From: a virus
Strand: one strand, 5' to 3'
IMG/VR virus record: IMGVR_UViG_3300009103_001698
Coordinates: 1 to 64,000 of that record
DNA: 64,000 bases
Each line of letters starts with the position of its first letter. Positions within the stretch are counted from its first letter, which is position 1. Shown piece after piece: positions 1 to 64,000 of the stretch. Below the pieces are notes generated by a model. The model was given only the letters and a program-made list of their open reading frames with translations, ran no database searches and was not told where the DNA came from. A program made the translations under genes and the position numbers.

Positions 1-846
1 GTCCAGGCTTCCAGAGTTGGAAGGTCAAGTGCCGGCGGTGGTGTGAGAAAAAGGAAGACTGCTGCTGCTACTTTCAAACCATCAGATCTTGAAGGTTTGT
101 CGTTGTGGTTGGACGCTGATGACGCAAGCACGATAAGCGAAAGCGGTGGGGATGTGTCCGAGTGGAGAAACAAGGCTCCAGCACCATACGCTGGCTTGTT
201 TGATTTCGCCCAGAGCAATGGCACTTATAAGCCCACACTGGTAGCCAGCGCGTGGAATAGTAAGCCAGTTGTTCGTTTTGATGGTGTCGATGACCACCTA
301 AACGGCGCTGGTGCGACCGGATACCGTAGCCCGGCTGGAACTGATCAGGGGGTGACAATTTTTGCAGTGCTTCGCAACTATCCATCGCTCCAGACCGGAT
401 ACCGAACTGCGCTTATGGGTGGGCTGAAAGCCAACGGAAGTAAAGGTGACCCTGTTTGGTGGGTTTTGGACTGGAACGGGTCTAGTGTTTCGGGTGGCGG
501 CATGTCCACCTATCAAGAGCCATTGAGCAGCACGTTGGCATATAGCTTGGATGGGTTCACTCTGTCCGGTGATATTTACTCTTTCAGGAACGACAACAAT
601 TCAGACTCAGTTCGCATTAACGGTGCCAGCTCGACGAGTTCAACCAGTGGGCCACTAACTGAGATCTACCCAACCAACGACCTTTATGCATACATGCGGA
701 TTGGTGGCGCGTACGGTGCCACATCATCACAAGACTTCGGCGGCGAGATTGCAGAGATTATCGCATATAACAGCAACCTCTCAGACGCTGACCGCGAAAC
801 CGTCGAAGCCTATCTAGCCACCAAGTGGGGCATCACACTTTCTTAG
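1..846 (+). CDS. LamG-domain virion surface protein, 5' partial
   Basis: The gene enters from the left edge and is open from base 1, so its N-terminus is missing. The visible part begins with a basic, glycine-rich linker (GGGVRKRK, about base 31) followed by one LamG/concanavalin-like jellyroll of about 255 residues. It opens with SLWLDADDAS and closes with the EIAEIIAYN and YLATKWGI signature usual for phage and bacterial LamG domains. The same linker plus head occurs in the genes at 1377 and 2496, so a similar N-terminal anchor probably lies just outside the window. An in-frame GTG at 43 lies inside the linker and is not a credible start. I infer a tail or fibre-associated, probably glycan-binding protein; the ligand is unknown. 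Confidence 0.75.
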   Translation, partial: VQASRVGRSSAGGGVRKRKTAAATFKPSDLEGLSLWLDADDASTISESGGDVSEWRNKAPAPYAGLFDFAQSNGTYKPTLVASAWNSKPVVRFDGVDDHLNGAGATGYRSPAGTDQGVTIFAVLRNYPSLQTGYRTALMGGLKANGSKGDPVWWVLDWNGSSVSGGGMSTYQEPLSSTLAYSLDGFTLSGDIYSFRNDNNSDSVRINGASSTSSTSGPLTEIYPTNDLYAYMRIGGAYGATSSQDFGGEIAEIIAYNSNLSDADRETVEAYLATKWGITLS

Positions 847-861
847 GAACTAACGTTGAGC

Positions 862-1239
862 TTAGTTGACCTTAATAAGACTTGGCTTCACAGCATCTGG
901 CTTATTGATTGTAATGTCAAGAATGCCTGCGTTGTATTTAGCTGAAATGGTTGAGGCATCAACACCACTTGGGACTTCCCAGGTTTTATTATAAGATTTG
1001 CTTATATAGCGGTTATTGGTTTCTTTGTCCAAGTCGTATGATACAGTAAACTTGTTGTTTTCTAAAGAAATGGTAAAGTCCTTCTTTGTTAGACCTGGAG
1101 CAACAACTGAAACTTTCCAATTATCTTTATTATCGGTCACATTGGATCTCGGATAATTGGGTGTCGTTGAGACGTTTAGGTTGAGGGGTAAGAGTTCGTC
1201 ATAAAAGAACTTCTCTGTTAGTTTGAATAAATCATTCAT
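862..1239 (-). CDS. hsp20: Hsp20/alpha-crystallin small heat-shock protein
   Basis: This is a 125-residue small heat-shock protein. An alpha-crystallin domain fills most of the chain: a WKVSVVAPGLTKKDF strand region near residue 40 and the family-typical AGILDITINKP (A-x-x-x-x-G-I-L-like) near residue 105. Small heat-shock proteins hold unfolding proteins in an ATP-independent way, and phage-borne copies are common in marine T4-like phages, where a role in virion assembly or host stress has been suggested. It is convergent with the LamG gene ending at 846. A good sigma70-type promoter lies upstream, and the leader has AAGGAAAC before the ATG. The family assignment is firm; the client is unknown. 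Confidence 0.9.
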   Translation of the reverse strand: MNDLFKLTEKFFYDELLPLNLNVSTTPNYPRSNVTDNKDNWKVSVVAPGLTKKDFTISLENNKFTVSYDLDKETNNRYISKSYNKTWEVPSGVDASTISAKYNAGILDITINKPDAVKPSLIKVN

Positions 1240-1284
1240 ATTTGTTTGTTTCCTTGTATAGGGTCTTTTACCAGACCTATTAAT

Positions 1285-1312
1285 AATATAGGTGACTTTG
1301 CCAACTTGTCAA
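1285..1312 (-). promoter_or_regulatory. sigma70-type promoter for the hsp20 gene
   Basis: Read on the minus strand, TTGACA (1312-1307) is followed after 16 nt by TATATT (1290-1285), about 45 nt before the hsp20 start. The match to the host housekeeping consensus suggests early transcription. Confidence 0.6.
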
Positions 1313-1346
1313 GTAAAAACTTTAAGTTTTTTGTTCTCTTGTGTTA

Positions 1347-1355
1347 CTATTTATA
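1347..1355 (+). promoter_or_regulatory. late-promoter-like element CTATTTATA
   Basis: CTATTTATA lies 21 nt before the ATG at 1377 and belongs to the recurrent family described in the findings. It resembles, but is not identical to, the T4 late -10 box TATAAATA. Confidence 0.45.
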
Positions 1356-1376
1356 ACATTCACAGGGACAACTATA

Positions 1377-2486
1377 ATGAAAAACTTCAAAGATCTGATC
1401 AAAGAAATAAAGACCAACGAAAATAAAGGTCTTGTAAATAAGCAGAAAGGTCTTTCTTTCAACTTCGATCAGCCGTTCGACAAGAAGAAGCTCGAAGAAG
1501 CCAACCTTCTCAATAAGATCAACGAGATCATAAAATTTAGAGACCCTATTTTAGAAACTATGTCTTATGAAAGTTGGGCTATGATCCTACAAAATAAGCT
1601 GGTTGAAGAGCTAGATCCAAAACAAGCCAAAATGTTATACGAACAGGATATGTTTAGAGCAGAGAAAGTCCAAACAGCTGCAAAAGCAAGGGCTGGACGT
1701 TCTGGTAGGGCAGGTGGCGGTGTGCGAAAAAGGAAGGTTGCTGCGGCTGTTGATCCTTGGACGCCATCAGATCTGCTCTTGAATGCTGGCGACGAGTACT
1801 ATCAACCCTCGACGATTGCGGGCGGGTCTGATGGGGTCAAGTTCTCTACCTGGAATGCAGAGGTAGCGGCGGGTGAGCCAGCGCAGACACTTTCTCAGAG
1901 CGACACAGCCCACCAGCCAAAATACCTAACAAGCGCAATCAACGGGGAGCCTGGGGTGCTGATGGGCCTTTATCCAGACGTACCGGAGGCCGACCTGAAA
2001 ATATCCGGTCCAATGGATTCCGACGCCTTCACTTTTGCAATGGTGACCCAGTTCACAGCACCGACAAGCGGGTTTACCCAGGGCGGCAGGATTGCGCGCG
2101 CTAGATGGAACAAGGGCCGCATAGACTACACTCCCTACTCAACATATAGCAGCACTGTAAGAGCTTATTATTCTGGAGCCAAAGGCGGTCCATACTTCAC
2201 CCCAGCAATTGATCACACTGTGCAGCACTGGATTGTATCGGGCGCAGACTCTGCAACCAATCTTGACTGGAAAGAGTCCACAACCGTGCTGGCGACCCCG
2301 AAAAGCAACAACACCCCCTCGAACAACGCTCAAATCACCATGAGCATCAGGTCTTATGAGTTTTCGGATGGGTCGACCGGCGACTTGGAGTGGAGGGTTG
2401 CCGAAATCCTCTACCTATCACGCGAGATATCAGCATCGGAAAAGACAAATCTTCTGGCCTATTGGCAGGGGAAGTACGGAGTATAG
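1377..2486 (+). CDS. LamG-type virion adhesin with helical N-terminal anchor
   Basis: This 369-residue protein has three parts. A charged, helical N-terminus starts MKNFKDLIKEIK and includes an INEIIKFRDP segment and a LYEQDMFRAEK segment. Next comes a basic Gly/Arg linker (GRSGRAGGGVRKRK, residues 110-125), then a divergent LamG-like jellyroll ending in RVAEILYLSREIS and YWQGKYGV. The anchor and linker are shared with the gene at 2496, but the heads differ, as expected for a receptor-binding family with swapped tips. I start at ATG 1377 rather than the in-frame GTG at 1341, because the GTG lies inside the promoter-like region. The first residues resemble the T4 capsid-targeting peptide pattern (MKxFxxLIxE), which is only suggestive. 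Confidence 0.7.
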   Translation: MKNFKDLIKEIKTNENKGLVNKQKGLSFNFDQPFDKKKLEEANLLNKINEIIKFRDPILETMSYESWAMILQNKLVEELDPKQAKMLYEQDMFRAEKVQTAAKARAGRSGRAGGGVRKRKVAAAVDPWTPSDLLLNAGDEYYQPSTIAGGSDGVKFSTWNAEVAAGEPAQTLSQSDTAHQPKYLTSAINGEPGVLMGLYPDVPEADLKISGPMDSDAFTFAMVTQFTAPTSGFTQGGRIARARWNKGRIDYTPYSTYSSTVRAYYSGAKGGPYFTPAIDHTVQHWIVSGADSATNLDWKESTTVLATPKSNNTPSNNAQITMSIRSYEFSDGSTGDLEWRVAEILYLSREISASEKTNLLAYWQGKYGV

Positions 2487-2495
2487 GAACCAACA

Positions 2496-3875
2496 ATGAG
2501 CAAAAAGAAAACATTCAAAAGATTTGTCAGAGAAGAAGTTTTAGGCGTCAAACCCGAAGATAAACAGTTTGATAAGTTTGAAGATTATGTTAAGGACGTT
2601 AGAGGGTATAAACCTCCTGAAAACAAAGCCGATTCTTTTGAACAGTTCCTAAAAGAAACCAAAGGTTACGAACCACCTGAACACAAATACGACTCTTTCG
2701 AACAAATGAAGGAAGAGGCAAGAGAAGAAACCAAACAACAACTCCTCGAAGAAAGAAAGATTTATGTTGAACCTACTCCTATTATAATAACTGACGAACA
2801 AATAGAGAAAGCAAATAGAGCACTTATCTTCAAAGAGATCAACGAAGTCCTAAAATTCAGAGATCCTGTTCTCGAAAAAATGACTTTTAAACAATGGCTA
2901 AAAATCCCACATAACAAATTTGTTTTTGAACTTGACGAACATCAAGCAGATCTGCTTTACGAGCAGGATATGTGGAGAGCAGAGAAATACCAAATCGCAA
3001 CCACAGCAAAAGCAAGGACTGGACGTTCTGGTAGAGCAGGCGGTGGCGGTGTGCGGAAAAGGAAGACAGCTGTCGCTGCTTGGAAACCATCAGATCTTGA
3101 AGGTTTATCGCTTTGGCTGGATGCTGACGATGCCTCTACCATAACCGAGAGCGGCGGTGCCATTTCGGGTTGGACAAACAAAGCCCCAGCACCATACGCT
3201 GGATTGTTTGATCTTACCCAGTCCAGCGCAGCGTCACAACCAGCTTTTGTAACCGACGGTCAGAACGGCAGATCGGTGGTGCGCTTTGATACAACAGTCG
3301 ACGAAGAGTTGAACGGTGTTGGGTCGGATGCATATCAAACGCCAGCGTCTAGCGGTAACGAGTTGACGCTGTTTACTGTTTGTCGATTCACCACGGGCCA
3401 CAGCATTACGCGTGCATACATATCTGGTATCATCGGTTGGGCACTGGATTCGAACTACAAATATGTCCCCGTTTTGAACAGACATTTTAATTTTGGAGAT
3501 AGCGAGGGCTATGGAGGTAGTCGCGGCATCACGGCACTTAACACAAAACCCCCCTATGACCGTGCCCAACTACAGACCAGTTTTACCGAAACAAACAAAA
3601 TTTACACATTCCGAAATCAAGCCACCGCACCACTGAGAATCGACGGCGATGGGAGCCTCACCCTCGACCGCAACGACTGCCCGCTGGTTGGTTTGAACCT
3701 GTCTGACACAACTAGAAAATGGTTGACCGTTGGGCGCGCTTACGCCGACAGCTATGCCAACAACTTTGACGGCGATATCTGCGAAATCATTTGTTATGCG
3801 GCCAACCTTTCAGACGCTGACACGGAAACAGTCGAAGAATACTTAGCCGATAAATGGGGCATAACGCTACCGTAA
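2496..3875 (+). CDS. LamG-type virion adhesin with repeated charged N-terminus
   Basis: This is a 459-residue paralogue of the preceding gene. It starts MSKKKTFKRFVREEV, then has a threefold imperfect repeat of about 22 residues (KFEDYVKDVRGYKPPE, SFEQFLKETKGYEPPE, SFEQMKEEAREE). The shared INEVLKFRDP and LYEQDMWRAEK anchor and the GRSGRAGGGGVRKRK linker follow (to about residue 192), and then one complete LamG head ending GDICEIICYAANLSDAD and YLADKWGITLP. The head is nearly identical in DNA, over roughly 150 bp, to a module inserted in the large gene at 7885. It starts 9 bases after the previous stop and is probably co-expressed. I infer a structural adhesin; the ligand is unknown. Confidence 0.72.
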   Translation: MSKKKTFKRFVREEVLGVKPEDKQFDKFEDYVKDVRGYKPPENKADSFEQFLKETKGYEPPEHKYDSFEQMKEEAREETKQQLLEERKIYVEPTPIIITDEQIEKANRALIFKEINEVLKFRDPVLEKMTFKQWLKIPHNKFVFELDEHQADLLYEQDMWRAEKYQIATTAKARTGRSGRAGGGGVRKRKTAVAAWKPSDLEGLSLWLDADDASTITESGGAISGWTNKAPAPYAGLFDLTQSSAASQPAFVTDGQNGRSVVRFDTTVDEELNGVGSDAYQTPASSGNELTLFTVCRFTTGHSITRAYISGIIGWALDSNYKYVPVLNRHFNFGDSEGYGGSRGITALNTKPPYDRAQLQTSFTETNKIYTFRNQATAPLRIDGDGSLTLDRNDCPLVGLNLSDTTRKWLTVGRAYADSYANNFDGDICEIICYAANLSDADTETVEEYLADKWGITLP

Positions 3876-3897
3876 GAACCAACAACCTCAAAGACAC

Positions 3898-4413
3898 TTA
3901 CGGCAAATAATCTTTCCAAGCATCTGGAATATCGCAGAGATTGAAAGATAACTTATTGTCCTTGATAATCATCAAAGGTTTCACAGGTTTGTTCTTCAAA
4001 AACATTCCAGCTTGTTTGGGTGTTCTAGATCCTTTCTTTTGATTACACTTATGACAGCAGGCAACAATGTTGCTCCAAGTGCGTTTGCCTCCTTGTGAAA
4101 CAGGTGTAACGTGATCGAGAGTAAAGTTGTGTTTGGAAAGTTGTTTGAAACAATACTGACATTCTTTATTATCTCTATAGTATATATTGTCTCTGCTGAA
4201 CTTGCCGGTCTTATTAAACTCAAACTTCTTTATGACATTGCCAATAAATCTAACGATTGCTGGGATGTGAAAAATCTCATCAACTGTTCTTATTGTTCTG
4301 TCTTTATAGATCTCGACGATCTCTACTTTTCCAGCGAACCACATTCCAATTGCTTTTTGCCAAGAAATGTGGGACATCGGTTGATATGCGGAAGATAGAA
4401 CAAGCGTGTCCAT
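3898..4413 (-). CDS. HNH endonuclease
   Basis: This 171-residue protein carries a clear HNH nuclease core in its second half. A CQYC zinc pair is followed by LDHVTPVSQGGKRTWSN (the His-Asn part), then a second zinc pair in CCHKCNQKKG. The N-terminal half (about 70 residues) is like the long N-terminus of the common stand-alone HNH family found in bacteria and phages. It could be a homing-type nuclease or a genome-maintenance nuclease; no intron flanks it. It lies downstream of tdk and the small basic gene on the same strand, and a promoter-like ATAGTTACT sits directly before its ATG. Confidence 0.85.
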   Translation of the reverse strand: MDTLVLSSAYQPMSHISWQKAIGMWFAGKVEIVEIYKDRTIRTVDEIFHIPAIVRFIGNVIKKFEFNKTGKFSRDNIYYRDNKECQYCFKQLSKHNFTLDHVTPVSQGGKRTWSNIVACCHKCNQKKGSRTPKQAGMFLKNKPVKPLMIIKDNKLSFNLCDIPDAWKDYLP

Positions 4414-4416
4414 TAT

Positions 4417-4425
4417 AGTAACTAT
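4417..4425 (-). promoter_or_regulatory. promoter-like element ATAGTTACT before the HNH gene
   Basis: On the minus strand ATAGTTACT ends 3 nt before the HNH ATG and overlaps the TAG stop of the preceding small gene. The same string precedes the ATG at 18385, which suggests a leaderless or nearly leaderless start. Confidence 0.4.
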
Positions 4426-4607
4426 TCTTCTTTATCTCGTTTCCACTTACGACAGGCTTCTTTTTTCTTTTTCTTCTTTCGATCTTCAAATCTTTTTGGA
4501 CGATAGCGACCGTCATAAGCCCCATCACGCTGCGATAGTTTGCGAGCAAGACGCTTTATTTCTTTGAGCTTCTTTTTGAGTTTCTTTTTATCTCTCTTCT
4601 TGCTCAT
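4422..4607 (-). CDS. small lysine/arginine-rich protein
   Basis: This is a 61-residue, very basic protein (runs of K and R throughout, almost no hydrophobic residues apart from a short LARKLSQRDGAYDGRY stretch). Its ATG lies one base after the TGA of tdk, so translational coupling is likely, and the longer reading upstream would run inside tdk. It resembles no family I recognise. The composition suggests nucleic-acid binding, but that is inference. Confidence 0.6.
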   Translation of the reverse strand: MSKKRDKKKLKKKLKEIKRLARKLSQRDGAYDGRYRPKRFEDRKKKKKKEACRKWKRDKEE

Positions 4608-4608
4608 A

Positions 4609-5172
4609 TCACACCACCCAGGATTTACCCCAGTGTTTTCTACACCTTGCTTCGTACTTGTTGCCAGCACCAACAAAAACTTTATCTTCTACTGCCGCAG
4701 TTCTAAAAGTCAATACAGCGTCGTCTCCGCAACGAGCACAAACTGCTGTTAGTTTATCAACAGTATCTGCCATTGCCATTAATGTTGGCATCGGCATAAA
4801 GGGCTCTTTTTTAGAATCCAAATCTAAACCAGCAACAACGATCCTAAATCCTCTTTTTAGTAGATGTTTGACAACCTCCACAACTTCGTCACCAAGAAAT
4901 TGACATTCATCAATGCCGATTAGACAGGGCTCAGCGTCCTCCAGAGCTTTGGTTATTTCTTTGGCAGCCTTCACCGGTTGACAAGCCATTTGGACGCCTG
5001 AGTGGGACGCTACGTGGTCTAATGAGTATCTATTATCTATGTCTGGCTTGAATAGAAAGTAGGGACGCTTGGCAATGCTGGCTCTTTTTACTCTTCGGAT
5101 CAATTCTTCTGATTTTCCAGAGAACATAGGACCACAAACGACTTCGAGGCGGGGGGTAGATTTAGTGAACAT
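4609..5172 (-). CDS. tdk: thymidine kinase
   Basis: This 187-residue type II thymidine kinase phosphorylates thymidine to dTMP with ATP. The Walker A loop is GPMFSGKS (residues 14-21), the Walker B-like IGIDECQFL carries the catalytic region near residue 85, and a lasso/zinc region has CARCG and CRKHW at the C-terminus. Length fits the family (about 190). Phages carry it to salvage thymidine for genome replication. It is the first gene of a minus-strand run with the small basic gene and probably the HNH gene, and a sigma70-like promoter lies in the divergent gap with the gene at 5275. An AAGGAG ribosome site precedes the ATG. Confidence 0.95.
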   Translation of the reverse strand: MFTKSTPRLEVVCGPMFSGKSEELIRRVKRASIAKRPYFLFKPDIDNRYSLDHVASHSGVQMACQPVKAAKEITKALEDAEPCLIGIDECQFLGDEVVEVVKHLLKRGFRIVVAGLDLDSKKEPFMPMPTLMAMADTVDKLTAVCARCGDDAVLTFRTAAVEDKVFVGAGNKYEARCRKHWGKSWVV

Positions 5173-5198
5173 TGAGAAACTCCTTGTTGGTGAGATTT

Positions 5199-5228
5199 AG
5201 TATAAAACAAAAACAAGCAAAAGTAAAG
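5199..5228 (-). promoter_or_regulatory. sigma70-type promoter for tdk
   Basis: On the minus strand TTTACT (5228-5223) and TATACT (5204-5199) are 18 nt apart and lie about 27 nt before the tdk ATG. Confidence 0.5.
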
Positions 5229-5248
5229 TGTTTTATAAATCTGGGTAA

Positions 5249-5257
5249 TAGTTATTT
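5249..5257 (+). promoter_or_regulatory. promoter-like element ATAGTTATT
   Basis: ATAGTTATT is 17 nt before the ATG at 5275, with a GGAGAAA ribosome site between. It belongs to the TA(T/G)TTA(T/C) family. Confidence 0.4.
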
Positions 5258-5274
5258 TATTGGAGAAATAATAA

Positions 5275-5886
5275 ATGAAGTATATTATAATGTTACTGCT
5301 ATTATTTTCTTTTTCTTGCGACGATGGCAAGGCTGAACCTTTTCCATCGCAAGAAGAAATTGAGAAAAAAGCGATTGAGGCAATAAAAGCTGATACAATA
5401 ATCTTAATCCCGGGACCGCCGGCAGAACCGCCCCCGCCGATGTATAACGACACTTGGAAACTACAAGACATAAATCCAGATAGTAAAGATTTTAATAAAG
5501 TTTTTAATCTTAACAAGTTCAAGGGACAGAAGATCGTAATGGTCTTCCATTCAGCACCCTGACTGGCTTGTCAAGTGCAGGTTGCACTTATGAAAAAATG
5601 GAAACTGAACGACTATCCAGATACTGTATTTATCAGCGTCTTGGCAAAAAGTAGTACCAAACAAATTCACCTTCATCACGTTGAGAAATCAGACATAAAA
5701 GTTCTTCACGACATTGCTGAAATGTGGAAAACTTATGATGCTGGGAAATACACAACTTTCGTTTATAATGAAAAAGGTGAAGAAAAATGGCGTTATGATC
5801 ACAAGCCCGGAGCACTTTGTTATGCTTTCGGTGGTGCCATGTACATTAATACTTGGCAAGAAGAAGTTGAGAAAGCGTTGGAATAA
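5275..5886 (+). CDS. candidate selenocysteine-containing thioredoxin-like lipoprotein
   Basis: One frame runs from ATG 5275 to TAA 5886 (203 residues) with a single internal TGA at 5560-5562. It begins with a signal peptide (MKYIIMLLLLFSFSC, lipobox-like). A Glu/Pro-rich spacer and a thioredoxin-like fold follow: KGQKIVMVFHSAP, then UGA-Leu-Ala-Cys, then a helix, and a later TTFVYNEKGEEKWRY strand pair. The TGA thus falls exactly on the first redox residue of a CxxC motif, giving UxxC if read as selenocysteine. A perfect 7-bp hairpin with a GGT loop starts 10 nt after the TGA, as expected for a bacterial SECIS. TGA is an ordinary stop in neighbouring genes. Alternatives are a nonsense mutation (TGC to TGA) or two separate short genes; a split exactly at the active site, with no ribosome site at the second GTG (5575), makes the latter unlikely. 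I infer an envelope-located redox protein. Confidence 0.7.
5573..5589 (+). promoter_or_regulatory. candidate bacterial SECIS element
   Basis: AAGTGCA-GGT-TGCACTT forms a perfect 7-bp stem with a GGU tip. The tip starts 17 nt after the in-frame TGA, inside the 16-37 nt range given for bacterial SECIS elements. The GCAGGU...GC apex closely resembles that of the E. coli fdhF SECIS. The bulged U of fdhF is not present here. Confidence 0.65.
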
Positions 5887-5898
5887 TCATACTACTTA

Positions 5899-5927
5899 TT
5901 AAAGTCGTTATAAAAAAAAGCTATAAT
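5899..5927 (+). promoter_or_regulatory. possible sigma70-type promoter
   Basis: A perfect TATAAT at 5922-5927 lies 19 nt before the ATG at 5946; the -35 (TTAAAG, 17-nt spacer) is weak. An AAAGGAG ribosome site follows. Confidence 0.35.
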
Positions 5928-5945
5928 AAACTAAAAGGAGAATAA

Positions 5946-6542
5946 ATGACTTTATTTGCAATTGCATTTGGCAGTTCTGCAATAGGAATGCTAATAGTCA
6001 AACTTTTCTGTGACAGAGATGCTCAAAGAAGTTTACAGAGAGAAAAAAGACAAACACAACTAACATTGGAAAGCCACGTTTTAGTAGTAGAAGAAAGAAA
6101 TGGACAGATTGAAATTCTTACAAAAGAAAAAGATAAACTAAAAGAGAAACTGGAACTTACCCAAGGTGAAACTTATTCTTTGGAACAGCGAATAGCCATT
6201 TCAGAAATAAAACTACAAGAGATCGAGAAAGAAAAAGAACTATTATACATAAACAAAGTTGATGAACAACTCAAAGAACATTCACAAATGGTATTAGAGA
6301 AGTACATCGAACCGTTACAAGAAAAAATAGTTCTTCTAACAGACACAATAGAAGACAATAAAGAAAATGAAAGCGCTTTGATAAGCGAAGAAATAAAAAA
6401 AATGTACTTGTCTAATGTAGAGTTTCGTCAAGAAGTTATAAAACAGTTTGAAAACTCAACTAATGACATTCAAAAACATATCACTGCTAGCATAAAATCT
6501 ACCAAGCCACCACGGCACATAATTTGTGGGAGCATATCGTGA
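5946..6542 (+). CDS. membrane-anchored coiled-coil protein
   Basis: This 198-residue protein has one N-terminal hydrophobic segment (FAIAFGSSAIGMLIVKLF, residues 4-21) followed by about 150 residues of charged heptad-like sequence rich in E, K and Q with no prolines, hence a long coiled coil. The topology resembles RmuC/DUF-type or tape-like membrane anchors, but I see no catalytic motif and do not recognise the family. It has a strong AAGGAG ribosome site. It stands between the thioredoxin-like lipoprotein and the virion protein genes. Confidence 0.6.
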   Translation: MTLFAIAFGSSAIGMLIVKLFCDRDAQRSLQREKRQTQLTLESHVLVVEERNGQIEILTKEKDKLKEKLELTQGETYSLEQRIAISEIKLQEIEKEKELLYINKVDEQLKEHSQMVLEKYIEPLQEKIVLLTDTIEDNKENESALISEEIKKMYLSNVEFRQEVIKQFENSTNDIQKHITASIKSTKPPRHIICGSIS

Positions 6543-6560
6543 TATTTTAGAATCCACAAA

Positions 6561-6569
6561 CTATTTATA
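6561..6569 (+). promoter_or_regulatory. late-promoter-like element CTATTTATA
   Basis: CTATTTATA is 23 nt before the ATG at 6593, at the head of the run of virion protein genes (6593-15223). Confidence 0.5.
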
Positions 6570-6592
6570 AACACAAAGGCAAGGTTTAAAAA

Positions 6593-7000
6593 ATGGCAGC
6601 ACCATATCACACACTCACAAAACCAGGAATAGGACACGTAGGAAGCTTCCAAGTTTCCGGTTATCCTTATATTACAGGATCAACAAGTATAGCCGATGGC
6701 GGAGAAAATAAAATAGAGTTTCCCCGAGTGGTAAAATCTATAACAGTTATTAACCGGTCGACTACAGCAGGACTAAGAGTTCATTTCAACCCCACAAGTT
6801 CAGGTAATGTTTATTCTGGTGGTCATTACATTTCTTTGCCCGATGATGAAGACGCTGTAACGTTCAACATCAAGTGCAAAGAGATTTACATTTCCAATCC
6901 TGCCGGCAACGGCACTGGAAGTTATGAGTTATTCGCAGAAGTCACAAGTATTGGAGCAGGGGAGATGCCAGCACTTACAGGTTCTGGATTAACAGAGTAA
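6593..7000 (+). CDS. virion structural protein, PGIG/GSGLTE family (copy 1)
   Basis: This 135-residue beta-rich protein is paralogous to the gene at 15592. Shared landmarks are KPGIGxVGSxQ near the N-terminus, YITGS, VHFN, SGNV, AVxFNxxCKEIY and the identical tail ALTGSGLTE. It contains no predicted signal or membrane segment. Its place at the head of the fibre/adhesin genes, with the next gene starting immediately after its stop, suggests a small structural or fibre-adaptor protein. No specific function can be read. Confidence 0.6.
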   Translation: MAAPYHTLTKPGIGHVGSFQVSGYPYITGSTSIADGGENKIEFPRVVKSITVINRSTTAGLRVHFNPTSSGNVYSGGHYISLPDDEDAVTFNIKCKEIYISNPAGNGTGSYELFAEVTSIGAGEMPALTGSGLTE

Positions 7001-7519
7001 ATGGGATATAAATCAGGCAGGGGCAAATATCGGGGTGTATTATCAGCCAGTGCTTTCGTCGGAGACGGATCTGGATTAACAGGCATTTCTGGTTCTGGCG
7101 TCCCGGGCGGTTCTGCCAATCACGTTCAATATAATAATGGTGCTGGTGCTTTTGCCGGCACAGCTGCCCTCACATTCGACGGAACAACTCTAACAGCACA
7201 AAAGATCACAGCATCTGTTCACGTTTCTGCGTCAACCTTCTATGGTGACGGCTCAAACCTAACCGGCGTTTCCGGCGGTGGAGGATCACCCGGTGGCTCA
7301 AACACACACGTTCAATATAATAGTGGCGGTTCATTCGCTGGATCTTCTAATCTTACTTATGATGGAACAAACTTGACAACTCAACAGATAACAGCATCAA
7401 CTCACGTTTCAGCTTCAACTTACTATGGCGATGGCTCAAATTTAACTGGAGTTACTGGTGGTGGCGGTTCAGCAGTCGATAGTGATCAAACAATTTTAGC
7501 AGTACAGGTATTCGGATAG
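7001..7519 (+). CDS. repeat-containing tail fibre-like protein
   Basis: This 172-residue protein is made of a repeated unit: VxxSAxxFxGDGSGLTGI, then NHVQYNNGAGAFAG and LTFDGTTLTAQKITAS. It recurs about two and a half times, ending with YGDGSNLTGV. The YGDGSNLTG repeat is a well-known feature of phage tail fibre and bacterial trimeric beta-structured proteins. The ATG follows the TAA of the previous gene directly, so coupling is likely. I infer a fibrous, probably trimeric virion component. Confidence 0.65.
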   Translation: MGYKSGRGKYRGVLSASAFVGDGSGLTGISGSGVPGGSANHVQYNNGAGAFAGTAALTFDGTTLTAQKITASVHVSASTFYGDGSNLTGVSGGGGSPGGSNTHVQYNSGGSFAGSSNLTYDGTNLTTQQITASTHVSASTYYGDGSNLTGVTGGGGSAVDSDQTILAVQVFG

Positions 7520-7528
7520 GAGAAATAT

Positions 7529-7876
7529 ATGGCAACTTTTAGTAAACAATTTTTATCAGGGAGCACAAGCGGTAAACAGATCAAAGTCACTGCCACAGCA
7601 ACTCCCGGTACAGCAATTCATACACCGGATTCAACTGGTGTCGACGAAATGTGGCTCTATGCTACAAACCAAGATACAGTAGCAGTCGATCTGACTGTGG
7701 AATACGGAGGGGTAACAAGTCCTGATGACAAAATCACGATGAGTGTCCCAAGTAAATCTGGACTAACATTAGTTGTTCCTGGACTAATTATCAGTGGTTC
7801 GAGCTATCCAGTTCGGGCTTTCGCATCAACTGGTTCAGTTGTAATGATTAGCGGCTACGTCAACCGTATTACATAG
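7529..7876 (+). CDS. small beta-rich virion protein
   Basis: This 115-residue protein has alternating Thr/Val/Ser-rich strands and a motif GVDEMWLYATNQDTVAVDLTVEYGG. It lacks signal peptides and catalytic motifs. A GGAGAAATAT ribosome site precedes the ATG, and the next large LamG gene follows 8 bases downstream. Context suggests a structural or fibre-associated protein, similar in style to small phage head-tail or fibre decoration proteins. I do not recognise it by family. Confidence 0.5.
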   Translation: MATFSKQFLSGSTSGKQIKVTATATPGTAIHTPDSTGVDEMWLYATNQDTVAVDLTVEYGGVTSPDDKITMSVPSKSGLTLVVPGLIISGSSYPVRAFASTGSVVMISGYVNRIT

Positions 7877-7884
7877 GAAATGAG

Positions 7885-10800
7885 ATGGCAAAGATCAATG
7901 CCCAAAGACATGTATCAGGCACACTACAGGCAAAAGGATTGGGACCGCAAAGCAACAAAGCGGTTGACCCCAATTCTGTGGATAATTGTACTCTTTGGAC
8001 TGACTTCACCGACACATCAAAAGTAAAAACAACTGGCTCTGATCCTGGCAACCAAATCTATAAGGTTGAGGACAAATCTCGTCAGGGTAATGATCCTTAC
8101 CAAAGGTATTTCTCTCCAACAGACTTTGCGGATTGTTCGCTGTGGCTGGATGCTGATGATGCTTCATCGATAACACTCAATGGAACAGACGTTTCACAGT
8201 GGAACGATAAATCCGGCAACAGCCGGCATCTGTCCCAGAGTGCGGCAACAAACCAACCAGCGCTAACCACCGCCGGACTGAACGGTAAATCGGTGGTCAC
8301 TTTTGACGGCAACGATAATTATCTGGTTCGTGACGATGCCCTAGGGTTCAGCGGGAACCCTGCCGCGTCAGTCTTCATTGTGGTGAAGGATAACGAGTAC
8401 GCAGGTTATGAGAATCGGGTCTTGAACTTTGGGAGGGATGGCAACAGTAACGACCGCCAGAACATCGGCTTTGGCACAGACGCAAGCTGGCGCTTCAATG
8501 GTGGCGCTCATGTGTTTGCCAATGACGAACTCGACGACAACGTGCCAGCCATTGGCACTTGGCGATGTCCAGCCGGTCAAACGTTTGCGGATAGTGATTT
8601 TTTCCGCAATGGCGCAGCTGGGGCGACAACATCGACAAGCAATCCATCTTTACAAGTCAATATTCCAAGCAGCGTGGATTTATACACCACCCTGGGCAAA
8701 GGCTGGGGTCAGAACAATGATCACAATGATAACATTTTTTGGATTAGCGGCTTCATCGCAGAGGTCATCGTCTACAATCGCTACATTACGGACGCAGAGC
8801 GAGCCACAGTAGAAACCTACCTCCAAAACAAATGGAACATAACAGTCGCAACACAGTCAGCTGATACCATCTTTACTTCTCATTATCCTAACCATTTAGG
8901 TACAGAAGGATTTGGGCTAAACAACCTTCCAAGTATGAGAGCAACAGATGCCAATCTTCATTTGGACATCTCTGGCTCTTGGACGTCCAACACTGGCTCA
9001 ACAGTATACGGAGTATTCCGCAAATACGAAAATTCAGGTAATGACTATCTCTTATCATACGGTGAGAGGAAAATAAGAACAAGCGGTTCCAACCTACAAT
9101 GGGTCGCAACAGGAGACACAACACTTCAAGCATCTTCTTCTTTATCAACAGGCACTGACTATTTGGTTACAGTCACAGAAGATAGAACGTCGACTTTCTC
9201 ACCAACAGACATTGTTAGTTGTTCACTGTGGTTGGACGCTGATGATGCTTCTTCAATAACACTCAATGGAACAAACATTTCACAGTGGACAAACAAAGCC
9301 CCAGCACCATACGCTGGATTATTTGATCTTACCCAGTCCAGCGCAGCGTCACAACCAGCTTTTGTAACCGACGGTCAGAACGGCAGATCGGTGGTGCGCT
9401 TTGATACAACAGTCGACGAAGAGTTGAACGGTGTTGGTTCGGATGCCTACCAAACCCCAGCCGCATCAAACGACGAGGTGACGATCTTTGCGGTTTGCCG
9501 ATTCACCACAGGACACACCATAACAAGACTAGCCGTCTCGGCTATTATTGGTTGGGGGTTGGATTCCAACTACAGGTGGGACGTATCACCCAAGGGCTGG
9601 TTTGGGTTTGGCGACGGAGAAAACAATAGCAACGGACACTGTCTGGTGGCGGACGGGTATAAAGAATCCAGTTCATTTGTAAAAGCCTCGCTCGCCAGTC
9701 CATTTGGATTCACCGAGAATAACCGTATCTACTCTTTTAGAAATCAAGCCGCCGCACCCTTGAGAATCAACGGCGATGGGAGTCTGACACTGAATCAAAA
9801 TGATGCTCCACTGGCAAATACTTATTACTCAGACACCGCGAAAAAGTGGCTGACCGTGGGACGGGGCAATGCTGAGAGTTACGCCAACAACTTCGACGGC
9901 GATATCTGCGAAATCATCTGCTACGCAAGAAACCTAACAGACGCTGAAACGACCACAGTAGAAACCTACCTCCAAAACAAATGGAACATAACAGTAGCAA
10001 CTTCGTCCTACACAGAAGGAAACGAACCTGTCTCCTCTATGTACCTCAATGGCGTATTAGAACAACACTCAACAGCAATAAGCTCTTCCAATACACTTGC
10101 TTACGGCTCAATCGGCGGTTCAGGTTCATCAGGCGGCAACTTCGCAGGCAACATTGGTGAGATTGTTATGTATGATCCTCCTGTTACATCGTGGAGAAAC
10201 AGAAAGAAAGTTGAAAGATACTTGGCAGACAAATACAACATTAACTATACAGGGTTCCAACCAGACCAAATAACAGCATCAATTGACGCAACTGGCAACA
10301 GCGATTCAAAGTTGGTTCTGTGGCTTGATGCTTCTGATCAGAGCACTGTTACTAATACAGTTGTTGAAGCTTGGGTACCAACAGACATTGTTAGTTGTTC
10401 GTTGTGGCTGGATGCTGATGATGCTTCTTCAATAACGCTTTCTCCAGCTGGAATAACATCGTCGATTAACACTAACTATGCTTTGGCTACTAATGGTTCT
10501 ACTGCTAGTGCTAGTAGTATCTCAGGTCAGTGGGGATCTCCACCTTCTGTTATTATCGACGGTGCTACTGATGGTAATGGCGAAGCAAAATGTAACCACA
10601 CAAACCAAGAAACCAACTCTTGGGTTCAAGTCGACTTCGGTCAAAGCAGAGACATAAATAAGGTTGTTATTTGGAATAGAACAGATGGTACTAACGAAAA
10701 TCGTCTAGACGGCTATAGGCTAGATTTTTATACTGGTTCGAATGGTGCAGGAAGTGTTGTCCATACGATCTCAGAAAGCCCGGGCAATGGTTGGGCAAGC

Positions 10801-12312
10801 ACCACTTCGACTTTGACTGCTTCAATAGAATGCCGTTCTATCCGACTGGTGAACGAAGATGCTACCCAGCCACAGTTTACCCACATAGCTGAATTTCAAG
10901 CTTTCCATGAGCGCGGTGGCGTTTCACAGTGGACAAACAAAGCCCCAGCACCATACGCTGGATTATTTGATCTTACCCAGTCCAGCGCAGTGTCACAACC
11001 AGCTTTTGTAACCGACGGTCAGAACGGCAGGTCTGTTGTGCGGTTTGATTACTCTGTAGATGAAGAGTTGAATGGTGTTGGCTCGGACGCTTACCAAACG
11101 CCAGCTTCTAGCGGTGGGGAACTCACGATCTTTGCTGTTTGTCGATACTCGACGGGGCACTCTAAGACAAGCACTTATATCGCCGGTGTTTTGGGCTTTG
11201 CCTTGAACTCTGCCTACGGGTTTTACTTTAGCGGCTCTGAAGGTGGTTTTGCGTTTGGAGATAGCGACGATTACGCCGGCCATTATCTGATGGGCGAAAC
11301 CATGCGCTTCCCCACAAACAGCGATTTTAAAAAGATATCACTTGCCAGCCCAAACGGGTTCACAGAAACCAATCGCATTTACACACTACGAAATCAAGCC
11401 ACCGCCCCCCTACGAATCAACGGCGATGGGAGCCAAACGCTTCAACACAACGACGCGCCCATGCCCGGTGTTTATCAGTCAGACACCGATCACAAATGGC
11501 TGACTGTCGGGCGTGGGTACGCCGACTATGCCAGCAACTTCGACGGTGATATCTGCGAAATCATCTGCTACGCAAAAAACCTAACAGACGCTGAAATGAC
11601 CACAGTAGAAACCTACCTCCAAAACAAATGGAGTGTTACAGTCGCAACTCAATCAAGCGACGTAACACCTTATTCAGCCGGCATCTCCAACTGGTCATCA
11701 AAGGTTGGCAGTATTTCTGCTACACAAACTTCTGCTTCTTACAGACCAACAACAGGCAGTATAGACGGAAAGAAGATGATCTTTTTCAGCGGTTCATCGG
11801 ATTCAACTGCTCCTTACTTGGAGATTACAGGTGCGGCAACGGCTTCACTGGACTTCGTTGCTGGAACAGACGCTTATACAGTATTCGTTGCTCACCAACA
11901 GAACTCTGGCAGTGGCTATGATACACTTATAGGCAGTGGACCACAATACGCTTTGAGCTATGACAGAAACAACGCTCTCCTCAAAAGTGACTTTGGCACA
12001 GGCACAGTTTCAGGAAGCAACACTCACGGTTCAACTTTCCACCTTGCCAGTTCTCTAACATCAACAACACTAAACAAAGTGTATGTTACAGGTACACTGT
12101 CAGCAACGGGTGCTATTGGAAGTGCTGTAACTGGCTCTTCTGCTGTTCATATTGGAGCACAAGAAGTTTCAAGTTCTGTAACCAACCGACTTCAAAGTGG
12201 TTCGATCGGAGAAATCCTTGTTTATTCAGGTTCTCTAACAAACTTTGAGAGAAAACAAGTTGAAGAATACTTATACGATAAGTGGGAGATAGAAACAAGT
12301 GCCTCTTATTAA
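7885..12312 (+). CDS. giant adhesin with LamG domains nested in LamG domains and one discoidin domain
   Basis: This 1475-residue protein reads as two host LamG domains interrupted by whole inserted modules. Host 1 runs CTLWTDFTDTSKV (about residue 35) to EIVMYDPP and YLADKYNI (about 790). It is broken by LamG inserts at residues 77-325 and 439-707. Host 2 runs LVLWLDASDQST (about 815) to GEILVYSGSLT and YLYDKWEI (end). It is broken by an insert at residues 830-1257, which itself contains an F5/8 type C (discoidin) domain at about 854-1012. Inserts start near PTDIVSCSLWLDADDASS and end YLQNKWNITVATQS. Discoidin and LamG folds commonly bind glycans, so I infer a receptor-binding or decoration protein. 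It has a GGAAATGAG leader and follows small structural genes. Confidence 0.75.
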   Translation: MAKINAQRHVSGTLQAKGLGPQSNKAVDPNSVDNCTLWTDFTDTSKVKTTGSDPGNQIYKVEDKSRQGNDPYQRYFSPTDFADCSLWLDADDASSITLNGTDVSQWNDKSGNSRHLSQSAATNQPALTTAGLNGKSVVTFDGNDNYLVRDDALGFSGNPAASVFIVVKDNEYAGYENRVLNFGRDGNSNDRQNIGFGTDASWRFNGGAHVFANDELDDNVPAIGTWRCPAGQTFADSDFFRNGAAGATTSTSNPSLQVNIPSSVDLYTTLGKGWGQNNDHNDNIFWISGFIAEVIVYNRYITDAERATVETYLQNKWNITVATQSADTIFTSHYPNHLGTEGFGLNNLPSMRATDANLHLDISGSWTSNTGSTVYGVFRKYENSGNDYLLSYGERKIRTSGSNLQWVATGDTTLQASSSLSTGTDYLVTVTEDRTSTFSPTDIVSCSLWLDADDASSITLNGTNISQWTNKAPAPYAGLFDLTQSSAASQPAFVTDGQNGRSVVRFDTTVDEELNGVGSDAYQTPAASNDEVTIFAVCRFTTGHTITRLAVSAIIGWGLDSNYRWDVSPKGWFGFGDGENNSNGHCLVADGYKESSSFVKASLASPFGFTENNRIYSFRNQAAAPLRINGDGSLTLNQNDAPLANTYYSDTAKKWLTVGRGNAESYANNFDGDICEIICYARNLTDAETTTVETYLQNKWNITVATSSYTEGNEPVSSMYLNGVLEQHSTAISSSNTLAYGSIGGSGSSGGNFAGNIGEIVMYDPPVTSWRNRKKVERYLADKYNINYTGFQPDQITASIDATGNSDSKLVLWLDASDQSTVTNTVVEAWVPTDIVSCSLWLDADDASSITLSPAGITSSINTNYALATNGSTASASSISGQWGSPPSVIIDGATDGNGEAKCNHTNQETNSWVQVDFGQSRDINKVVIWNRTDGTNENRLDGYRLDFYTGSNGAGSVVHTISESPGNGWASTTSTLTASIECRSIRLVNEDATQPQFTHIAEFQAFHERGGVSQWTNKAPAPYAGLFDLTQSSAVSQPAFVTDGQNGRSVVRFDYSVDEELNGVGSDAYQTPASSGGELTIFAVCRYSTGHSKTSTYIAGVLGFALNSAYGFYFSGSEGGFAFGDSDDYAGHYLMGETMRFPTNSDFKKISLASPNGFTETNRIYTLRNQATAPLRINGDGSQTLQHNDAPMPGVYQSDTDHKWLTVGRGYADYASNFDGDICEIICYAKNLTDAEMTTVETYLQNKWSVTVATQSSDVTPYSAGISNWSSKVGSISATQTSASYRPTTGSIDGKKMIFFSGSSDSTAPYLEITGAATASLDFVAGTDAYTVFVAHQQNSGSGYDTLIGSGPQYALSYDRNNALLKSDFGTGTVSGSNTHGSTFHLASSLTSTTLNKVYVTGTLSATGAIGSAVTGSSAVHIGAQEVSSSVTNRLQSGSIGEILVYSGSLTNFERKQVEEYLYDKWEIETSASY
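8113..8859 (+). repeat. inserted LamG module 1
   Basis: A complete LamG module of about 250 residues sits inside host LamG 1 of the 7885 gene. It opens PTDFADCSLWLDADDASS and closes YLQNKWNITVATQS. Removing it joins a continuous host domain. Confidence 0.6.
9199..10005 (+). repeat. inserted LamG module 2
   Basis: A complete LamG module of about 270 residues splits host LamG 1 between TVTEDRTS and SYTEGNEP, just before the host YLNG strand. About 150 bp (9288-9440) match 3173-3325 with only about one difference. Confidence 0.65.
10372..11655 (+). repeat. inserted LamG module 3, carrying a discoidin domain
   Basis: A LamG module inserted after the first strand of host LamG 2; its own first loop holds a discoidin domain (10444-10920). 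Outer borders match the other inserts. Confidence 0.65.
10444..10920 (+). repeat. nested discoidin (F5/8C) domain, copy 1
   Basis: About 155 residues with NYALATNGSTAS, WVQVDFGQSRDINKVVIWNRTD, YRLDFYTGSN and CRSIRLVNED, a typical F5/8C pattern. Close DNA similarity to 12449-12901. Confidence 0.65.
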
Positions 12313-15223
12313 TAAACAACGATTGATGGGTTCAGGACAGGTGACAAGCGCATCTGCTCAAAACGAAGGAACATTTCATCCAAAGCAAGTTTCAGGACTT
12401 CAACAATGGTATGATGCTTCTGACGCTTCAACACTTGCTACAGCGAGTGTTGTTACTGAAACTAACCATGCTTTGGCGAGCAATGGCTCTACTGCTACTC
12501 AGGTTGGTACCAACTATGGCGGCGTTGCGTCAAGAGCGATTGATGGTAATACTGACGGCAATTGGAACAATGGCTCTGTAACTCACACTAATTCTACAAC
12601 CAATGCTTGGTGGCAAGTAGATTTCGGTCAAACTAGAAGCATAGACAAGGTTGTTATTTGGAATAGAACAGATAACGCTCAGGATCGTCTAGACGGCTAT
12701 AGGTTAGATTTTTATACTGGTTCGAATGGTGCAGGAAGTGTTGTCCACACTATCTCAGAAAGCCCGAGCATCCCTAGTTGGACAAGCACCACTTCGACTC
12801 TGACTGCTTCGGTTGCCTGCCGCTCTATCCGACTGGTGAACGAAGATGCTACCCAGCCACAGTATCTCTCCATAGCTGAATTTCAAGCGTTTCAATCCGA
12901 GGTGGTAAGTCAATATCTATATCTCACACAATGGCAAGACAAAAGCGGTAATGCCTTTCACCTAACAGCAAGCAGCACAACATCAGCACCCGTATTATCA
13001 GCAAATGAGATCTATACACACGCAGCAGTTCAATTCTCTGGTACTGTATCAAGCTCACTGCCAGTTGTAACATCGTCTGCTGTTTATGGAAACAACTGGT
13101 ATCCAACCAGTATTGCTTCTTGTTCGTTATGGCTGGACGCTGACGATGCAAGCACGATAAGCGAGAGCGGCGGTGCTATCTCAGCCTGGACTAACAAAGC
13201 TCCCGCGCCCTATGCCGGGCTCTTCGACCTTACACAGAGCAATGGGGCAAACCAGCCTTCTCTGATAGCTGGCGGACAAAACAGCCGCTCTGTTGTGCGG
13301 TTCAACACGTCTGTGGATGAAGAGCTGAACGGCGTTGGTTCAGACACATATCAGACACCGGCCTCTAGCGGTAAAGAGATCACGATCTTTATGGTTTGTC
13401 GTTTTTCGACAGGTCACTCCAGAACAAGCCAATACATAGCAGGCATCCTGGGCTTTGCTTTGGACTCTGATTATAGAGCCAACGGTGCCGATAAGGGTGG
13501 CATTGCGTTTGGTGATGCAGAAGGTAGCGCCGGTCATTATCTGATGGGCGACCAGATGCATTGGCCCACGACCAACACATTCAAAAAAGCATCGCTTGCC
13601 AGCCCCAACGGATTCACCGAAAGCCAGCGCGTTTACACATTTAGGAACCAAGCCACCGCACCAATGAGAATCAACGGCGACGGAAGCCTGACACTTAAAC
13701 AGAACGACTCCCCCCTACTCGGTGTTTATCGGTCGGACACCGATCACAAATGGTTGACCGTCGGGCGCGCTTACGCCGACACCAGCTATCCCAGCAACTT
13801 CGATGGCGATATCTGCGAAATCATTTGTTATGCGGCCAACCTCTCGGACGCTGAAACGACCACAGTAGAAACCTACCTCCAAAACAAATGGGACATAACA
13901 GTGGCAACTCAATCAAGCGATATAACTTCAGACAACACAGATGTCGCCTATCCAACGCAATCTGTCTCAACCGAAGCCAAGTCTATTGTTGCTGTAATCA
14001 AGCAGGACAGCGCATCCTCGGGCTCTGTATGGGCATTCAAAAGTGGCAGCAACTACTACGGAACATTCTCAACAGACCGAGCAGGAAATACAGATTTTGC
14101 TTATGGCAGCAATACACAAACATCGTCTTTGACATCACCGTTTACCAACGCAGTACCAGCTGTTGTATCAACTGTCTGGGGCGGTGGGTATTCAAAGGTC
14201 TACAAAGACGGCACACTACAAACAAGCAACCAACTAAACAACACCATTAGTGGCAGTGCTCATCTGGTTATTGGACAAGAAGTTATTGATGGTCCTTGGG
14301 AACCAACAGACATTGTTAGTTGTTCGTTGTGGCTGGATGCTGATGATGCTTCTTCAATAACACTTTCTGGTTCCAATGTTACTCAATGGAGTGATAAATC
14401 AGGTAATGGAAATCATTATGGACACGCAACCGCAGCTAATCAACCTGCTTATTCAGCGTCTGTGATTAATGGTCGTTCTGTGGTGACAACATATGATTCA
14501 GGAGATGCCCAATTTTTAAGTTGTAGTTCTACAACTGATTATGTTGATAGCAGTAATCATTTTACAACTTTTATGGTTACTCAACAATATGATGAGACGG
14601 GCGGATACGGGGCTGCTTTACCGTTCTATTTTGGGGGTGCGTCTCTAACCAGTAATGGTTCTCAATATATAGCATATCAGCTGTGGGAGCCGGGTACTGT
14701 TTATTCTAATACCTATATGATGAATAATGCGTCAAAGGATGCCACTATATCAATTGATTGGTTAGCAGATTGGAAAGGACAAACCAAAATTATAACTGGT
14801 CGACAGCATTCTGCCGGGGTAGAATTGAGATTAACTGGTACGCTAGGCAATTTGAATGCCAGTGGCGTCAACACTGTAAATGGTACAGGGGCATCGTTGA
14901 TTGGAGCCGACCTCATCACTCAAACCAGTTACAGATCTAATATTCACTTCGCAGAAATCATTCAATATAACAGAGGACTAACAGACGCAGAATGTGCCAC
15001 AGTTGAAACCTACCTCCAAAACAAATGGGACATAACAGTAGCAACACAATCAACAAACCCAGTCCTAAACTCTGATAATACATCAACAGCAACACCAACA
15101 ACAAACGCTTGGTCAGGATCAATTGGAGAAATGCTTGTTTACAACCGAGCAATAAGCGATAAGGAAAGAAACCGAGCAGAAAACTATTTACAACAGAAGT
15201 GGAGAGTTACAGGAAGTAGCTAA
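12299..15223 (+). CDS. large adhesin: LamG host domain with discoidin and two LamG inserts
   Basis: This 974-residue protein is one host LamG domain, from GLQQWYDASDAST (about residue 32) to GEMLVYNRAISDKER and YLQQKWRVTGSS at the end. Three modules split it: a discoidin domain (about residues 51-201), a LamG module (267-539) and a second LamG module (667-918). Removing the inserts leaves an ordinary LamG sequence in order. I choose GTG 12299 because MPLINKQRLMGSGQ parallels the MAKINAQRHVSGT start of the previous gene and GGGAGA lies 8-9 nt upstream; ATG 12326 is the alternative. It overlaps the previous gene by 14 bases. I infer a surface glycan-binding virion protein. Confidence 0.72.
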   Translation: MPLINKQRLMGSGQVTSASAQNEGTFHPKQVSGLQQWYDASDASTLATASVVTETNHALASNGSTATQVGTNYGGVASRAIDGNTDGNWNNGSVTHTNSTTNAWWQVDFGQTRSIDKVVIWNRTDNAQDRLDGYRLDFYTGSNGAGSVVHTISESPSIPSWTSTTSTLTASVACRSIRLVNEDATQPQYLSIAEFQAFQSEVVSQYLYLTQWQDKSGNAFHLTASSTTSAPVLSANEIYTHAAVQFSGTVSSSLPVVTSSAVYGNNWYPTSIASCSLWLDADDASTISESGGAISAWTNKAPAPYAGLFDLTQSNGANQPSLIAGGQNSRSVVRFNTSVDEELNGVGSDTYQTPASSGKEITIFMVCRFSTGHSRTSQYIAGILGFALDSDYRANGADKGGIAFGDAEGSAGHYLMGDQMHWPTTNTFKKASLASPNGFTESQRVYTFRNQATAPMRINGDGSLTLKQNDSPLLGVYRSDTDHKWLTVGRAYADTSYPSNFDGDICEIICYAANLSDAETTTVETYLQNKWDITVATQSSDITSDNTDVAYPTQSVSTEAKSIVAVIKQDSASSGSVWAFKSGSNYYGTFSTDRAGNTDFAYGSNTQTSSLTSPFTNAVPAVVSTVWGGGYSKVYKDGTLQTSNQLNNTISGSAHLVIGQEVIDGPWEPTDIVSCSLWLDADDASSITLSGSNVTQWSDKSGNGNHYGHATAANQPAYSASVINGRSVVTTYDSGDAQFLSCSSTTDYVDSSNHFTTFMVTQQYDETGGYGAALPFYFGGASLTSNGSQYIAYQLWEPGTVYSNTYMMNNASKDATISIDWLADWKGQTKIITGRQHSAGVELRLTGTLGNLNASGVNTVNGTGASLIGADLITQTSYRSNIHFAEIIQYNRGLTDAECATVETYLQNKWDITVATQSTNPVLNSDNTSTATPTTNAWSGSIGEMLVYNRAISDKERNRAENYLQQKWRVTGSS
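12449..12901 (+). repeat. inserted discoidin (F5/8C) domain, copy 2
   Basis: A discoidin domain inserted in the loop after the first host strand, the same loop used by copy 1. It has WWQVDFGQTRSIDKVVIWNRTD and YRLDFYTGSNGAG, almost identical to copy 1. Confidence 0.65.
13097..13915 (+). repeat. inserted LamG module 4
   Basis: A LamG module of about 273 residues, opening WYPTSIASCSLWLDADDAS and closing YLQNKWDITVATQS, interrupts the host domain after SSAVYG. Confidence 0.6.
14297..15052 (+). repeat. inserted LamG module 5
   Basis: A LamG module of about 252 residues, opening WEPTDIVSCSLWLDADDASS and closing YLQNKWDITVATQS, interrupts the host domain after VIGQEVIDG, just before its last strand and helix. 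Confidence 0.6.
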
Positions 15224-15249
15224 ACAATAATAACATTAAGGAGAAAACA

Positions 15250-15537
15250 ATGGCAACAGTATTATCATTCACAACGGAAGCAGAAGCAGACACAGCACAA
15301 GCACAAGTGGCAACCAATATGGGCTTACCACGAGTTGGTGTGAACGCAGCAACTGGCTTACCAGAACCAAATGCTACAAGAACAACTGCTTGGGCAACAG
15401 TTCAAAAAAAGTGGGAAGAAGATAAATGGTATTTTTCTAAACCCCCTGAAAGTTCAATGGACGGTGTTTCGGGTCATACAGAAGAAGAAACTGACGACAC
15501 TTGGCACGAGCCAATGGACGAAGATATGATGCCTTAA
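15250..15537 (+). CDS. small acidic phage protein
   Basis: This 95-residue protein starts MATVLSFTTEAEADTAQ and ends with a very acidic tail (EEETDDTWHEPMDEDMMP). A TAAGGAGAAAAC ribosome site precedes it. The central TRTTAWATVQKKWEEDKWYF segment is probably helical. Its position directly after the adhesin gene is where small fibre chaperones or attachment proteins are often found, but there is no recognisable motif, and that role is a guess. Confidence 0.5.
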   Translation: MATVLSFTTEAEADTAQAQVATNMGLPRVGVNAATGLPEPNATRTTAWATVQKKWEEDKWYFSKPPESSMDGVSGHTEEETDDTWHEPMDEDMMP

Positions 15538-15560
15538 CAGTGGCGAACAAAAATAACAAA

Positions 15561-15569
15561 CTATTTATT
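15561..15569 (+). promoter_or_regulatory. late-promoter-like element CTATTTATT
   Basis: The element ends 22 nt before the ATG at 15592, the second PGIG-family gene, mirroring the arrangement at 6561/6593. Confidence 0.45.
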
Positions 15570-15591
15570 ATAGCAACATAGGACAAATAAA

Positions 15592-15987
15592 ATGGCTTCA
15601 TATCAAAACTATAAACCAGGGATCGGCTCTGTCGGATCATACCAAATAGCAGCAGTCCCTTACATTACAGGGTCGGCAGCGTTGACAGTCGGTGCGGAAC
15701 ATCAAATTTCATTTCCAGCAGTGGCAAGATCGGTCACAGTCGTACTGAATTCAGCGAGCACAGAAATGAAAGTTCATTTTAATGCTTCTGGTTCAGGTAA
15801 TGTTGTAACTGGAAGACACTATGTTACTCTTGATAGTAAGGAAGACGCGGTGTCTTTTAATGTCCGTTGTAAAGAAATCTATGTCTCATCCACAACTGGA
15901 ACCTGTACTTACACTGTCATCGCAGAACTTACCAGCATTGGAACAGGCGAAATGGGAGCATTGACCGGCTCTGGTTTGACTGAATAA
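15592..15987 (+). CDS. virion structural protein, PGIG/GSGLTE family (copy 2)
   Basis: This 131-residue paralogue of the 6593 gene shares KPGIGSVGSYQ, YITGS, VHFNASGSGNV, AVSFNVRCKEIYVSS and the tail ALTGSGLTE. Both copies lie behind a CTATTTAT element and head a set of carbohydrate-binding-type virion genes, so they may play the same adaptor or decoration part for two sets of surface proteins. Beta-rich, no signal peptide. Function not recognised. Confidence 0.6.
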   Translation: MASYQNYKPGIGSVGSYQIAAVPYITGSAALTVGAEHQISFPAVARSVTVVLNSASTEMKVHFNASGSGNVVTGRHYVTLDSKEDAVSFNVRCKEIYVSSTTGTCTYTVIAELTSIGTGEMGALTGSGLTE

Positions 15988-15999
15988 AGGAACCAACAA

Positions 16000-16752
16000 A
16001 TGGCACGTTACACACCAGGAGCATCAGCAGCAACAACAGTAAGAAGAAACTTGTGGCAAAAGCCGGCAACACCGCATGAATACGACGACGAATTTGAGAG
16101 TACAACGCTTGACCCAGCATGGGTTTATTACGTCAATGGTGTGCTTCACGGGTCTCCACCATCGTCAACCGCCATTGACATCTATGGCGCTGTGGCTGAG
16201 ACAGAGGCGCGAATGCATACCCATGAGACCCACACACCAAGCTGGCTGAGGGTACAATGCTCGACGGATAACAACCACATGCATATGTTACAAAAGACCA
16301 TAGACAGGTCGACGTGTGGTGATGACTTTTTAGTGTTGCTCCGATTCCGATTCACCCAAGACTTGTCCGCGTCTGACTATGAATCGCTGGTGATGCTACA
16401 GCTACAGAACGCGGCTGGTACGGATGAATCATGGATTCGAGTGGTACAAAAATATCACGGCAGTAGTGGTTTACTGGTGCAGGCGACAACGCCTGAAGGC
16501 AGCACCTCGACGACAACGGCGATAACAAACGAAGGCACAGCCATTCAATATATCGCAATGCAATGTGTCGGAAACAGTGTTTTTCATTGGTGTGGAACGT
16601 CGTCGAACTTCATCTTTGTTGGCGAGCAAGACCAGGGCACCACGTTTGAACCGACCAAGTTAATGCTAAAGTTTCGGCGTACTGCTGGAGACACTCAGAT
16701 TCTGAGCGTCGATTTTGTCCGCATAATTCCGGGCGCGACATTCCCATTCTAA
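16000..16752 (+). CDS. concanavalin-like virion protein, tandem copy 1
   Basis: This 250-residue protein starts MARYTPGASAATTVRRNLW and continues into PHEYDDEFESTTLDPAWVYY, an opening typical of concanavalin-like/glucanase-type beta sandwiches. SWLRVQCSTDNN lies in the middle, and LMLKFRRTAGDTQILSVDFVRIIPG forms the final strands. I see no glutamate pair typical of an active glycoside hydrolase, so binding rather than cleavage is more likely. It is one of three tandem paralogues, closest to copy 3. It has an AAGGAACCAACAA leader. I infer a virion surface protein. Confidence 0.62.
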   Translation: MARYTPGASAATTVRRNLWQKPATPHEYDDEFESTTLDPAWVYYVNGVLHGSPPSSTAIDIYGAVAETEARMHTHETHTPSWLRVQCSTDNNHMHMLQKTIDRSTCGDDFLVLLRFRFTQDLSASDYESLVMLQLQNAAGTDESWIRVVQKYHGSSGLLVQATTPEGSTSTTTAITNEGTAIQYIAMQCVGNSVFHWCGTSSNFIFVGEQDQGTTFEPTKLMLKFRRTAGDTQILSVDFVRIIPGATFPF

Positions 16753-16768
16753 TAAGGACAACAAACAA

Positions 16769-17485
16769 ATGGCACGTTACACACCAGGAGCATCAGAAGC
16801 AGAACCTGATTTGAGTGAACTGTGGTGGCCACCTGAAACACCGCATGCTTACGACGAAGAGTTCGACTCCACAACGCTTGACCCGGCGTGGACATGGGGT
16901 GAGTGGGGCGCATTTTCAACGGTTGCCGGAACGCCCGATGTATACGGAGCAAACCCGACAGACCAGACTTACAGTCTAGCTCAAAGGCCGAGTTGGTTGC
17001 GGGTTCAGCCTGTGCCGGGTTCTGGTGGGAGCCTGTCGAGATCGATCACCTGTCCAACCAACTTCCTGGTTTGGGCACGGTGCTCATTTCAGCTTGATAC
17101 GAACATTGCTGCCAATGAGATTGCGGTCGGCATACTGATTGGCGATGGAGTCGATAGCGTAGTTCTTTACCTCAACGAGAACGACTCAGGACAGACGCAA
17201 GCGCAGTTTGGACCATCAGCCACAGAAACCACGGACGTCGATGCAAAAGGTCAGGCCCTGGAGTATGTGGTGCTTCATAAGGTGGGCTCAACGATTCACG
17301 GCTGGGTTGGGACTGAAAGCAACTGGATTTACATGGGCAGCGCCGCAGCAAGTTGGACACCCAACACGGTCATGGTTCATTGGTGGAGTGGTGGCACAGC
17401 TAATAACATCGCAGCAGGGGATGCGCCTTGGATTGTTGGCTGCGACTTCATCCGCTTCATCGAAACAGACAAGTTCCCATTCTAA
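16769..17485 (+). CDS. concanavalin-like virion protein, tandem copy 2
   Basis: This 238-residue, more diverged member of the tandem family starts MARYTPGASEAEPDLSELWW and shares PHAYDEEFDSTTLDPAWTW, SWLRVQPVPG, WVGTESNWIYMG and a final GCDFIRFIETDKFPF. The AAGGACAACAAACAA leader is the same as before copy 3 and the small gene at 18262, showing that leader and gene were duplicated together. Probable beta-sandwich surface protein; ligand unknown. Confidence 0.6.
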   Translation: MARYTPGASEAEPDLSELWWPPETPHAYDEEFDSTTLDPAWTWGEWGAFSTVAGTPDVYGANPTDQTYSLAQRPSWLRVQPVPGSGGSLSRSITCPTNFLVWARCSFQLDTNIAANEIAVGILIGDGVDSVVLYLNENDSGQTQAQFGPSATETTDVDAKGQALEYVVLHKVGSTIHGWVGTESNWIYMGSAAASWTPNTVMVHWWSGGTANNIAAGDAPWIVGCDFIRFIETDKFPF

Positions 17486-17498
17486 GGACAACAAACAA

Positions 17499-18245
17499 AT
17501 GGCAAGATATAAACCAGGATCATCAGCAGCAGAAACAGTAAGAAGAAACTTGTGGGATCCACCTGCAACACCGCATGCATACGACGATGAGTTTGAGAGT
17601 ACAACGCTTGATTCATCATGGTCTTATTACATCAACGACGTGCTTCACGGGTCTCCCCCGTCATCAACAGCAATTGACATTTATGGCGCTGTGGCTGAGA
17701 CAGAGGCGCGAATGCATACCCATGAGACCCACACACCTAGTTGGCTGCGTGTGCAATGCTCGACGGATAACAATGACTACCACTTCTTGCAGAAGACCAT
17801 TGATAGAGCGACGTGTGGTGATGACTTTTTAGTATTGGTCCGGTTTCGGTTTACGCAAGACCTATCGATGTCTTCCTATGAGTCGTTGGTAATGTTACAG
17901 CTAAACAATGCGGATGACTCTGACACCTCCTATGTGAGAGCGGGCAACAGTATATCGAGCGGGTGGAGGGTACACTGTTCTGCACCTCAAGGCAGTAACT
18001 CGATGACAACGGCGCAGACAAACGAGGGTGCTGCTATCCAGTATATTGGATTGCATTGCGTTGGTGACAGCGTTTTTCACTGGGCCGGGACAAGCTCGAA
18101 TTTTATTTTGCTTGGCGAGGAGGCTTATGGTGCCGCGTTTGACCCAACCAAGTTGATACTGAAGTTTAGACGCTATGCTGGAGATACTCAGATTCTGAGC
18201 GTCGATTTCGTTAGGGTAATCCCCGGGGCAACCTTTCCATTCTAA
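17499..18245 (+). CDS. concanavalin-like virion protein, tandem copy 3
   Basis: This 248-residue protein is a close paralogue of copy 1: MARYKPGSSAAETVRRNLW, the segment covering LHGSPPSSTAIDIYGAVAE and the THETHTPSWLRVQCSTDNN segment are nearly unchanged, while mid-protein loops differ. I start at ATG 17499, which has the family N-terminus and leader; a much longer in-frame reading runs back into copy 2 and is not credible. Its DNA similarity to copy 1 suggests recent duplication or gene conversion. Confidence 0.62.
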   Translation: MARYKPGSSAAETVRRNLWDPPATPHAYDDEFESTTLDSSWSYYINDVLHGSPPSSTAIDIYGAVAETEARMHTHETHTPSWLRVQCSTDNNDYHFLQKTIDRATCGDDFLVLVRFRFTQDLSMSSYESLVMLQLNNADDSDTSYVRAGNSISSGWRVHCSAPQGSNSMTTAQTNEGAAIQYIGLHCVGDSVFHWAGTSSNFILLGEEAYGAAFDPTKLILKFRRYAGDTQILSVDFVRVIPGATFPF

Positions 18246-18261
18246 TAAGGACAACAAACAA

Positions 18262-18354
18262 ATGAACTCTAAAAACCCTAAAAATACTCTATTTATCGCA
18301 TCACTCTATCTTGGTTTTCTTGCGTTGGTTATCTACGCTTCTTACGTTATTTGA
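18262..18354 (+). CDS. 30-residue single-span membrane peptide
   Basis: A short reading frame uses the same AAGGACAACAAACAA leader as the preceding genes. It encodes MNSKNPKNTLFIASLYLG, then a hydrophobic run to the TGA: one predicted transmembrane helix of about 20 residues with a basic N-terminus. Small phage membrane peptides of this kind can be holin-like or regulatory, but nothing here is specific. Confidence 0.45.
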   Translation: MNSKNPKNTLFIASLYLGFLALVIYASYVI

Positions 18355-18373
18355 ATAAACCGCTTATAGTGCC

Positions 18374-18382
18374 ATAGTTACT
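18374..18382 (+). promoter_or_regulatory. promoter-like element ATAGTTACT
   Basis: ATAGTTACT ends 2 nt before the ATG at 18385, with no ribosome site between; identical to the element before the HNH gene. Confidence 0.4.
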
Positions 18383-18384
18383 AT

Positions 18385-18579
18385 ATGGACGAGGAACTTC
18401 CTCCTGTTAGCGGCTCAATACTTGTTGAAAACTGTTTCTATTGTCTAAACACTCGCAAAAAAAGAGTTGTTTATTACCCTGCGATGCCTTACTACTGGGT
18501 TGCCTGCCCCTACTGCGTCAGAACTCCCAACACAGCCGAAGATAAAATTAGAAGATCCAGAAAAATAAAAAAAGGTTAA
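18385..18579 (+). CDS. small zinc-ribbon-like protein
   Basis: This 64-residue protein has two Cys pairs, CFYC (residues 17-20) and CPYC (about 49-52), separated by about 28 residues, followed by a basic tail (RRSRKIKKG). The pattern suggests a zinc ribbon or treble-clef-like fold that could bind nucleic acid or protein. There is no Shine-Dalgarno sequence before the ATG, only the promoter-like element. Confidence 0.55.
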   Translation: MDEELPPVSGSILVENCFYCLNTRKKRVVYYPAMPYYWVACPYCVRTPNTAEDKIRRSRKIKKG

Positions 18580-18599
18580 CAACTTTCTGGTTGTATGCT

Positions 18600-18608
18600 A
18601 TAGTTATT
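18600..18608 (+). promoter_or_regulatory. promoter-like element ATAGTTATT
   Basis: ATAGTTATT ends 2 nt before the ATG at 18611, the same geometry as at 18374. Confidence 0.4.
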
Positions 18609-18610
18609 GT

Positions 18611-18853
18611 ATGGCATTTAGTGGTTCTAACATTAGAAAGCAAAAAGATGTTTTTCAGATGCTCCAAAGGCTCCTGGAAAAATCAGAAATCTTAGAAGAT
18701 CACATGGCTATCAGAAGGGCAGAAGGAGCAACGCCAAAAGTTGATCTGGAAACAGCCAGATACTTGATTAGAGAGACCGATCTACAAAACTTAAGAGCGT
18801 GTGTTGCTACATTACGTTGGGTCGTTGGTGAACTTGACGATCTAAACTTCTGA
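18611..18853 (+). CDS. small helical phage protein
   Basis: This 80-residue protein is predicted almost entirely alpha-helical (DVFQMLQRLLEKSEILEDHM and a second helix TARYLIRETDLQNLRACVAT). No motif is recognised. The ATG has the AGTTATTGT element directly before it and no Shine-Dalgarno site. Confidence 0.5.
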   Translation: MAFSGSNIRKQKDVFQMLQRLLEKSEILEDHMAIRRAEGATPKVDLETARYLIRETDLQNLRACVATLRWVVGELDDLNF

Positions 18854-18855
18854 TA

Positions 18856-18864
18856 CTATTTATT
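18856..18864 (+). promoter_or_regulatory. late-promoter-like element CTATTTATT
   Basis: Lies 2 nt before the GTG at 18867 and just after the stop of the previous gene. Confidence 0.4.
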
Positions 18865-18866
18865 TT

Positions 18867-19205
18867 GTGAGCGAAAAGAAAACATCCGACAATAAAACTA
18901 TTATCGTAGTTGCAGTAATAACCTCGCTAGCGGGTCTAGGGACGGCTGTGGTCAATCGTATCAGCCCAAACGAGCCAGCAGCCAAAGTAAGCTATGAAGT
19001 CGTCAAAGACGCTGTTGGCACCGTTGCTGACGACATTGATAAGTTGGAAACTCGCTTGAGAGAGGCGGAAAAAGCGCTGGCAGTTCTAAAACACTCTCGT
19101 GGAAACAGAAGACCACGATCAAGAATGAGAAAGAAAAGAGAATCACTCAAAAAACGGGTCAGAATGCCAGATTATAGCACCGTACAGAGAGGAAAAAGAA
19201 GATGA
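18867..19205 (+). CDS. N-terminally anchored coiled-coil protein, possible inner-membrane spanin
   Basis: This 112-residue protein starts at GTG. It has one transmembrane helix (TIIVVAVITSLAGLGTAVV, residues 10-28), a coiled coil (ADDIDKLETRLREAEKALAVL), and a strongly basic C-terminus. It overlaps the following lipoprotein gene by 4 bases (ATGA). A membrane-anchored coiled coil next to a lipoprotein is the layout of two-component spanins (Rz/Rz1 type), which fuse inner and outer membranes at lysis. The partner here is longer and more Cys-rich than a usual Rz1, so the role stays tentative. Confidence 0.5.
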   Translation: MSEKKTSDNKTIIVVAVITSLAGLGTAVVNRISPNEPAAKVSYEVVKDAVGTVADDIDKLETRLREAEKALAVLKHSRGNRRPRSRMRKKRESLKKRVRMPDYSTVQRGKRR

Positions 19206-19597
19206 AGAAAATTATTATGTTAATGGCACTTGTTTTAGCAAGTTGTACCTACGATTATAAAATTCCAATAGACACAGACGCGATCAAATACGTTGTAGAA
19301 CACCCAATCGCACCATCAGAGCCAGATACGGTAGAGAAAAGTGAGAAGATCGTCGAGATCACAGGGGAAGCAGAAATCTATACTCCTCAATCTATCAATT
19401 GTCCAGCATTGGCTGGCTTTATTTCCAGCAACATTCTTTTATCAACCTATTGTAACGTCGCACAGAAAGAAAATTATAAATGTTGTAGAGTTCCATACGA
19501 CGATGATAACTTAGCCTGTAAGGTTTTCTTTTGTCACACAAATATAACGAAAGATTACACTGTTGCTTGTATGGGCTACAGTGATGAATGTGAATAA
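19202..19597 (+). CDS. cysteine-rich lipoprotein 1
   Basis: This 131-residue protein has a canonical lipoprotein signal (MKKIIMLMALVLASC, residues 1-15). After a Glu/Pro-rich spacer comes a Cys-rich domain: CPALAGF, STYC, YKCCRVPY, ACKVFFC, VACMGYSDECE. The same cysteine layout recurs in the next gene, so they are paralogues. It is probably anchored in the outer membrane with disulfides in the periplasm. Possible roles are outer-membrane spanin or superinfection exclusion; neither is demonstrated. Confidence 0.6.
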   Translation: MKKIIMLMALVLASCTYDYKIPIDTDAIKYVVEHPIAPSEPDTVEKSEKIVEITGEAEIYTPQSINCPALAGFISSNILLSTYCNVAQKENYKCCRVPYDDDNLACKVFFCHTNITKDYTVACMGYSDECE

Positions 19598-19602
19598 CGC
19601 TA

Positions 19603-19611
19603 CTAGTTATT
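19603..19611 (+). promoter_or_regulatory. promoter-like element CTAGTTATT
   Basis: CTAGTTATT ends 2 nt before the ATG at 19614; same geometry as at 18374 and 18600. Confidence 0.4.
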
Positions 19612-19613
19612 AT

Positions 19614-19943
19614 ATGCGTTATGAATTTTTATTGATAATAATTCTACTTTTCGCCGCTTGCACGGTCAATTTAGAGGTTGATGAACTTCCAAAAGTAGAA
19701 GTAGAACATAAACTTACATTACCAGAGTCAGCTGACGGTACAATTCCACATCAGTGTGATAATTTGGCGAACATAGAGATGAGCAAGTTCTTTGAAGCAG
19801 GACTTTGTGACGAATATCAAAGAGAAAACTATACTTGCTGCGAATTTAAGTATAATGCGACATGTACTGTGTCTTTTTGTACAATGATAAAACCTTCATA
19901 CGAAAAATACTGTACAATGATCAGTGATGAATGTCAGTTTTAG
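19614..19943 (+). CDS. cysteine-rich lipoprotein 2
   Basis: This 109-residue lipoprotein begins MRYEFLLIIILLFAAC (lipobox LFAAC). It is paralogous to the previous gene: HQCDNLANIEMSKFFEAGLC, YTCCEFKY, CTVSFCTM and a final YCTMISDECQF keep the cysteine spacing. I start at ATG 19614 because a longer reading from 19563 would lie in the previous gene and would bury the signal peptide. The promoter-like element directly upstream suggests independent transcription. Role unknown; probably periplasmic-facing outer-membrane lipoprotein. Confidence 0.6.
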   Translation: MRYEFLLIIILLFAACTVNLEVDELPKVEVEHKLTLPESADGTIPHQCDNLANIEMSKFFEAGLCDEYQRENYTCCEFKYNATCTVSFCTMIKPSYEKYCTMISDECQF

Positions 19944-19969
19944 GAGAGACACATAACGCTAATAGAACG

Positions 19970-20206
19970 ATGGCTAGAAAAACAGAAAAAGAGCAAATAA
20001 AAGAACTTAAACGACGACTGAAAAGCATAAACAAAGAGTGTGATGCGCTTAAAGATGAGAATGAATCTCTCTGGTTCCTTTTAGACGAGATGAAAGAATC
20101 AAGGATAGAGAACTTTACAGATGAGATAATGGAATTGTTGGAAGATACTCACGAAAAAATGGTAAAAATGAGAAAATCGATGGTTAGTAAAGCTTCAGAA
20201 GCGTAA
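19970..20206 (+). CDS. small coiled-coil protein
   Basis: This 78-residue protein is charged, predicted coiled coil throughout (MARKTEKEQIKELKRRL to DEIMELLEDTHEKMVKM). An ATG at 19931 in the same frame would add 13 residues and overlap the previous gene; I prefer 19970 because the helical region starts there, but the choice is open. No family recognised. Confidence 0.45.
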   Translation: MARKTEKEQIKELKRRLKSINKECDALKDENESLWFLLDEMKESRIENFTDEIMELLEDTHEKMVKMRKSMVSKASEA

Positions 20207-20209
20207 ACA

Positions 20210-20656
20210 ATGCAAGAACTCCTAGAAAAAATGAAAAAAGACGGTGACGAACCCGAAAGAAGGAAGTTCGGAGCCTGTGTTGTCATTCTCAGAGGCAATC
20301 AGTTCCTCGCATTAGAAAGATCTTCAGAGTCAGAGTTCGCACCGGACAAATGGGGCTTTCCAGGAGGTGGTTCAGACCCGGGAGAGACCCCAGAAGAGAC
20401 AGCAGCAAGAGAAACTTACGAAGAAACCGGTCTTATTGTCAACGAACTTGTGTTTTTGACAATGAAAGTGGGAAATAAAGGCAAATTTGTCTATTTTTTC
20501 GCTTGTGACGACTTCAGTGGTAAGGTTGATATGAAAAAAGTGAAAGAAGAGCACAAAGATTATGCTTGGATCGAACCTCACGAGATGAATAAGTATTCTT
20601 TTGCTGATAAAGTGGAAGGTTTTATCGATCGCTTAGTAACAGGAACAGTTTTGTGA
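20210..20656 (+). CDS. Nudix hydrolase (MutT-like)
   Basis: This 148-residue Nudix protein has a full Nudix box: GGSDPGETPEETAARETYEETGL fits G-x5-E-x7-RE-x2-EE-x-G, the Mg-binding signature. The flanking strands FGACVVILRG and FLALERSSES are typical of the fold. Such enzymes cleave nucleoside diphosphates linked to another group; targets could be oxidised dNTPs, NAD-type compounds or nucleotide sugars, and the box alone does not decide. A sugar cluster downstream makes a nucleotide-sugar substrate possible but unproven. Confidence 0.88.
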   Translation: MQELLEKMKKDGDEPERRKFGACVVILRGNQFLALERSSESEFAPDKWGFPGGGSDPGETPEETAARETYEETGLIVNELVFLTMKVGNKGKFVYFFACDDFSGKVDMKKVKEEHKDYAWIEPHEMNKYSFADKVEGFIDRLVTGTVL

Positions 20657-20684
20657 AGAAAAATACAGGAGAGCCCATGATTCT

Positions 20685-20927
20685 ATGAAGAAAATCACAT
20701 TTATTTTAATATTGCTCCTTTTTGTGCCAGTGGCAGGAGCAAAAAGCAAGAAAAAAGCAAGATTTTATGACTTTAGCGACCAACTTATCGACGGAAAGCT
20801 ACGAAAACCATCAACACTCTATATGGAATCCAGAACAAGAGCCAAATTCTCTAGATTGCTCAGTCTCAAGAAGAGTTTCCGACAAGAGCTAATGTCGTCA
20901 GGCAAAGATCCAGCCCTAAATAGGTAA
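20685..20927 (+). CDS. small exported basic protein
   Basis: This 80-residue protein has a Sec signal peptide (MKKITFILILLLFVPVAGA, cleavage after AGA) and a short basic mature part (KSKKKARFYDFSDQLIDG and SRLLSLKKSFRQELM). The mature chain of about 60 residues has no cysteines. Probably periplasmic; function not recognised. Confidence 0.5.
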   Translation: MKKITFILILLLFVPVAGAKSKKKARFYDFSDQLIDGKLRKPSTLYMESRTRAKFSRLLSLKKSFRQELMSSGKDPALNR

Positions 20928-20944
20928 ATTCCTTTTTTTAGTGC

Positions 20945-20953
20945 CTATTTATA
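20945..20953 (+). promoter_or_regulatory. late-promoter-like element CTATTTATA
   Basis: Ends 5 nt before the ATG at 20959. Confidence 0.45.
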
Positions 20954-20958
20954 ACACT

Positions 20959-21204
20959 ATGGCTAAAAAAGTAAAAATCCTCATAAAAGAACTCAATACT
21001 TCTGGAATTGACGTCAATATCTCCGGTATGAACATGCGGAGACACCGATTAGGTTCCAGATCCAAGAAAAAAGACCAAATTGATCGATTAGAAGATGATC
21101 TAGACAAAACATTGACCACATTAGAGCGTTTAGAAGAGTACGTGCGACATTTGCACCGTATGATGACCCAAATGATTAAAAAGAACCGTAAAGGGGACAA
21201 ATAG
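20959..21204 (+). CDS. small basic coiled-coil protein
   Basis: This 81-residue protein has a short N-terminal strand region (KVKILIKELNTSGIDVNIS) and a C-terminal coiled coil (DQIDRLEDDLDKTLTTLERLE), ending in basic residues. I start at ATG 20959; an upstream GTG (20941) lies in the promoter-like element. The next gene starts 2 bases later, so they are probably co-translated. No family recognised. Confidence 0.5.
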   Translation: MAKKVKILIKELNTSGIDVNISGMNMRRHRLGSRSKKKDQIDRLEDDLDKTLTTLERLEEYVRHLHRMMTQMIKKNRKGDK

Positions 21205-21206
21205 CC

Positions 21207-21947
21207 ATGATTAAGTTGAAAATCAAGGATCACGCTGGTGGATGCGGTGATCATAGCGAAGAATTAGACTTTGAACCCCAAAAAGTGCTCCAAGAGGACA
21301 TTTGGGACGGTGAAGCCCTTAGATTCGAGGTAAAAGAGGCATTATTGGCTATTGTAGAGGAATTTAAGGAGTTTTTGGGTCTAGAAGAGATTATTGTCGA
21401 AGATATCCAGCTTACAGGCAGTTTAGCCAACTATAACTACACTAGTTACAGCGATATTGACCTACATTTGCTTATTGACTTCGATAAGGTGGATGAAAAC
21501 GATGATTTGGTCAAAGAATACTTCAAAAGCAAGAAAAACCTCTGGAATAACCGCCATAACATCCGAATTAAGGGCTTTGAGGTGGAAATTTACCCTCAAA
21601 ACGTCGATGAAATGCACCATTCTACCGGTGTTTACAGTATTTTAGAGGATAATTGGGTAAAAACACCCAAAAAGTCCCATTTTGATGTCTGTCACAGCTG
21701 TATTAACAACAAAGTAGACGATTTTAAGCGCAAAATCGACGAAATACCCGGTTCAGAGGACCCTTTAGAGACAATTTCGGCTCTAAAAGAGAAGATTTGG
21801 GGTATGAGAAAGGCTGGATTAGAGGAAAAAGGGGAGTTTTCAACCGAAAATCTGGCATTTAAGGTGCTCCGTAGGGCCGGTTATCTGGCTAAAATGGACG
21901 ATTTTAGGCGTTTAGAGTACGATAAATCCTTTTCATTATTGGATTAG
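21207..21947 (+). CDS. polymerase-beta-like nucleotidyltransferase
   Basis: This 246-residue protein carries the nucleotidyltransferase core LTGSLANYNYTSYSDIDLHLLID (about residues 70-92): the GS motif followed by D-x-D in YSDIDLHL, with the third acidic residue expected in FEVEIYPQ. Related proteins occur in many T4-like marine phages, with unknown substrates; the fold can transfer NMP to RNA, protein or small molecules. It sits between a small basic protein and a membrane zincin. Confidence 0.72.
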   Translation: MIKLKIKDHAGGCGDHSEELDFEPQKVLQEDIWDGEALRFEVKEALLAIVEEFKEFLGLEEIIVEDIQLTGSLANYNYTSYSDIDLHLLIDFDKVDENDDLVKEYFKSKKNLWNNRHNIRIKGFEVEIYPQNVDEMHHSTGVYSILEDNWVKTPKKSHFDVCHSCINNKVDDFKRKIDEIPGSEDPLETISALKEKIWGMRKAGLEEKGEFSTENLAFKVLRRAGYLAKMDDFRRLEYDKSFSLLD

Positions 21948-21959
21948 AGTGGGGAAACT

Positions 21960-22592
21960 ATGCCTGACATCGATAAAAACCTAATCGATCTTAAGAGACA
22001 CATAGCAAAAAACATCCCAGGGTTCGAGATTAAAGCAAAAAACAAGAGTAAGTTTATTAAGTTCCTGTCTTTTCTGCTGTTTTTCAACAAAGGGTTCATG
22101 ACAAACTACATAACTACGCTATATCCTAGGATATTCGTGCCGGATGATACTTGGGAGAAGAGAAACCCCTTATCTGCTGTAATGGTGTATGCTCACGAGT
22201 ATGTACACCTAAAAGATCGCCATTTAATGGGCTGGGGCTTCAATTACCTCTATCTAACCCCTCAACTTTATTCGTTATTCGCGTTATTGGCTATTTTTGC
22301 TAGCAATTGGTGGCTATTATCTTTATTATTCTTATTACCCATCCCTAGCCCCGGTAGAATGTGGTTAGAACTGCGAGGGTACACAATGACGATGGCTGTG
22401 GCTCATTGGTACGGATATACTGTCGTTCCCAACCATTATATAAAGTATTTTACAAAATCGGGCTATTATTGGATGTTTCCATCTGATAGGATTATGGAAT
22501 GGCTATTATGGCGAGAGTTTGAGAAGATCCGTGATAATAATCTAAGTCCGCTGCAACAAGAAGTAAAAGAAGTGTTATTCCCAGCGAAATAA
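21960..22592 (+). CDS. membrane zinc metallopeptidase-like protein (HEYVH)
   Basis: This 210-residue protein has the zincin motif HEYVHLKDRH (about residues 79-88), followed by two hydrophobic spans (YSLFALLAIFASNWWLLSLL). Another hydrophobic patch at about residues 37-48 (FLSFLLFFNK) precedes it. A membrane-embedded zincin of this type resembles small M48-like peptidases, but the glutamate that would complete the site is only guessable (RMWLELRGY, about residue 140). Possible target: host envelope protein. Probably co-transcribed with the nucleotidyltransferase. Confidence 0.6.
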   Translation: MPDIDKNLIDLKRHIAKNIPGFEIKAKNKSKFIKFLSFLLFFNKGFMTNYITTLYPRIFVPDDTWEKRNPLSAVMVYAHEYVHLKDRHLMGWGFNYLYLTPQLYSLFALLAIFASNWWLLSLLFLLPIPSPGRMWLELRGYTMTMAVAHWYGYTVVPNHYIKYFTKSGYYWMFPSDRIMEWLLWREFEKIRDNNLSPLQQEVKEVLFPAK

Positions 22593-22601
22593 CTATTTAT
22601 A
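22593..22601 (+). promoter_or_regulatory. late-promoter-like element CTATTTATA
   Basis: Immediately after the TAA of the previous gene (shares its last A region) and 21 nt before the ATG at 22623. Confidence 0.45.
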
Positions 22602-22622
22602 ACAGACTCCAGGGGTAAAATA

Positions 22623-23828
22623 ATGTTTATTACAGAAAGACGATTATTCAAGGACACAATTGAGATCCTAGAAGAAGATAAAGAGTGGTGGCTTAAGCGA
22701 CGACCACGAGATAAGAAAAATTTAAGAGTTTTGCTTGGAAAATCAGCCAAAGGCGGAAAATATACAAAAAAAGGAGCACCATTTACGAATGATCCTCCAA
22801 AATACAAAGGAAATAAAGGGGCGCCGGGATTGGGTATGCTTCAAGAGCGATTCAGCATTAATACTCTTAAATCGTTAAAAGTTGGCGAAAGTTTATCGAT
22901 AACCCCGAAAAAAGATATAAGTGGTATGATGAAGAAGGGCACAACTTATTTTATAACAAAGTCCAACGAAGATACATTTTCAATCAATCCCCCAGTAATG
23001 GGAAAAAAAGTTGTTTCTCTAAGTGATTTAGAATCTATAGCTAATAGTATTAACCCTAATGACTTTGTGGTAAATAAAGGAAAAAGTAAAAAAGCTACAA
23101 TGAAAACTGAAATTTCGCCAAATCAACAAGAAGATGTAGCAAAGAAACTAACTAAAAAACACATACCCGGAGTTTCTGGTAGTTTTATAAGTAAAGTAGG
23201 TGATTGGTTTAAAAATAGTGCTTTTATTAAAACTATTGGTGATGTTATAAATTGGTTTAGAAAGCTTTGGAAAAAGTATACTGGCGGGAAAGAAGAAAAA
23301 GAAGTCGAGAAACAAGAGCTTGCCGCAGGTGTTACAGTTACAGATGGTAAAGGAAAGACTAGAATTGGTAAAGTAGAGGGAAAACGAGCAGTGTTTTTAC
23401 CAAATGAGACTAGACTAGGCGGTACTAGAGCTTGGAGAAACAATAATCCTGGAAATCTTAGATTAACAACGGCATGGGAGTCTTATGGTGCTATTGGTCG
23501 AGAAAAAGCCGGCAGAGGCGGGTTTGCTATCTTTCCAGATGAGGCAACGGGGACTAGAGCGTTGGAAACATACATAAAAAGATTTGGCATCAATAAAGGC
23601 AAAACTATTGCTAAATTTATGAGAATGTATGCCCCCAAACAAGATAAAAATGATCCTGCTAGTTATGCCGCCAAAATAGCTAGAAAACTTAATGTAGATG
23701 TTGATACACCAATGAATACTCTACCGATTTCATCAGTTGCTATTTTTGCAAAAGCGATAAGAGGTGTAGAAGGTTGGCGGGCAGGTAGTATCGCTCAACC
23801 TTATGATTTTACAACGGCTGTTGCATAA
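22623..23828 (+). CDS. virion protein with C-terminal lysozyme-like region
   Basis: This 401-residue protein has a basic N-terminal part (RLFKDTIEILEEDKEWWLKRR), an RNP-type low-complexity middle, and a C-terminal domain beginning about residue 265. There RAWRNNNPGNLRL, a GAIG stretch, FAIFPDEATGTRALETYI and the KFMRMYAPKQDKNDPASYAA segment follow. The NNPGN...GFAIF...GxxAL layout is seen in phage virion muramidases and other peptidoglycan-active structural proteins. I infer a virion-associated wall-degrading protein; the catalytic residue cannot be assigned by eye. Transcribed behind its own late-type element. Confidence 0.55.
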   Translation: MFITERRLFKDTIEILEEDKEWWLKRRPRDKKNLRVLLGKSAKGGKYTKKGAPFTNDPPKYKGNKGAPGLGMLQERFSINTLKSLKVGESLSITPKKDISGMMKKGTTYFITKSNEDTFSINPPVMGKKVVSLSDLESIANSINPNDFVVNKGKSKKATMKTEISPNQQEDVAKKLTKKHIPGVSGSFISKVGDWFKNSAFIKTIGDVINWFRKLWKKYTGGKEEKEVEKQELAAGVTVTDGKGKTRIGKVEGKRAVFLPNETRLGGTRAWRNNNPGNLRLTTAWESYGAIGREKAGRGGFAIFPDEATGTRALETYIKRFGINKGKTIAKFMRMYAPKQDKNDPASYAAKIARKLNVDVDTPMNTLPISSVAIFAKAIRGVEGWRAGSIAQPYDFTTAVA

Positions 23829-23833
23829 AATCC

Positions 23834-23862
23834 TTTACAATCAAGCAGTTTTATAGTATAAT
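23834..23862 (+). promoter_or_regulatory. sigma70-type promoter for the adenylosuccinate synthetase gene
   Basis: TTTACA (23834-23839), a 17-nt spacer, then perfect TATAAT (23857-23862), about 30 nt before the ATG, with CAAGGAG as ribosome site. This marks the gene as early and independently transcribed among late-type neighbours. Confidence 0.65.
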
Positions 23863-23892
23863 AGTACTATCTTTCATACACAAGGAGTTTCT

Positions 23893-24897
23893 ATGATTGC
23901 AGATGTAGTTCTTGGTCTTCAGCACGGAGACGAAGGCAAAGGGAAAATTACGCACCATTTATGTAAAACTGGTGGGTATACTCATGTTATTCGTTTTAAT
24001 GGTGGCTGTAACGCTGGTCATACAATTTATCACAAAGGTAAGAAGTTTGTTACTCACCACATTCCTGTAGGAGTGTTCTTTGGGGTTAAATCTATTATTG
24101 GTCCAGGTTGCGTTCTAAATCCAATACAGTTTTTAAAGGAACGTCAAGAACTTATTGACGGTGGAATAGATTTAGACGGATTGCTTTTTGTTGCCGAAAA
24201 CACACACATTATTACTAGTGAGCATTTAGAAGAGGACGGGAAAGATACAAAGATCGGCACAACAAAGAGAGGCAATGGACCAGCTTATAGAGACAAATAC
24301 AATCGTTCAGGTTACATAGCAAAAAATGTCAACATTCTACAGCCTTATCTTATTAATATGTATGAAGCACTCCATGACAACAAGGAAAAAGAAGTTAAAA
24401 TCCTCTTTGAGGGTGCTCAGGGTTTTGCTCTTGATATTGATTGGGGTGATTATCCTTTTGTAACTTCCAGTCATTGTACAGTAGGTTCTGCTCTTCTAAA
24501 TGGCGTTCCTCCGCAAGCTATTCGTAATGTTTGGGGTGTTGCCAAGATCTATGAGACATATGTCGGCGCAAAGAAGTTTGAGCCAGACATTCCTATTTTT
24601 AAGAGGATTAGAGAGGTTGGCGAAGAGTTTGGAGCAACAACAGGACGTCCAAGACAGTGTAACTGGCTAAACTTCGAAATGCTGGATAAGGCAGTTAGAG
24701 TTAACGGCGTTAATAAGCTTATTTTCAACAAAATAGATGTTCTTGACGAAATTGGGCAGTGGGCTCTAAAAAGTGAATCAGGTTATAAAGTTTTTAGTAC
24801 TGGGCAACGGATGCAGGACTGGATTATAGAACAATTCAAGCGCAATGAATTCTTGGGAATAGAAGTTATTTTCTCAGGAGACAAAAACGGCATTTAG
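23893..24897 (+). CDS. purA: adenylosuccinate synthetase (PurA/PurZ superfamily)
   Basis: This 334-residue enzyme joins IMP (or a dGMP-type substrate in the phage PurZ branch) with aspartate using a nucleotide triphosphate. It has GDEGKGK (residues 12-18), NAGHT with the catalytic His (43), TTKRGNGPAYRDK, GAQGFALDIDWGDYPFVTSS, GATTGRPRQ and the base-recognition NKID. It is shorter than bacterial PurA (about 430) and matches the compact archaeal/phage type. Asp13 is retained; phage PurZ enzymes that make the diaminopurine precursor usually carry Ser there, and they use ATP, whereas NKID here suggests GTP. So a PurA or a GTP-using PurZ-like (PurZ0) enzyme are both possible. No other diaminopurine-pathway gene is seen in the window. 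Confidence 0.88.
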   Translation: MIADVVLGLQHGDEGKGKITHHLCKTGGYTHVIRFNGGCNAGHTIYHKGKKFVTHHIPVGVFFGVKSIIGPGCVLNPIQFLKERQELIDGGIDLDGLLFVAENTHIITSEHLEEDGKDTKIGTTKRGNGPAYRDKYNRSGYIAKNVNILQPYLINMYEALHDNKEKEVKILFEGAQGFALDIDWGDYPFVTSSHCTVGSALLNGVPPQAIRNVWGVAKIYETYVGAKKFEPDIPIFKRIREVGEEFGATTGRPRQCNWLNFEMLDKAVRVNGVNKLIFNKIDVLDEIGQWALKSESGYKVFSTGQRMQDWIIEQFKRNEFLGIEVIFSGDKNGI

Positions 24898-24900
24898 CAA

Positions 24901-24909
24901 CTATTTATA
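24901..24909 (+). promoter_or_regulatory. late-promoter-like element CTATTTATA
   Basis: Ends 5 nt before the ATG at 24915, same geometry as at 20945. Confidence 0.45.
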
Positions 24910-24914
24910 GCACT

Positions 24915-26066
24915 ATGCCTTGCTCCAAAATTACAAACAATTCAAACTTCGAAGTAGACAAACATCAACCTATGTTTGACAGCTTCTTTCCTTATAGCCA
25001 AAAAGTTCTTGGTTTTGATAAGCCGTTTTCTTTAAATTTTGCTTCAGATCAAGAAAATTCTGCTAATCCGTTAGGAAGGACAGCACATTATGACCCTTCC
25101 AGTTCTGAAATAACTATTTATGTAGATGGGCGGCATATAAAAGATATTATGCGGTCTATCTCTCACGAATTGGTTCATCACGCACAAAACTGTCGTGGTG
25201 AGTTTGATAAGGGGATTAGCACAGATGCTGGTTATGCTCAAGAAGACGGTCATCTGCGTGGAATGGAAAGAGAAGCGTATGAGAAGGGCAACTTGTGTTT
25301 TCGTGACTGGGAAGACCAGTATAAACAACTAAGGGAAAATAAAATGACTAAACTCGTTAAAAAAGAAATTAAGAAACTGTTGAAGGAGGCATATAACCCC
25401 TTGGATCCACAGTCGCGACCAGCTGCGGTGCCGTCAATGGTTGATTCTCGCGAACAGAAGATGCTTTATGTTATTCGTAAAACTTCATGGGGTAAAAATT
25501 ATACCGATGATTTTTGGAATGATTTTTCTGATAAAGAAAAACTTATGGTTTTTAAAAAAGCAAAAAAAGACTTAGCGGATCCACAGCCCAGCCCTGCTCC
25601 AAGAAAAAAGAAAAGACGCTTTCCTACTATTAGGGCGCCGATTGTTAAAGGGATACAGAGGGAACTATTAAAATTTTTTGGTGGAGTAACTGTTGGAGAA
25701 TCAAAAGAATTAAATGAGCGCGATATAAGTGCGGCTGAAATCTTAGGAGGGAGAGGAAAAATCGATGGGGCACTCGGACCCACAACCTTTAAAAGCATCA
25801 AAAAAACACCTTGTGGAAAAGGTTTGTTTCTGGGTAATCTTAAAGATGTCCTACCTAACATTCTTAAATGCTTACAAAAACAAAATGGAACAAAAGTAAA
25901 AAAACCAGTAGCTTCTAAGGCACCGGTGGATTATGGACAATCAACACCTACAATTACATCTTTAGAAGAATCAAAAGTCGACTTCACCAATAAACATCTC
26001 GAACCGGTTAGAAAACGATTTTCAAAACTATTCGAAGCATTAGTTAAAAAAGGTAATAAAAAATGA
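24915..26066 (+). CDS. zincin-domain protein with charged helical linker and wall-binding-like C-terminus
   Basis: This 383-residue protein starts with a zincin domain: SHELVHHAQNCRGEF (about residues 83-97) carries HExxH, and REAYEKGNLCF may supply the third ligand. Then MTKLVKKEIKKLLKEAYN (about 144-161) begins a charged helical tail. Near the C-terminus, GKIDGALGPTTFKSIKK resembles the repeat of peptidoglycan-binding domains. I infer a virion protein that degrades or binds the envelope; the helical segment is of the kind shared with other large proteins here. It overlaps the next gene by 4 bases (ATGA). Confidence 0.6.
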   Translation: MPCSKITNNSNFEVDKHQPMFDSFFPYSQKVLGFDKPFSLNFASDQENSANPLGRTAHYDPSSSEITIYVDGRHIKDIMRSISHELVHHAQNCRGEFDKGISTDAGYAQEDGHLRGMEREAYEKGNLCFRDWEDQYKQLRENKMTKLVKKEIKKLLKEAYNPLDPQSRPAAVPSMVDSREQKMLYVIRKTSWGKNYTDDFWNDFSDKEKLMVFKKAKKDLADPQPSPAPRKKKRRFPTIRAPIVKGIQRELLKFFGGVTVGESKELNERDISAAEILGGRGKIDGALGPTTFKSIKKTPCGKGLFLGNLKDVLPNILKCLQKQNGTKVKKPVASKAPVDYGQSTPTITSLEESKVDFTNKHLEPVRKRFSKLFEALVKKGNKK

Positions 26067-27619
26067 GTAAAAGCTTTCATAAAGAACAAATAAAAAGATT
26101 TCTTTTAGAAGAGAAAATAGAGAAAGATGAGGAACCAGAACTTTTAAATGAAGCGTGGCCTCTGGTGGCCGCGATTGTAGCAGGTCTTGGCGCATTGGGA
26201 TATGCAGGCTATGCAAATCGAGAACAATTTGACTACAGTGCAAAATGGAAACGTAGAGTGGGGGCAGCGTACAAAAACCCAGAAGCTTTCGACAAGCTCC
26301 TAGATGACGCCTTGTTCGATAAATATACCTCTGACGCTTCAGCTAAAGCTGCCTTAGATGGAATAGCTGCTGCGATCGGCAGATGTAAACATAGTCGTAC
26401 TAAAAAAGAAGGTGCTTACGACTCTTATGCTTATTGTAAACAAATAAAGAAAATTCTTAGAAAGCCCGGGAACAACCCCTTTATTGGAAACCCAGCAAAA
26501 TATAGCAGAAAAAATATTGAAGATCAGTGGCACAATGTTTCAGCAGTTCAAGACGATCTAAAAGACAAAATTTATACTGCACTGCCAAAACTTGCCAATT
26601 TTAAGCTTGGAGCACCACCGGAAGATGATGAAGATTTTGAAAAAGATGGACCAAAGGGCAGTAAAGGGCCAAGCTTTGGCAATCTGAAAAAAGCAAAAGG
26701 AGAAGTCATAGCTGTTTATGGGACGCGTTCTAAAGTTTTTGTGCCTGGGGTTTCAACTGATAGATTTGACTTGAAGCAGAGAATATTATTTAGTACCACG
26801 TTTAAAGATTCTTTTGAAGCACTAGCCAAAGGAAAGTGCGATCTTGGAAGTATGTATGATAAAAGCACAGATTCTTGTATACGCATCTCTCGTCCAGAAC
26901 TGAAAATTAGTTCACACGTTGTTACAGCTCAACAAGTAGAAGGTGGAACAGAATTAATTGTTAACAAAGGAAAAAATTGGGGAATAAACATTGGAGCAAA
27001 TGTCCGTTTCCCGGGAGCTTCAAGTTCATCTGGAACCGGTAAAAGAGGCAGAACGGGCGGTGGAGTCAAATGTTCTTCTAAACTCCTAAAAAGAGGTTGT
27101 AGAGGTTCATTAGTTACAAAACTCCAAACAAGATTAAAACAATTAAATTATGATCTTGGGAAGTACGGTGTCGATGGTAAATACGGCGGAGCAACCGCCG
27201 GCGCTGTTTCAGCTTTTCAAAAAGATAGCGGTTTGGGAGTAGACGGTGTAGCAGGTAAGAATACATTAGCAGCATTGTTTAGTAAAGCGGCGACACAGAA
27301 AGCTAGCGTCCCTGCTGCTGACGTTGCTGATGCCGGACCAAAAGCATCAAAAGTTGGAGGGGGCGTAGTTAGTCAGATTAAAGCGAAAGCAGATCGATTC
27401 ATACAGACATACATTGATCGTGCCAGAAGAGAAGGAGTTTCTGATGATAAAATTTGGAACATTGTCAAAAACTATAACAAGACTAATGCTAAAGCAATCA
27501 ACACTGCGCTCGAAAAAGTATCTTATCTAAAAGAATCCAACATGAACAAGGTTCTCGCAGATCACAAAGAACAGGTTCTCGTTGAAAGGCTCGAAAAATT
27601 AACAAAAGGTCTTGTGTAG
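26063..27619 (+). CDS. virion protein with peptidoglycan-binding domain
   Basis: This 518-residue protein starts with a charged helix (FHKEQIKRFLLEEKIEKDEE) and a short hydrophobic stretch (AWPLVAAIVAGLGALGYAGYA, residues 30-50). About residues 330-410 form a typical PG_binding_1 domain: GSLVTKLQTRLKQLNYDLG, then YGVDGKYGGATAGAVSAFQK and LGVDGVAGKNTLAALF. The C-terminal 90 residues are helical and charged. It probably helps the virion reach or anchor in the cell wall during entry or lysis. It follows the zincin protein and precedes the ligase fusion by 11 bases. Confidence 0.7.
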   Translation: MSKSFHKEQIKRFLLEEKIEKDEEPELLNEAWPLVAAIVAGLGALGYAGYANREQFDYSAKWKRRVGAAYKNPEAFDKLLDDALFDKYTSDASAKAALDGIAAAIGRCKHSRTKKEGAYDSYAYCKQIKKILRKPGNNPFIGNPAKYSRKNIEDQWHNVSAVQDDLKDKIYTALPKLANFKLGAPPEDDEDFEKDGPKGSKGPSFGNLKKAKGEVIAVYGTRSKVFVPGVSTDRFDLKQRILFSTTFKDSFEALAKGKCDLGSMYDKSTDSCIRISRPELKISSHVVTAQQVEGGTELIVNKGKNWGINIGANVRFPGASSSSGTGKRGRTGGGVKCSSKLLKRGCRGSLVTKLQTRLKQLNYDLGKYGVDGKYGGATAGAVSAFQKDSGLGVDGVAGKNTLAALFSKAATQKASVPAADVADAGPKASKVGGGVVSQIKAKADRFIQTYIDRARREGVSDDKIWNIVKNYNKTNAKAINTALEKVSYLKESNMNKVLADHKEQVLVERLEKLTKGLV

Positions 27620-27630
27620 AGGTCGATTAA

Positions 27631-30600
27631 ATGAAAACAAAGTCCTTATTAAATGAAGGCGGTGTGGCAGGACATATGTCCCACCTCTATGATAATCCAG
27701 AACTCACTTTTGCGAAGATGAAAGAAATCTTTCATAAAGCCTCTGAAGGCGGATTACTTGGAACAGAAAAAACAGACGGTCAAAATCTCTTTATTACATA
27801 CAACGTAAGAGAAGGCAAAGCAAAAGCAGCCAGAAATAAAGGAAACATCAAGTCAGGTGGATTAGACGCTGCTGGTTTGGCTGCAAAGTTCAAAGATCGA
27901 GGAAACCTAGAAAAAGCATTCAACGACAGTTTCGCAGCATTCGAAGAATTCGCTTCCAGCTTAAAACCAGAAACACAAGTAAGGATCTTTGGAGAAGACG
28001 GAAACATTTATTACAACTCTGAAATCCAAGATCCTCTTTCTCCAAATGTAATACAATACGACGAAGCAACTTTGGTTATTCACGAAGTTGGACACGCCTA
28101 CTTTAACAAAGAAACAGGCAGCGTAGAAGAAGTAGACGTTACAGAAAATGCAAAAGCAATGCAGGCGGCTTTGGAAAATCGCTTTGATCCAAAAGACAGC
28201 AGATTTAGGGTTCAAAGGAATGCTATTGTTCAGCTTCAAGCTCTGTCCGATAAGGAGCCTTTGAAACGGGCATTAGCAGCCCTAGAAGCCGCTCTAAGCG
28301 CAGTAAATCTTCCCGACACATCAACAACGGGTGAATACCTTTTGGCGCGTTTAGAGCCCATTCTGAACGCAGAAGGTGTTTCTTTCAAAGAGGGTCAATA
28401 CAAAATGCTGATCCAAAAGATTTTGGGGCACCCCGGGGTGTTTGTTCGCAATATCAAAAAGGGACACACACCGGAAGATCAGAAGAAAATTGCGGCTATG
28501 ATCAAGAATGGTCCACGTTTCCTCAAAGACGCTATGCGTCCCATAGAAGAAATAGTTCATGAGTTCGCCACTGAAATGGTGAATGGTCTCCAAAGTGCTT
28601 TTGTGTTGGATAATACAAAAGAAGTTCAACGACTAAGAGGTAAACTTAAAAATGCTATTAGTGCTATTGAGGCAGCCGCTGATGAAGGAAACCTTGAAAT
28701 CTTATCTCAGCAAATGGAAAAACTCAAGAACATCGAAAGTGTTGGAACAGCCGCAGAAGGTTTCGTATTCAATTTCGATGGTTATACATACAAATTTACC
28801 GGTAGTTTTGCCCCAATGAACCAAATCCTAGGTTTATTCAAATACGGGCGAAAAGGCAAAGAAGCACTACCAGATTTATTCTTAGGTGATGACGCCACTA
28901 AGGGCGAGGCAGAGTTCCTTTACGGCGAACCTGAACCTGAGAAACCTTATGTTAATGAGAAGCTGACAGGACCTAGTGATCATGTTACAATACTGTATCC
29001 GGGCGGTTTTAAGCCACCACACGCTGGTCATTTTGAACTGGCAAAACGCTACGTTGAACACCCAAATGTTGAAAAAGTTATTATTATGCTTGGTCCGAAA
29101 GAAAGAACTTCGAGAGACAAGAAAGTTGTGATTGATAAAGAAGCGTCTCTTTTCCTTTGGGGTAAATACAAAAACGCTCTCGGTGAGAAAGCCGTTATTG
29201 CTGACATGCCAGAAGAAGCAAAAGGTAATCCTATGAGGGCTGCTTATAAATGGGTTGAGAAATTCGCACAAGAAGGCGAAGTATTTGCACTTGCAGCCAG
29301 CGATAAAGACGCAGGAAGAGCAGAAGCTTTTGCTGAAGGTCATTGTCACCCATCCGGTAAATACTGTATTTCTGGTGTAGACGTTGTAGAACTGGCTGTT
29401 GAAACTCAAGCTATAGTTTATAAAAATAGAACTGATGGTAATAATGATGCGAACATTAGTGCCTCTCAAATGAGAGAAGATTTAGCGGCTGGTGATAAAG
29501 AGAACTTCAAAACCAATTTACCACAAGAAGTCGCTGGTCAAGCCGATGCTATCTATGATTATCTCACAACTGGCGAAGAACAAGAGCCAGAAGTCCAAGA
29601 TCAGAAGCCACACGATGTTATTGACCAAATGATAAATGAAATTATTGCATGTAAAGGTTATAAAATCAAAATACATTCAGAAGAAGAACTAGAAGAGATG
29701 TCTTCTATGGCTGGTGGTTCTGTAGCAGGTTATGCCGGTGGTGGAAAGAAAAAAGGAAAAAAGCAAACTAATTACATTAGACGCGGACTCAAGGAAGATG
29801 CTATGAATTTAGAAGAACAAAAACTACGACAACTCATTCGTAATAAACTTAAAAAGAGGGCAGTTATGCAAGAACAAGAAAAACTGGAAGAACAAAAGCT
29901 TCGTCAGCATATTCGAAAACTTATTATTCAAGAAGCTGCTGATGAAAATCCCACTCGTTCAACCGGAATTAATAAACTGGTCGGTACTCTTAAAATTATC
30001 CTCAAAACAATTGAGAGAGGTTATAAAGGATTGGCAACAAGCTCTTCCCAGCGAGAATCTTATAAAAAGCACCTAATCAAAGCTATGATTGATACTCTTT
30101 CACCTCACGATGCTTTGATGAGTTTTAGTGCCGATGAAAGTGAAGAAGACGATTTAATGGCTGAACCTGACATGGCGTTACAAGAACTTAAAATGGATGT
30201 TGATGACGATCCTGTTGCTGATAGTCCTCTTGGCATTGATCCAAGCGCAGCTGAAGGTGAAGAGTTAAAAACTCCTGCTGAAAAAGAAGCAGAAGCTGCC
30301 GCAGAGGAAGAAGAAGTCGCAGCTGCTGATAGAAAAAAGAAAGAAGGTTATAAAGATGTTGATGGCGGGGAACAATTGTTTCCTGAAATTCCTGGACTAG
30401 ATCTTACTGGTAGAGATGAAGCCGTTGACATTTACAAAAAAGTTATTGATGCTGTGACGCGGCAATATGCCAGACTGCATGACGAAGACGATAGAAAGCA
30501 TTATAAAGATTATCTCGTAACCAACCTATTGCTACATTTTGACAAATGGGAAAATGATATTTCTGGAGAATTAGGCGATATCTCCACTCCAGAATACGAG

Positions 30601-30705
30601 AGGCAGAGCCAAGCAGCAGCTGAATATAGTCCAGGTGCTGAAGCTGAAGCTTTACAAGAAGCTATTACAAAGGCTATCATTGCCACGATTACAAAAAGTT
30701 CTTGA
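27631..30705 (+). CDS. ligase-like nucleotidyltransferase fused to HIGH-family nucleotidyltransferase
   Basis: This 1024-residue protein has two catalytic-looking regions. Residues 1-430 look like a covalent nucleotidyltransferase (DNA/RNA ligase fold): motif I GTEKTDGQN with Lys47, RIFGED (motif III-like) near 110, and EGFVFNFDGYTYKFTG (motifs IV-V-like) near 376. Residues about 450-620 are a HIGH-superfamily nucleotidyltransferase: ILYPGGFKPPHAGHFELAKR with the HxGH signature, and ISASQMREDL as the ISSTxxR-like motif. Two EEQKLRQxIR helical repeats (about 725-765) and an acidic C-terminal region follow. Similar fusions occur in marine T4-like phages; substrates are unknown. NAD-like or RNA end chemistry is possible. 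Confidence 0.7.
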   Translation: MKTKSLLNEGGVAGHMSHLYDNPELTFAKMKEIFHKASEGGLLGTEKTDGQNLFITYNVREGKAKAARNKGNIKSGGLDAAGLAAKFKDRGNLEKAFNDSFAAFEEFASSLKPETQVRIFGEDGNIYYNSEIQDPLSPNVIQYDEATLVIHEVGHAYFNKETGSVEEVDVTENAKAMQAALENRFDPKDSRFRVQRNAIVQLQALSDKEPLKRALAALEAALSAVNLPDTSTTGEYLLARLEPILNAEGVSFKEGQYKMLIQKILGHPGVFVRNIKKGHTPEDQKKIAAMIKNGPRFLKDAMRPIEEIVHEFATEMVNGLQSAFVLDNTKEVQRLRGKLKNAISAIEAAADEGNLEILSQQMEKLKNIESVGTAAEGFVFNFDGYTYKFTGSFAPMNQILGLFKYGRKGKEALPDLFLGDDATKGEAEFLYGEPEPEKPYVNEKLTGPSDHVTILYPGGFKPPHAGHFELAKRYVEHPNVEKVIIMLGPKERTSRDKKVVIDKEASLFLWGKYKNALGEKAVIADMPEEAKGNPMRAAYKWVEKFAQEGEVFALAASDKDAGRAEAFAEGHCHPSGKYCISGVDVVELAVETQAIVYKNRTDGNNDANISASQMREDLAAGDKENFKTNLPQEVAGQADAIYDYLTTGEEQEPEVQDQKPHDVIDQMINEIIACKGYKIKIHSEEELEEMSSMAGGSVAGYAGGGKKKGKKQTNYIRRGLKEDAMNLEEQKLRQLIRNKLKKRAVMQEQEKLEEQKLRQHIRKLIIQEAADENPTRSTGINKLVGTLKIILKTIERGYKGLATSSSQRESYKKHLIKAMIDTLSPHDALMSFSADESEEDDLMAEPDMALQELKMDVDDDPVADSPLGIDPSAAEGEELKTPAEKEAEAAAEEEEVAAADRKKKEGYKDVDGGEQLFPEIPGLDLTGRDEAVDIYKKVIDAVTRQYARLHDEDDRKHYKDYLVTNLLLHFDKWENDISGELGDISTPEYERQSQAAAEYSPGAEAEALQEAITKAIIATITKSS

Positions 30706-30730
30706 TTTTTCTTAAGATTTATGCTAAGAT
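30702..30730 (+). promoter_or_regulatory. sigma70-type promoter
   Basis: TTGATT (30702-30707), 17-nt spacer, TAAGAT (30725-30730), 43 nt before the ATG at 30774; it overlaps the stop of the preceding gene. Confidence 0.5.
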
Positions 30731-30773
30731 CCTAAAAGATAAGCAGTAAGCTGATAAGTTAAGTAATTATTGT

Positions 30774-31136
30774 ATGAAAGAAGTTGATTATACAAAAAAA
30801 GATATTAAATATTATAGTATATCTAAGAAATTAAAAAGAGATAAGAAGATCTCAGAAGACTTCGAAGTTATGTTAAATAACCTATCTCTAGAAGAAATTA
30901 TAGCTCTTAAGTTAGAGTTAGCTTCTAAAGTAGTTAAGAATAAATTATACGGCATTAATATATATAAGACCCTACCTAGGATCTCCAAAGATGCTGCTTT
31001 AAAGTATGCTATTTCAGCTTGTAGAACTAAGTATTCAGCAGCTGCTTTTTTAGGAATTACATACAGAAGGTTAAAACAAATACAAAGGAAGTATAATATA
31101 TACGGATACTTTGACGAACAGAAAGATGATTTATGA
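30774..31136 (+). CDS. small helical, possibly DNA-binding protein
   Basis: This 120-residue basic protein is all-helical. The C-terminal part (AALKYAISACRTKYSAAAFL followed by GITYRRLKQIQRKYNI) looks like a Fis/homeodomain-type helix-turn-helix: a helix, short turn with Ala-Ala, and a basic recognition helix. It may be an early regulator: it has a sigma70-like promoter, and the next gene overlaps it by 11 bases. Not recognised by family. Confidence 0.5.
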   Translation: MKEVDYTKKDIKYYSISKKLKRDKKISEDFEVMLNNLSLEEIIALKLELASKVVKNKLYGINIYKTLPRISKDAALKYAISACRTKYSAAAFLGITYRRLKQIQRKYNIYGYFDEQKDDL

Positions 31137-31536
31137 AGAAATAGCAAAAAGCATAGGAAGACTGGTAGACGAGAAGAATGCAGCATACGGCTCTTCATTC
31201 GATAAAAGCGATCAAATAGTTAAAATCTTATATCCAAATGGTGTACAACCACACCAATACAAAGATCTATTAGCAATGACAAGAGTAATAGATAAACTTT
31301 TTAGAATAGCAACTAGCAAAGATGCGATGGGAGAAGATCCTTGGCAGGACATTGCTGGCTATGCTATTTTATCTGTGGTATCAAATAAAAAAAATAAAAC
31401 AGAACCGTATTATAAACATAAAACATATATGCCTAATTTCAATCCCTCTGTGCAAGAGAGAGACAGAAATAGAGAAAAGGATATTACAACCGCTAGCGGA
31501 CAAGAGGAAATCGAAGACAAGAAGCTTCTTTATTAA
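31126..31536 (+). CDS. MazG-like or DUF1599-like phage protein
   Basis: This 136-residue protein starts at ATG 31126 (MIYEEIAKSIGRLVDEKNAAYGSSF). YKDLLAMTRVIDKLFRIATSKD and MGEDPWQDIAGYAILSVV follow. The K-N-x-x-Y-G / D-K-L-x-R-I / E-D-P-x-x-D-I-A-G-Y pattern resembles the DUF1599 family of phage proteins linked to nucleotide modification or to the MazG-like helical nucleotide pyrophosphatases. I am moderately unsure. It overlaps the previous gene and is probably expressed with it. A nucleotide-pool role next to a PurA-like gene would make sense but is inference. Confidence 0.5.
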   Translation: MIYEEIAKSIGRLVDEKNAAYGSSFDKSDQIVKILYPNGVQPHQYKDLLAMTRVIDKLFRIATSKDAMGEDPWQDIAGYAILSVVSNKKNKTEPYYKHKTYMPNFNPSVQERDRNREKDITTASGQEEIEDKKLLY

Positions 31537-31541
31537 TGAAA

Positions 31542-31550
31542 CTAGTTATT
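31542..31550 (+). promoter_or_regulatory. promoter-like element CTAGTTATT
   Basis: Lies 26 nt before the ATG at 31577, with ATAATAAAGGAG between. Confidence 0.4.
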
Positions 31551-31576
31551 ACAAGTGATATAATAAAGGAGTTAGA

Positions 31577-32263
31577 ATGCGAAAAAATAAAAGGTATTAT
31601 TGGGCTAGCCAAGAAGAGATAAAGGGAGTAGAGCAAGAAGAGGGGTTTGAGGAGTTAACTCCGTCACAACAAGTTATGCTTTTGGACACAATAGGTGCCC
31701 AGCTTAATGCACCTCCTACCCCGAAAGATGATTTTATAGAAGTTTCCAATAATAGAATTTATTTTTATTCCAGCATCCAAAGACGGAAGGTGATGGTTCT
31801 TAATAAAACTCTTCGTGAACTTTCTACAGACATCCGCCACAGTGCCACTATTTTAGAATCAACCCCAGCTAGTATTTTTCTTCACATCAACAGTCATGGT
31901 GGAGATTTGTTTACCGGTTTAGCAGCAGTTGACGAGATTATCAAATGTGATGTTCCAATCACCTCTATTGTTGATGGTTGTGCTGCTTCTGCTGCTACTC
32001 TTATGAGTATTGTTGCCGATCATCGTCAAATTAATAAACACGCTTATATGCTAATACACCAGCTTTCTTCTGGAATGTGGGGTAAATACAGCGAGTTAAA
32101 AGACGAGATTGAAAATCTAGATAGATTAATGGAAATGATTAAAAGCATTTATACAGAATACACAAAACTTCCACTAGACAAATTAGAGAAGATTTTGGAA
32201 CATGACATTTGGTTTGATGCTGAAACTTGTCTTAAGTATGGGCTGGTTGATGAAATCATTTAA
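31577..32263 (+). CDS. ClpP-like serine protease
   Basis: This 228-residue protein has the ClpP/enoyl-hydratase-type protease core: IFLHINSHGGDLFTGLAAVD (about residues 95-114), GCAASAATLMS with the nucleophilic Ser (about 138), MLIHQ with the His (about 160), and LDKLEKILEHDIWFDAETCL near the expected Asp. The final GLVDEII is the usual ClpP end. An N-terminal extension of about 60 residues is not typical of ClpP. Possible jobs are targeted proteolysis with host ClpX/ClpA-like ATPase or prohead maturation. No phage Clp ATPase is seen here. Confidence 0.85.
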   Translation: MRKNKRYYWASQEEIKGVEQEEGFEELTPSQQVMLLDTIGAQLNAPPTPKDDFIEVSNNRIYFYSSIQRRKVMVLNKTLRELSTDIRHSATILESTPASIFLHINSHGGDLFTGLAAVDEIIKCDVPITSIVDGCAASAATLMSIVADHRQINKHAYMLIHQLSSGMWGKYSELKDEIENLDRLMEMIKSIYTEYTKLPLDKLEKILEHDIWFDAETCLKYGLVDEII

Positions 32264-32278
32264 CTGAGTGAACAAAAA

Positions 32279-33613
32279 ATGGCAAAGAAAACTTATGTTT
32301 TAGACACAAACGTTTATTTAACTGACTCATCGGCAATAACTTCATACGGCTACAATGACATCGTAGTTCCAATAAAAGTTCTAGAAGAGATAGATAAACA
32401 CAAGAAGCGACAAGATAGCGTCGGTGCTAATGCTCGTCGTGTTATTCGTTTTTTGGATGACCTTCGCGCAAAAGGAAATCTTCATAAAGGTGTCCGTATT
32501 GGAAAAGGAAAAGGAATAATCAAGGCAAGAAGCTTTGATCCAGAGATTCTTCCACCCGGGTATAATAAAGATGATCCAGATAACCAGATTTTAAGCACTG
32601 CTCTTACTGAAAAGGGCGATAACCCAAAAAGAAAAGTTGTTGTTGTTTCAAGAGACATTAACATGCGTGTCAAGTGTGATGCTCTGGGATTAGCCGGCGA
32701 GGATTACATTGTTGAAAAGCTTGTTAGCAGCCGCTCTGACATCTTTACCGGCGTCACCAAACACTTGGTCGACGATCAGATCATTGATCAATTTTATTCT
32801 GGTGAGGGTATCCTTTTAGATAAGGAAGAAGTTCGATTGTGCCCAAACCAGTTCATAATGTTAATTTCTAACTCTAACGAAAAGAAAACAGCATTAGCTA
32901 GATTTCATAGTTATATGAAGCCGCTAACAAAGATAGTTGAATGTTATGATAATCGTTTCAAAATAAAGCCGAGAAACAAAGAACAAGAATTTGCCCTCAA
33001 TCTTCTATTTGATCCAAAGGTTCAAGTAGTTACGCTCGTTGGAGCAGCTGGAACAGGAAAAACATTAATTGCTCTTTATTCTGGAATGTGTCAAACGTTA
33101 GATAACTGGAAAGGTGTAATACCAAAACAAGCAGAATACGAAAGAATGATTATTTCTCGTCCTATTCAGCCGATGGGAAAGGATTTAGGTTATCTTCCAG
33201 GCTCATTAGAAGAAAAGATGTCTCCGTGGTTGTCACCGATCAAAGATAATCTTCGTTTTTTGATGAACAATAAAAAAGATCAGTTAAAAGAATACGTAGA
33301 ACAAGGCATAATAGAGGTAGAAGCACTTACATATATTCGTGGAAGATCTGTTAATAACGCTTTCATTATTATTGATGAGATCCAAAACATGACCGTTCAT
33401 GAATTAAAGACAGTTGTCACACGCGTTGGCGAAGGATCGAAGATAGTTCTTATGGGTGATGTTGAGCAGATTGATAATGTTTATTTAGACGAGACAACCA
33501 ATGGGTTAACCTACGCTGTAGAAAAATTCAAAACACATAACATTACAGGTCATGTTACATTAAAAAGAGGAGAAAGGTCAAAGGTCGCAACGTTGGCAGC
33601 CAAAATACTTTAG
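32279..33613 (+). CDS. phoH: PIN-PhoH ATPase
   Basis: This 444-residue protein is a PIN-domain plus PhoH fusion. The N-terminus KTYVLDTNVYLTD is the PIN start with the acidic Asp, and DNQILSTAL and VVSRDINMRVKCDALGL hold further PIN acids. The PhoH NTPase has Walker A GAAGTGKT (about residues 256-263), SRPIQPMGKDLGYLPG, IIIDEIQN (Walker B, about 362) and VLMGDVEQID. PhoH2-type PIN-PhoH proteins couple RNA unwinding and cleavage. Phages often carry phoH, and it is a marine phage marker. Phosphate-starvation control cannot be read from the upstream sequence. Confidence 0.92.
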   Translation: MAKKTYVLDTNVYLTDSSAITSYGYNDIVVPIKVLEEIDKHKKRQDSVGANARRVIRFLDDLRAKGNLHKGVRIGKGKGIIKARSFDPEILPPGYNKDDPDNQILSTALTEKGDNPKRKVVVVSRDINMRVKCDALGLAGEDYIVEKLVSSRSDIFTGVTKHLVDDQIIDQFYSGEGILLDKEEVRLCPNQFIMLISNSNEKKTALARFHSYMKPLTKIVECYDNRFKIKPRNKEQEFALNLLFDPKVQVVTLVGAAGTGKTLIALYSGMCQTLDNWKGVIPKQAEYERMIISRPIQPMGKDLGYLPGSLEEKMSPWLSPIKDNLRFLMNNKKDQLKEYVEQGIIEVEALTYIRGRSVNNAFIIIDEIQNMTVHELKTVVTRVGEGSKIVLMGDVEQIDNVYLDETTNGLTYAVEKFKTHNITGHVTLKRGERSKVATLAAKIL

Positions 33614-33619
33614 GAGAGA

Positions 33620-33841
33620 ATGATGAAAGAGTGGTTAACAAACTATGTTGGAGAAGCAGTAAGCCCAGAGGACGAAAACGTAACTGTTGAGATGATAGTA
33701 GAGGTAATGGCTAAAGAATTTCCAGAGTTTTTACTAGTGGTGGCTGAAGAGAACTTTATTCGTGGCTATGAACAAGCATTAGACGACGTAAGGGAGATTA
33801 AAAAGAAGTATGCACAACCTGAAGTTAACAAACTATATTAA
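33620..33841 (+). CDS. small acidic phage protein
   Basis: This 73-residue acidic protein (TVEMIVEVMAKEFPEFLLVV, then EENFIRGYEQALDDVREI) is mainly helical. The next gene overlaps its last 32 bases. The second Met at 33623 is an equally good start given GGAGAGA upstream. No family recognised; conserved position between PhoH and a zincin suggests accessory function. Confidence 0.5.
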   Translation: MMKEWLTNYVGEAVSPEDENVTVEMIVEVMAKEFPEFLLVVAEENFIRGYEQALDDVREIKKKYAQPEVNKLY

Positions 33842-34550
33842 AAAAAGTAGTACTGTTATACCAAATAAGAAAGAAACCCTTTTCTTTAAGGATGTGGTCG
33901 TTTATATAAAAGACCCCTTACCAGAGGAAGTTTCATTAAAAGCGGTTCTTTCAAAAATAGAAGAAATAATCCCAAAACATTTAGCAACAAATGTAGAGGC
34001 AATTTATGTTGGCAAATTTGAACATTTAGAAAGTCGAGAAGTTAACGCAGCATATTTAGAAGGCGCACTATATATTAGCAACGATCAGGACGACGAAGAA
34101 GATTTACTGGACGATATCGTTCACGAACTAGCCCATTCTGTTGAAGAACAATATGGGCTACAAATTTATGGTGACGGTTCTTTGGAAAAGGAATTTGTCA
34201 GAAAAAGAAAAAAACTTTATAACCTTCTAAGGTCTTACGACTATAATGTATCAAGAGCGGCATTTCTCAGTGTTGATTTTTCAGAAGATTTTGATACGCT
34301 GTTGTACAAAGACATCGGGTATGACAAATTGGAACATTTTACAATGGGCCTCTTCCCATCTAACTATTCTGTTACCTCTCTGCGAGAGTACTTCGCAATT
34401 GGCTTTGAATCTTATTTCCTAAATGACCGACAAGAGCTATTAAAGGTGAGCCCGGAACTATTTAGTACTGTTGAACAACTAGTTTCAACGGGAGAAGAAG
34501 ATGAAGAAGAAATTTGGCTCAATAGTGAACAACATCACACGTCATATTGA
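33810..34550 (+). CDS. zincin metallopeptidase-like protein (HELAH)
   Basis: This 246-residue protein has a well-formed HExxH motif in IVHELAHSVEEQYG (about residues 109-122). A possible third ligand lies in REYFAIGFESYFL near residue 196, a common layout for phage or bacterial zincins (HExxH...E/Y). There is no signal or membrane segment, so it acts in the cytoplasm or virion. It overlaps both neighbours (32 bases upstream, 50 downstream). Confidence 0.65.
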   Translation: MHNLKLTNYIKKSSTVIPNKKETLFFKDVVVYIKDPLPEEVSLKAVLSKIEEIIPKHLATNVEAIYVGKFEHLESREVNAAYLEGALYISNDQDDEEDLLDDIVHELAHSVEEQYGLQIYGDGSLEKEFVRKRKKLYNLLRSYDYNVSRAAFLSVDFSEDFDTLLYKDIGYDKLEHFTMGLFPSNYSVTSLREYFAIGFESYFLNDRQELLKVSPELFSTVEQLVSTGEEDEEEIWLNSEQHHTSY

Positions 34551-34785
34551 CTCGTTTCGTGAAACAGTAGCACAAGCTCAGAAGAAGGCAGAAGAGGTAA
34601 AAAAAGAAGAACCTCCGAAAGAAGAGCCAAAGCCAGAGCAGCCTCCCGAAGAAGAAATAGTTGACATTTATACCTTAATGAGTTATAATGAACTTCGGAA
34701 CTTAGCAAAACAATATGGTATCAGTACATACCGGGTCAAAAAAGAAGATTTGATAGTTGAGCTAAAAAAACACGAAGAGGAATAA
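34501..34785 (+). CDS. small protein with SAP/Rho_N-like C-terminus
   Basis: This 94-residue protein has a helical N-terminus, a Glu/Pro/Lys-rich linker (EEPPKEEPKPEQPPEEE) and a C-terminal helix-extended-helix unit (YNELRNLAKQYGISTYRVKK then EDLIVELKKHEE). That unit resembles SAP, HeH or Rho N-terminal nucleic-acid-binding motifs. The start overlaps the zincin gene by 50 bases; GGGAGAAG precedes the ATG. DNA/RNA-binding role is inferred from the motif only. Confidence 0.6.
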   Translation: MKKKFGSIVNNITRHIDSFRETVAQAQKKAEEVKKEEPPKEEPKPEQPPEEEIVDIYTLMSYNELRNLAKQYGISTYRVKKEDLIVELKKHEEE

Positions 34786-35547
34786 ATGGCAAATGGCCAC
34801 ATTAGTTATTCAGAATTCAAGATTTGGAGTGAGTGTCCCTGGCGACATAAGCTCAGTTATTTAGATAAATTATCAACATTTAACGGAAATGAGTTTACAG
34901 CGTTTGGAACAGCTGTCCATGAAGTTTGTGAAAGAACTGTCAAGGACGAAGAAGATCAAACTCCTGAAGCATTCCAAGCAGCATTTTCAAAAGAATTAAA
35001 AAAATTAACTGTCGATCTAAATAAAAAGTTAGTCGTTGAAATGAATGTACAGGGCAAAGCAATGCTTCCTGAGATCTTTCCAGCACTTAAAGAATATTTT
35101 GGAGAATACGAAATTGTTGAAGCAGAAGAGAGACTCTATGAACCAATAGAAGATAGCGAGCTACTTTTCAAAGGTTTCATAGATCTAGTGTTAAAAACAA
35201 AAGACGGTAAGTATCACATTATCGATTGGAAAACTTGTAGCTGGGGTTGGGATGCTAGAAAAAAATCAGATAAATTGATCACTTATCAGCTAACTCTTTA
35301 TAAAAACTACTATGTACAGAAGCACAATTTAGATCCAAAAAACGTAGAAACACACTTCGCTCTCTTAAAAAGAACGGCGAAAAAAGATAGAGTGGAAATC
35401 TTCCGTGTAACCAGCGGAGAAAGAAAAACAAAAAATGCACTTAAAGCTTTGAACTATTCCCTCTATAATATAAAAAAATCACGCTTTATTAAGAACCGTC
35501 TTTCTTGTAAATACTGTGAATTTTATCAAACAAAGCATTGTCCATAA
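34786..35547 (+). CDS. PD-(D/E)XK exonuclease, Cas4/RecB-like
   Basis: This 253-residue nuclease has GTAVHEVCER (residues 42-51), then FKGFIDLVLKTKDGKYHIIDWKTC, with the metal-binding Asp and D-x-K of the PD-(D/E)XK core (about residues 126-149), and KLITYQLTLYKNYY (motif QxxxY). The C-terminus LSCKYCEFYQTKHCP, with an earlier Cys in WSECPW, matches the four-cysteine Fe-S layout of Cas4/AddB-like nucleases. It probably processes DNA ends in phage recombination or repair. It starts directly after the previous stop. Confidence 0.85.
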   Translation: MANGHISYSEFKIWSECPWRHKLSYLDKLSTFNGNEFTAFGTAVHEVCERTVKDEEDQTPEAFQAAFSKELKKLTVDLNKKLVVEMNVQGKAMLPEIFPALKEYFGEYEIVEAEERLYEPIEDSELLFKGFIDLVLKTKDGKYHIIDWKTCSWGWDARKKSDKLITYQLTLYKNYYVQKHNLDPKNVETHFALLKRTAKKDRVEIFRVTSGERKTKNALKALNYSLYNIKKSRFIKNRLSCKYCEFYQTKHCP

Positions 35548-35668
35548 GAAAAAAAGAACTAAAAAATTGATGGATGCCGGTTATAATGTTATTATCATTT
35601 GGGAAAATGATTATTTAGAAAATAAACAAGTTGTAATAGAACAACTTTTGGAGAGGTTAAATGAATAA
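35546..35668 (+). pseudogene. C-terminal remnant of a PD-(D/E)XK/VSR-type homing endonuclease
   Basis: Read in frame 2, this segment gives KKKRTKKLMDAGYNVIIIWE and then NDYLENKQVVIEQLLERLNE before TAA. That looks like the end of VSR/EDxHD-type endonucleases (R-D-x-x-K...L...G-y-x-v-i-x-i-W-E). No start or catalytic core precedes it; upstream is the end of the previous gene in another frame. An ATG at 35570 could give a 32-residue peptide overlapping the glycosyltransferase start by 8 bases. Its position beside an intron-bearing gene fits a decayed homing endonuclease, but a small coupled gene is also possible. Confidence 0.45.
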
Positions 35669-37206
35669 GGAAAAAATGAACGAAGAAAAGATCAAAATCT
35701 TTACGATTTCAGATATGCCGTTAGTGACTTAGCGGCAGTAAAATTGGGTGAATTGCTGGAAACCCCTCAGAGTCAAATAAACCACAACATAATTGGAAAC
35801 GATAAGTGTGAAGGTTAGAAAATTATTTGAATTGGACAATCAGCAGCCAAGCTCCTGTTTAGAAATAATGGAGAAGGTTCAGAGACTACGGTAAGCCTAA
35901 GTTGTTAATATGGTGATAATCCGACAGCGCCCAACACTCATGAGAGTGATGATATAGTCCGACTGTTTATGAAAGTAAATAGGTTTTTGTAAGTCCATCT
36001 GGAGTAGGCACCCAGACTCGATACGTTATTGAAGGTTTGTTGAAGACCGGTAAATACAAATTTGTTTCTCTAGGAGGGGCAATCAAACACCAACAATACC
36101 AACCAGTCAAAACAGAAGAGTGGGGAGATGATTGGGTTATTTATCCAGTTGATGGGTTTGGAAACCCAGATGTTATTAGATCTATTATCAGAAATGAAAA
36201 ACCAGCACTTCTTTGGTTTATGACAGATCCTCGCTTTTATGAATGGCTCTGGGCGATAGAAGATGAGATTCGACCATTGATGCCAATGGTTTATTATCAC
36301 GTTTGGGACAACTATCCTTATCCAGTTTTCAATCGTAAGTTTTATCTTTCCAATGATTTCATAGCCACTATTTCAAAGGTTACAGACGACTTTGTAAAAA
36401 CAGTAGCACCAGAGGTTGAACGAGAATATGTTCCACACGCTGTCGACTCAGAAGTTTTTAAACGCCTAACAGACGAAGAAATGTTACATTATAAAGGTAA
36501 ACACTTTGGAGCCGGCGATAAAAAAGTTACTTTCTTCTGGAATAATAGAAACGCTCGTAGGAAACAAAGTGGATCATTAGTTTGGTGGTTCAAAGAATTT
36601 CTTGATCAAGTCGGACACGACAAAGCAAGACTGATTATGCATACTGATCCAAAGGATCCTAATGGACCAGATTTGGAAGCGTATGTACATGAACTTGGGC
36701 TTACCAATGGTGAGATTATGTTTTCAAAAGCAAAAGTTCAACCACAAGATCTGGCTGTGATGTATAACATCGCTGACTGCGTTATTAACATTTCAGACGC
36801 AGAAGGCTTTGGACTTGCTACTTTGGAAGCATTGTCTTGTGAGACACCTATTATTGTTAGTATGACCGGCGGACTTCAAGAGCAGGTTACTGATGGCAAA
36901 GATTGGTTTGGTGTTGGTCTTGAACCAGCTAGTAAAGCTGTAATCGGTTCACAACAAGTTCCCTTCATTTATGAGGACAGGGTTGCCAAAGAGGATTTCC
37001 TTGCTGCGATGCATAAAATCTACAAGATGACCGACAAACAACGTCATAAACTTGGAAAGAAGGGTCGTAAGCATGTAGAAAAGAATTACAACTTTGAGAA
37101 CTTTCACAAGTCTTGGAATCGTATTATTGCTAAAACACTAGAAAAGCACGGCTCTTGGAGCACTCGTAAGGAACACAAGGCATGGACGCTTAAGGAGGCA
37201 GCATGA
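35661..37206 (+). CDS. GT4-type glycosyltransferase, gene interrupted by a group I intron
   Basis: The coding parts are 35661-35721 and 35990-37206; splicing joins T with TA to make a Leu codon and gives 425 residues. The junction reads DMPLSPSGVGTQTRY, a natural N-terminal glycine-rich loop of GT-B glycosyltransferases. The C-terminal half has INISDAEGFGLATLEALSCETPII, the E-x7-E region of family GT4 retaining enzymes (about residue 275). TTG/ATG starts inside exon 2 would lose the first strand and loop, so they are unlikely to be the real beginning. GGAGAGG lies before ATG 35661. It begins the sugar cluster and overlaps the next GT by 4 bases (ATGA). Confidence 0.82.
35722..35989 (+). ncRNA. 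group I intron (ribozyme), no endonuclease gene inside
   Basis: A 268-nt intron. P1: exon UGCCGU (35716-35721) pairs with GCGGCA (35732-35737) with the required U-G at the splice site. P10: exon 2 UAAGUC (35990-35995) pairs with GACUUA (35726-35731). The intron ends in G (35989). Core: CAAUCAGCAGCCAAGCUCC, then GGUUCAGAGACUA with P7 partner GAUAUAGUCC (GACUA 35884-35888 with UAGUC 35955-35959), and a P9 hairpin CUGUUUA/UAAAUAG (35963-35982). This is the only stretch longer than 250 bases without a protein gene. Confidence 0.9.
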
Positions 37207-38462
37207 AAAAGAAAGTATTGATTCAGGGACCAATTCTAACACAATCTGGTTACGGCGAACACGCTCGTTTAGTTTATAGAGCACTTAAATCCAAAGAAGA
37301 TCTATTTGAGGTTTATGTAAACCCTATTAACTGGGGTAAAACATCTTGGCTTTGGGAAGACACACAAGAACGAAGAGACATCGACGCCTGTATTGCTAAA
37401 ACACAGATTTATGGACAACAGAGGGGTCAATTTGATATTGCTATGCTTGTAACTATTCCAACTGAATGGGAGCAATACAGAGCAGCCCCAATCAATATTG
37501 GCGTTACGGCAGGAATTGAGTCAAATAAGGTTGCTCCGAAATGGCTGGAAGCAGCTAATCGTTTTGTTGATAAAATTATTGTACCATCAGAATTTGCGAA
37601 GAAAACATACGGTGACACAACTTATCAAGGTAAGGATCAAAATGGTAATGATGCTATTTTGAAGCTGGAAAAGACAATCGATGTTGTAAACTACCCAATC
37701 AAAAAACTCGAAGAAGTAGATCTAGGAATCAAACTAGACTATGATTTTAACTTTCTAACAGTCGCTCAATGGGGACCAAGAAAGAATGTTGAGAACACTA
37801 TTCGCTGGTTTGTGGAAGAATTTATTGATCAAGAAATTGGTTTGGTTCTCAAAATCAACAGAGCAAATAACTCCATTATTGATAAAGAAGCAGTTGAAAA
37901 CGGTGTCAATGCTCTTCTCAAAGAATACCCAAATCGAAAATGTAAGGTCTATGTTCTTCACGGCTACATGACTGAATCTGAATTACATTCACTTTATAAA
38001 CATCAACAAGTCAAATGTCTATTATCGTTAACACACGGAGAAGGCTTTGGCTTACCTTTGTTCGAAGCAGCTTACAGCGGGCTTCCTATCATTACTCACG
38101 ACTGGGGCGGACAAACTGATTTCTTGTTACACGAGGTCAAAAACAAAAAGAAGACAAGAACAAGAATGCTCTGTGGCAAAGTTGACTACGATCTTAATCC
38201 AATCCAGAAAGAAGCTGTCTGGGACGGAGTACTTCAAGCAGACAGTCTTTGGGCTTTTCCTAAACAGGGTAGCTGCAAAATGAAGATGCGAGAGATGGTT
38301 AAGGACTATGGTCGCTACTGGGCTCAAGCGAAGAAGCTAAAGAATATGCTGGAAGAGGATTTCTCAGAAGAAAAGATTTATGAGAAGATGGCTGAAACTC
38401 TTAGTCCATATGTTCAAGTCGATGAAGAAATAGAGAAGTTGTTTAATGAAATTACCTTATGA
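37203..38462 (+). CDS. GT4-type glycosyltransferase
   Basis: This 419-residue GT-B glycosyltransferase starts MKKKVLIQGPILTQSGYGEHARL, the N-terminal nucleotide-sugar fold loop. FLTVAQWGPRKNVENTIRWF marks the start of the second Rossmann domain, and THGEGFGLPLFEAAYSGLPII (about residue 279) holds the E-x7-E motif of GT4. It overlaps both neighbours with ATGA. It transfers a sugar from an activated donor with retention; donor and acceptor are unknown. Confidence 0.88.
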   Translation: MKKKVLIQGPILTQSGYGEHARLVYRALKSKEDLFEVYVNPINWGKTSWLWEDTQERRDIDACIAKTQIYGQQRGQFDIAMLVTIPTEWEQYRAAPINIGVTAGIESNKVAPKWLEAANRFVDKIIVPSEFAKKTYGDTTYQGKDQNGNDAILKLEKTIDVVNYPIKKLEEVDLGIKLDYDFNFLTVAQWGPRKNVENTIRWFVEEFIDQEIGLVLKINRANNSIIDKEAVENGVNALLKEYPNRKCKVYVLHGYMTESELHSLYKHQQVKCLLSLTHGEGFGLPLFEAAYSGLPIITHDWGGQTDFLLHEVKNKKKTRTRMLCGKVDYDLNPIQKEAVWDGVLQADSLWAFPKQGSCKMKMREMVKDYGRYWAQAKKLKNMLEEDFSEEKIYEKMAETLSPYVQVDEEIEKLFNEITL

Positions 38463-40054
38463 TAGTATTTGTTAGTGATTATTTTTCTAACCAAATAACT
38501 GGCGGCGCCGAACTAACCTCTGATGCTTTATTGGAAGCCAGATTATCACCAGTTATTTGTATTAATTCTCAGAATATTGCTTCACAAACAATAAATCAGT
38601 TTAAAGACAGCCGGTGGATACTTGGTAACTTCTCTATGATACCTGATAATTTTCTATTAGAGATCATTAAAAATGTTAAAGATTATTCTGTAATAGAATA
38701 CGACTACAAGTATTGTAAATACCGTTCAACTCACAAACACATAGAAGCAGAGGGTATCTGCGAATGTGAAAAATCCAGCCATGGCAAGTTGATTTCTATT
38801 TTGATGGCAAAAGCTAGGAATGTATTTTGGATGTCTGAAAAACAAAAGAATGAGTATATTAAAGTACTTCCTTTTCTTAACAAAGCTAATAATGTAGTGT
38901 TGAGTTCTTCTTTCTCAAAAGAAAGCCTATTATACATTAAATCTTTAGATGTGTCAAATAAAAATAATAAATTTTTAATTTTAGAGTCTGGTTCGTGGAT
39001 AAAAGGAACACAAGATTGCGTATCCCACGCACAAGAACACAATTTAGAATACGAATTGATTTCTGGCTTATCACATAAAGATTTGTTGAATAAGCTAGCA
39101 GAATCGAAGGGTCTTATTTTTCTCCCAAAAGGGTTAGACACCTGCCCCAGAATTGTAATAGAAGCAAAGATGTTGGGCTGTGAATTGATTTTAAATGATA
39201 ATGTACAACACAAAGATGAAAAATGGTTTCATGAAAACATACCTGAGTTTGTGGAGAAACAAAAGAAATTGTTTTTTGATAAATGCCTCGATCTAAAATA
39301 TATTGATAAAAAGAAAGATGAAGAAACTAAATTTCATTTTATTGTCCCGGCTTATAATGCTGAACAGTTTATCAATACAACCTTAAGAAGCATTAAATGG
39401 CAAGATTATGAAAATTTTAAAGTAACAGTTGTAGATGATCTGTCCTCTGACAGAACCTATGATGTAGTAAAAACGGAAACAGATCCTAGATTTAGTGTAA
39501 TAAAACCTAAAGAAAAGAATTATGCCCTCAAAAACATTTGTTTAGCAATTGACAAAATCCAACCAGATGATGAAGATGTAATGTTGGTTGTGGATGGAGA
39601 TGACTGGTTAGCATCAACGGATGTGTTGAATTATCTAAATAAAATCTATTCTGAAGAGGACGTCCTTTTGACGTATGGCAGCTATGAAGAAAATACAACT
39701 GGAAGAAGAGGGGTAGAACCATCAGAATATCCGCAAGAGGTTATTCGAACAAACACGTTTCGCAAAGATAGGTGGAGGGCATCTCACTTGAGAACCTTTA
39801 AATACAAACTTTGGAAAGAGATCAACCAAGAAGATTTTTTAGATGAAGATGATAACTTTTATACATCAGCATACGATCAGGCGATAATGTTACCTATGCT
39901 TGAAATGGCAGGATCTAAAACTAAGTTCATTCCTGAAATTCTTCATGTCTACAACAAGGGAAACCCACTCCATCACAGCGGAGAGAAAGAAAAACGTCAA
40001 TACGAAACAATGTTGAGAATAAGAAAGAAATCCCCCTATGAACGGAAATTTTAA
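38459..40054 (+). CDS. two-domain glycosyltransferase (GT-B-like plus GT2)
   Basis: This 531-residue protein combines an N-terminal GT-B-like half with a C-terminal GT2 domain. The first half runs MIVFVSDYFSNQITGGAEL to LIFLPKGLDTCPRIVIEAKM. The GT2 part runs FHFIVPAYNAEQFINTTLRSI to the metal-binding VVDGDDW (about residue 382) and ends PEILHVYNKGNPLHHSG. The N-half lacks a clear E-x7-E acid, so it may be a donor or acceptor module rather than an enzyme. GT2 is inverting. It makes two sugar additions in one chain possible. ATGA and TAATG overlaps tie it to its neighbours. Confidence 0.8.
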   Translation: MIVFVSDYFSNQITGGAELTSDALLEARLSPVICINSQNIASQTINQFKDSRWILGNFSMIPDNFLLEIIKNVKDYSVIEYDYKYCKYRSTHKHIEAEGICECEKSSHGKLISILMAKARNVFWMSEKQKNEYIKVLPFLNKANNVVLSSSFSKESLLYIKSLDVSNKNNKFLILESGSWIKGTQDCVSHAQEHNLEYELISGLSHKDLLNKLAESKGLIFLPKGLDTCPRIVIEAKMLGCELILNDNVQHKDEKWFHENIPEFVEKQKKLFFDKCLDLKYIDKKKDEETKFHFIVPAYNAEQFINTTLRSIKWQDYENFKVTVVDDLSSDRTYDVVKTETDPRFSVIKPKEKNYALKNICLAIDKIQPDDEDVMLVVDGDDWLASTDVLNYLNKIYSEEDVLLTYGSYEENTTGRRGVEPSEYPQEVIRTNTFRKDRWRASHLRTFKYKLWKEINQEDFLDEDDNFYTSAYDQAIMLPMLEMAGSKTKFIPEILHVYNKGNPLHHSGEKEKRQYETMLRIRKKSPYERKF

Positions 40055-40935
40055 TGAAAATAAGATTAGAAAATGTTAATTTGAACAGCAGTTCTGGTCC
40101 AAACTCTTTCGCGCAAAAGCTGGTCAAATACCTTCAAAAGAATGAGCACAGCTTGGTTCAAGAGAGTTATGATGCTGTGCTGTGTTTTATCGAAGCACAT
40201 AATAATTTGGACAACAGTAAATTATTTCAGAGATTGGATGGCATTTATTTTAATACTGATTTCGATTATAAAGCACAGAACAGCAACATTCTTAACACTT
40301 ATAAACGAGCAAAAGGTGTAATTTTCCAATCAGAGTTCAACAAAGAACTGACGTTTCGTTATTTTGGGGAGCATAAAAATTATGCCATTATTCATAATGG
40401 TTCTGATCTGGAGCTAATAGGGGACATTAAACCTACATCAAACGAGCTTCTAAATAAATACGAAAACGTTTGGAGTTGTGCTTCGTCTTGGAGATCACAT
40501 AAAAGATTAAAAGATAATGTAAGGTACTTTTTAGAACACCAAGGCCCAAACGATTGTTTTGTTATAGCAGGAAATCCAGATTATCACGTTAAAGAACCAA
40601 ACATATTTTATGTTGGAGAATTGGATTATAACAAGCTTATTTCGCTCTACAAACGAAGTAAATTTTTTATTCATCTATCTTGGTTGGATCACTGTCCTAA
40701 CGTTGTAGTCGACGCTAGAGCCTCTGGCTGTCAAATTATTTGTAGTAGCGCCGGCGGTACCAAAGAAATCGCTGGATTAGACGCTGTAGTAATTCAAGAA
40801 CCAGAATGGAACTTTGAACCTACTAGATTATACGATCCACCTCCAATGGATTTTTCCAATAAGGTTAAAAATAACCATGACTCATGTTATGATATGGTGG
40901 CAGTATCAAAAAAATACATTGAGTTTATGAGATGA
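40054..40935 (+). CDS. GT4-like glycosyltransferase
   Basis: This 293-residue, compact GT-B-like protein has a short N-terminal domain (MKIRLENVNLNSSSGPNSFA, the SGPNSF loop). SCASSWRSHKRLKDNVRYFL and FIHLSWLDHCPNVVVDARAS follow as the nucleotide-binding half, with CSSAGGTKEIAG. The family E-x7-E acid pair is replaced by D-x(7)-D-like residues, so assignment is by fold only. It shares an order of domains with the genes at 43550. It overlaps the previous gene by 1 and the next by 4 bases. Confidence 0.72.
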   Translation: MKIRLENVNLNSSSGPNSFAQKLVKYLQKNEHSLVQESYDAVLCFIEAHNNLDNSKLFQRLDGIYFNTDFDYKAQNSNILNTYKRAKGVIFQSEFNKELTFRYFGEHKNYAIIHNGSDLELIGDIKPTSNELLNKYENVWSCASSWRSHKRLKDNVRYFLEHQGPNDCFVIAGNPDYHVKEPNIFYVGELDYNKLISLYKRSKFFIHLSWLDHCPNVVVDARASGCQIICSSAGGTKEIAGLDAVVIQEPEWNFEPTRLYDPPPMDFSNKVKNNHDSCYDMVAVSKKYIEFMR

Positions 40936-41849
40936 AATTTTATTTATCCGTCGCAAACGAAAATTGGATTTGTGACCGGCTGGCGAGAGAGTGGAGTGAG
41001 AATTCTACAACTGTAGGCAGCCCGTCAGATGCAGATATTATTTGGATTTTTAGTCCATATATCTGGAGGAGTATTCCCACTAGCTTATTAGATAGTAAAG
41101 TGGTTTGTCTGACGATACATCACATCACGCCGTGGAAATTTACAAGAGATTCTATAAGAGAGTTTTTAGAGAGAGATAAGTATGTTAATTTTTATCATGT
41201 TCCCTGTGAAAAAACCAAAACAATTGTTAATAAAATGACAAAGAAACCAATTTTTGTTCAACCTTTTTGGGTAAATCAAAACCTTTGGCAAGATCTTGAC
41301 AAAGATGAAACCAGAGAACAACTCAACATACCAAAGGAATTATTTTTGGTCGGTTCATTTCAGCGAGACACAGAGGGTCACGATCTAAAATCACCAAAAT
41401 TAGAAAAAGGCCCGGACATTTTTTGTGATATAGTGGAAAAACTTTATGAAACAAACAAGAACTTGAAAGTAGTTTTATCGGGACTAAGAAGACAATACGT
41501 AAAACAAAGACTTGAAAACGCTGGAATAGAATACATTTATTATGAATTAACAGATTTTGAAACATTGAATAAGTTGTATAACGTGTTGGATCTTTATATT
41601 GTTTCTTCTAGATGTGAGGGTGGACCTCAAGCAATTGTCGAAGCTGCAATTACAAAAACCCCCATTGTGTCGACCGACGTTGGGATAGCATCACAGATTT
41701 TGTCCAGTGACAGCATCTATCAAGACCTTGATGATTTCTTTGATAGTAAAGCAGACGTAGATTATGCCTTCGAGGAGATTCAGAAATACTTAATTCCTCA
41801 AGGATTAGAGAGTTTCAGAAAGGAGTTTACAGGTGTTAACAAAGTCTGA
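40932..41849 (+). CDS. GT4-type glycosyltransferase
   Basis: This 305-residue protein has MKFYLSVANENWICDRLARE at the N-terminus. FLVGSFQRDTEGHDLKSPKL marks the middle and YIVSSRCEGGPQAIVEAAIT, with the GT4-type acid pair (E-x7-E), lies near residue 225. STDVGIASQIL follows. It is shorter than a typical GT4 (about 370), with a reduced N-terminal domain. Sugar specificity is unknown. Confidence 0.8.
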   Translation: MKFYLSVANENWICDRLAREWSENSTTVGSPSDADIIWIFSPYIWRSIPTSLLDSKVVCLTIHHITPWKFTRDSIREFLERDKYVNFYHVPCEKTKTIVNKMTKKPIFVQPFWVNQNLWQDLDKDETREQLNIPKELFLVGSFQRDTEGHDLKSPKLEKGPDIFCDIVEKLYETNKNLKVVLSGLRRQYVKQRLENAGIEYIYYELTDFETLNKLYNVLDLYIVSSRCEGGPQAIVEAAITKTPIVSTDVGIASQILSSDSIYQDLDDFFDSKADVDYAFEEIQKYLIPQGLESFRKEFTGVNKV

Positions 41850-42546
41850 AAAATTTTATTTTGATGGTTATGGTATAGGATCTTTTAACAAAGGGAAGAG
41901 CTTAGAACAATTGGTTAAAGTTACTAATGAAATCTATAGAGAGGATACTAAAGTTAATTTTTCTTTAAAGGAGAAATACCCATTCAGCAAAGACTTACGA
42001 CCAAACGTATATGAATACGATGATTCATTCATTGACATACTTTTTGACAATGAACTACCAAAAAAGTTTAAAGAAACGTTAGGATACGATTTATACCTAG
42101 CCCACATTCAGTGTAGAATAGTTTCTCCCAGTACAAGCAATAGCTATATGCAGTGGCACAGAGACACACACTACTATAATAAAAAGCTGGGTGGAAATGC
42201 CCCACCAGTTTATAAAATTATTTATTACCCGTCAGTTAATAATATACCAGAACCTTGCTTACAAGTAGCTAAAGGTACTCATCTAAGAATGTACACAAAT
42301 CAAGAACAAGATTTTTCTCAACTTTATAGTAGTGAAATAGATACAGTGGCTTCGTCAGATGAAAGATATGTTTTTTTTAATACATCTATTATGCATTTTC
42401 CTGTTATTCCCACAGTGGCTCAAGGAAATTTAAGAGTGGTGTATAGTTTTTGCCACGAATTTCAACTTGAAAAATACCCAGATCAAAAAGAACTACACGA
42501 GATTTATAAGCAAAAATTAGAAAAATATAAACGAGGTGAAAAATGA
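41833..42546 (+). CDS. 2-oxoglutarate/Fe(II) oxygenase, PhyH-like
   Basis: This 237-residue protein has the metal-binding HxD in MQWHRDTHYY (about residues 106-115), a distal His in FFNTSIMHFP (about 188) and an Arg in NLRVVYSF that would bind the 2-oxoglutarate carboxylate. The overall layout matches the phytanoyl-CoA dioxygenase-like family. In a sugar cluster it could hydroxylate a sugar or a lipid carrier. The GTG start at 41833 overlaps the previous gene by 17 bases. Confidence 0.72.
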   Translation: MLTKSEKFYFDGYGIGSFNKGKSLEQLVKVTNEIYREDTKVNFSLKEKYPFSKDLRPNVYEYDDSFIDILFDNELPKKFKETLGYDLYLAHIQCRIVSPSTSNSYMQWHRDTHYYNKKLGGNAPPVYKIIYYPSVNNIPEPCLQVAKGTHLRMYTNQEQDFSQLYSSEIDTVASSDERYVFFNTSIMHFPVIPTVAQGNLRVVYSFCHEFQLEKYPDQKELHEIYKQKLEKYKRGEK

Positions 42547-43553
42547 TTAGATTATGTTTAGTGGGCGCTGGAAAGCGAATGCAGCAAATGAACTTACCTA
42601 TTTTAAAACAACTCAATTCCCGAGTTGAAATAGTGGGAGTTACTACGAGGAGAGGAGAAGTCGACACCGAATCTATAGGTCTGGGTAAAATTCCAGTATT
42701 TAATTCACTTGACAAAATGTATGAAGAAGTTAAACCTGATTTAGTTTTGATTTCTATACCGTATGCTCAAGTGTTTGATGTTTTAAAAAATGTAATTCCA
42801 AAGAAGGTACCAATATTGGTTGAAACTCCCATTAGTTTTGATTTAACACAGACTAACTTGATAAGACAAATGTCTATAGAATATAATTGTTTGTTGGGGG
42901 TTATTGAAGACTGGCCATTCTTACCAATGGAGTGCTTTAAAAAGGTACTTATTAAAAGTGGAGCGCTTGGTGGTGTGATGACCGTTGAAAATGATTATAG
43001 AACTTATGATTACCATGGAATAGCTCAATTAAGAAGTTATTTACCAAAAAATGTCTTTGCCACTAGTATTAAACAAGAACAATCAGCGTACAACGTCAAC
43101 GAGAAATCAGATCATTGGAAAATAACCACAGCAAGATTCAATAATGGTTCTCTATTCGTAAACAAATACTCTAGTCTTTATAAGAAAGTTGATTTTAGGA
43201 TTAGAAAAGAACTACGAGTCTACGGGACAAAAGGAACAATTATGTCTGGTTGTCTATTAGATTCTCATTGTTTAATAAGTGTTCTGGACGACAAAGGATG
43301 TTCTCATGACTTAAAAGTAAAAAGGGATTATAACGAAAATAACATTAAAAGCATCAGTACAGTTTTAAATACAGGGGAGAAAGTTGAGTGGAAAAATCCT
43401 TTTTCATCGATGGATTTGACAGAAGCCCAGAATGGAATTATGTATAATTTGGAAAAAATGCTTCAAAATGTAGAAAAAAATCAAAAAACTGTATTGTATG
43501 GTGCTGATAATTTTTATAACGATCTAAAGATGTTTTATGGTGTGACTCAATGA
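42543..43553 (+). CDS. Gfo/Idh/MocA-family oxidoreductase
   Basis: This 336-residue NAD(P)-dependent protein has an N-terminal Rossmann fold (MIRLCLVGAGKRMQQMNLPI) and VEIVGVTTRR. PDLVLISIPYAQVFD follows, then VPILVETPISFD, the counterpart of the family EKPxx motif with Thr in place of Lys. The missing Lys may alter or abolish classical dehydrogenase chemistry. The C-terminal part is the beta-sheet sugar-binding domain. In glycan clusters such enzymes make keto- or amino-sugars. Confidence 0.78.
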   Translation: MIRLCLVGAGKRMQQMNLPILKQLNSRVEIVGVTTRRGEVDTESIGLGKIPVFNSLDKMYEEVKPDLVLISIPYAQVFDVLKNVIPKKVPILVETPISFDLTQTNLIRQMSIEYNCLLGVIEDWPFLPMECFKKVLIKSGALGGVMTVENDYRTYDYHGIAQLRSYLPKNVFATSIKQEQSAYNVNEKSDHWKITTARFNNGSLFVNKYSSLYKKVDFRIRKELRVYGTKGTIMSGCLLDSHCLISVLDDKGCSHDLKVKRDYNENNIKSISTVLNTGEKVEWKNPFSSMDLTEAQNGIMYNLEKMLQNVEKNQKTVLYGADNFYNDLKMFYGVTQ

Positions 43554-44461
43554 AAATAAACATTGTATATGACATTGTTGAACATCCATATGGCGGCGCA
43601 AATCAATTTTTGCGAAACATAAAAAATAAATTTGTTGATTGGGGCACATACACAGATAATATAGGCGATGCGGAAATAGTTTTGTTTAATGCGCACCATA
43701 AAATCGAAGATGTTTATAAACATAAAGCAGCCTATCCAGATAAACATTTTGTACATAGATTGGATGGTCTCTATAAATTATACAATGATCTGTCAGACAG
43801 AAGACAAGACTTGGCATTTTTGGTAAGTAATCGATGCGCCAATGCTGTAATTTTTCAATCTAATTGGGCAAGAGACAAGCATGGCGAGTCGGGATTTAGA
43901 TTTAATAAACCATTTGGAGTAATACAAAATTGTGCTAATGAGAAGTATTTCAATTCAGATTATGTTAAACAAAAGGCAGATAAAATACGATTAATCTGCA
44001 CCAGCTGGTCGACTAATAAAAACAAGGGATTTGAATTGTATAATTTTTTAGATGACAATTTAGATTTTTCTAAATATTCCTTCTCGTATGTAGGAAAAGA
44101 TCCCGGAATAACATTCAAAAACATTATTAAACATGGCCCGGTTACAACAGAGTTGTTATCTAATTTTATTAAAGAAAACGATATATTTATAACTGCCTCT
44201 AAAAATGATTGTTGTTCAAATTCCCTTCTTGAAGCTATGTCCTGTAATTTACCTGCAATTGCATTAAACAGTGGCGGTAACCCGGAAATTGTTAAACAGG
44301 GTGGCTTATTATTTGAAGGTAAAGAAGACGTCATAGAGAAGATAGAGGAAGTCGCCAATAATTTGAATAAATTTCAAGATAAAATAGATGTTATGACCAC
44401 CGACGAAGTTGCAAAGAAATACATGACCTTCTTTGAAAAGAGTAAAAATGCACAAAGTTAA
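43550..44461 (+). CDS. GT4-type glycosyltransferase
   Basis: This 303-residue, compact GT-B protein has MKINIVYDIVEHPYGGANQFL as N-terminal donor loop. ICTSWSTNKNKGFELYNFLD and ITASKNDCCSNSLLEAMSCN follow, then ALNSGGNPEIV. The acid position is NSLLEAMS, matching the second E of the GT4 motif, while the first is changed to D-C. Sugar specificity is unknown; it overlaps its neighbours. Confidence 0.78.
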   Translation: MKINIVYDIVEHPYGGANQFLRNIKNKFVDWGTYTDNIGDAEIVLFNAHHKIEDVYKHKAAYPDKHFVHRLDGLYKLYNDLSDRRQDLAFLVSNRCANAVIFQSNWARDKHGESGFRFNKPFGVIQNCANEKYFNSDYVKQKADKIRLICTSWSTNKNKGFELYNFLDDNLDFSKYSFSYVGKDPGITFKNIIKHGPVTTELLSNFIKENDIFITASKNDCCSNSLLEAMSCNLPAIALNSGGNPEIVKQGGLLFEGKEDVIEKIEEVANNLNKFQDKIDVMTTDEVAKKYMTFFEKSKNAQS

Positions 44462-45149
44462 TATTAGTATAGATGATATAACCCCACATCCCTTGTCATC
44501 AACCAAGGTACTTCAAAGATGTGAAGAAATGATCGAGGAATTCAATGACATAAAATTTACTTTATTTATCCCAGTGGCATATTGGAGAACTCAATCTCAT
44601 GCTACAGAAAAACCACTTCTTATAAGTAATCACATAGATTTTTGCAATGAAATTTCTGCACTTCCAAAAGAAAATTATGAAATAGCCTATCATGGATACT
44701 ATCATGGAATCCCATTCAGGTCTAATAATGATGAATTTCAACATCTTGATTATGAAGAGGCTGTTGAAATATTTCTTAAAATGTTTAATGTTGTAAAGAA
44801 GTTGGGACTTAGAGAGCGCTTTTCTCCAATTTTCAGACCCCCAGCTTGGAGAATGTCGCCTGAAGCGATCAGGGCAGCAAAAGCAACAGGCATAGAAATA
44901 CTGGCACTATCTCCAAAAGCGTATGCTAAAGAAACTTATAAAGGTGGCGAAGAGGAATTTGAAAATGTTATTTATTATAATGTTAACCCCCCTTTTGAAC
45001 CTTTGGAACTTTATGAACAAACAGAGATAGTTTATCATGCGTGTGAATGGGATAAAAATTACTTAGATAAAAATAAAACAAAAAATTTAATTAATTTTCT
45101 TAAACCAAATAGAGATAAGATTGATTTTTGTTTTATGAAAGATTTTTAG
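44448..45149 (+). CDS. NodB-like polysaccharide deacetylase
   Basis: This 233-residue protein has the NodB layout: ISIDDITPHP with the catalytic/metal Asp pair (about residues 6-15), AYHGYYHGIPF giving H-x-x-x-H zinc ligands, and FRPPAWRMS (R-P-P-x-W, motif 3). It removes N-acetyl groups from sugar polymers or precursors. It starts at ATG 44448 rather than the upstream TTG. It overlaps the preceding GT by 14 bases. In this cluster it may free an amino group on a GlcNAc-type residue. Confidence 0.75.
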   Translation: MHKVNISIDDITPHPLSSTKVLQRCEEMIEEFNDIKFTLFIPVAYWRTQSHATEKPLLISNHIDFCNEISALPKENYEIAYHGYYHGIPFRSNNDEFQHLDYEEAVEIFLKMFNVVKKLGLRERFSPIFRPPAWRMSPEAIRAAKATGIEILALSPKAYAKETYKGGEEEFENVIYYNVNPPFEPLELYEQTEIVYHACEWDKNYLDKNKTKNLINFLKPNRDKIDFCFMKDF

Positions 45150-45150
45150 T

Positions 45151-45762
45151 ATGGGCAGATCTGATGCGATACTTTATAGCCCCGGCGGGCTGTATACTTC
45201 GGTAGAACCAACCGGGGAAGTAGCATTATTGGGATTTCCAAACAACAACTACTTTCAAGGAGATTGCTATGATCAACAGCTGGGAAATTGGGAAATCAAC
45301 TCAGAGTGGAAATTAAATAAAAGATATGATACTATTATTTGTCTACGAACAGCATACTTTTCAAAAAACCCTAAAGATTTTATTGAGAGATGTTATGATC
45401 ACTTAAACAAGAATGGTGTTTTGTATGTTGATTGGGGATTAGGTGACCATTGGAGGTTTGACGATTATAAAATTGGTTGGGTTAAAAGCGGAAAACAGGA
45501 ATATGCTTATGGCGAAACCAATTATTTATGGTCAACTGTATGGGACGATAGTTTTTTAAAGAATCAACAATTTAAGATTTATTCAAAACTTGTTAAGAAA
45601 TTTGGGTATCACGATATAAAGCGGGCAATTTACGATGAAGTTCCTTCCGTTCTAGAGTTAGAACAGATTAAAAACTATTTTAATATATCGTATAATATAT
45701 TTGCATTATGGGAACAACAACCCCAGATTTATTTTTTTATTAAAGGAGAGAAAAATGGCTGA
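45151..45762 (+). CDS. methyltransferase-like protein
   Basis: This 203-residue protein has elements of a class I SAM-dependent methyltransferase: DTIICLRTAYFSKNPKDFIERC in motif III-IV position, and LNKNGVLYVDWGLGDHWRF. The first Gly-rich motif (EVALLGFPNNNYFQGDC) is not canonical, so the assignment rests on layout. Possibly methylates a sugar or a lipid. It overlaps the next gene by 8 bases. Confidence 0.5.
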   Translation: MGRSDAILYSPGGLYTSVEPTGEVALLGFPNNNYFQGDCYDQQLGNWEINSEWKLNKRYDTIICLRTAYFSKNPKDFIERCYDHLNKNGVLYVDWGLGDHWRFDDYKIGWVKSGKQEYAYGETNYLWSTVWDDSFLKNQQFKIYSKLVKKFGYHDIKRAIYDEVPSVLELEQIKNYFNISYNIFALWEQQPQIYFFIKGEKNG

Positions 45763-46753
45763 CAGAATACTAATAACAGGAGGCGCCGGTTTTATTGGTC
45801 ATCATGTTATCGAAGAACTATTAAGAAAAACGGATTATGATATTGTTTCCCTTGATCGCTTAGATCTCTCCGGAAATTTAAACCGCCTAGGCGAAGTCCT
45901 GGAAGAAAAACCAGAATGGAAATCTAGGTTGAACATTGTTTGGCATGATTTAAAGGCTCCGATTAATGACATGGTGGCAAAGAAAATTGGAACAATTAAC
46001 TATGTTTTACATTTAGCTGCTGGGTCACATGTGGATCGTAGCATTGAATATCCAATGGAATTTGTGATGGATAATGTAGTTGGTACTACCAACATTTTGG
46101 ATTTCGCTCGCTTACACTTGAAAAACTCGTTAAAACTATTTCTTTATTTCAGTACTGACGAAGTGTTTGGTCCAGCACCTCCGGGAATTTTTTATGAAGA
46201 AGACGATCGATATCGATCTGGTAACCCGTATGCTGCTTCAAAAGCTGGAGCGGAAGAGCTTTGTATTGCTTACGAAAATACGTATAAGATGCCAATAATT
46301 GTAACACATACAATGAATGTGTTCGGCTTACGACAGCATCCTGAAAAATTCATTCCTATGATCGTTAAGAGAGTTAGAGACGGTGAAAAGATTTATGTAC
46401 ACGCAAATTCAGATTGTACTAAGGCTGGTTCTCGGCACTATATTCACGCCGCCGATGTTGCAAATGCAGTATTTTTTCTGCTTGAAAATGGTGAATCTGG
46501 TCAAAAATATAACGTTGCTGGTTTAAATGAAACTGACAATGAAGAATTAGTTAATATGATAGCAGATGTAATGAACAAAAAAGCGAATTATGAATTAATT
46601 GACTTTCACTCTGCCCGACCCGGCCATGATCTGCGGTATGCTTTATCTTCGGAAAAGATGAAAAATTTGGGATGGGTGCCACAGAAACCACTTCGTGAAA
46701 GAATAAAAGAAGTGGTTGATTGGACATTAGAGAATAATAGGTGGCTCCTGTGA
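45755..46753 (+). CDS. NAD-dependent epimerase/dehydratase (dTDP-glucose 4,6-dehydratase-like)
   Basis: This 332-residue extended SDR has an NAD loop ITGGAGFIGHHV (residues 7-18), HLAAGSHVDRSIEYP, FSTDEVFGP and the catalytic YAASK (about residue 156), all close to RmlB-type 4,6-dehydratases. SRHYIHAADVANAVFFLLEN is the expected C-terminal signature. It probably makes a 4-keto-6-deoxy intermediate from a nucleotide sugar. AAAGGAGAG precedes ATG 45755; an in-frame ATG further upstream lies inside the previous gene. Substrate not certain. Confidence 0.85.
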   Translation: MADRILITGGAGFIGHHVIEELLRKTDYDIVSLDRLDLSGNLNRLGEVLEEKPEWKSRLNIVWHDLKAPINDMVAKKIGTINYVLHLAAGSHVDRSIEYPMEFVMDNVVGTTNILDFARLHLKNSLKLFLYFSTDEVFGPAPPGIFYEEDDRYRSGNPYAASKAGAEELCIAYENTYKMPIIVTHTMNVFGLRQHPEKFIPMIVKRVRDGEKIYVHANSDCTKAGSRHYIHAADVANAVFFLLENGESGQKYNVAGLNETDNEELVNMIADVMNKKANYELIDFHSARPGHDLRYALSSEKMKNLGWVPQKPLRERIKEVVDWTLENNRWLL

Positions 46754-47508
46754 CGAATATTGATTTTATTGTCCCTTCCTACCACTCAAAGGCTCTAACT
46801 TCATTATGCATTAGTTCTTTTGAACAACATAAGGGCGATTTTAATTTTAGATATATTGTGGTAGAAAATTCGGATGATACTTCATACAAATCCGACATTC
46901 TAAAATTATCAGAAAATATAAAATGGGTACAAAATCCAATTCGTTTTCGTAATTCCGAAGCAAATGCTTCAGCTATTGTTACTGCTTTGGAACATATAGA
47001 GAGTGAATACGTTTTTATTTGTCATAATGACGTAGTTGCTTGTCATCCTGATTGGATGAAGCATTTGTTTTCAAAACTTAGTGAACAATGTCCTGTCGTC
47101 GGTACAGTGTTGGATAACATTAGAATTAATGCCGTACACATTTCAGGATTACTTACATACACAAAAATTGCTAAAGAGGTTGAAATGTTTCCAATCTATG
47201 AAGATGGGAGACAGGTAGCCGATGTTGGTGATATGTTTACAGATTATTGTCGCAATAATAATTTAGATTATTATTGTTGTGAAAACACGCACAACAAGCC
47301 AGAACTAGAAAAGTCTTGCAAAATTCCTTACAATGAGTTATCATATGTAGATAGAGCTTTCGATGATGATGGAAAAATAGTTTTTCTTCACCTAGGAAGG
47401 GGATCCCCAAAGACGTTTGGTACATACAATAAAGATAATCGTATGAAACTACATGGTTGGGTAGAGTTTATAGAAAGGAATATATTTAATGGTAGGAAGA
47501 TTTTCTAA
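46741..47508 (+). CDS. GT2-like glycosyltransferase
   Basis: This 255-residue GT-A-like protein has NIDFIVPSYHSKALTSLCIS as the donor-binding start, FRYIVVENSDD, ASAIVTALEHIESEYVFICH and NDVVACHPDWMKHLF. The DxD-like acidic site is HNDVV. It starts at GTG 46741 (or GTG 46750), overlapping the previous gene by 13 bases. It transfers a sugar with inversion; substrates unknown. Confidence 0.7.
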   Translation: MAPVTNIDFIVPSYHSKALTSLCISSFEQHKGDFNFRYIVVENSDDTSYKSDILKLSENIKWVQNPIRFRNSEANASAIVTALEHIESEYVFICHNDVVACHPDWMKHLFSKLSEQCPVVGTVLDNIRINAVHISGLLTYTKIAKEVEMFPIYEDGRQVADVGDMFTDYCRNNNLDYYCCENTHNKPELEKSCKIPYNELSYVDRAFDDDGKIVFLHLGRGSPKTFGTYNKDNRMKLHGWVEFIERNIFNGRKIF

Positions 47509-49228
47509 GTTAATTAAGATAGGGGGTAATGAAAAGATTGTCCCCATCCATCCTAGCGTTTTAATAACCAACCCTAAACATGACGAACTAAATGGACTAA
47601 AGGTAACGTTCATAAATATGCCTCTTAGGGAAAGTGCTGCGCCAAACACTCCGCCCGAAGGTCCGGCAATACTATCTTCAATTTTGAGACAGTACGGAGC
47701 AGAACCAAGTATCATTGACTTAAATGGTTATCGCATTAAAGATGAAGATTCAAAAAAGAGGGGTTTACCAAACGGTCGACACCTAACTTACCGCGAAGCA
47801 AAAGAAATGATTGAAGCTCACTTAAACCAGAAGGGAGATCAGGATTTAATTGCTTTCTCTGGTAAGATTACTACACTTAAGTGGCAAGAAGAAATAGCAA
47901 AAATCGTAAGAAAACTTCAACCAACCTGCTTTTTGGTAACCGGTGGAGGATTGGCTACAGAAATTAAATCAGGTCTTTTCAACTGGATTCCAGAACTTGA
48001 TGCGATTGGACGCTCAGAAGGCGATGACATAATTCTACTGATAGCGAGAGATGTTAAAATCATCAAACAAAAGGGGTTGGAAAACGCAGTGAAGTCGAAT
48101 GAAATTAGTCCGTATTATGTTGGTGAATTTTTAAACAAGCACCGGTTTATTTATGAGGGCAACCGACCAAAAGATTTAGATTCAATACCCTATCCAGCAT
48201 GGGATTTGTTAGAAAACGATCCATATGGTTATAATCTTTTGGAGGATTATATAAACATACCTGTTTGGGGTGTTGCGGCTAATAATAGCTCTGCTGCTCC
48301 ATTTAAAATGAAGAGAAGTTTGACAACTGTCAGTAGTCGTGGCTGTCCATACTCATGTGCTTTTTGTTATAGAGGGGCACAAGGCGAAAAGAAGTATGGA
48401 GTGCGGTCCCTACACCATATAGCAGAACAAGTAAGGGGTTATGTAGATAAGTACAATCTAGACTTCATTGGTTTTCCAGACGACAACTTCGCAGTTAGTA
48501 AAAAAAGAATTCAAAAAATACCAGAGGTTTTTAAAGAATACGGACTAGATGAAATTAAATGGGGAACTCACACTCGTATGGATGAAGCAGATGAACGAGC
48601 TTTTCACATGGCAGAGGGAGGGTGTGTTTACATAGGATTCGGGGCGGAATCAGCAGATCCTCATACTCTCACACATATGCAGAAAGGTGGCTTTATTCTA
48701 AAAAATGGACTGACTGAAAAAAAGGTTAATGGCACTAAATACAACTTTCCGACTACCATGGTCACTGCCGTACAGAATTGTAAATCCGCCGGCATTCATG
48801 CTAATTGTACTTGGATCATGGCATATCCCGGAGAAGAATTACAACATCTTAAGACCAGTGTTGCTTTTATACTTTGGCAACAAAGATTTTGGACAAAACA
48901 CTTGACAACAGGAACAGAACAGTATAAAATAGCTAAGGACTCAGTGAATAGAAAGATGTTTACTGCGACTGCTTATCCTGGAACTACAATGTGGAAAGTT
49001 GTTAAAAAAGAACTACAAGAACATTTTGATATATCATACAATAGTATGGCAGAACCAATTTGTGATGAAAAGTTTCACAAATATGTTTTAGAATTAGATG
49101 ACGCCACAAAAGTTTTAAATAACAAAGATGGAGATCCAGTTAATTTTGGTGGCATGCCGATGGATACATTTTTACAAGCTAGGGAACACATCGACAGTGA
49201 TCAGATTGAGAAAATACTTGAGATGTAA
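47489..49228 (+). CDS. B12-binding-type radical SAM enzyme
   Basis: This 579-residue protein has an N-terminal cobalamin-binding-like Rossmann domain (LKVTFINMPLRESAAPNTPPEG, FSGKITTLKW, LVTGGGLATEI). The radical SAM core carries the 4Fe-4S motif CPYSCAFC (about residues 286-293), with FPDDNFAVSK and GFGAESAD in the barrel. It belongs to the B4/B12-type family used for methylation or rearrangement at unreactive carbons. In a sugar cluster it may methylate or epimerise a nucleotide sugar. The exact reaction can't be read. An independent start (ATG) overlaps the previous gene by 20 bases. Confidence 0.85.
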   Translation: MVGRFSKLIKIGGNEKIVPIHPSVLITNPKHDELNGLKVTFINMPLRESAAPNTPPEGPAILSSILRQYGAEPSIIDLNGYRIKDEDSKKRGLPNGRHLTYREAKEMIEAHLNQKGDQDLIAFSGKITTLKWQEEIAKIVRKLQPTCFLVTGGGLATEIKSGLFNWIPELDAIGRSEGDDIILLIARDVKIIKQKGLENAVKSNEISPYYVGEFLNKHRFIYEGNRPKDLDSIPYPAWDLLENDPYGYNLLEDYINIPVWGVAANNSSAAPFKMKRSLTTVSSRGCPYSCAFCYRGAQGEKKYGVRSLHHIAEQVRGYVDKYNLDFIGFPDDNFAVSKKRIQKIPEVFKEYGLDEIKWGTHTRMDEADERAFHMAEGGCVYIGFGAESADPHTLTHMQKGGFILKNGLTEKKVNGTKYNFPTTMVTAVQNCKSAGIHANCTWIMAYPGEELQHLKTSVAFILWQQRFWTKHLTTGTEQYKIAKDSVNRKMFTATAYPGTTMWKVVKKELQEHFDISYNSMAEPICDEKFHKYVLELDDATKVLNNKDGDPVNFGGMPMDTFLQAREHIDSDQIEKILEM

Positions 49229-49245
49229 CAAACAGGGGGGAACTA

Positions 49246-50082
49246 ATGAGTACATTTATAATTGCAGAAATAGGAATTAATCACAATGGTGATATGGGAA
49301 TTGTGAAGAAATTAATCGATGCTGCCGCCGATAGTGGCTGTGACGCGGTAAAATTTCAAAAAAGAACAATTGACGTGGTATACACAAAGAAAGATTTGGA
49401 TCGTCCCCGGGAAAGCCCATGGGGAACAACTAACCGAGAACAAAAAAATGGGTTGGAATTTACCGCAAGTCAGTATGATGAAATTGATAGCTATTGTCGA
49501 GAAAGGGGAATTGAATGGTTTGCCTCTGCTTGGGACTTAGAAAGTCAGGAGTTTTTGAAAAAATACGATCTAAAGTATAACAAAGTTGCTTCTGCTCTTC
49601 TTACCCACAAAGAACTTCTAAAAAGTATTGCTTCTGAACACAGATATACTTTTATATCAACCGGTATGAGTACGTTGCAACAAATTGAAGAAGCTGTAAA
49701 AATCTTCAAAGATGTGGGCTGTCCCTATGAATTGATGCATTGTAACAGTACCTATCCGATGCCTCCCGAATATGCGAACCTTAATACTATGGCTACGCTT
49801 CGTGATAAGTTTAATTGCAAAGTCGGTTATAGTGGACATGAATCAGGTATTATTATTAGCTGCGCAGCTGCTGCTTTGGGCGCCAGTTCTTTGGAAAGAC
49901 ATATAACGCTGGATAGAGCAATGTATGGTTCGGATCAAGCTGCATCTTTAGAAATTACTGGTCTTAAAAGGTTGGTTGATTATGTTCGAGAAATTCAAGT
50001 TGCCCTGGGTGACGGTGAAAAGAGAGTAACCGAAACAGAAAAAGCTATAGCAAAGAAACTTAGAAGGGTTGACTCTCTATAA
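49246..50082 (+). CDS. neuB: NeuB-type nonulosonate synthase lacking the C-terminal SAF domain
   Basis: This 278-residue enzyme of the sialic-acid-synthase family condenses PEP with an N-acetylhexosamine-type sugar to a 9-carbon 2-keto-3-deoxy acid. FIIAEIGINHNGDMGIVKKL (residues 4-23), CDAVKFQKRTIDVVYTKKDL, KVASALLTHKELL, FISTGMSTLQQIE, LMHCNSTYPMPPEYANL, VGYSGHESG and LERHITLDR are all family motifs. Usual NeuB/LegI/PseI proteins are about 340-350 residues with a C-terminal SAF (antifreeze-like) domain; this one stops right after the TIM barrel. It stands one gene before the cytidylyltransferase. Product unknown (sialic, legionaminic or pseudaminic type). Confidence 0.9.
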   Translation: MSTFIIAEIGINHNGDMGIVKKLIDAAADSGCDAVKFQKRTIDVVYTKKDLDRPRESPWGTTNREQKNGLEFTASQYDEIDSYCRERGIEWFASAWDLESQEFLKKYDLKYNKVASALLTHKELLKSIASEHRYTFISTGMSTLQQIEEAVKIFKDVGCPYELMHCNSTYPMPPEYANLNTMATLRDKFNCKVGYSGHESGIIISCAAAALGASSLERHITLDRAMYGSDQAASLEITGLKRLVDYVREIQVALGDGEKRVTETEKAIAKKLRRVDSL

Positions 50083-50083
50083 A

Positions 50084-51052
50084 ATGAATGATATCATACT
50101 AGAACAAGTTGGTCTTTCTCATTATGATAGCATCGACTTTTTCCCTAGGAAAATTAAGTTACGAAAAGGAAAGGAAACAATCCTTTGGGTACATCAACCA
50201 TCTGGCCACGGGGTCTTAGATTCAGAAAATTGGCCAACGGAAGCTTATTATGAAGAAGAATATCGAGAAGAATTTAGCGCCAACTCGGATGGAAGAAAAA
50301 TAGAGACAGACAAACACTTTGAAATATTCAAAAAGATAAATAAAAAACAATTTGAAGTTTTTTCTGGGTTAATAAACCCCGAAACAAAATTCTTAGAGAT
50401 CGGACCATCTCACGGAGGAATCATAGAACATGTTTCGAAATCTAGTGTTAAGTGTTATCACGCAGTCGAACCAAACAAAGAAGATGCTTTTTATTTAAAG
50501 AAAAAATACCCAGAACTTAAAATTTATAATTCTCTCTTGGAGAAAATAGAACTTACAGAAGATTATTATGATACAGTGGTAAGTTTTGAAGTTTTGGAAC
50601 ATACTTTATCCCCGGTAAAATTTCTTAATATTTTAAATCGTAGTATGAATAATAAAGCTAATCTTGTTCTGGAAGTTCCAAACCACGACGACGTTTTATT
50701 GAGTTGTTATAACGAAGACATTACATATAAAGATTTTTATTATCACAAGGCCCATATACATTACTTCACAAAAACATCCCTAAAAGAGATGTGTGAACAG
50801 TGTGGTTTTACCGGAAATGTCACAAGTTTTTTAATGTACCCATTCTTTAATCACGTATATTGGGTTCAAAATTCGGGTCCACAAGCAACAGCGGCGCTAG
50901 CCCTTTCCCTACCGAAGTCAACATCATTATCTACTAACATACAAAAAAAGATAAATAATTTTTATCAAGATGTAGAAGAACAATATGAACAGCTAATAAA
51001 TTCTAACGGTGTTGGTGATTGTTTAATTTTTAAGGGTATAAAAAATGGATAA
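50084..51052 (+). CDS. class I SAM methyltransferase
   Basis: This 322-residue protein has FLEIGPSHGGIIEHVSKSS as SAM motif I (about residue 105), YHAVEPNKEDAFYLKKKYPE (motif II) and YDTVVSFEVLEHTLSPVKFL (motif IV). LVLEVPNHDDVLL and HIHYFTKTSLKEMCEQCGFT complete the Methyltransf_23-like layout. It probably methylates a sugar of the glycan. It starts at ATG 50084, 2 bases after neuB, and overlaps neuA by 8 bases. Confidence 0.8.
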   Translation: MNDIILEQVGLSHYDSIDFFPRKIKLRKGKETILWVHQPSGHGVLDSENWPTEAYYEEEYREEFSANSDGRKIETDKHFEIFKKINKKQFEVFSGLINPETKFLEIGPSHGGIIEHVSKSSVKCYHAVEPNKEDAFYLKKKYPELKIYNSLLEKIELTEDYYDTVVSFEVLEHTLSPVKFLNILNRSMNNKANLVLEVPNHDDVLLSCYNEDITYKDFYYHKAHIHYFTKTSLKEMCEQCGFTGNVTSFLMYPFFNHVYWVQNSGPQATAALALSLPKSTSLSTNIQKKINNFYQDVEEQYEQLINSNGVGDCLIFKGIKNG

Positions 51053-51770
51053 AATTACTGCCATCATTCCGGCTAGAGGTGGTAGTAAAGGAGTACCAGG
51101 AAAGAATATAAAAACACTAAATGGGTTTCCATTAATAGCTTATTCTATTATCGCATGCAAAAAATGTGAAGCAATAAACAGAGTGATTGTTTCTACCGAC
51201 AGTAAAGAAATAGCAGCAATTGCGGAACAGTATGGTGCAGAGGTACCATTTCTTAGACCGTCAGAATATGCTCAAGACAATTCTAAAGATTATGATGTTA
51301 TAAAGCACTTTTTTGAACAGGTAAGTGTTAATGAAGTAGCCTATTTGAGACCAACGACACCTCTTAGAGAACCTAAAAAGATGACAGAGTATGTAAAATT
51401 CTTTCTTGAGAACCGGGAAAAGATGTCTGGGCTTAGGTCGATGCATGAACTGCCAGAACCACCATACAAGGTGTTTAAAATAGAAGATGGGTATTGTAGA
51501 GGGTTTTTTAAAGATTATAAAGGAATTAAGGATTATACAAACCTACCAAGACAAACCTTCCCAAAGGGTTACCAACCAAATGGTTATTTGGATATTTCTA
51601 AAAGAGAACAAGTAGAAACTAGCGATAGTGCTTTTGGTGTAGAAATAATGCCAGTTATAACCGATCACGTAACAGAGATTGATATGGAATATGAATTTAA
51701 ATTATTGGAATTTCAAATTTCATTAGGAAACAATGTTTTATTAGAGGAACTAAAGAGGGAATTTAAATGA
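51045..51770 (+). CDS. neuA: CMP-nonulosonate cytidylyltransferase (NeuA-like)
   Basis: This 241-residue enzyme activates a nonulosonic acid with CTP to its CMP-sugar. TAIIPARGGSKGVPGKNIK (residues 5-23) is the nucleotide-binding signature; VIVSTDSKEIAAIAEQYGAE, FLRPSEYAQDN, YLRPTTPLREPK and the final ITDHVTEIDMEYEFKLLE (D-x-D-like) complete the family. With neuB two genes upstream it forms the core of the nonulosonate pathway. It overlaps its neighbours by 8 and 4 bases. Confidence 0.92.
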   Translation: MDKITAIIPARGGSKGVPGKNIKTLNGFPLIAYSIIACKKCEAINRVIVSTDSKEIAAIAEQYGAEVPFLRPSEYAQDNSKDYDVIKHFFEQVSVNEVAYLRPTTPLREPKKMTEYVKFFLENREKMSGLRSMHELPEPPYKVFKIEDGYCRGFFKDYKGIKDYTNLPRQTFPKGYQPNGYLDISKREQVETSDSAFGVEIMPVITDHVTEIDMEYEFKLLEFQISLGNNVLLEELKREFK

Positions 51771-53023
51771 TAAATACGGAACACAGAACAATATATGATG
51801 ATTTTCAACTAGATGAAGATTTAACACAAATACATCCCAGTAAGTATGAATCAAACAATTTGAGATCACAGCTACCAATTGAGTGGCATAGAGCAAAAGA
51901 TTTTAATGTATATGATGAACGAGGAAATAAGTGGATTGATTTAACAGCGGGTATTTTTGCGACAAACACAGGTCACTCAAATCCTGTAATAAATGATGCA
52001 ATCAAAAAACAATTGGACTCAGATTTGTCATTTTCTTTTCTGTATCCAACAAAGATAAGAAGAGAGTTCGCCAAAACGCTGCTGGATGCCTCTCCCGATC
52101 ACTTTGAGAAGGTGGCAATTTTAAATACTGGTAGTGAAGCAACGGACATTGCGTATAAGGCAATTAAGAGATGGGCTCGAAAAAATAATAAAAAATACAT
52201 TATCTGTTATGAGCGTAGCTACCATGGTAGGGTTCTTAGTTCTGATTTAATCTGTGGTGACGCAGAGAGTAGTGAATGGTCAAATGTTGTTGATGACGAC
52301 GTTTTCTTTATTAAATTCCCATACAAAGAGGACGATCAATTTGATCCAAGTATTCTTCCGCCGGCTGATCAAATTGCTGCATTCTTTTTAGAGACGTACC
52401 AAGGCTGGGGAGCTTGGATGTATCCAAAACAATATATTGATGATCTGTATGCCTTCACCAAAGAGAACAACATTCTAACTTGCTTCGATGAAATCCAGGC
52501 GGGATTGTATAGAATGGGGGCAATGTACGGTTACATGACCTATGGTGAACAAATCAAGCCAGACATTATTTGTCTAGCAAAGGCGTTGTCTTCGCCCCTT
52601 CCTCTGTCCGTGGTGATGAGTACTAAAGAAATTTTAGATGATACTCCAAAGATCGGCGGAACTCATGCCGGCAATCCACTTTGTTGTGCGGCATCAATTG
52701 CAAACATTAAATTCTTAACTGATGACGACTTTCAAAAAGAGTTGAAAGTAAAGTATGAAATTTTTGAAACGCGGTTAAAAGATTTAGAAAGGTATAGTAT
52801 AATTGAGACCATTAATGTTAGGGGTATGGTAGCGGGACTTATTTTTAACGAGGTACCTGATGCTACCAAAACAGTGTTGGAGTGTATCAAAAGAGGAGTA
52901 ATGCCGGTAAATACTTGGTCCACGTCTATTAAAATTGGTCCACCACTGACAATAAGCATCTCTGCTTTAAATGAAGCGATTGATGTAATAGAAAGTATTA
53001 TTAGCGAAATAAACAACAATTAG
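51767..53023 (+). CDS. class III aminotransferase
   Basis: This 418-residue PLP enzyme has GSEATDIAYKAIKRW (cofactor phosphate region), ICYERSYHGR, CFDEIQAGLYRMG with the PLP-binding Asp (about 245), CLAKALSSPLPLSVV with the Schiff-base Lys (about 269) and GGTHAGNPLCCAA. Class III includes ornithine-type, glutamate-1-semialdehyde-type and Kdo8N-type sugar enzymes. Between neuA and an SDR it may aminate a keto intermediate of the sugar. Confidence 0.88.
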   Translation: MINTEHRTIYDDFQLDEDLTQIHPSKYESNNLRSQLPIEWHRAKDFNVYDERGNKWIDLTAGIFATNTGHSNPVINDAIKKQLDSDLSFSFLYPTKIRREFAKTLLDASPDHFEKVAILNTGSEATDIAYKAIKRWARKNNKKYIICYERSYHGRVLSSDLICGDAESSEWSNVVDDDVFFIKFPYKEDDQFDPSILPPADQIAAFFLETYQGWGAWMYPKQYIDDLYAFTKENNILTCFDEIQAGLYRMGAMYGYMTYGEQIKPDIICLAKALSSPLPLSVVMSTKEILDDTPKIGGTHAGNPLCCAASIANIKFLTDDDFQKELKVKYEIFETRLKDLERYSIIETINVRGMVAGLIFNEVPDATKTVLECIKRGVMPVNTWSTSIKIGPPLTISISALNEAIDVIESIISEINNN

Positions 53024-53032
53024 GAGGATACT

Positions 53033-53470
53033 ATGGCTGCAAACATTAGGCACATAGGGCTTACTGTAAGCAATTTAGATGAAGCTTTAAAGTTTTATGT
53101 TGATGTATTGGGTTTTGAGATTTATAAAACAGCGGAAGAGGGAGGAAAATGTTTAGACAACTTTTCTTCTCTTGCAGATGTGAATGTAACGACAGTAAAA
53201 ATGTCAGATAAAAATAATAATGTATTGGAACTTTTGCATTATAAATCACACCCGGAAAAGCCATATAATAATAGAGAGCGTAGAATAAGTGAGATAGGGT
53301 GTTCTCATTTTGCTTTAACGGTAGATGATTTGGATAATTTATACGAAACACTAGTTAATCGCGGAATAAAATTTAATTACCCAGTTCAAATATCTCCCGA
53401 TGGTAATGTTAAAGTTGCTTTTTGTAGAGACCCAGATGGTACTCTTATTGAAATGGTTGAGGAACTATAA
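53033..53470 (+). CDS. VOC (glyoxalase-like) superfamily protein
   Basis: This 145-residue protein has two beta-alpha-beta-beta-beta repeats. RHIGLTVSNLDEALKFYVDVLGF (residues 6-28) has the first metal His, and VLELLHY gives a Glu. SHFALTVDDLDNLYETLVNRG has the second His, and FCRDPDGTLIEMVEEL the last Glu. The H-E-H-E set fits a metal-binding VOC fold. Such enzymes include epimerases and dioxygenases of small metabolites. Substrate unknown. It stops on the base where the next gene starts. Confidence 0.82.
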   Translation: MAANIRHIGLTVSNLDEALKFYVDVLGFEIYKTAEEGGKCLDNFSSLADVNVTTVKMSDKNNNVLELLHYKSHPEKPYNNRERRISEIGCSHFALTVDDLDNLYETLVNRGIKFNYPVQISPDGNVKVAFCRDPDGTLIEMVEEL

Positions 53471-54234
53471 TGACATATGTTGAAGAGATGTTCTCTTTGA
53501 AGAATAAAAAAGCTATAGTAACCGGCGCCAAAAGAGGCATAGGAAATGCTATAGCCACAGCACTTTATAAAGCCGGCGCTGAAGTTCTTGCCGTCGACAA
53601 ATTGGAAATCTTAGATGAACCCTTTGACAGTTATAAATGTAATGTTAAAAGCAAAGAAGATATATACGAACTAATCAAATATTGTAAAGATAAATTTGAC
53701 ACAATTGATATTCTAGTTAATAATGCTGGTGTTGGGTTTGGTCATAGTTTTTTAGATTATCCGCTTGAGGATTGGGATACAACTTACAAGGTGAATTTAC
53801 TGGCTCCTTTTCTTCTCACACAAGGTTTGGCACCACTCTTAATAAAAAATAAAAAAGGATCTATTATAAACATAACAAGCCTAAACGCAGAGATGGCATT
53901 TCCAGATAACCCTGCTTATCCGGCTACCAAAGGTGGACTTAAAATGTTAACAAAATCTTTTGCTTATGAACTTGGAAAACACAACATTCGAGTTAATAAC
54001 ATTGGCCCCGGGTATTTTAAGACAGAATTTCATAAACAAGATGGTCGCTTACAAAAGCTTAATTGGGAGGACTCCACGGTACTAAGCGAGAGATCTGCTA
54101 AAACGTTATTGGGGCGCTGGGGTGAGCCAAAAGATATTGCTGGTCTAGCTGTGTTCTTATGTTCAAATTGTTCAGATTACATTACCGGACAGGACATTTA
54201 TGTTGATGGCGGTTGGCTGACCAAAGGTCTATAA
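53470..54234 (+). CDS. short-chain dehydrogenase/reductase
   Basis: This 254-residue classical SDR has the NAD(P) loop VTGAKRGIGNAIA (residues 17-29), ILVNNAGVG, the catalytic Ser in INITSLNAEM and YPATK (about residue 156) as the YxxxK. The end EPKDIAGLAVFLCSNCSDY, then YITGQDIYVDGGW, is typical. It oxidises or reduces a hydroxyl of a sugar or similar. It is placed after aminotransferase and VOC genes and is probably one functional unit with them. Confidence 0.9.
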   Translation: MTYVEEMFSLKNKKAIVTGAKRGIGNAIATALYKAGAEVLAVDKLEILDEPFDSYKCNVKSKEDIYELIKYCKDKFDTIDILVNNAGVGFGHSFLDYPLEDWDTTYKVNLLAPFLLTQGLAPLLIKNKKGSIINITSLNAEMAFPDNPAYPATKGGLKMLTKSFAYELGKHNIRVNNIGPGYFKTEFHKQDGRLQKLNWEDSTVLSERSAKTLLGRWGEPKDIAGLAVFLCSNCSDYITGQDIYVDGGWLTKGL

Positions 54235-54236
54235 AC

Positions 54237-54842
54237 ATGTACAACAAAAAACCCGAAAGATATGATTGGATTCAATGGTTAATAGAAAATAATAATTATA
54301 AGAAGTTTTTAGAAATTGGTTGCCATGAAGGAAAAACTTTTAGAAGAATAACCTGTGATGTAAAGCATTCAGTCGACCCTGCTACAAGAACTCGCCACGG
54401 GCGCAAGCCAATTCCGGCAACTCATAGAATGACATCAGATGAATTTTTCAAAAATTTGGGTTCTAAGGATAAATATGATATTATTTTTATTGATGGATTA
54501 CACACAGAAGAGCAGGCCACAAAAGACACTGAAAATGCATTAAAACATTTAACCCCGAAAGGAATCATTCTTTTTCATGATGTCGATCCCCCTGATAAAA
54601 GAAGTTGCAATTCAGATACGTGTTGGAGATCGTTTGTCAAATTAAGGACAAGAAAGGATTTAGATACATGTGTGTACCCCTTCAGGGAAATAACAGAATC
54701 TGTTGGATTTTTAAAAGTACGTAAAAATTCTAATTTGCTTACTGCGAAATTGAAAAGTTTAGAATGGAAAGATTTGAAGAAAAATAGAGAAAAATGGTTA
54801 AACTTTAAACAAGAAGATGAAATAAAAAAATGGTCGGAATGA
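54237..54842 (+). CDS. class I SAM methyltransferase (Methyltransf_24-like)
   Basis: This 201-residue protein has FLEIGCHEGKTFRRI (SAM motif I), VDPATRTRHGR, YDIIFIDGLHTEEQATKDT (motif with His-Thr) and GIILFHDVDPP. These are hallmarks of the Methyltransf_24 type that act on sugars or phenols in capsule clusters. It starts at ATG 54237; an in-frame upstream ATG lies in the previous gene. Confidence 0.8.
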   Translation: MYNKKPERYDWIQWLIENNNYKKFLEIGCHEGKTFRRITCDVKHSVDPATRTRHGRKPIPATHRMTSDEFFKNLGSKDKYDIIFIDGLHTEEQATKDTENALKHLTPKGIILFHDVDPPDKRSCNSDTCWRSFVKLRTRKDLDTCVYPFREITESVGFLKVRKNSNLLTAKLKSLEWKDLKKNREKWLNFKQEDEIKKWSE

Positions 54843-55180
54843 AACACGTCGAAAAAGGATGGGGATACGAGAAATGGATCGTTAATTGCGAAAAATACTG
54901 TGGTAAACTCTTATTTTTTAACAAAGATAAGCGATGCTCTTGGCACTATCACAAAATAAAAGACGAAGTGTTTTATCTACAATCAGGACTAATGAAAGTT
55001 TATTATTCAGAGGATGATGACTTAGAAAATGCTAAGGAACTGATCTTAACTCCTGGTCAAAACTTTCATGTTTATGTTGGCTTACGCCATCAAATGATTG
55101 CTTTAGAGGACAGTGAGCTTTTTGAGTTTTCAACTCAACATTTTGACAGCGACAGCTATAGGATAGTGAAGGGAGATTAA
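54839..55180 (+). CDS. cupin-fold protein
   Basis: This 113-residue protein has the cupin motif 1 SWHYHKIKDEVFYLQSG (H-x-H-x...-E-x...-G) and motif 2 near GLRHQMIALEDSELFEF with another His. Such small cupins in glycan clusters are sugar isomerases or epimerases or 2-step binding proteins. The ATG at 54839 overlaps the previous stop (ATGA); a second ATG 9 bases upstream is less likely. Confidence 0.75.
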   Translation: MKHVEKGWGYEKWIVNCEKYCGKLLFFNKDKRCSWHYHKIKDEVFYLQSGLMKVYYSEDDDLENAKELILTPGQNFHVYVGLRHQMIALEDSELFEFSTQHFDSDSYRIVKGD

Positions 55181-56313
55181 TGAAAGAATCTTATGATGTA
55201 GTAATGTATTTTTATTGGGCACACCCACACATTGTCCATAAATACTTATCTTTACATAATAAGCTATTAGAAAATAATTGTTCTGTCATGACCATTTTAG
55301 GTAAAGGTGAATTTGGTATTGATGAAGAACACTTTCTTCACTTTGACGAAAAGTACCGCAAAGATGTTTACTTGCAGAGTATGGAAGATGCACTAGAGAC
55401 ACTACAAAAAGTGGATTATAAGGTGGCTGTGTTGAGTTCTAACGGCAGAAAAGGCTTTGTTAATGAAGATGGACATGAACCACCACCTTTGGGCGCTAGG
55501 GCGCCAAACATCGGCAAAGATGTTAAGATAGCAAAAGACAAGGGCGCGAAAACAATACAGATTAGTGAAATGATAACAGACTTTTATTATGCCGGCGCAG
55601 ACATAGCTAGTTTAGTTAGCCCGCACATGAGAGAATTACACATAAATTCAAAACACTATAGTTTGTATCATAGGTATCAGTGGCGCCCATTTAACGCAAA
55701 TCCAGAACCTGAATACATATATTCGAATTGTTTGTTGTGGGACAATACAGACGATTGTCTTCCTCCGATGCCAAAAGAAGAATTTTGTGAGAAGTATGAT
55801 CTAGATCCTAATAAGGAAATCTTTGTATGGCTGCCCACAATGCCACAGTCGATGTCGCAAGAGGCTTATAAAAAAGTATGTCAATTGGATAATGTTATTA
55901 TTAAGCTTCACCCTAATGAATATCGAAGGCTGGCAGCGAATAGGCACGACCATAAGTGGTCTTATGAAATTTGTGGAATTGAAAACCCTAGAATTTTAGA
56001 CCCAATTGATACACACTGGTGTTATAAATATGCTGCCTGTGTTATAGGCTGTAAGACCAGCGCTAGCATTGAAATGCCGCTATACAATACTCCATTTTTA
56101 TACGTTGGCAGCCGAGGCTTTACTTGGAGTAATTTATTTCATAAATTTGGCCACCGGTGCGATATATCGGAGTTAGACGAATTTATCAGACAAAAGAAAT
56201 ATAATAATAAAATTTCAGAAATAGAAGATTATTACTATAAAAGGATTTTGATGGATCCAGATAAATCATCAGCAGAACTATTAACAGAACAAATAACAGG
56301 ATTTATAAAATGA
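55180..56313 (+). CDS. GT-B-type transferase, CDP-glycerol/capsule transferase-like
   Basis: This 377-residue protein has the two-domain layout of CDP-glycerol glycerophosphotransferase- or capsule-type GT-B enzymes: IFVWLPTMPQS, IIKLHPNEYRR (KLHPN motif, about residue 243), HWCYKYAACVIGCKTSASIEMP (the acceptor/donor loop) and FLYVGSRG. I do not see the exact family. It probably adds a sugar or phospho-glycerol unit near the end of the pathway. It overlaps both neighbours. Confidence 0.6.
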   Translation: MKESYDVVMYFYWAHPHIVHKYLSLHNKLLENNCSVMTILGKGEFGIDEEHFLHFDEKYRKDVYLQSMEDALETLQKVDYKVAVLSSNGRKGFVNEDGHEPPPLGARAPNIGKDVKIAKDKGAKTIQISEMITDFYYAGADIASLVSPHMRELHINSKHYSLYHRYQWRPFNANPEPEYIYSNCLLWDNTDDCLPPMPKEEFCEKYDLDPNKEIFVWLPTMPQSMSQEAYKKVCQLDNVIIKLHPNEYRRLAANRHDHKWSYEICGIENPRILDPIDTHWCYKYAACVIGCKTSASIEMPLYNTPFLYVGSRGFTWSNLFHKFGHRCDISELDEFIRQKKYNNKISEIEDYYYKRILMDPDKSSAELLTEQITGFIK

Positions 56314-56627
56314 TTATTTATGTAGACATCGATGAAACGATTTGTGTAACGCCTAAAAACAGAAATTATGCAGCCGCAAAGCCAATCAAAGAAAACATTA
56401 AAAAAATTAATGAATTGTATGATAATGGTGATACAATAGTTTATTGGACTGCCAGGGGATCCGGCAGTGGCAAAAATTGGCTTGCCGTAACAAAAAATCA
56501 ATTGAACAGTTGGGGTGTTAAATATCACGATTGTAAAGTTGGTAAACCAATGTACGACTTATTTATTTGTGACAAGGCAATCAACTCACTAACATACTTC
56601 AAGGAGAAACAAAATGAAACTAAGTAA
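56310..56627 (+). CDS. HAD-family phosphatase, small capsule-type
   Basis: This 105-residue protein has the HAD motif I IYVDIDETICVT (D-x-D-x-T, residues 3-14), motif II in IVYWTARGSGS (T) and KPMYDLFICDKA as motif III/IV. The short length and lack of a cap domain match the capsule biosynthesis phosphatase type common in nonulosonate and heptose clusters, where it removes a sugar phosphate. Confidence 0.8.
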   Translation: MIIYVDIDETICVTPKNRNYAAAKPIKENIKKINELYDNGDTIVYWTARGSGSGKNWLAVTKNQLNSWGVKYHDCKVGKPMYDLFICDKAINSLTYFKEKQNETK

Positions 56628-56805
56628 CCAAGCACTAGGAGCACTAATGATGACACTACAAAAGTGTCTTCTAGAACAAACTGACATTACACAAAGTCTA
56701 AGAGATTTTGATTTTGTCAACACAGATGAAGGACTTTGGATTAAAAATCCGCCTATCGTCAAATTCAGTCGTAACGAAGAAGGTCTGGCTGAAGAGGAGG
56801 AATAA
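56614..56805 (+). CDS. small conserved-type phage protein
   Basis: This 63-residue protein (MKLSNQALGALMMTLQKCLL, then EQTDITQSLRDF) is helical with an acidic C-terminus. AAGGAGAAAC precedes the ATG, and it overlaps the phosphatase by 14 bases. It may mark the return from the sugar cluster to core phage genes. I do not recognise its family. Confidence 0.55.
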   Translation: MKLSNQALGALMMTLQKCLLEQTDITQSLRDFDFVNTDEGLWIKNPPIVKFSRNEEGLAEEEE

Positions 56806-57068
56806 TGCCTCTTTACGTTTATAAATGTGGAGCTTGTGGCGGAGAATTCCCCATTATGCACTCTATGAGAGTTAATGTAAATGTTTGCTCTTTATGTAAA
56901 GCTAGTGATAATCTCAGTCGAATACCTCAAACAGTTAGTTTTGGTAAACAAGAAACTACCGATGATGGTAAAAAGACAGGTGAAGTCGTTAAAGAGCATA
57001 TAGAGCAAACACAAAAAGAAGTCAAAGAAGAAAAAGAGAAACTTAAATCTGAGGATTATAAACCATGA
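56805..57068 (+). CDS. zinc-ribbon protein, FmdB-like N-terminus
   Basis: This 87-residue protein has MPLYVYKCGACGGEF and a later VCSLCKA, making a CxxC...CxxC zinc ribbon of the FmdB family. A lysine/glutamate-rich helical tail (EHIEQTQKEVKEEKEKLKSE) follows. Possible regulator or adaptor protein in the late-gene region; function unknown. Confidence 0.75.
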   Translation: MPLYVYKCGACGGEFPIMHSMRVNVNVCSLCKASDNLSRIPQTVSFGKQETTDDGKKTGEVVKEHIEQTQKEVKEEKEKLKSEDYKP

Positions 57069-57382
57069 CGGTATTAATAGTCATAGCAGTGGTGATTATA
57101 ATCTTATTTGTGAGTTTATCACTCACTCTAAACGTTTTGTTTCTTCGAAGGTTATTGGGGGTCTCGGACAATATGGACGAACTTCTCGAAGTACTAACGA
57201 GTTATACAAATCATTTAGAAGATGTTTATGGAATGGAAACATTTTATGGTGACAGCACTTTAAATGATCTATTACAACATTCAAAAGAAGTCGTGGATGA
57301 CGTAAAATCATTTAACGATACATACGGAGGACGTCCTGGTGACAGCAGTGAAACCGAAACGCAAACGTCGCAAAAGGACTAA
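57065..57382 (+). CDS. small membrane protein
   Basis: This 105-residue protein has one strong N-terminal transmembrane helix (TVLIVIAVVIIILFVSLSL, residues 2-20), then a soluble helical part. The GTG start of the sigma factor lies 44 bases before its stop. No known family. Confidence 0.6.
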   Translation: MTVLIVIAVVIIILFVSLSLTLNVLFLRRLLGVSDNMDELLEVLTSYTNHLEDVYGMETFYGDSTLNDLLQHSKEVVDDVKSFNDTYGGRPGDSSETETQTSQKD

Positions 57383-58058
57383 AAATTATTATTTTACCCA
57401 CATTCACGAGGAAGCGATAGTTGCGTATACTAAAACAGAAGATAACACAGTAAGAACAAAACTTTATGTAGAACTAATCCAACCAGCTTTTAGCGAGATG
57501 GTTGATAAGATTACTTATACTTATAAATTTACAACCTTACCAAATATTGATTCATTACGAGAAGAGTGCAAGATCTGGCTTACAACGATCTTGGGCAAAT
57601 ACGATCCAAATAAAGGATCCAAAGCATTCTCTTATTTCAGTGTGATTACAAAGAACTGGTTCATTCACAAAGTGAAAAAGAATGGACAGAAGCGTCGTAG
57701 GGAGATTCACCTTGACGACGTTGCCAAAATAGTTGAGCAACAATACATCTCAACTAAACACGAATATGAACATAAGCGTGAGAAGGAAGAGTTTTGGAGC
57801 TTCTTGCTAGACCAATTAGCCGATTGGCAAGTAATAGAAGAAGAAAACAATCTGCTATCAAATGAAGTCAGGGTGATCAAAGCAATCCGCGAACTTCTCT
57901 CAGATCCCAAAGAGGTGGAGATCCTTAATAAAAAAGCAATCTACCTCTATCTCAGAGAGATTACTGGTCTCAATACAAAGCAGATTGCAAACTGTCTTAA
58001 AAAATTTAGAGTCAGATACGCTGTGTTCAAAAAGGATTGGAACAAAGGTTTGCTTTAA
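57339..58058 (+). CDS. T4 gp55-type late sigma factor
   Basis: This 239-residue protein has the sigma-2-like core of T4 gp55-type late sigma factors. LGKYDPNKGSKAFSYFSVIT and KNWFIHKVKKNGQKRRREIH (about residues 86-126) correspond to the conserved region that binds core RNA polymerase and the late -10 box. The N-terminus is very basic (KPKRKRRKRTKNYY). gp55 partners with gp33/gp45 in T4. The GTG start has GGAGGACG upstream. Its presence fits the recurrent TA(T/G)TTA(T/C) elements upstream of many genes. Confidence 0.82.
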   Translation: MTAVKPKRKRRKRTKNYYFTHIHEEAIVAYTKTEDNTVRTKLYVELIQPAFSEMVDKITYTYKFTTLPNIDSLREECKIWLTTILGKYDPNKGSKAFSYFSVITKNWFIHKVKKNGQKRRREIHLDDVAKIVEQQYISTKHEYEHKREKEEFWSFLLDQLADWQVIEEENNLLSNEVRVIKAIRELLSDPKEVEILNKKAIYLYLREITGLNTKQIANCLKKFRVRYAVFKKDWNKGLL

Positions 58059-58073
58059 TTTTTGTTTAGAAAT

Positions 58074-58082
58074 CTATTTATA
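58074..58082 (+). promoter_or_regulatory. late-promoter-like element CTATTTATA
   Basis: Ends 24 nt before the ATG at 58107, at the head of the baseplate/structural gene set. Confidence 0.5.
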
Positions 58083-58106
58083 GAGACGAAAAAAGGATTT
58101 CTACCA

Positions 58107-58394
58107 ATGGACAAAGACAAACTTATTACCGAAGCCCTCGACAACATCCGAGAAGACCGCAAGAAGACCGAAAAACTCTTAACCGAACTCCAAGGTGAGT
58201 TTGCTACTGGGGAAGCCACACACGCCCGGGCAGGCGTCGTAGCGGCGAAGTATCTTGAGACACTACAAAGGTCCAACGAGCAACTCGTCAAAATCATTGC
58301 ACAAATCAAAAAGAACAAAGACCAAGACGAAGATCTAACTCTCTCAAATGAGGAGACAGAGAATATCTTTGAGATGATTAAGGATACTGCGTAA
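58107..58394 (+). CDS. small helical protein at the head of the structural block
   Basis: This 95-residue protein (MDKDKLITEALDNIREDRKK, and VAAKYLETLQRSNEQLVKII) is predicted helical, with mixed charge and an acidic C-terminus. I start at ATG 58107; an in-frame reading from 58062 would cover the promoter-like element. Its size and position could fit a small terminase or baseplate chaperone, but neither has a visible motif. It stops where the next gene starts (TAATG). Confidence 0.5.
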   Translation: MDKDKLITEALDNIREDRKKTEKLLTELQGEFATGEATHARAGVVAAKYLETLQRSNEQLVKIIAQIKKNKDQDEDLTLSNEETENIFEMIKDTA

Positions 58395-59059
58395 TGGCTG
58401 GAGTTAATCTTTTATATGTTTTACGAGAAATAGCAACAGACTATCTTGCTAAGGGTAAAATTAGACCAACCGACTTCATTGGTTCGGTGGCTCGAATTAT
58501 TACAGAAAGTGATAAGTCTTATAGCAATAAAGATCCATTCTACGATCAGGAGATAGATGAACAAAGAATATTTAAAGGTGGTCATATTAAGGACGGCAAA
58601 AAAGCCAAGATAGCACACATACAAATACCAGACTTTTTTAGCGCCCCAGAATTAACTCTTAAATCAACACAAGATAAAAAACCTTTTAATGAGATAAACT
58701 CTTTGACATTATTGAAGGTCAATGTAACGGAAGTAAAAAACATACAGCGAGGTGACGGAGTAGTTGTCTCTTTTAAAGATCCGGGTAAATATGAAAAACC
58801 ACACATCACAAAAAGAATTCCAGAAAAAGATGTAATGGAATACCGAGTGAGAATACCGAAAGAAAAAAATAAGTTAATAAAAAAGAAAAAAGAATGTGGC
58901 TATGGCGATTTCATAAAGATTTTTTATAAAAATAAGAAGAAGGATTTCTTATCAGACTGGGATAAACAAACGACTGAGGTGTGGGAGGATACTAAAGCTT
59001 CCGGCGCAGAAGCAAAAGAAAAGACATATGATGAATTTAAAAGGAAGTTCTGGGGTTAG
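58394..59059 (+). CDS. structural/baseplate-associated protein
   Basis: This 221-residue protein has a helical N-terminus, a beta-rich middle (LLKVNVTEVKNIQRGDGVVV, possibly an OB-like barrel) and a lysine-rich C-terminal half. It lies between the sigma factor and gp25-type genes, where baseplate proteins are expected. No catalytic motif and no exact family seen. Confidence 0.5.
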   Translation: MAGVNLLYVLREIATDYLAKGKIRPTDFIGSVARIITESDKSYSNKDPFYDQEIDEQRIFKGGHIKDGKKAKIAHIQIPDFFSAPELTLKSTQDKKPFNEINSLTLLKVNVTEVKNIQRGDGVVVSFKDPGKYEKPHITKRIPEKDVMEYRVRIPKEKNKLIKKKKECGYGDFIKIFYKNKKKDFLSDWDKQTTEVWEDTKASGAEAKEKTYDEFKRKFWG

Positions 59060-59068
59060 GTAAAAACT

Positions 59069-60067
59069 ATGGCAATAGTAAAAAGAAGAGACAAACCGCG
59101 ACTTTCAGAAGATCTTCAAAGACAACAAAAGGATCACATAGAGCGCGGACAACATATTTATTCCAGAACTGGTATTTTGGGAGACGTCGGCTATAGAACT
59201 AAGCCGGTTTTCGTTGATAAGCCCAGCCGAAAAATAATTGATGGGGTCGACAATGCAGCAGTAATTATCATCGACAATGACCCAACCTACTCAGCCGCCG
59301 GCGGTGATTTTGCTTCCAGAATACAAATTGTTGCGGGAGTGTCGGGTTCTCATTTAAGAGCAGACGAAACTGTTGATGATTTAACTCCGCTTCACGACGC
59401 CGCTGGAATTTACATCTCACAAAAGGGTGATCCTCAAATGATTTTCGGTGATGCTTCCCCTTTGGCTAATCCTGCATATGCTTTATTTGGTAATGCAGAG
59501 GATTTACCGGCAGAAGTAATCACCGATACTGTTAAATCACATGTTACAACATGTGCCGATACAATTCAAATAATTGGTAAAAACGGCGGTGTTAACATTT
59601 ATGCTGGCGGCGTTGGAGCAAAACTATCTACAGGAATTCCGAATAGAGAATATATGGGTGTTAATTTAATTTATGGCAACAAAGCAGATTATGCTTATTC
59701 AGATTCTCCCTATAGTTTACAACCTTTGGTTAAGGGTCACAATTTAGAGAAGGCTCTTAGTGCTATTATAGAAAGAGTAGATGATTTAAACAATACTGTA
59801 TTTGGCTTAATGTTAACAGTTGCTCAGCTGGAAATAAATGCTGCATTACATACGCATGTGGTCGTGGCTCCCCCTATTCTTCCGGTACCAATTGGATTAG
59901 CTGTTCCTTCTATTGAGATGGTTGTCGGCTCTGCCATAAGAGCGCCCCAGCATGTGAAAACAGTATTGAAAAATATAACAACAGCAGTAAACAATGTGAT
60001 TAGCGAAGTCAATCAATCTTCTCTAACCACAGCAGGAATTAATAGTAGATTTAATAAAACAAATTAG
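59069..60067 (+). CDS. structural protein in the baseplate block
   Basis: This 332-residue protein starts with a basic, Gln-rich region (KRRDKPRLSEDLQRQQKDHIE). A beta-rich centre follows (AAVIIIDNDPTY, IQIIGKNGGVNIYAGGVGAK), and then a helical stretch with LSAIIERVDDLNNTVFGLML and a Thr/Asn-rich end. No signal peptide. The layout fits a phage baseplate or tail protein, but the exact counterpart is not recognised. Confidence 0.55.
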   Translation: MAIVKRRDKPRLSEDLQRQQKDHIERGQHIYSRTGILGDVGYRTKPVFVDKPSRKIIDGVDNAAVIIIDNDPTYSAAGGDFASRIQIVAGVSGSHLRADETVDDLTPLHDAAGIYISQKGDPQMIFGDASPLANPAYALFGNAEDLPAEVITDTVKSHVTTCADTIQIIGKNGGVNIYAGGVGAKLSTGIPNREYMGVNLIYGNKADYAYSDSPYSLQPLVKGHNLEKALSAIIERVDDLNNTVFGLMLTVAQLEINAALHTHVVVAPPILPVPIGLAVPSIEMVVGSAIRAPQHVKTVLKNITTAVNNVISEVNQSSLTTAGINSRFNKTN

Positions 60068-60078
60068 GTAACAAACAG

Positions 60079-61887
60079 ATGGCGAAGAAACCTACAGACG
60101 AACAAAAATTAAAAGAAAAAGAACAAAAGATAGAGTGCCAAGAAGAGTATGAGAAATTTCTTACTAATACAGTAGAAGTTGCCGAAGACATTTCAGACGT
60201 TGCCAAAACTGCTTATTCTACAGTTGCCACAGCATATGCTGTTGGTGTTGATGTTGTTTCTGTATACAACAAAATAGCAAGCAGCCTTAATCAGGAAAAA
60301 CCCCTCTGCTCGCCGGGAGACACTACTGGAGCGGAAGAACAAGGAGACTTTTTTGATTTATCGGATGAGATCAAGCGATGTTTAGGAAACCCATCAGGAG
60401 AATTCAACGGACAACCAACTGGCTGCCAATCAGAAATTTGGGCATCAATAAAGGGCGCCGAATTTGATCTCGCCTCGATTTTGGATATTCTAGGACAACT
60501 AACCAAATCTAGAAGCATAACTCAATGTATTAGTCCTTATTACGACCGGTTTTTTAATCTTGTTCCATATCAATTTTATATCTCAAGAATGATCGAGGAT
60601 ACACTAGGCTCTACACTTAAAACCCTTATTGCCGCCCTGCCAGATGAGAACGATCCTTTTTATAAAGACATTCCGTGTGGCAGAGAGGAAATGATGAGGA
60701 TTTTAAACGCAGGAATGGGTCCTGATCTCCCCCCTTTCCCTGAAATCCCAGCACTTCCTCCTATTCCATATATAAAAATACCAAGCCTTTTACAAATAAT
60801 AAGAAACATTTTTATTGATTTTTTGTGCTGGTCTATGTGTTGCCTGCTGAGTAACTTATTAAAAGCTAGCGTTTTAAAGATGAACGAGTTGGATAAATAT
60901 CTTGTTGAGTTGGGAGATTTTGGTAGTGATACCATCGATCCCTCATTTTCCATAGATAAAAGATTTGGAAATCTGAAGAAAGTTAATTTAAATGATTTCG
61001 TCGACGATGAACTTCTAGAGGAAGCAAGACAAAATAGATACATTTCATCTTCTGCTACAATCTCTGAAATTAGGGATTATCTAGCGGTTGTTTCGAGCGA
61101 AGATACAAAAATAATTGAACAGAAGCATGTTATTTATTTGTTAATGGGAGAAGCAGATTGTAAGAGAATGAATTTCTTATTGAGTCTGGATCCTTTGCAT
61201 CCAACGCTTGAACTGAAAACAGATCAGCGTATTATAAACTTTTTTAAACTTTTAGGTCGAAGAATAAACATGTTTGATTTTATTGAACAATCGCAAGACG
61301 GTCTGTGCCGCCCAGATTTCTGTGTAGAGATGGATGCTGATATGATTGATAAATTTCAAAACTCTTTAAAAGATTTGTGCAATTTGATGAATCCAGAGTT
61401 TACAATGCCAGAAGTTCCATTGTTGTTGTTAATAAAAGCAACAGAAGCAGACAAAGCAATTATTGGCTCGATTGAAACCCAATCAGAAATGTTGTTTGAG
61501 CAAGCAAAAAGCGCTGTCGGCGTAGGCTCAAATAATGTGGTAGCGAGATATCTATACCCTAATCCTAAAGATCCCAACGAAAAAAATGTCAATGCGGTTG
61601 AAATAGAAATATTAAAACAGTCTCCCGGAATTGTTATAGAAGAAGAAAATGGAGAGGAATTTTTTAGAAATCGAACTTCTAAAGACGTTATAACGAAACT
61701 TTTTAAATCCAAAATCGCCGGCAAAACCTTAAAGGATGTTGAAGATACTAATAATATGTTTTTGACAAAAAAAAGAATGATATCTTCTTCATATTTACGG
61801 GATCTTGAAGGAATTTATGAAGATGAAAAGATAAAATTTCTAGAAACAAAAAAGAAGGATGCGCAAGATAATATAAAGGCGCCTTAA
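60079..61887 (+). CDS. large baseplate-block protein
   Basis: This 602-residue protein starts MAKKPTDEQKLKEKEQKIEC. It has a Pro-rich centre (LPPFPEIPALPPIPYIKIPS, about residues 216-235), a hydrophobic segment (FIDFLCWSMCCLLSNLL, about 245-261) and a charged helical C-terminus. The hydrophobic Cys-rich helix might insert in a membrane during DNA delivery, a role unproven. It sits between unidentified structural genes and the gp25-type gene. Confidence 0.5.
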   Translation: MAKKPTDEQKLKEKEQKIECQEEYEKFLTNTVEVAEDISDVAKTAYSTVATAYAVGVDVVSVYNKIASSLNQEKPLCSPGDTTGAEEQGDFFDLSDEIKRCLGNPSGEFNGQPTGCQSEIWASIKGAEFDLASILDILGQLTKSRSITQCISPYYDRFFNLVPYQFYISRMIEDTLGSTLKTLIAALPDENDPFYKDIPCGREEMMRILNAGMGPDLPPFPEIPALPPIPYIKIPSLLQIIRNIFIDFLCWSMCCLLSNLLKASVLKMNELDKYLVELGDFGSDTIDPSFSIDKRFGNLKKVNLNDFVDDELLEEARQNRYISSSATISEIRDYLAVVSSEDTKIIEQKHVIYLLMGEADCKRMNFLLSLDPLHPTLELKTDQRIINFFKLLGRRINMFDFIEQSQDGLCRPDFCVEMDADMIDKFQNSLKDLCNLMNPEFTMPEVPLLLLIKATEADKAIIGSIETQSEMLFEQAKSAVGVGSNNVVARYLYPNPKDPNEKNVNAVEIEILKQSPGIVIEEENGEEFFRNRTSKDVITKLFKSKIAGKTLKDVEDTNNMFLTKKRMISSSYLRDLEGIYEDEKIKFLETKKKDAQDNIKAP

Positions 61888-61896
61888 GGTCAACCC

Positions 61897-63015
61897 ATGA
61901 TAGCATATGATATCTATTTAAAAACTGCATTTGAACTTTTGATCAAAGAAAGAGTTCGCTCCTATTTGTTCCGGCTACCCGCCCTTGCGGCGCCGCCTAA
62001 AACAGTAGAAGAAATGTTTGAGTCTGTAGGACTCATTTCAGAGGTACCACTAAAACCTAAAGACTGGAAAGAAGATTACGAAAAAGATATTAACAATGTA
62101 AAAGAATTTGCAGAAAATTATTATAACTCAATCATTGTACATCAAGATGCTGAACAAGATTTTTTAGAATGGAAGGAAATTTTAACTGAACAACAGAAAT
62201 CCGCAAAGAAAATACCAACTAGTGGAGTTTCCAAAGATGTTCCTGCCTCGGGATTGTCAATCAACATCGATCATTTCTCAGACTTTTACAATGCTGCCAG
62301 GAAAATATGGAATGATCAGATTTTAGGTTGGACATGGGATGACGATTTGGTAGAGTTGTATAGCAAGCTCATTTGGGGAAATAGCAAGATTGATGCAGAT
62401 GATGAGGATACTAAACACACGGGTCAAATAGTAGATCTTAAGCATTGTAGCATGAATTGGTATGCTGAAAATTTACCTACTGGTCATCTCACGGGAATTA
62501 GCACCGATAGTGAAGAAAAAAGGACTTTAAGACAGTGGATAGATGAAGAGGTGCAAGATGACCCACAAACTGTGTTCACAAATCATAGAAAAAAATTCAA
62601 AACCAAGTGTGACGCTAAAAAGAATAAAGCAGAAAATTTTATGCTCTTTAAAGCTGTACAGATGAATCACAATGAGGCTTATTATAAATATGCAGCATGG
62701 CATCACAAAGTGTTAGTTACTGATGGATTTATTAATAGTTTAATAGAAAGGAAAAGTTTAGATTTGTATTTATTCGCTGCCTACTGTCTTAAAACAGATT
62801 TTTCTATTTTTGACGAAGAGAAAACAAAAGAGCAGCTACAAAAGCAAGGAAAACACCACTTAAAAACTATGTTTAAACAAATTTATGAAGAAGACATGAA
62901 ACAACTAATTACCAATACAACGGAACTTAACCCTGCTGTAATACCGAAATTAAAGGAATTTGATAATTTGATAGACTTCTCAATCTTCTCATTAATCAAC
63001 GAGATGGACAAATAA
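61897..63015 (+). CDS. baseplate-block protein
   Basis: This 372-residue protein (MIAYDIYLKTAFELLIKERV, WKEDYEKDINNVKEFAENYY, FNAARKIWNDQILGW-like helix and LKHCSMNWYAENLPTG) is mainly helical. No known motif. It ends 2 bases before the gp25-type gene, so it is probably part of the baseplate operon. Confidence 0.5.
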   Translation: MIAYDIYLKTAFELLIKERVRSYLFRLPALAAPPKTVEEMFESVGLISEVPLKPKDWKEDYEKDINNVKEFAENYYNSIIVHQDAEQDFLEWKEILTEQQKSAKKIPTSGVSKDVPASGLSINIDHFSDFYNAARKIWNDQILGWTWDDDLVELYSKLIWGNSKIDADDEDTKHTGQIVDLKHCSMNWYAENLPTGHLTGISTDSEEKRTLRQWIDEEVQDDPQTVFTNHRKKFKTKCDAKKNKAENFMLFKAVQMNHNEAYYKYAAWHHKVLVTDGFINSLIERKSLDLYLFAAYCLKTDFSIFDEEKTKEQLQKQGKHHLKTMFKQIYEEDMKQLITNTTELNPAVIPKLKEFDNLIDFSIFSLINEMDK

Positions 63016-63017
63016 CG

Positions 63018-63392
63018 ATGACAACGGGATACTCAGTAAAACTACCATTAACTTACGACGAAGAGGACGGACCTTATCGTTTAACAAAAACCCTACCAGA
63101 GACGGTAAAACAAAACTTTCGTAATTTGGTACTAACAGTGCCAGGGGAGAAGGTTATGGATCCTGATTTTGGCGTTGGAATCCATAGACTATTGTTTGAA
63201 AATGAAAGCTCACAAGCAATCGCCATTTTTAAAGAAAGACTTTATGATCAAGTTAGTAGATATTTATCTTTTATTAAGATAATTACTGTTGACACGAGTA
63301 TGGTTAATAACACATTACAAATATCAATTGAATATTACATTTCCTCTCTCGGTGTTAATGACGCATTGTCTTTGAATGTGGATAAGGAATAA
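63018..63392 (+). CDS. baseplate wedge protein, gp25-like
   Basis: This 124-residue GpW/gp25-family protein has VKQNFRNLVLTVPGEKVMDP and DFGVGIHRLLFEN (the conserved R-x-L-F-E motif, about residues 50-62). The C-terminal region IKIITVDTSMVNNTLQISIE and YYISSLG completes the fold. In T4, gp25 joins the wedge and starts sheath assembly. Length matches T4 gp25 (132). The gp6-like gene follows 5 bases downstream, a usual order for contractile tails. Confidence 0.9.
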   Translation: MTTGYSVKLPLTYDEEDGPYRLTKTLPETVKQNFRNLVLTVPGEKVMDPDFGVGIHRLLFENESSQAIAIFKERLYDQVSRYLSFIKIITVDTSMVNNTLQISIEYYISSLGVNDALSLNVDKE

Positions 63393-63397
63393 AATAA

Positions 63398-64000
63398 ATG
63401 GCAAAGAAGACCCCACCGATCAATTACACAAGCAGAGATTTTGAAAGTATAAAAAACGATCTAATCAATTACGCAAAAGTATATTACCCAGAAACCTATA
63501 AGGATTTTAATGAAGCTTCTTTTGGTTCTTTGCTATTTGATATGGTAGCGTATGTAGGTGACATTATTTCATTTTACACCGACTATCAAGTTAACGAAAC
63601 CTTTATTGATTCAGCGATCGAAACGAAAAACATTTTAAGATTGGCAAAACAATTAGGCTACAAATACCCAGGCTCAGCATCGTCCAGTGGAATTTGTGCC
63701 TTCTATGTTGCTGTGCCGGCATCAGCTGGAACACCTGATACAACAGCGGTCCCAGTCTTAAAACAAGGAACTACGCTCTCATCAGACAGCGGGGCATCAT
63801 TTATTCTTAATGAGGATATTGATTTCTCATCTTCGGATACGCAAGTAGTAGTTGGAGAAGTTGATGCCAGTGGAACACCAACTAGTTTTGCTTATAAGGC
63901 TTATGGAGAAGTTATTTCTGGTCAATATGAAACAGAGTTTCTTACAATCGGTGAGTTCGAGAAGTTTATGAGAATTAAGCTCGGCGCTGACGATATTACT
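63398..64000 (+). CDS. baseplate wedge protein, gp6/J-like, 3' partial
   Basis: The gene runs off the right edge; 201 codons are visible without a stop. INYTSRDFESIKNDLINYAK, FGSLLFDMVAYVGDIISFYT and DYQVNETFIDSAIETKNILR (residues about 10-75) are the conserved N-terminal part of gp6-type baseplate wedge proteins. A beta-rich part follows. T4 gp6 forms the baseplate's inner ring; partial sequence cannot show its end. Confidence 0.88.
   Translation, partial: MAKKTPPINYTSRDFESIKNDLINYAKVYYPETYKDFNEASFGSLLFDMVAYVGDIISFYTDYQVNETFIDSAIETKNILRLAKQLGYKYPGSASSSGICAFYVAVPASAGTPDTTAVPVLKQGTTLSSDSGASFILNEDIDFSSSDTQVVVGEVDASGTPTSFAYKAYGEVISGQYETEFLTIGEFEKFMRIKLGADDIT

Follow-up and report, generated by a model that had tools for sequence, protein, structure and literature searches.

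Introduction

Thioredoxin-fold oxidoreductases of the ResA, StoA and TlpA type, and Etrx of Streptococcus pneumoniae, are secreted or lipid-anchored proteins with a CxxC-type active site, in which the first position is a Cys, not a selenocysteine (Sec, U), and they carry a cis-Pro loop of the PTTF type. The NCBIfam family NF053656 (redoxin_TUGYCR, described as 'TUGYCR motif thioredoxin fold (seleno)protein') has a UxxC site in a thioredoxin-like domain, with the U encoded by UGA. In the Escherichia coli fdhF gene, the SECIS element consists of a small GU-containing loop on a short stem, located soon after the UGA. Many thioredoxin-like selenoproteins are found in ocean metagenomes (PMC9402790). 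As for bacteriophages, a tRNA-Sec gene has been reported in Basilisk-like Bacillus phages (PMC6145125) and in huge phages from wastewater (PMC10747093). Our literature search, which did not reach most subscription papers, returned reports of tRNA-Sec in phages and none of a phage selenoprotein, in line with the initial annotation of this DNA, where selenoproteins in phages were said to be little described.

Here we analyze a locus at positions 5275-5886 of a 64,000-nucleotide stretch (the window), which is part of an 81,936-base (81.9 kb) IMG/VR virus record. We consider it highly probable that this locus is a phage-borne, divergent TUGYCR-type selenoprotein gene whose product is made with the Sec machinery of the host; Sec insertion, the host, the membrane location and the redox role are inferred. 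With only slightly less assurance, we regard the product as one of the first selenoproteins from a bacteriophage for which there is support in the sequence. It would be a seleno-thioredoxin of the envelope that has diverged and whose gene brings its own SECIS, and this selenium-dependent auxiliary gene would serve a marine phage in the infection of selenium-using bacteria. The reading frame, the homology, the hairpin geometry and the Sec machinery of one candidate host metagenome-assembled genome (MAG) were computed directly.

A single frame with one in-frame TGA

Positions 5275-5886 of the plus strand form one frame that terminates at a TAA and contains a sole in-frame stop, the TGA at 5560-5562, exactly as the initial annotation had described it. 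A Shine-Dalgarno-like GGAG (5263-5266, plus strand) lies 8 nt upstream of the ATG. Readthrough of the TGA would yield a thioredoxin-fold protein of 203 residues (MKYIIMLLLLFSFSCDDGK...FHSAPULACQVQVALMKKW...), with U96 in the first position of the UxxC site and the resolving Cys99 encoded by TGT (5569-5571, plus strand), so that the active site would be U-L-A-C within a P-U-L-A-C motif. The 5' end of the gene (5275-5319, plus strand) encodes a probable lipoprotein signal, MKYIIMLLLLFSFSC, which was identified from the sequence only; several Marinimicrobia members of the NF053656 family have N-termini that resemble it. Lipid anchoring of the phage protein at Cys15, and with it an envelope location, is inferred from this signal and is probable.

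The coding potential of the two halves was evaluated using the codon usage of the phage. Past the TGA, this frame is the coding one, with a log-likelihood of +18.4 versus -7.8 to -15.1 for the five other frames. The half before the TGA is less clear-cut (+6.1), and one competing frame scored +4.9. The locus meets the redox-position criterion of a bacterial selenoprotein gene, namely an in-frame UGA at the catalytic site with the frame open on both sides.

Relationship to the TUGYCR family

The best curated family match of the phage protein is NF053656, with an E value of 1.4e-5 over residues 60-171 when U is read as Cys. When U was masked the match weakened to an E value of 0.0035, and neither half alone matched, from which it can be deduced that the match spans the UGA. 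Profiles derived from the Marinimicrobia UxxC members matched the phage protein with E values of 7e-8 (U as Cys) and 1e-5 (U masked); the best of 2000 shuffles reached 0.9. The match to a StoA profile was weaker than that to NF053656 (E 0.018), and that to Pfam AhpC-TSA was weak.

Two family signatures flank the U. The phage octapeptide LQDINPDS (5461-5484, plus strand), which fits the LxDxNxxS pattern of the family, lies 33 residues before U, and the pattern is found 33-34 residues before U in 43 of the 44 UxxC Marinimicrobia members. In the phage protein the WxxY...G signature (WKTYDAGKYTTFVYNEKG; 5725-5778, plus strand) follows U at a distance of 55 residues, and in 38 of these 44 members at 58-62. 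The LxDxNxxS and WxxY/W signatures did not occur together in any of 100,000 shuffles, and both were missing from the three Cys-type TlpA-like proteins checked; the membership criterion based on the signatures is met. A PTTF cis-Pro loop of the TlpA type was found in none of the UxxC members, and the phage protein, which has KYTTF, also lacks it. Neither does the phage protein meet the two-Cys CxxC criterion of ResA and TlpA, since its first position is a UGA.

Other features count against membership of the curated family. The phage protein scores 25 bits with NF053656, far short of the 100 bits that the curated cut-off requires. The UG-x-C-R motif is not conserved (U-L-A-C-Q in the phage, hence ULAC versus UGxC), and the RFGxLN stretch that follows the motif in the family is absent. 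Furthermore, the raw identity of the phage protein is ∼21% to TUGYCR members versus 27% to a Cys-type TlpA protein (L245). With these identities and the unmet cut-off, we conclude from the sequence comparisons that the phage gene is not a curated member of the TUGYCR selenoprotein family but diverges from it as a relative; the family is abundant in Marinimicrobia, a group of ocean bacteria. The U of the phage protein aligns with the Sec of the NF053656 members and with the first Cys of the CGPC motif in L245. The initial annotation had placed the TGA at the first Cys of a CxxC motif and expected homologues with Cys or U at this position that continue on both sides; the alignments bear this out.

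Single-sequence structure models of the phage protein were weak (pLDDT 43-45) and were used solely for the order of strands and helices, but this order is that of a thioredoxin, and U96 is predicted near the start of the first helix. A fold search with a query model of this quality (pLDDT 43-45) gave Bcp, ResA and Etrx lipoproteins as top matches.

No close relatives of the phage gene were found among viral contigs, phage and plasmid records, GTDB genomes (searched by pattern) or 50 related phage records. Since the gene is known from a single copy, its UGA and hairpin have no conservation to support them, and this counts against the proposal. Pattern scans yielded no further candidates. A scan of IMG/VR for UxxC together with an fdhF-like apex gave 111 stretches, and the 80 of these that were examined were all chance matches; the 60 matches to the family pattern TGAGG...CGGTTYGG were likewise all due to chance, and the HSAPUxAC pattern had one chance match, in a portal-like gene.

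A SECIS-like hairpin downstream of the TGA

The sequence AAGTGCA-GGT-TGCACTT (5573-5589, plus strand) forms a hairpin whose stem has 7 bp and whose GGU loop (5580-5582) occupies nt 18-20 (+18 to +20) after the TGA. The initial annotation had reported this stem and its GGU tip, and both are exact. To place the hairpin among other TGAs, 423 kb of the phage and its fetched relatives were surveyed on both strands. Of the 14,494 TGAs present, only that of the phage hairpin is followed by seven uninterrupted Watson-Crick pairs enclosing a 3-nt loop that starts at +18. When looser geometries were accepted, provided that one of the first two bases of the loop was a G, 7-bp stems followed 0.19% of the TGAs. 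Synonymous recoding of the same peptide with the phage codon usage yielded a 7-bp stem at P = 0.003 (0.3%). The free energy of the region downstream of the UGA was unremarkable (z = -0.22). Since the sequence that follows the UGA has no unusual stability, energy was excluded as evidence, and the signal is carried by geometry and position. The hairpin described in the initial annotation is confirmed, and it exceeds what chance would give. An Rfam search returned nothing above threshold.

The hairpin was compared with those of the bacterial family, from which 44 UxxC and 28 UxxU sequences were extracted. A hairpin is common to the UxxC genes: its stem has 7 bp, and its loop, GUU, occupies +18 to +20 after the UGA. 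This hairpin covaries: its outer pairs switch type, with many two-sided changes, and on average 5.6 of the 7 pairs are Watson-Crick, versus 3.7 after synonymous resampling and 1.2-2.4 when one side was slid. The phage hairpin differs from it in the loop sequence (GGU versus GUU), but shares the stem length, the 3-nt loop with G in first place and the distance from the UGA, and the SECIS-like reading of the initial annotation is upheld by this match to a covarying hairpin of homologous bacterial selenoprotein genes. The SECIS criterion of a bacterial selenoprotein gene, a hairpin soon after the UGA with a G early in the loop, is also met. With the fdhF SECIS it has in common a small GU-containing loop on a short stem near the UGA, although fdhF belongs to another gene family. 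If our interpretation is true, the hairpin is a natural minimal SECIS of 17 nt and 7 bp.

In the UxxU sub-family (L285, L286 and L290-L315, from Marinimicrobia genomes) two in-frame UGAs are located nine bases apart, and a single conserved hairpin is found 17-20 nt downstream of the second UGA.

Alternative explanations and proposed mechanism

The TGA is one base away from TGC or TGT, and a related phage encodes a Cys-type TlpA-like lipoprotein with a GWCGPC motif (L084). The locus could thus be a Cys-type thioredoxin lipoprotein gene in which TGC or TGT became TGA, either by a nonsense mutation, leaving a pseudogene, or by a miscalled base in the assembly, and we have no read-level view of the TGA at 5560. 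We consider this improbable, because it leaves unexplained a 7-bp hairpin with the family geometry, seen after 1 of 14,494 TGAs and at P 0.003 upon synonymous recoding, and because the closest family normally has a TGA at the same codon. A hairpin located 3' of a stop codon can favour readthrough in general. The phage hairpin is real and no SelB binding data exist for its loop, so that the UGA might be read without selenium, by near-cognate decoding (e.g., by tRNA-Trp) or by a regulated readthrough in which the hairpin slows the ribosome. The UGA, however, is exactly at the catalytic Cys/Sec position of the fold and the hairpin has the Sec geometry of the family, and we give selenium-free readthrough very little weight. 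Even less credit is given to a pair of short genes translated independently of each other (5275-5562 and 5575-5886), without any readthrough: GTG 5575 or ATG 5590 could mechanically start the second frame, but each half would be a partial thioredoxin fold, and neither half alone matches any redox family, as the joined frame does.

We therefore favour a phage selenoprotein in which the UGA is read as Sec. This interpretation, already put forward in the initial annotation, was supported wherever checks could be run; the host is inferred, and there are no data on readthrough. In the mechanism that we propose, the SelA and SelD enzymes of the host would make Sec-tRNA(Sec), which would be carried by SelB. 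SelB would then bind the 7-bp hairpin with its GGU loop 18-20 nt past the UGA at 5560, and it is inferred that Sec is inserted at residue 96 in place of termination. The product would have a thioredoxin fold and a thiol/selenol redox site, Sec-Leu-Ala-Cys, and a lipid anchor would probably hold it in the envelope. Its inferred role in this compartment of the infected cell is one such as thiol/disulfide exchange or the handling of oxidants. The gene was probably captured from a host of the Marinimicrobia type. If true, phages exploit the 21st amino acid of their host, infection is partly selenium-dependent, and this phage clade is linked to Sec-decoding marine bacteria. Ordinary gene-calling programs end genes of this type at the UGA, and further examples may therefore lie unnoticed in viral databases.

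Candidate hosts and their Sec machinery

A host could not be assigned through isolate relatives, the nearest isolate phages having <36% identity in PhoH. Phage contigs of the clade were located in MAGs via the conserved phage nuclease. They were found in four MAGs, labelled Marinimicrobia, WOR-3, Maricaulis and Flavobacteriales, and share three to six genes with the window, most often those for PhoH, the nuclease and a glycosyltransferase. The Marinimicrobia MAG, MED589 (phage contig L233), carries tRNA-Sec, SelA adjoining a frame-split SelB, and six NF053656 matches. In the WOR-3 MAG SelB is present, and the best tRNA-Sec candidate is a tRNA-Leu; no SelB above the cut-off was found in the Maricaulis and Flavobacteriales MAGs. 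Matches to NF053656 were detected in 67 of 245 genomes of the phylum of MED589, where nearly all members have one or two in-frame TGAs. The phyla to which the Flavobacteriales and WOR-3 MAGs belong yielded none, in 396 and 147 genomes, respectively. The binning of phage contigs is unreliable, and hence the host is a lead only: that it belongs to the Marinimicrobia is inferred and rests on MAG binning. Of the host Sec machinery expected in the initial annotation, SelA, SelB and tRNA-Sec are thus present in one candidate host MAG, but the identity of the host is not settled.

Two irregularities were noted in these assemblies. In MED589 (L386, 4862-6735) a frameshift splits selB beside an intact selA, probably as a result of a sequencing error. 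In the WOR-3 chromosome CP070664 (L235) a run of clade phage genes lies inside the MAG 'chromosome', with runs of N in the frames on either side, and could be a chimeric join.

Phage genome context

A repeated SLWLDADDAS-type domain is found in several genes on both sides of the locus (43-846, 1341-3875, including 2496-3875, and 7885-15223), which likely encode adhesin or fibre proteins. Genes for PhoH, a head protease and baseplate proteins are located downstream. These neighbours indicate that the locus is phage DNA. TGA closes 19 of the 53 long stop-to-stop frames of the phage, so that it is used as a normal stop and there is no general recoding. The phage differs from the Basilisk-like and huge phages in that it carries a candidate selenoprotein gene, and its record yielded no tRNA-Sec; when the phage and 48 relatives were searched, only scores below the family cut-off were obtained. 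The phage would therefore depend on host machinery.

In related phages, the parts that were fetched do not contain the region of the candidate selenoprotein gene. One related phage record (G018; L084, 1348-2136) encodes the Cys-type TlpA-like lipoprotein mentioned above, with the motif SAGWCGPC, and envelope thioredoxins may thus recur in the clade. Elsewhere in the window, the gene at 23893-24897 is adenylosuccinate-synthetase-like. It scores 284 bits with PurA and 120 bits with PurZ, under both cut-offs, its PHROGs label is 2-aminooxy adenylosuccinate synthetase, and a link to modified DNA bases is possible.
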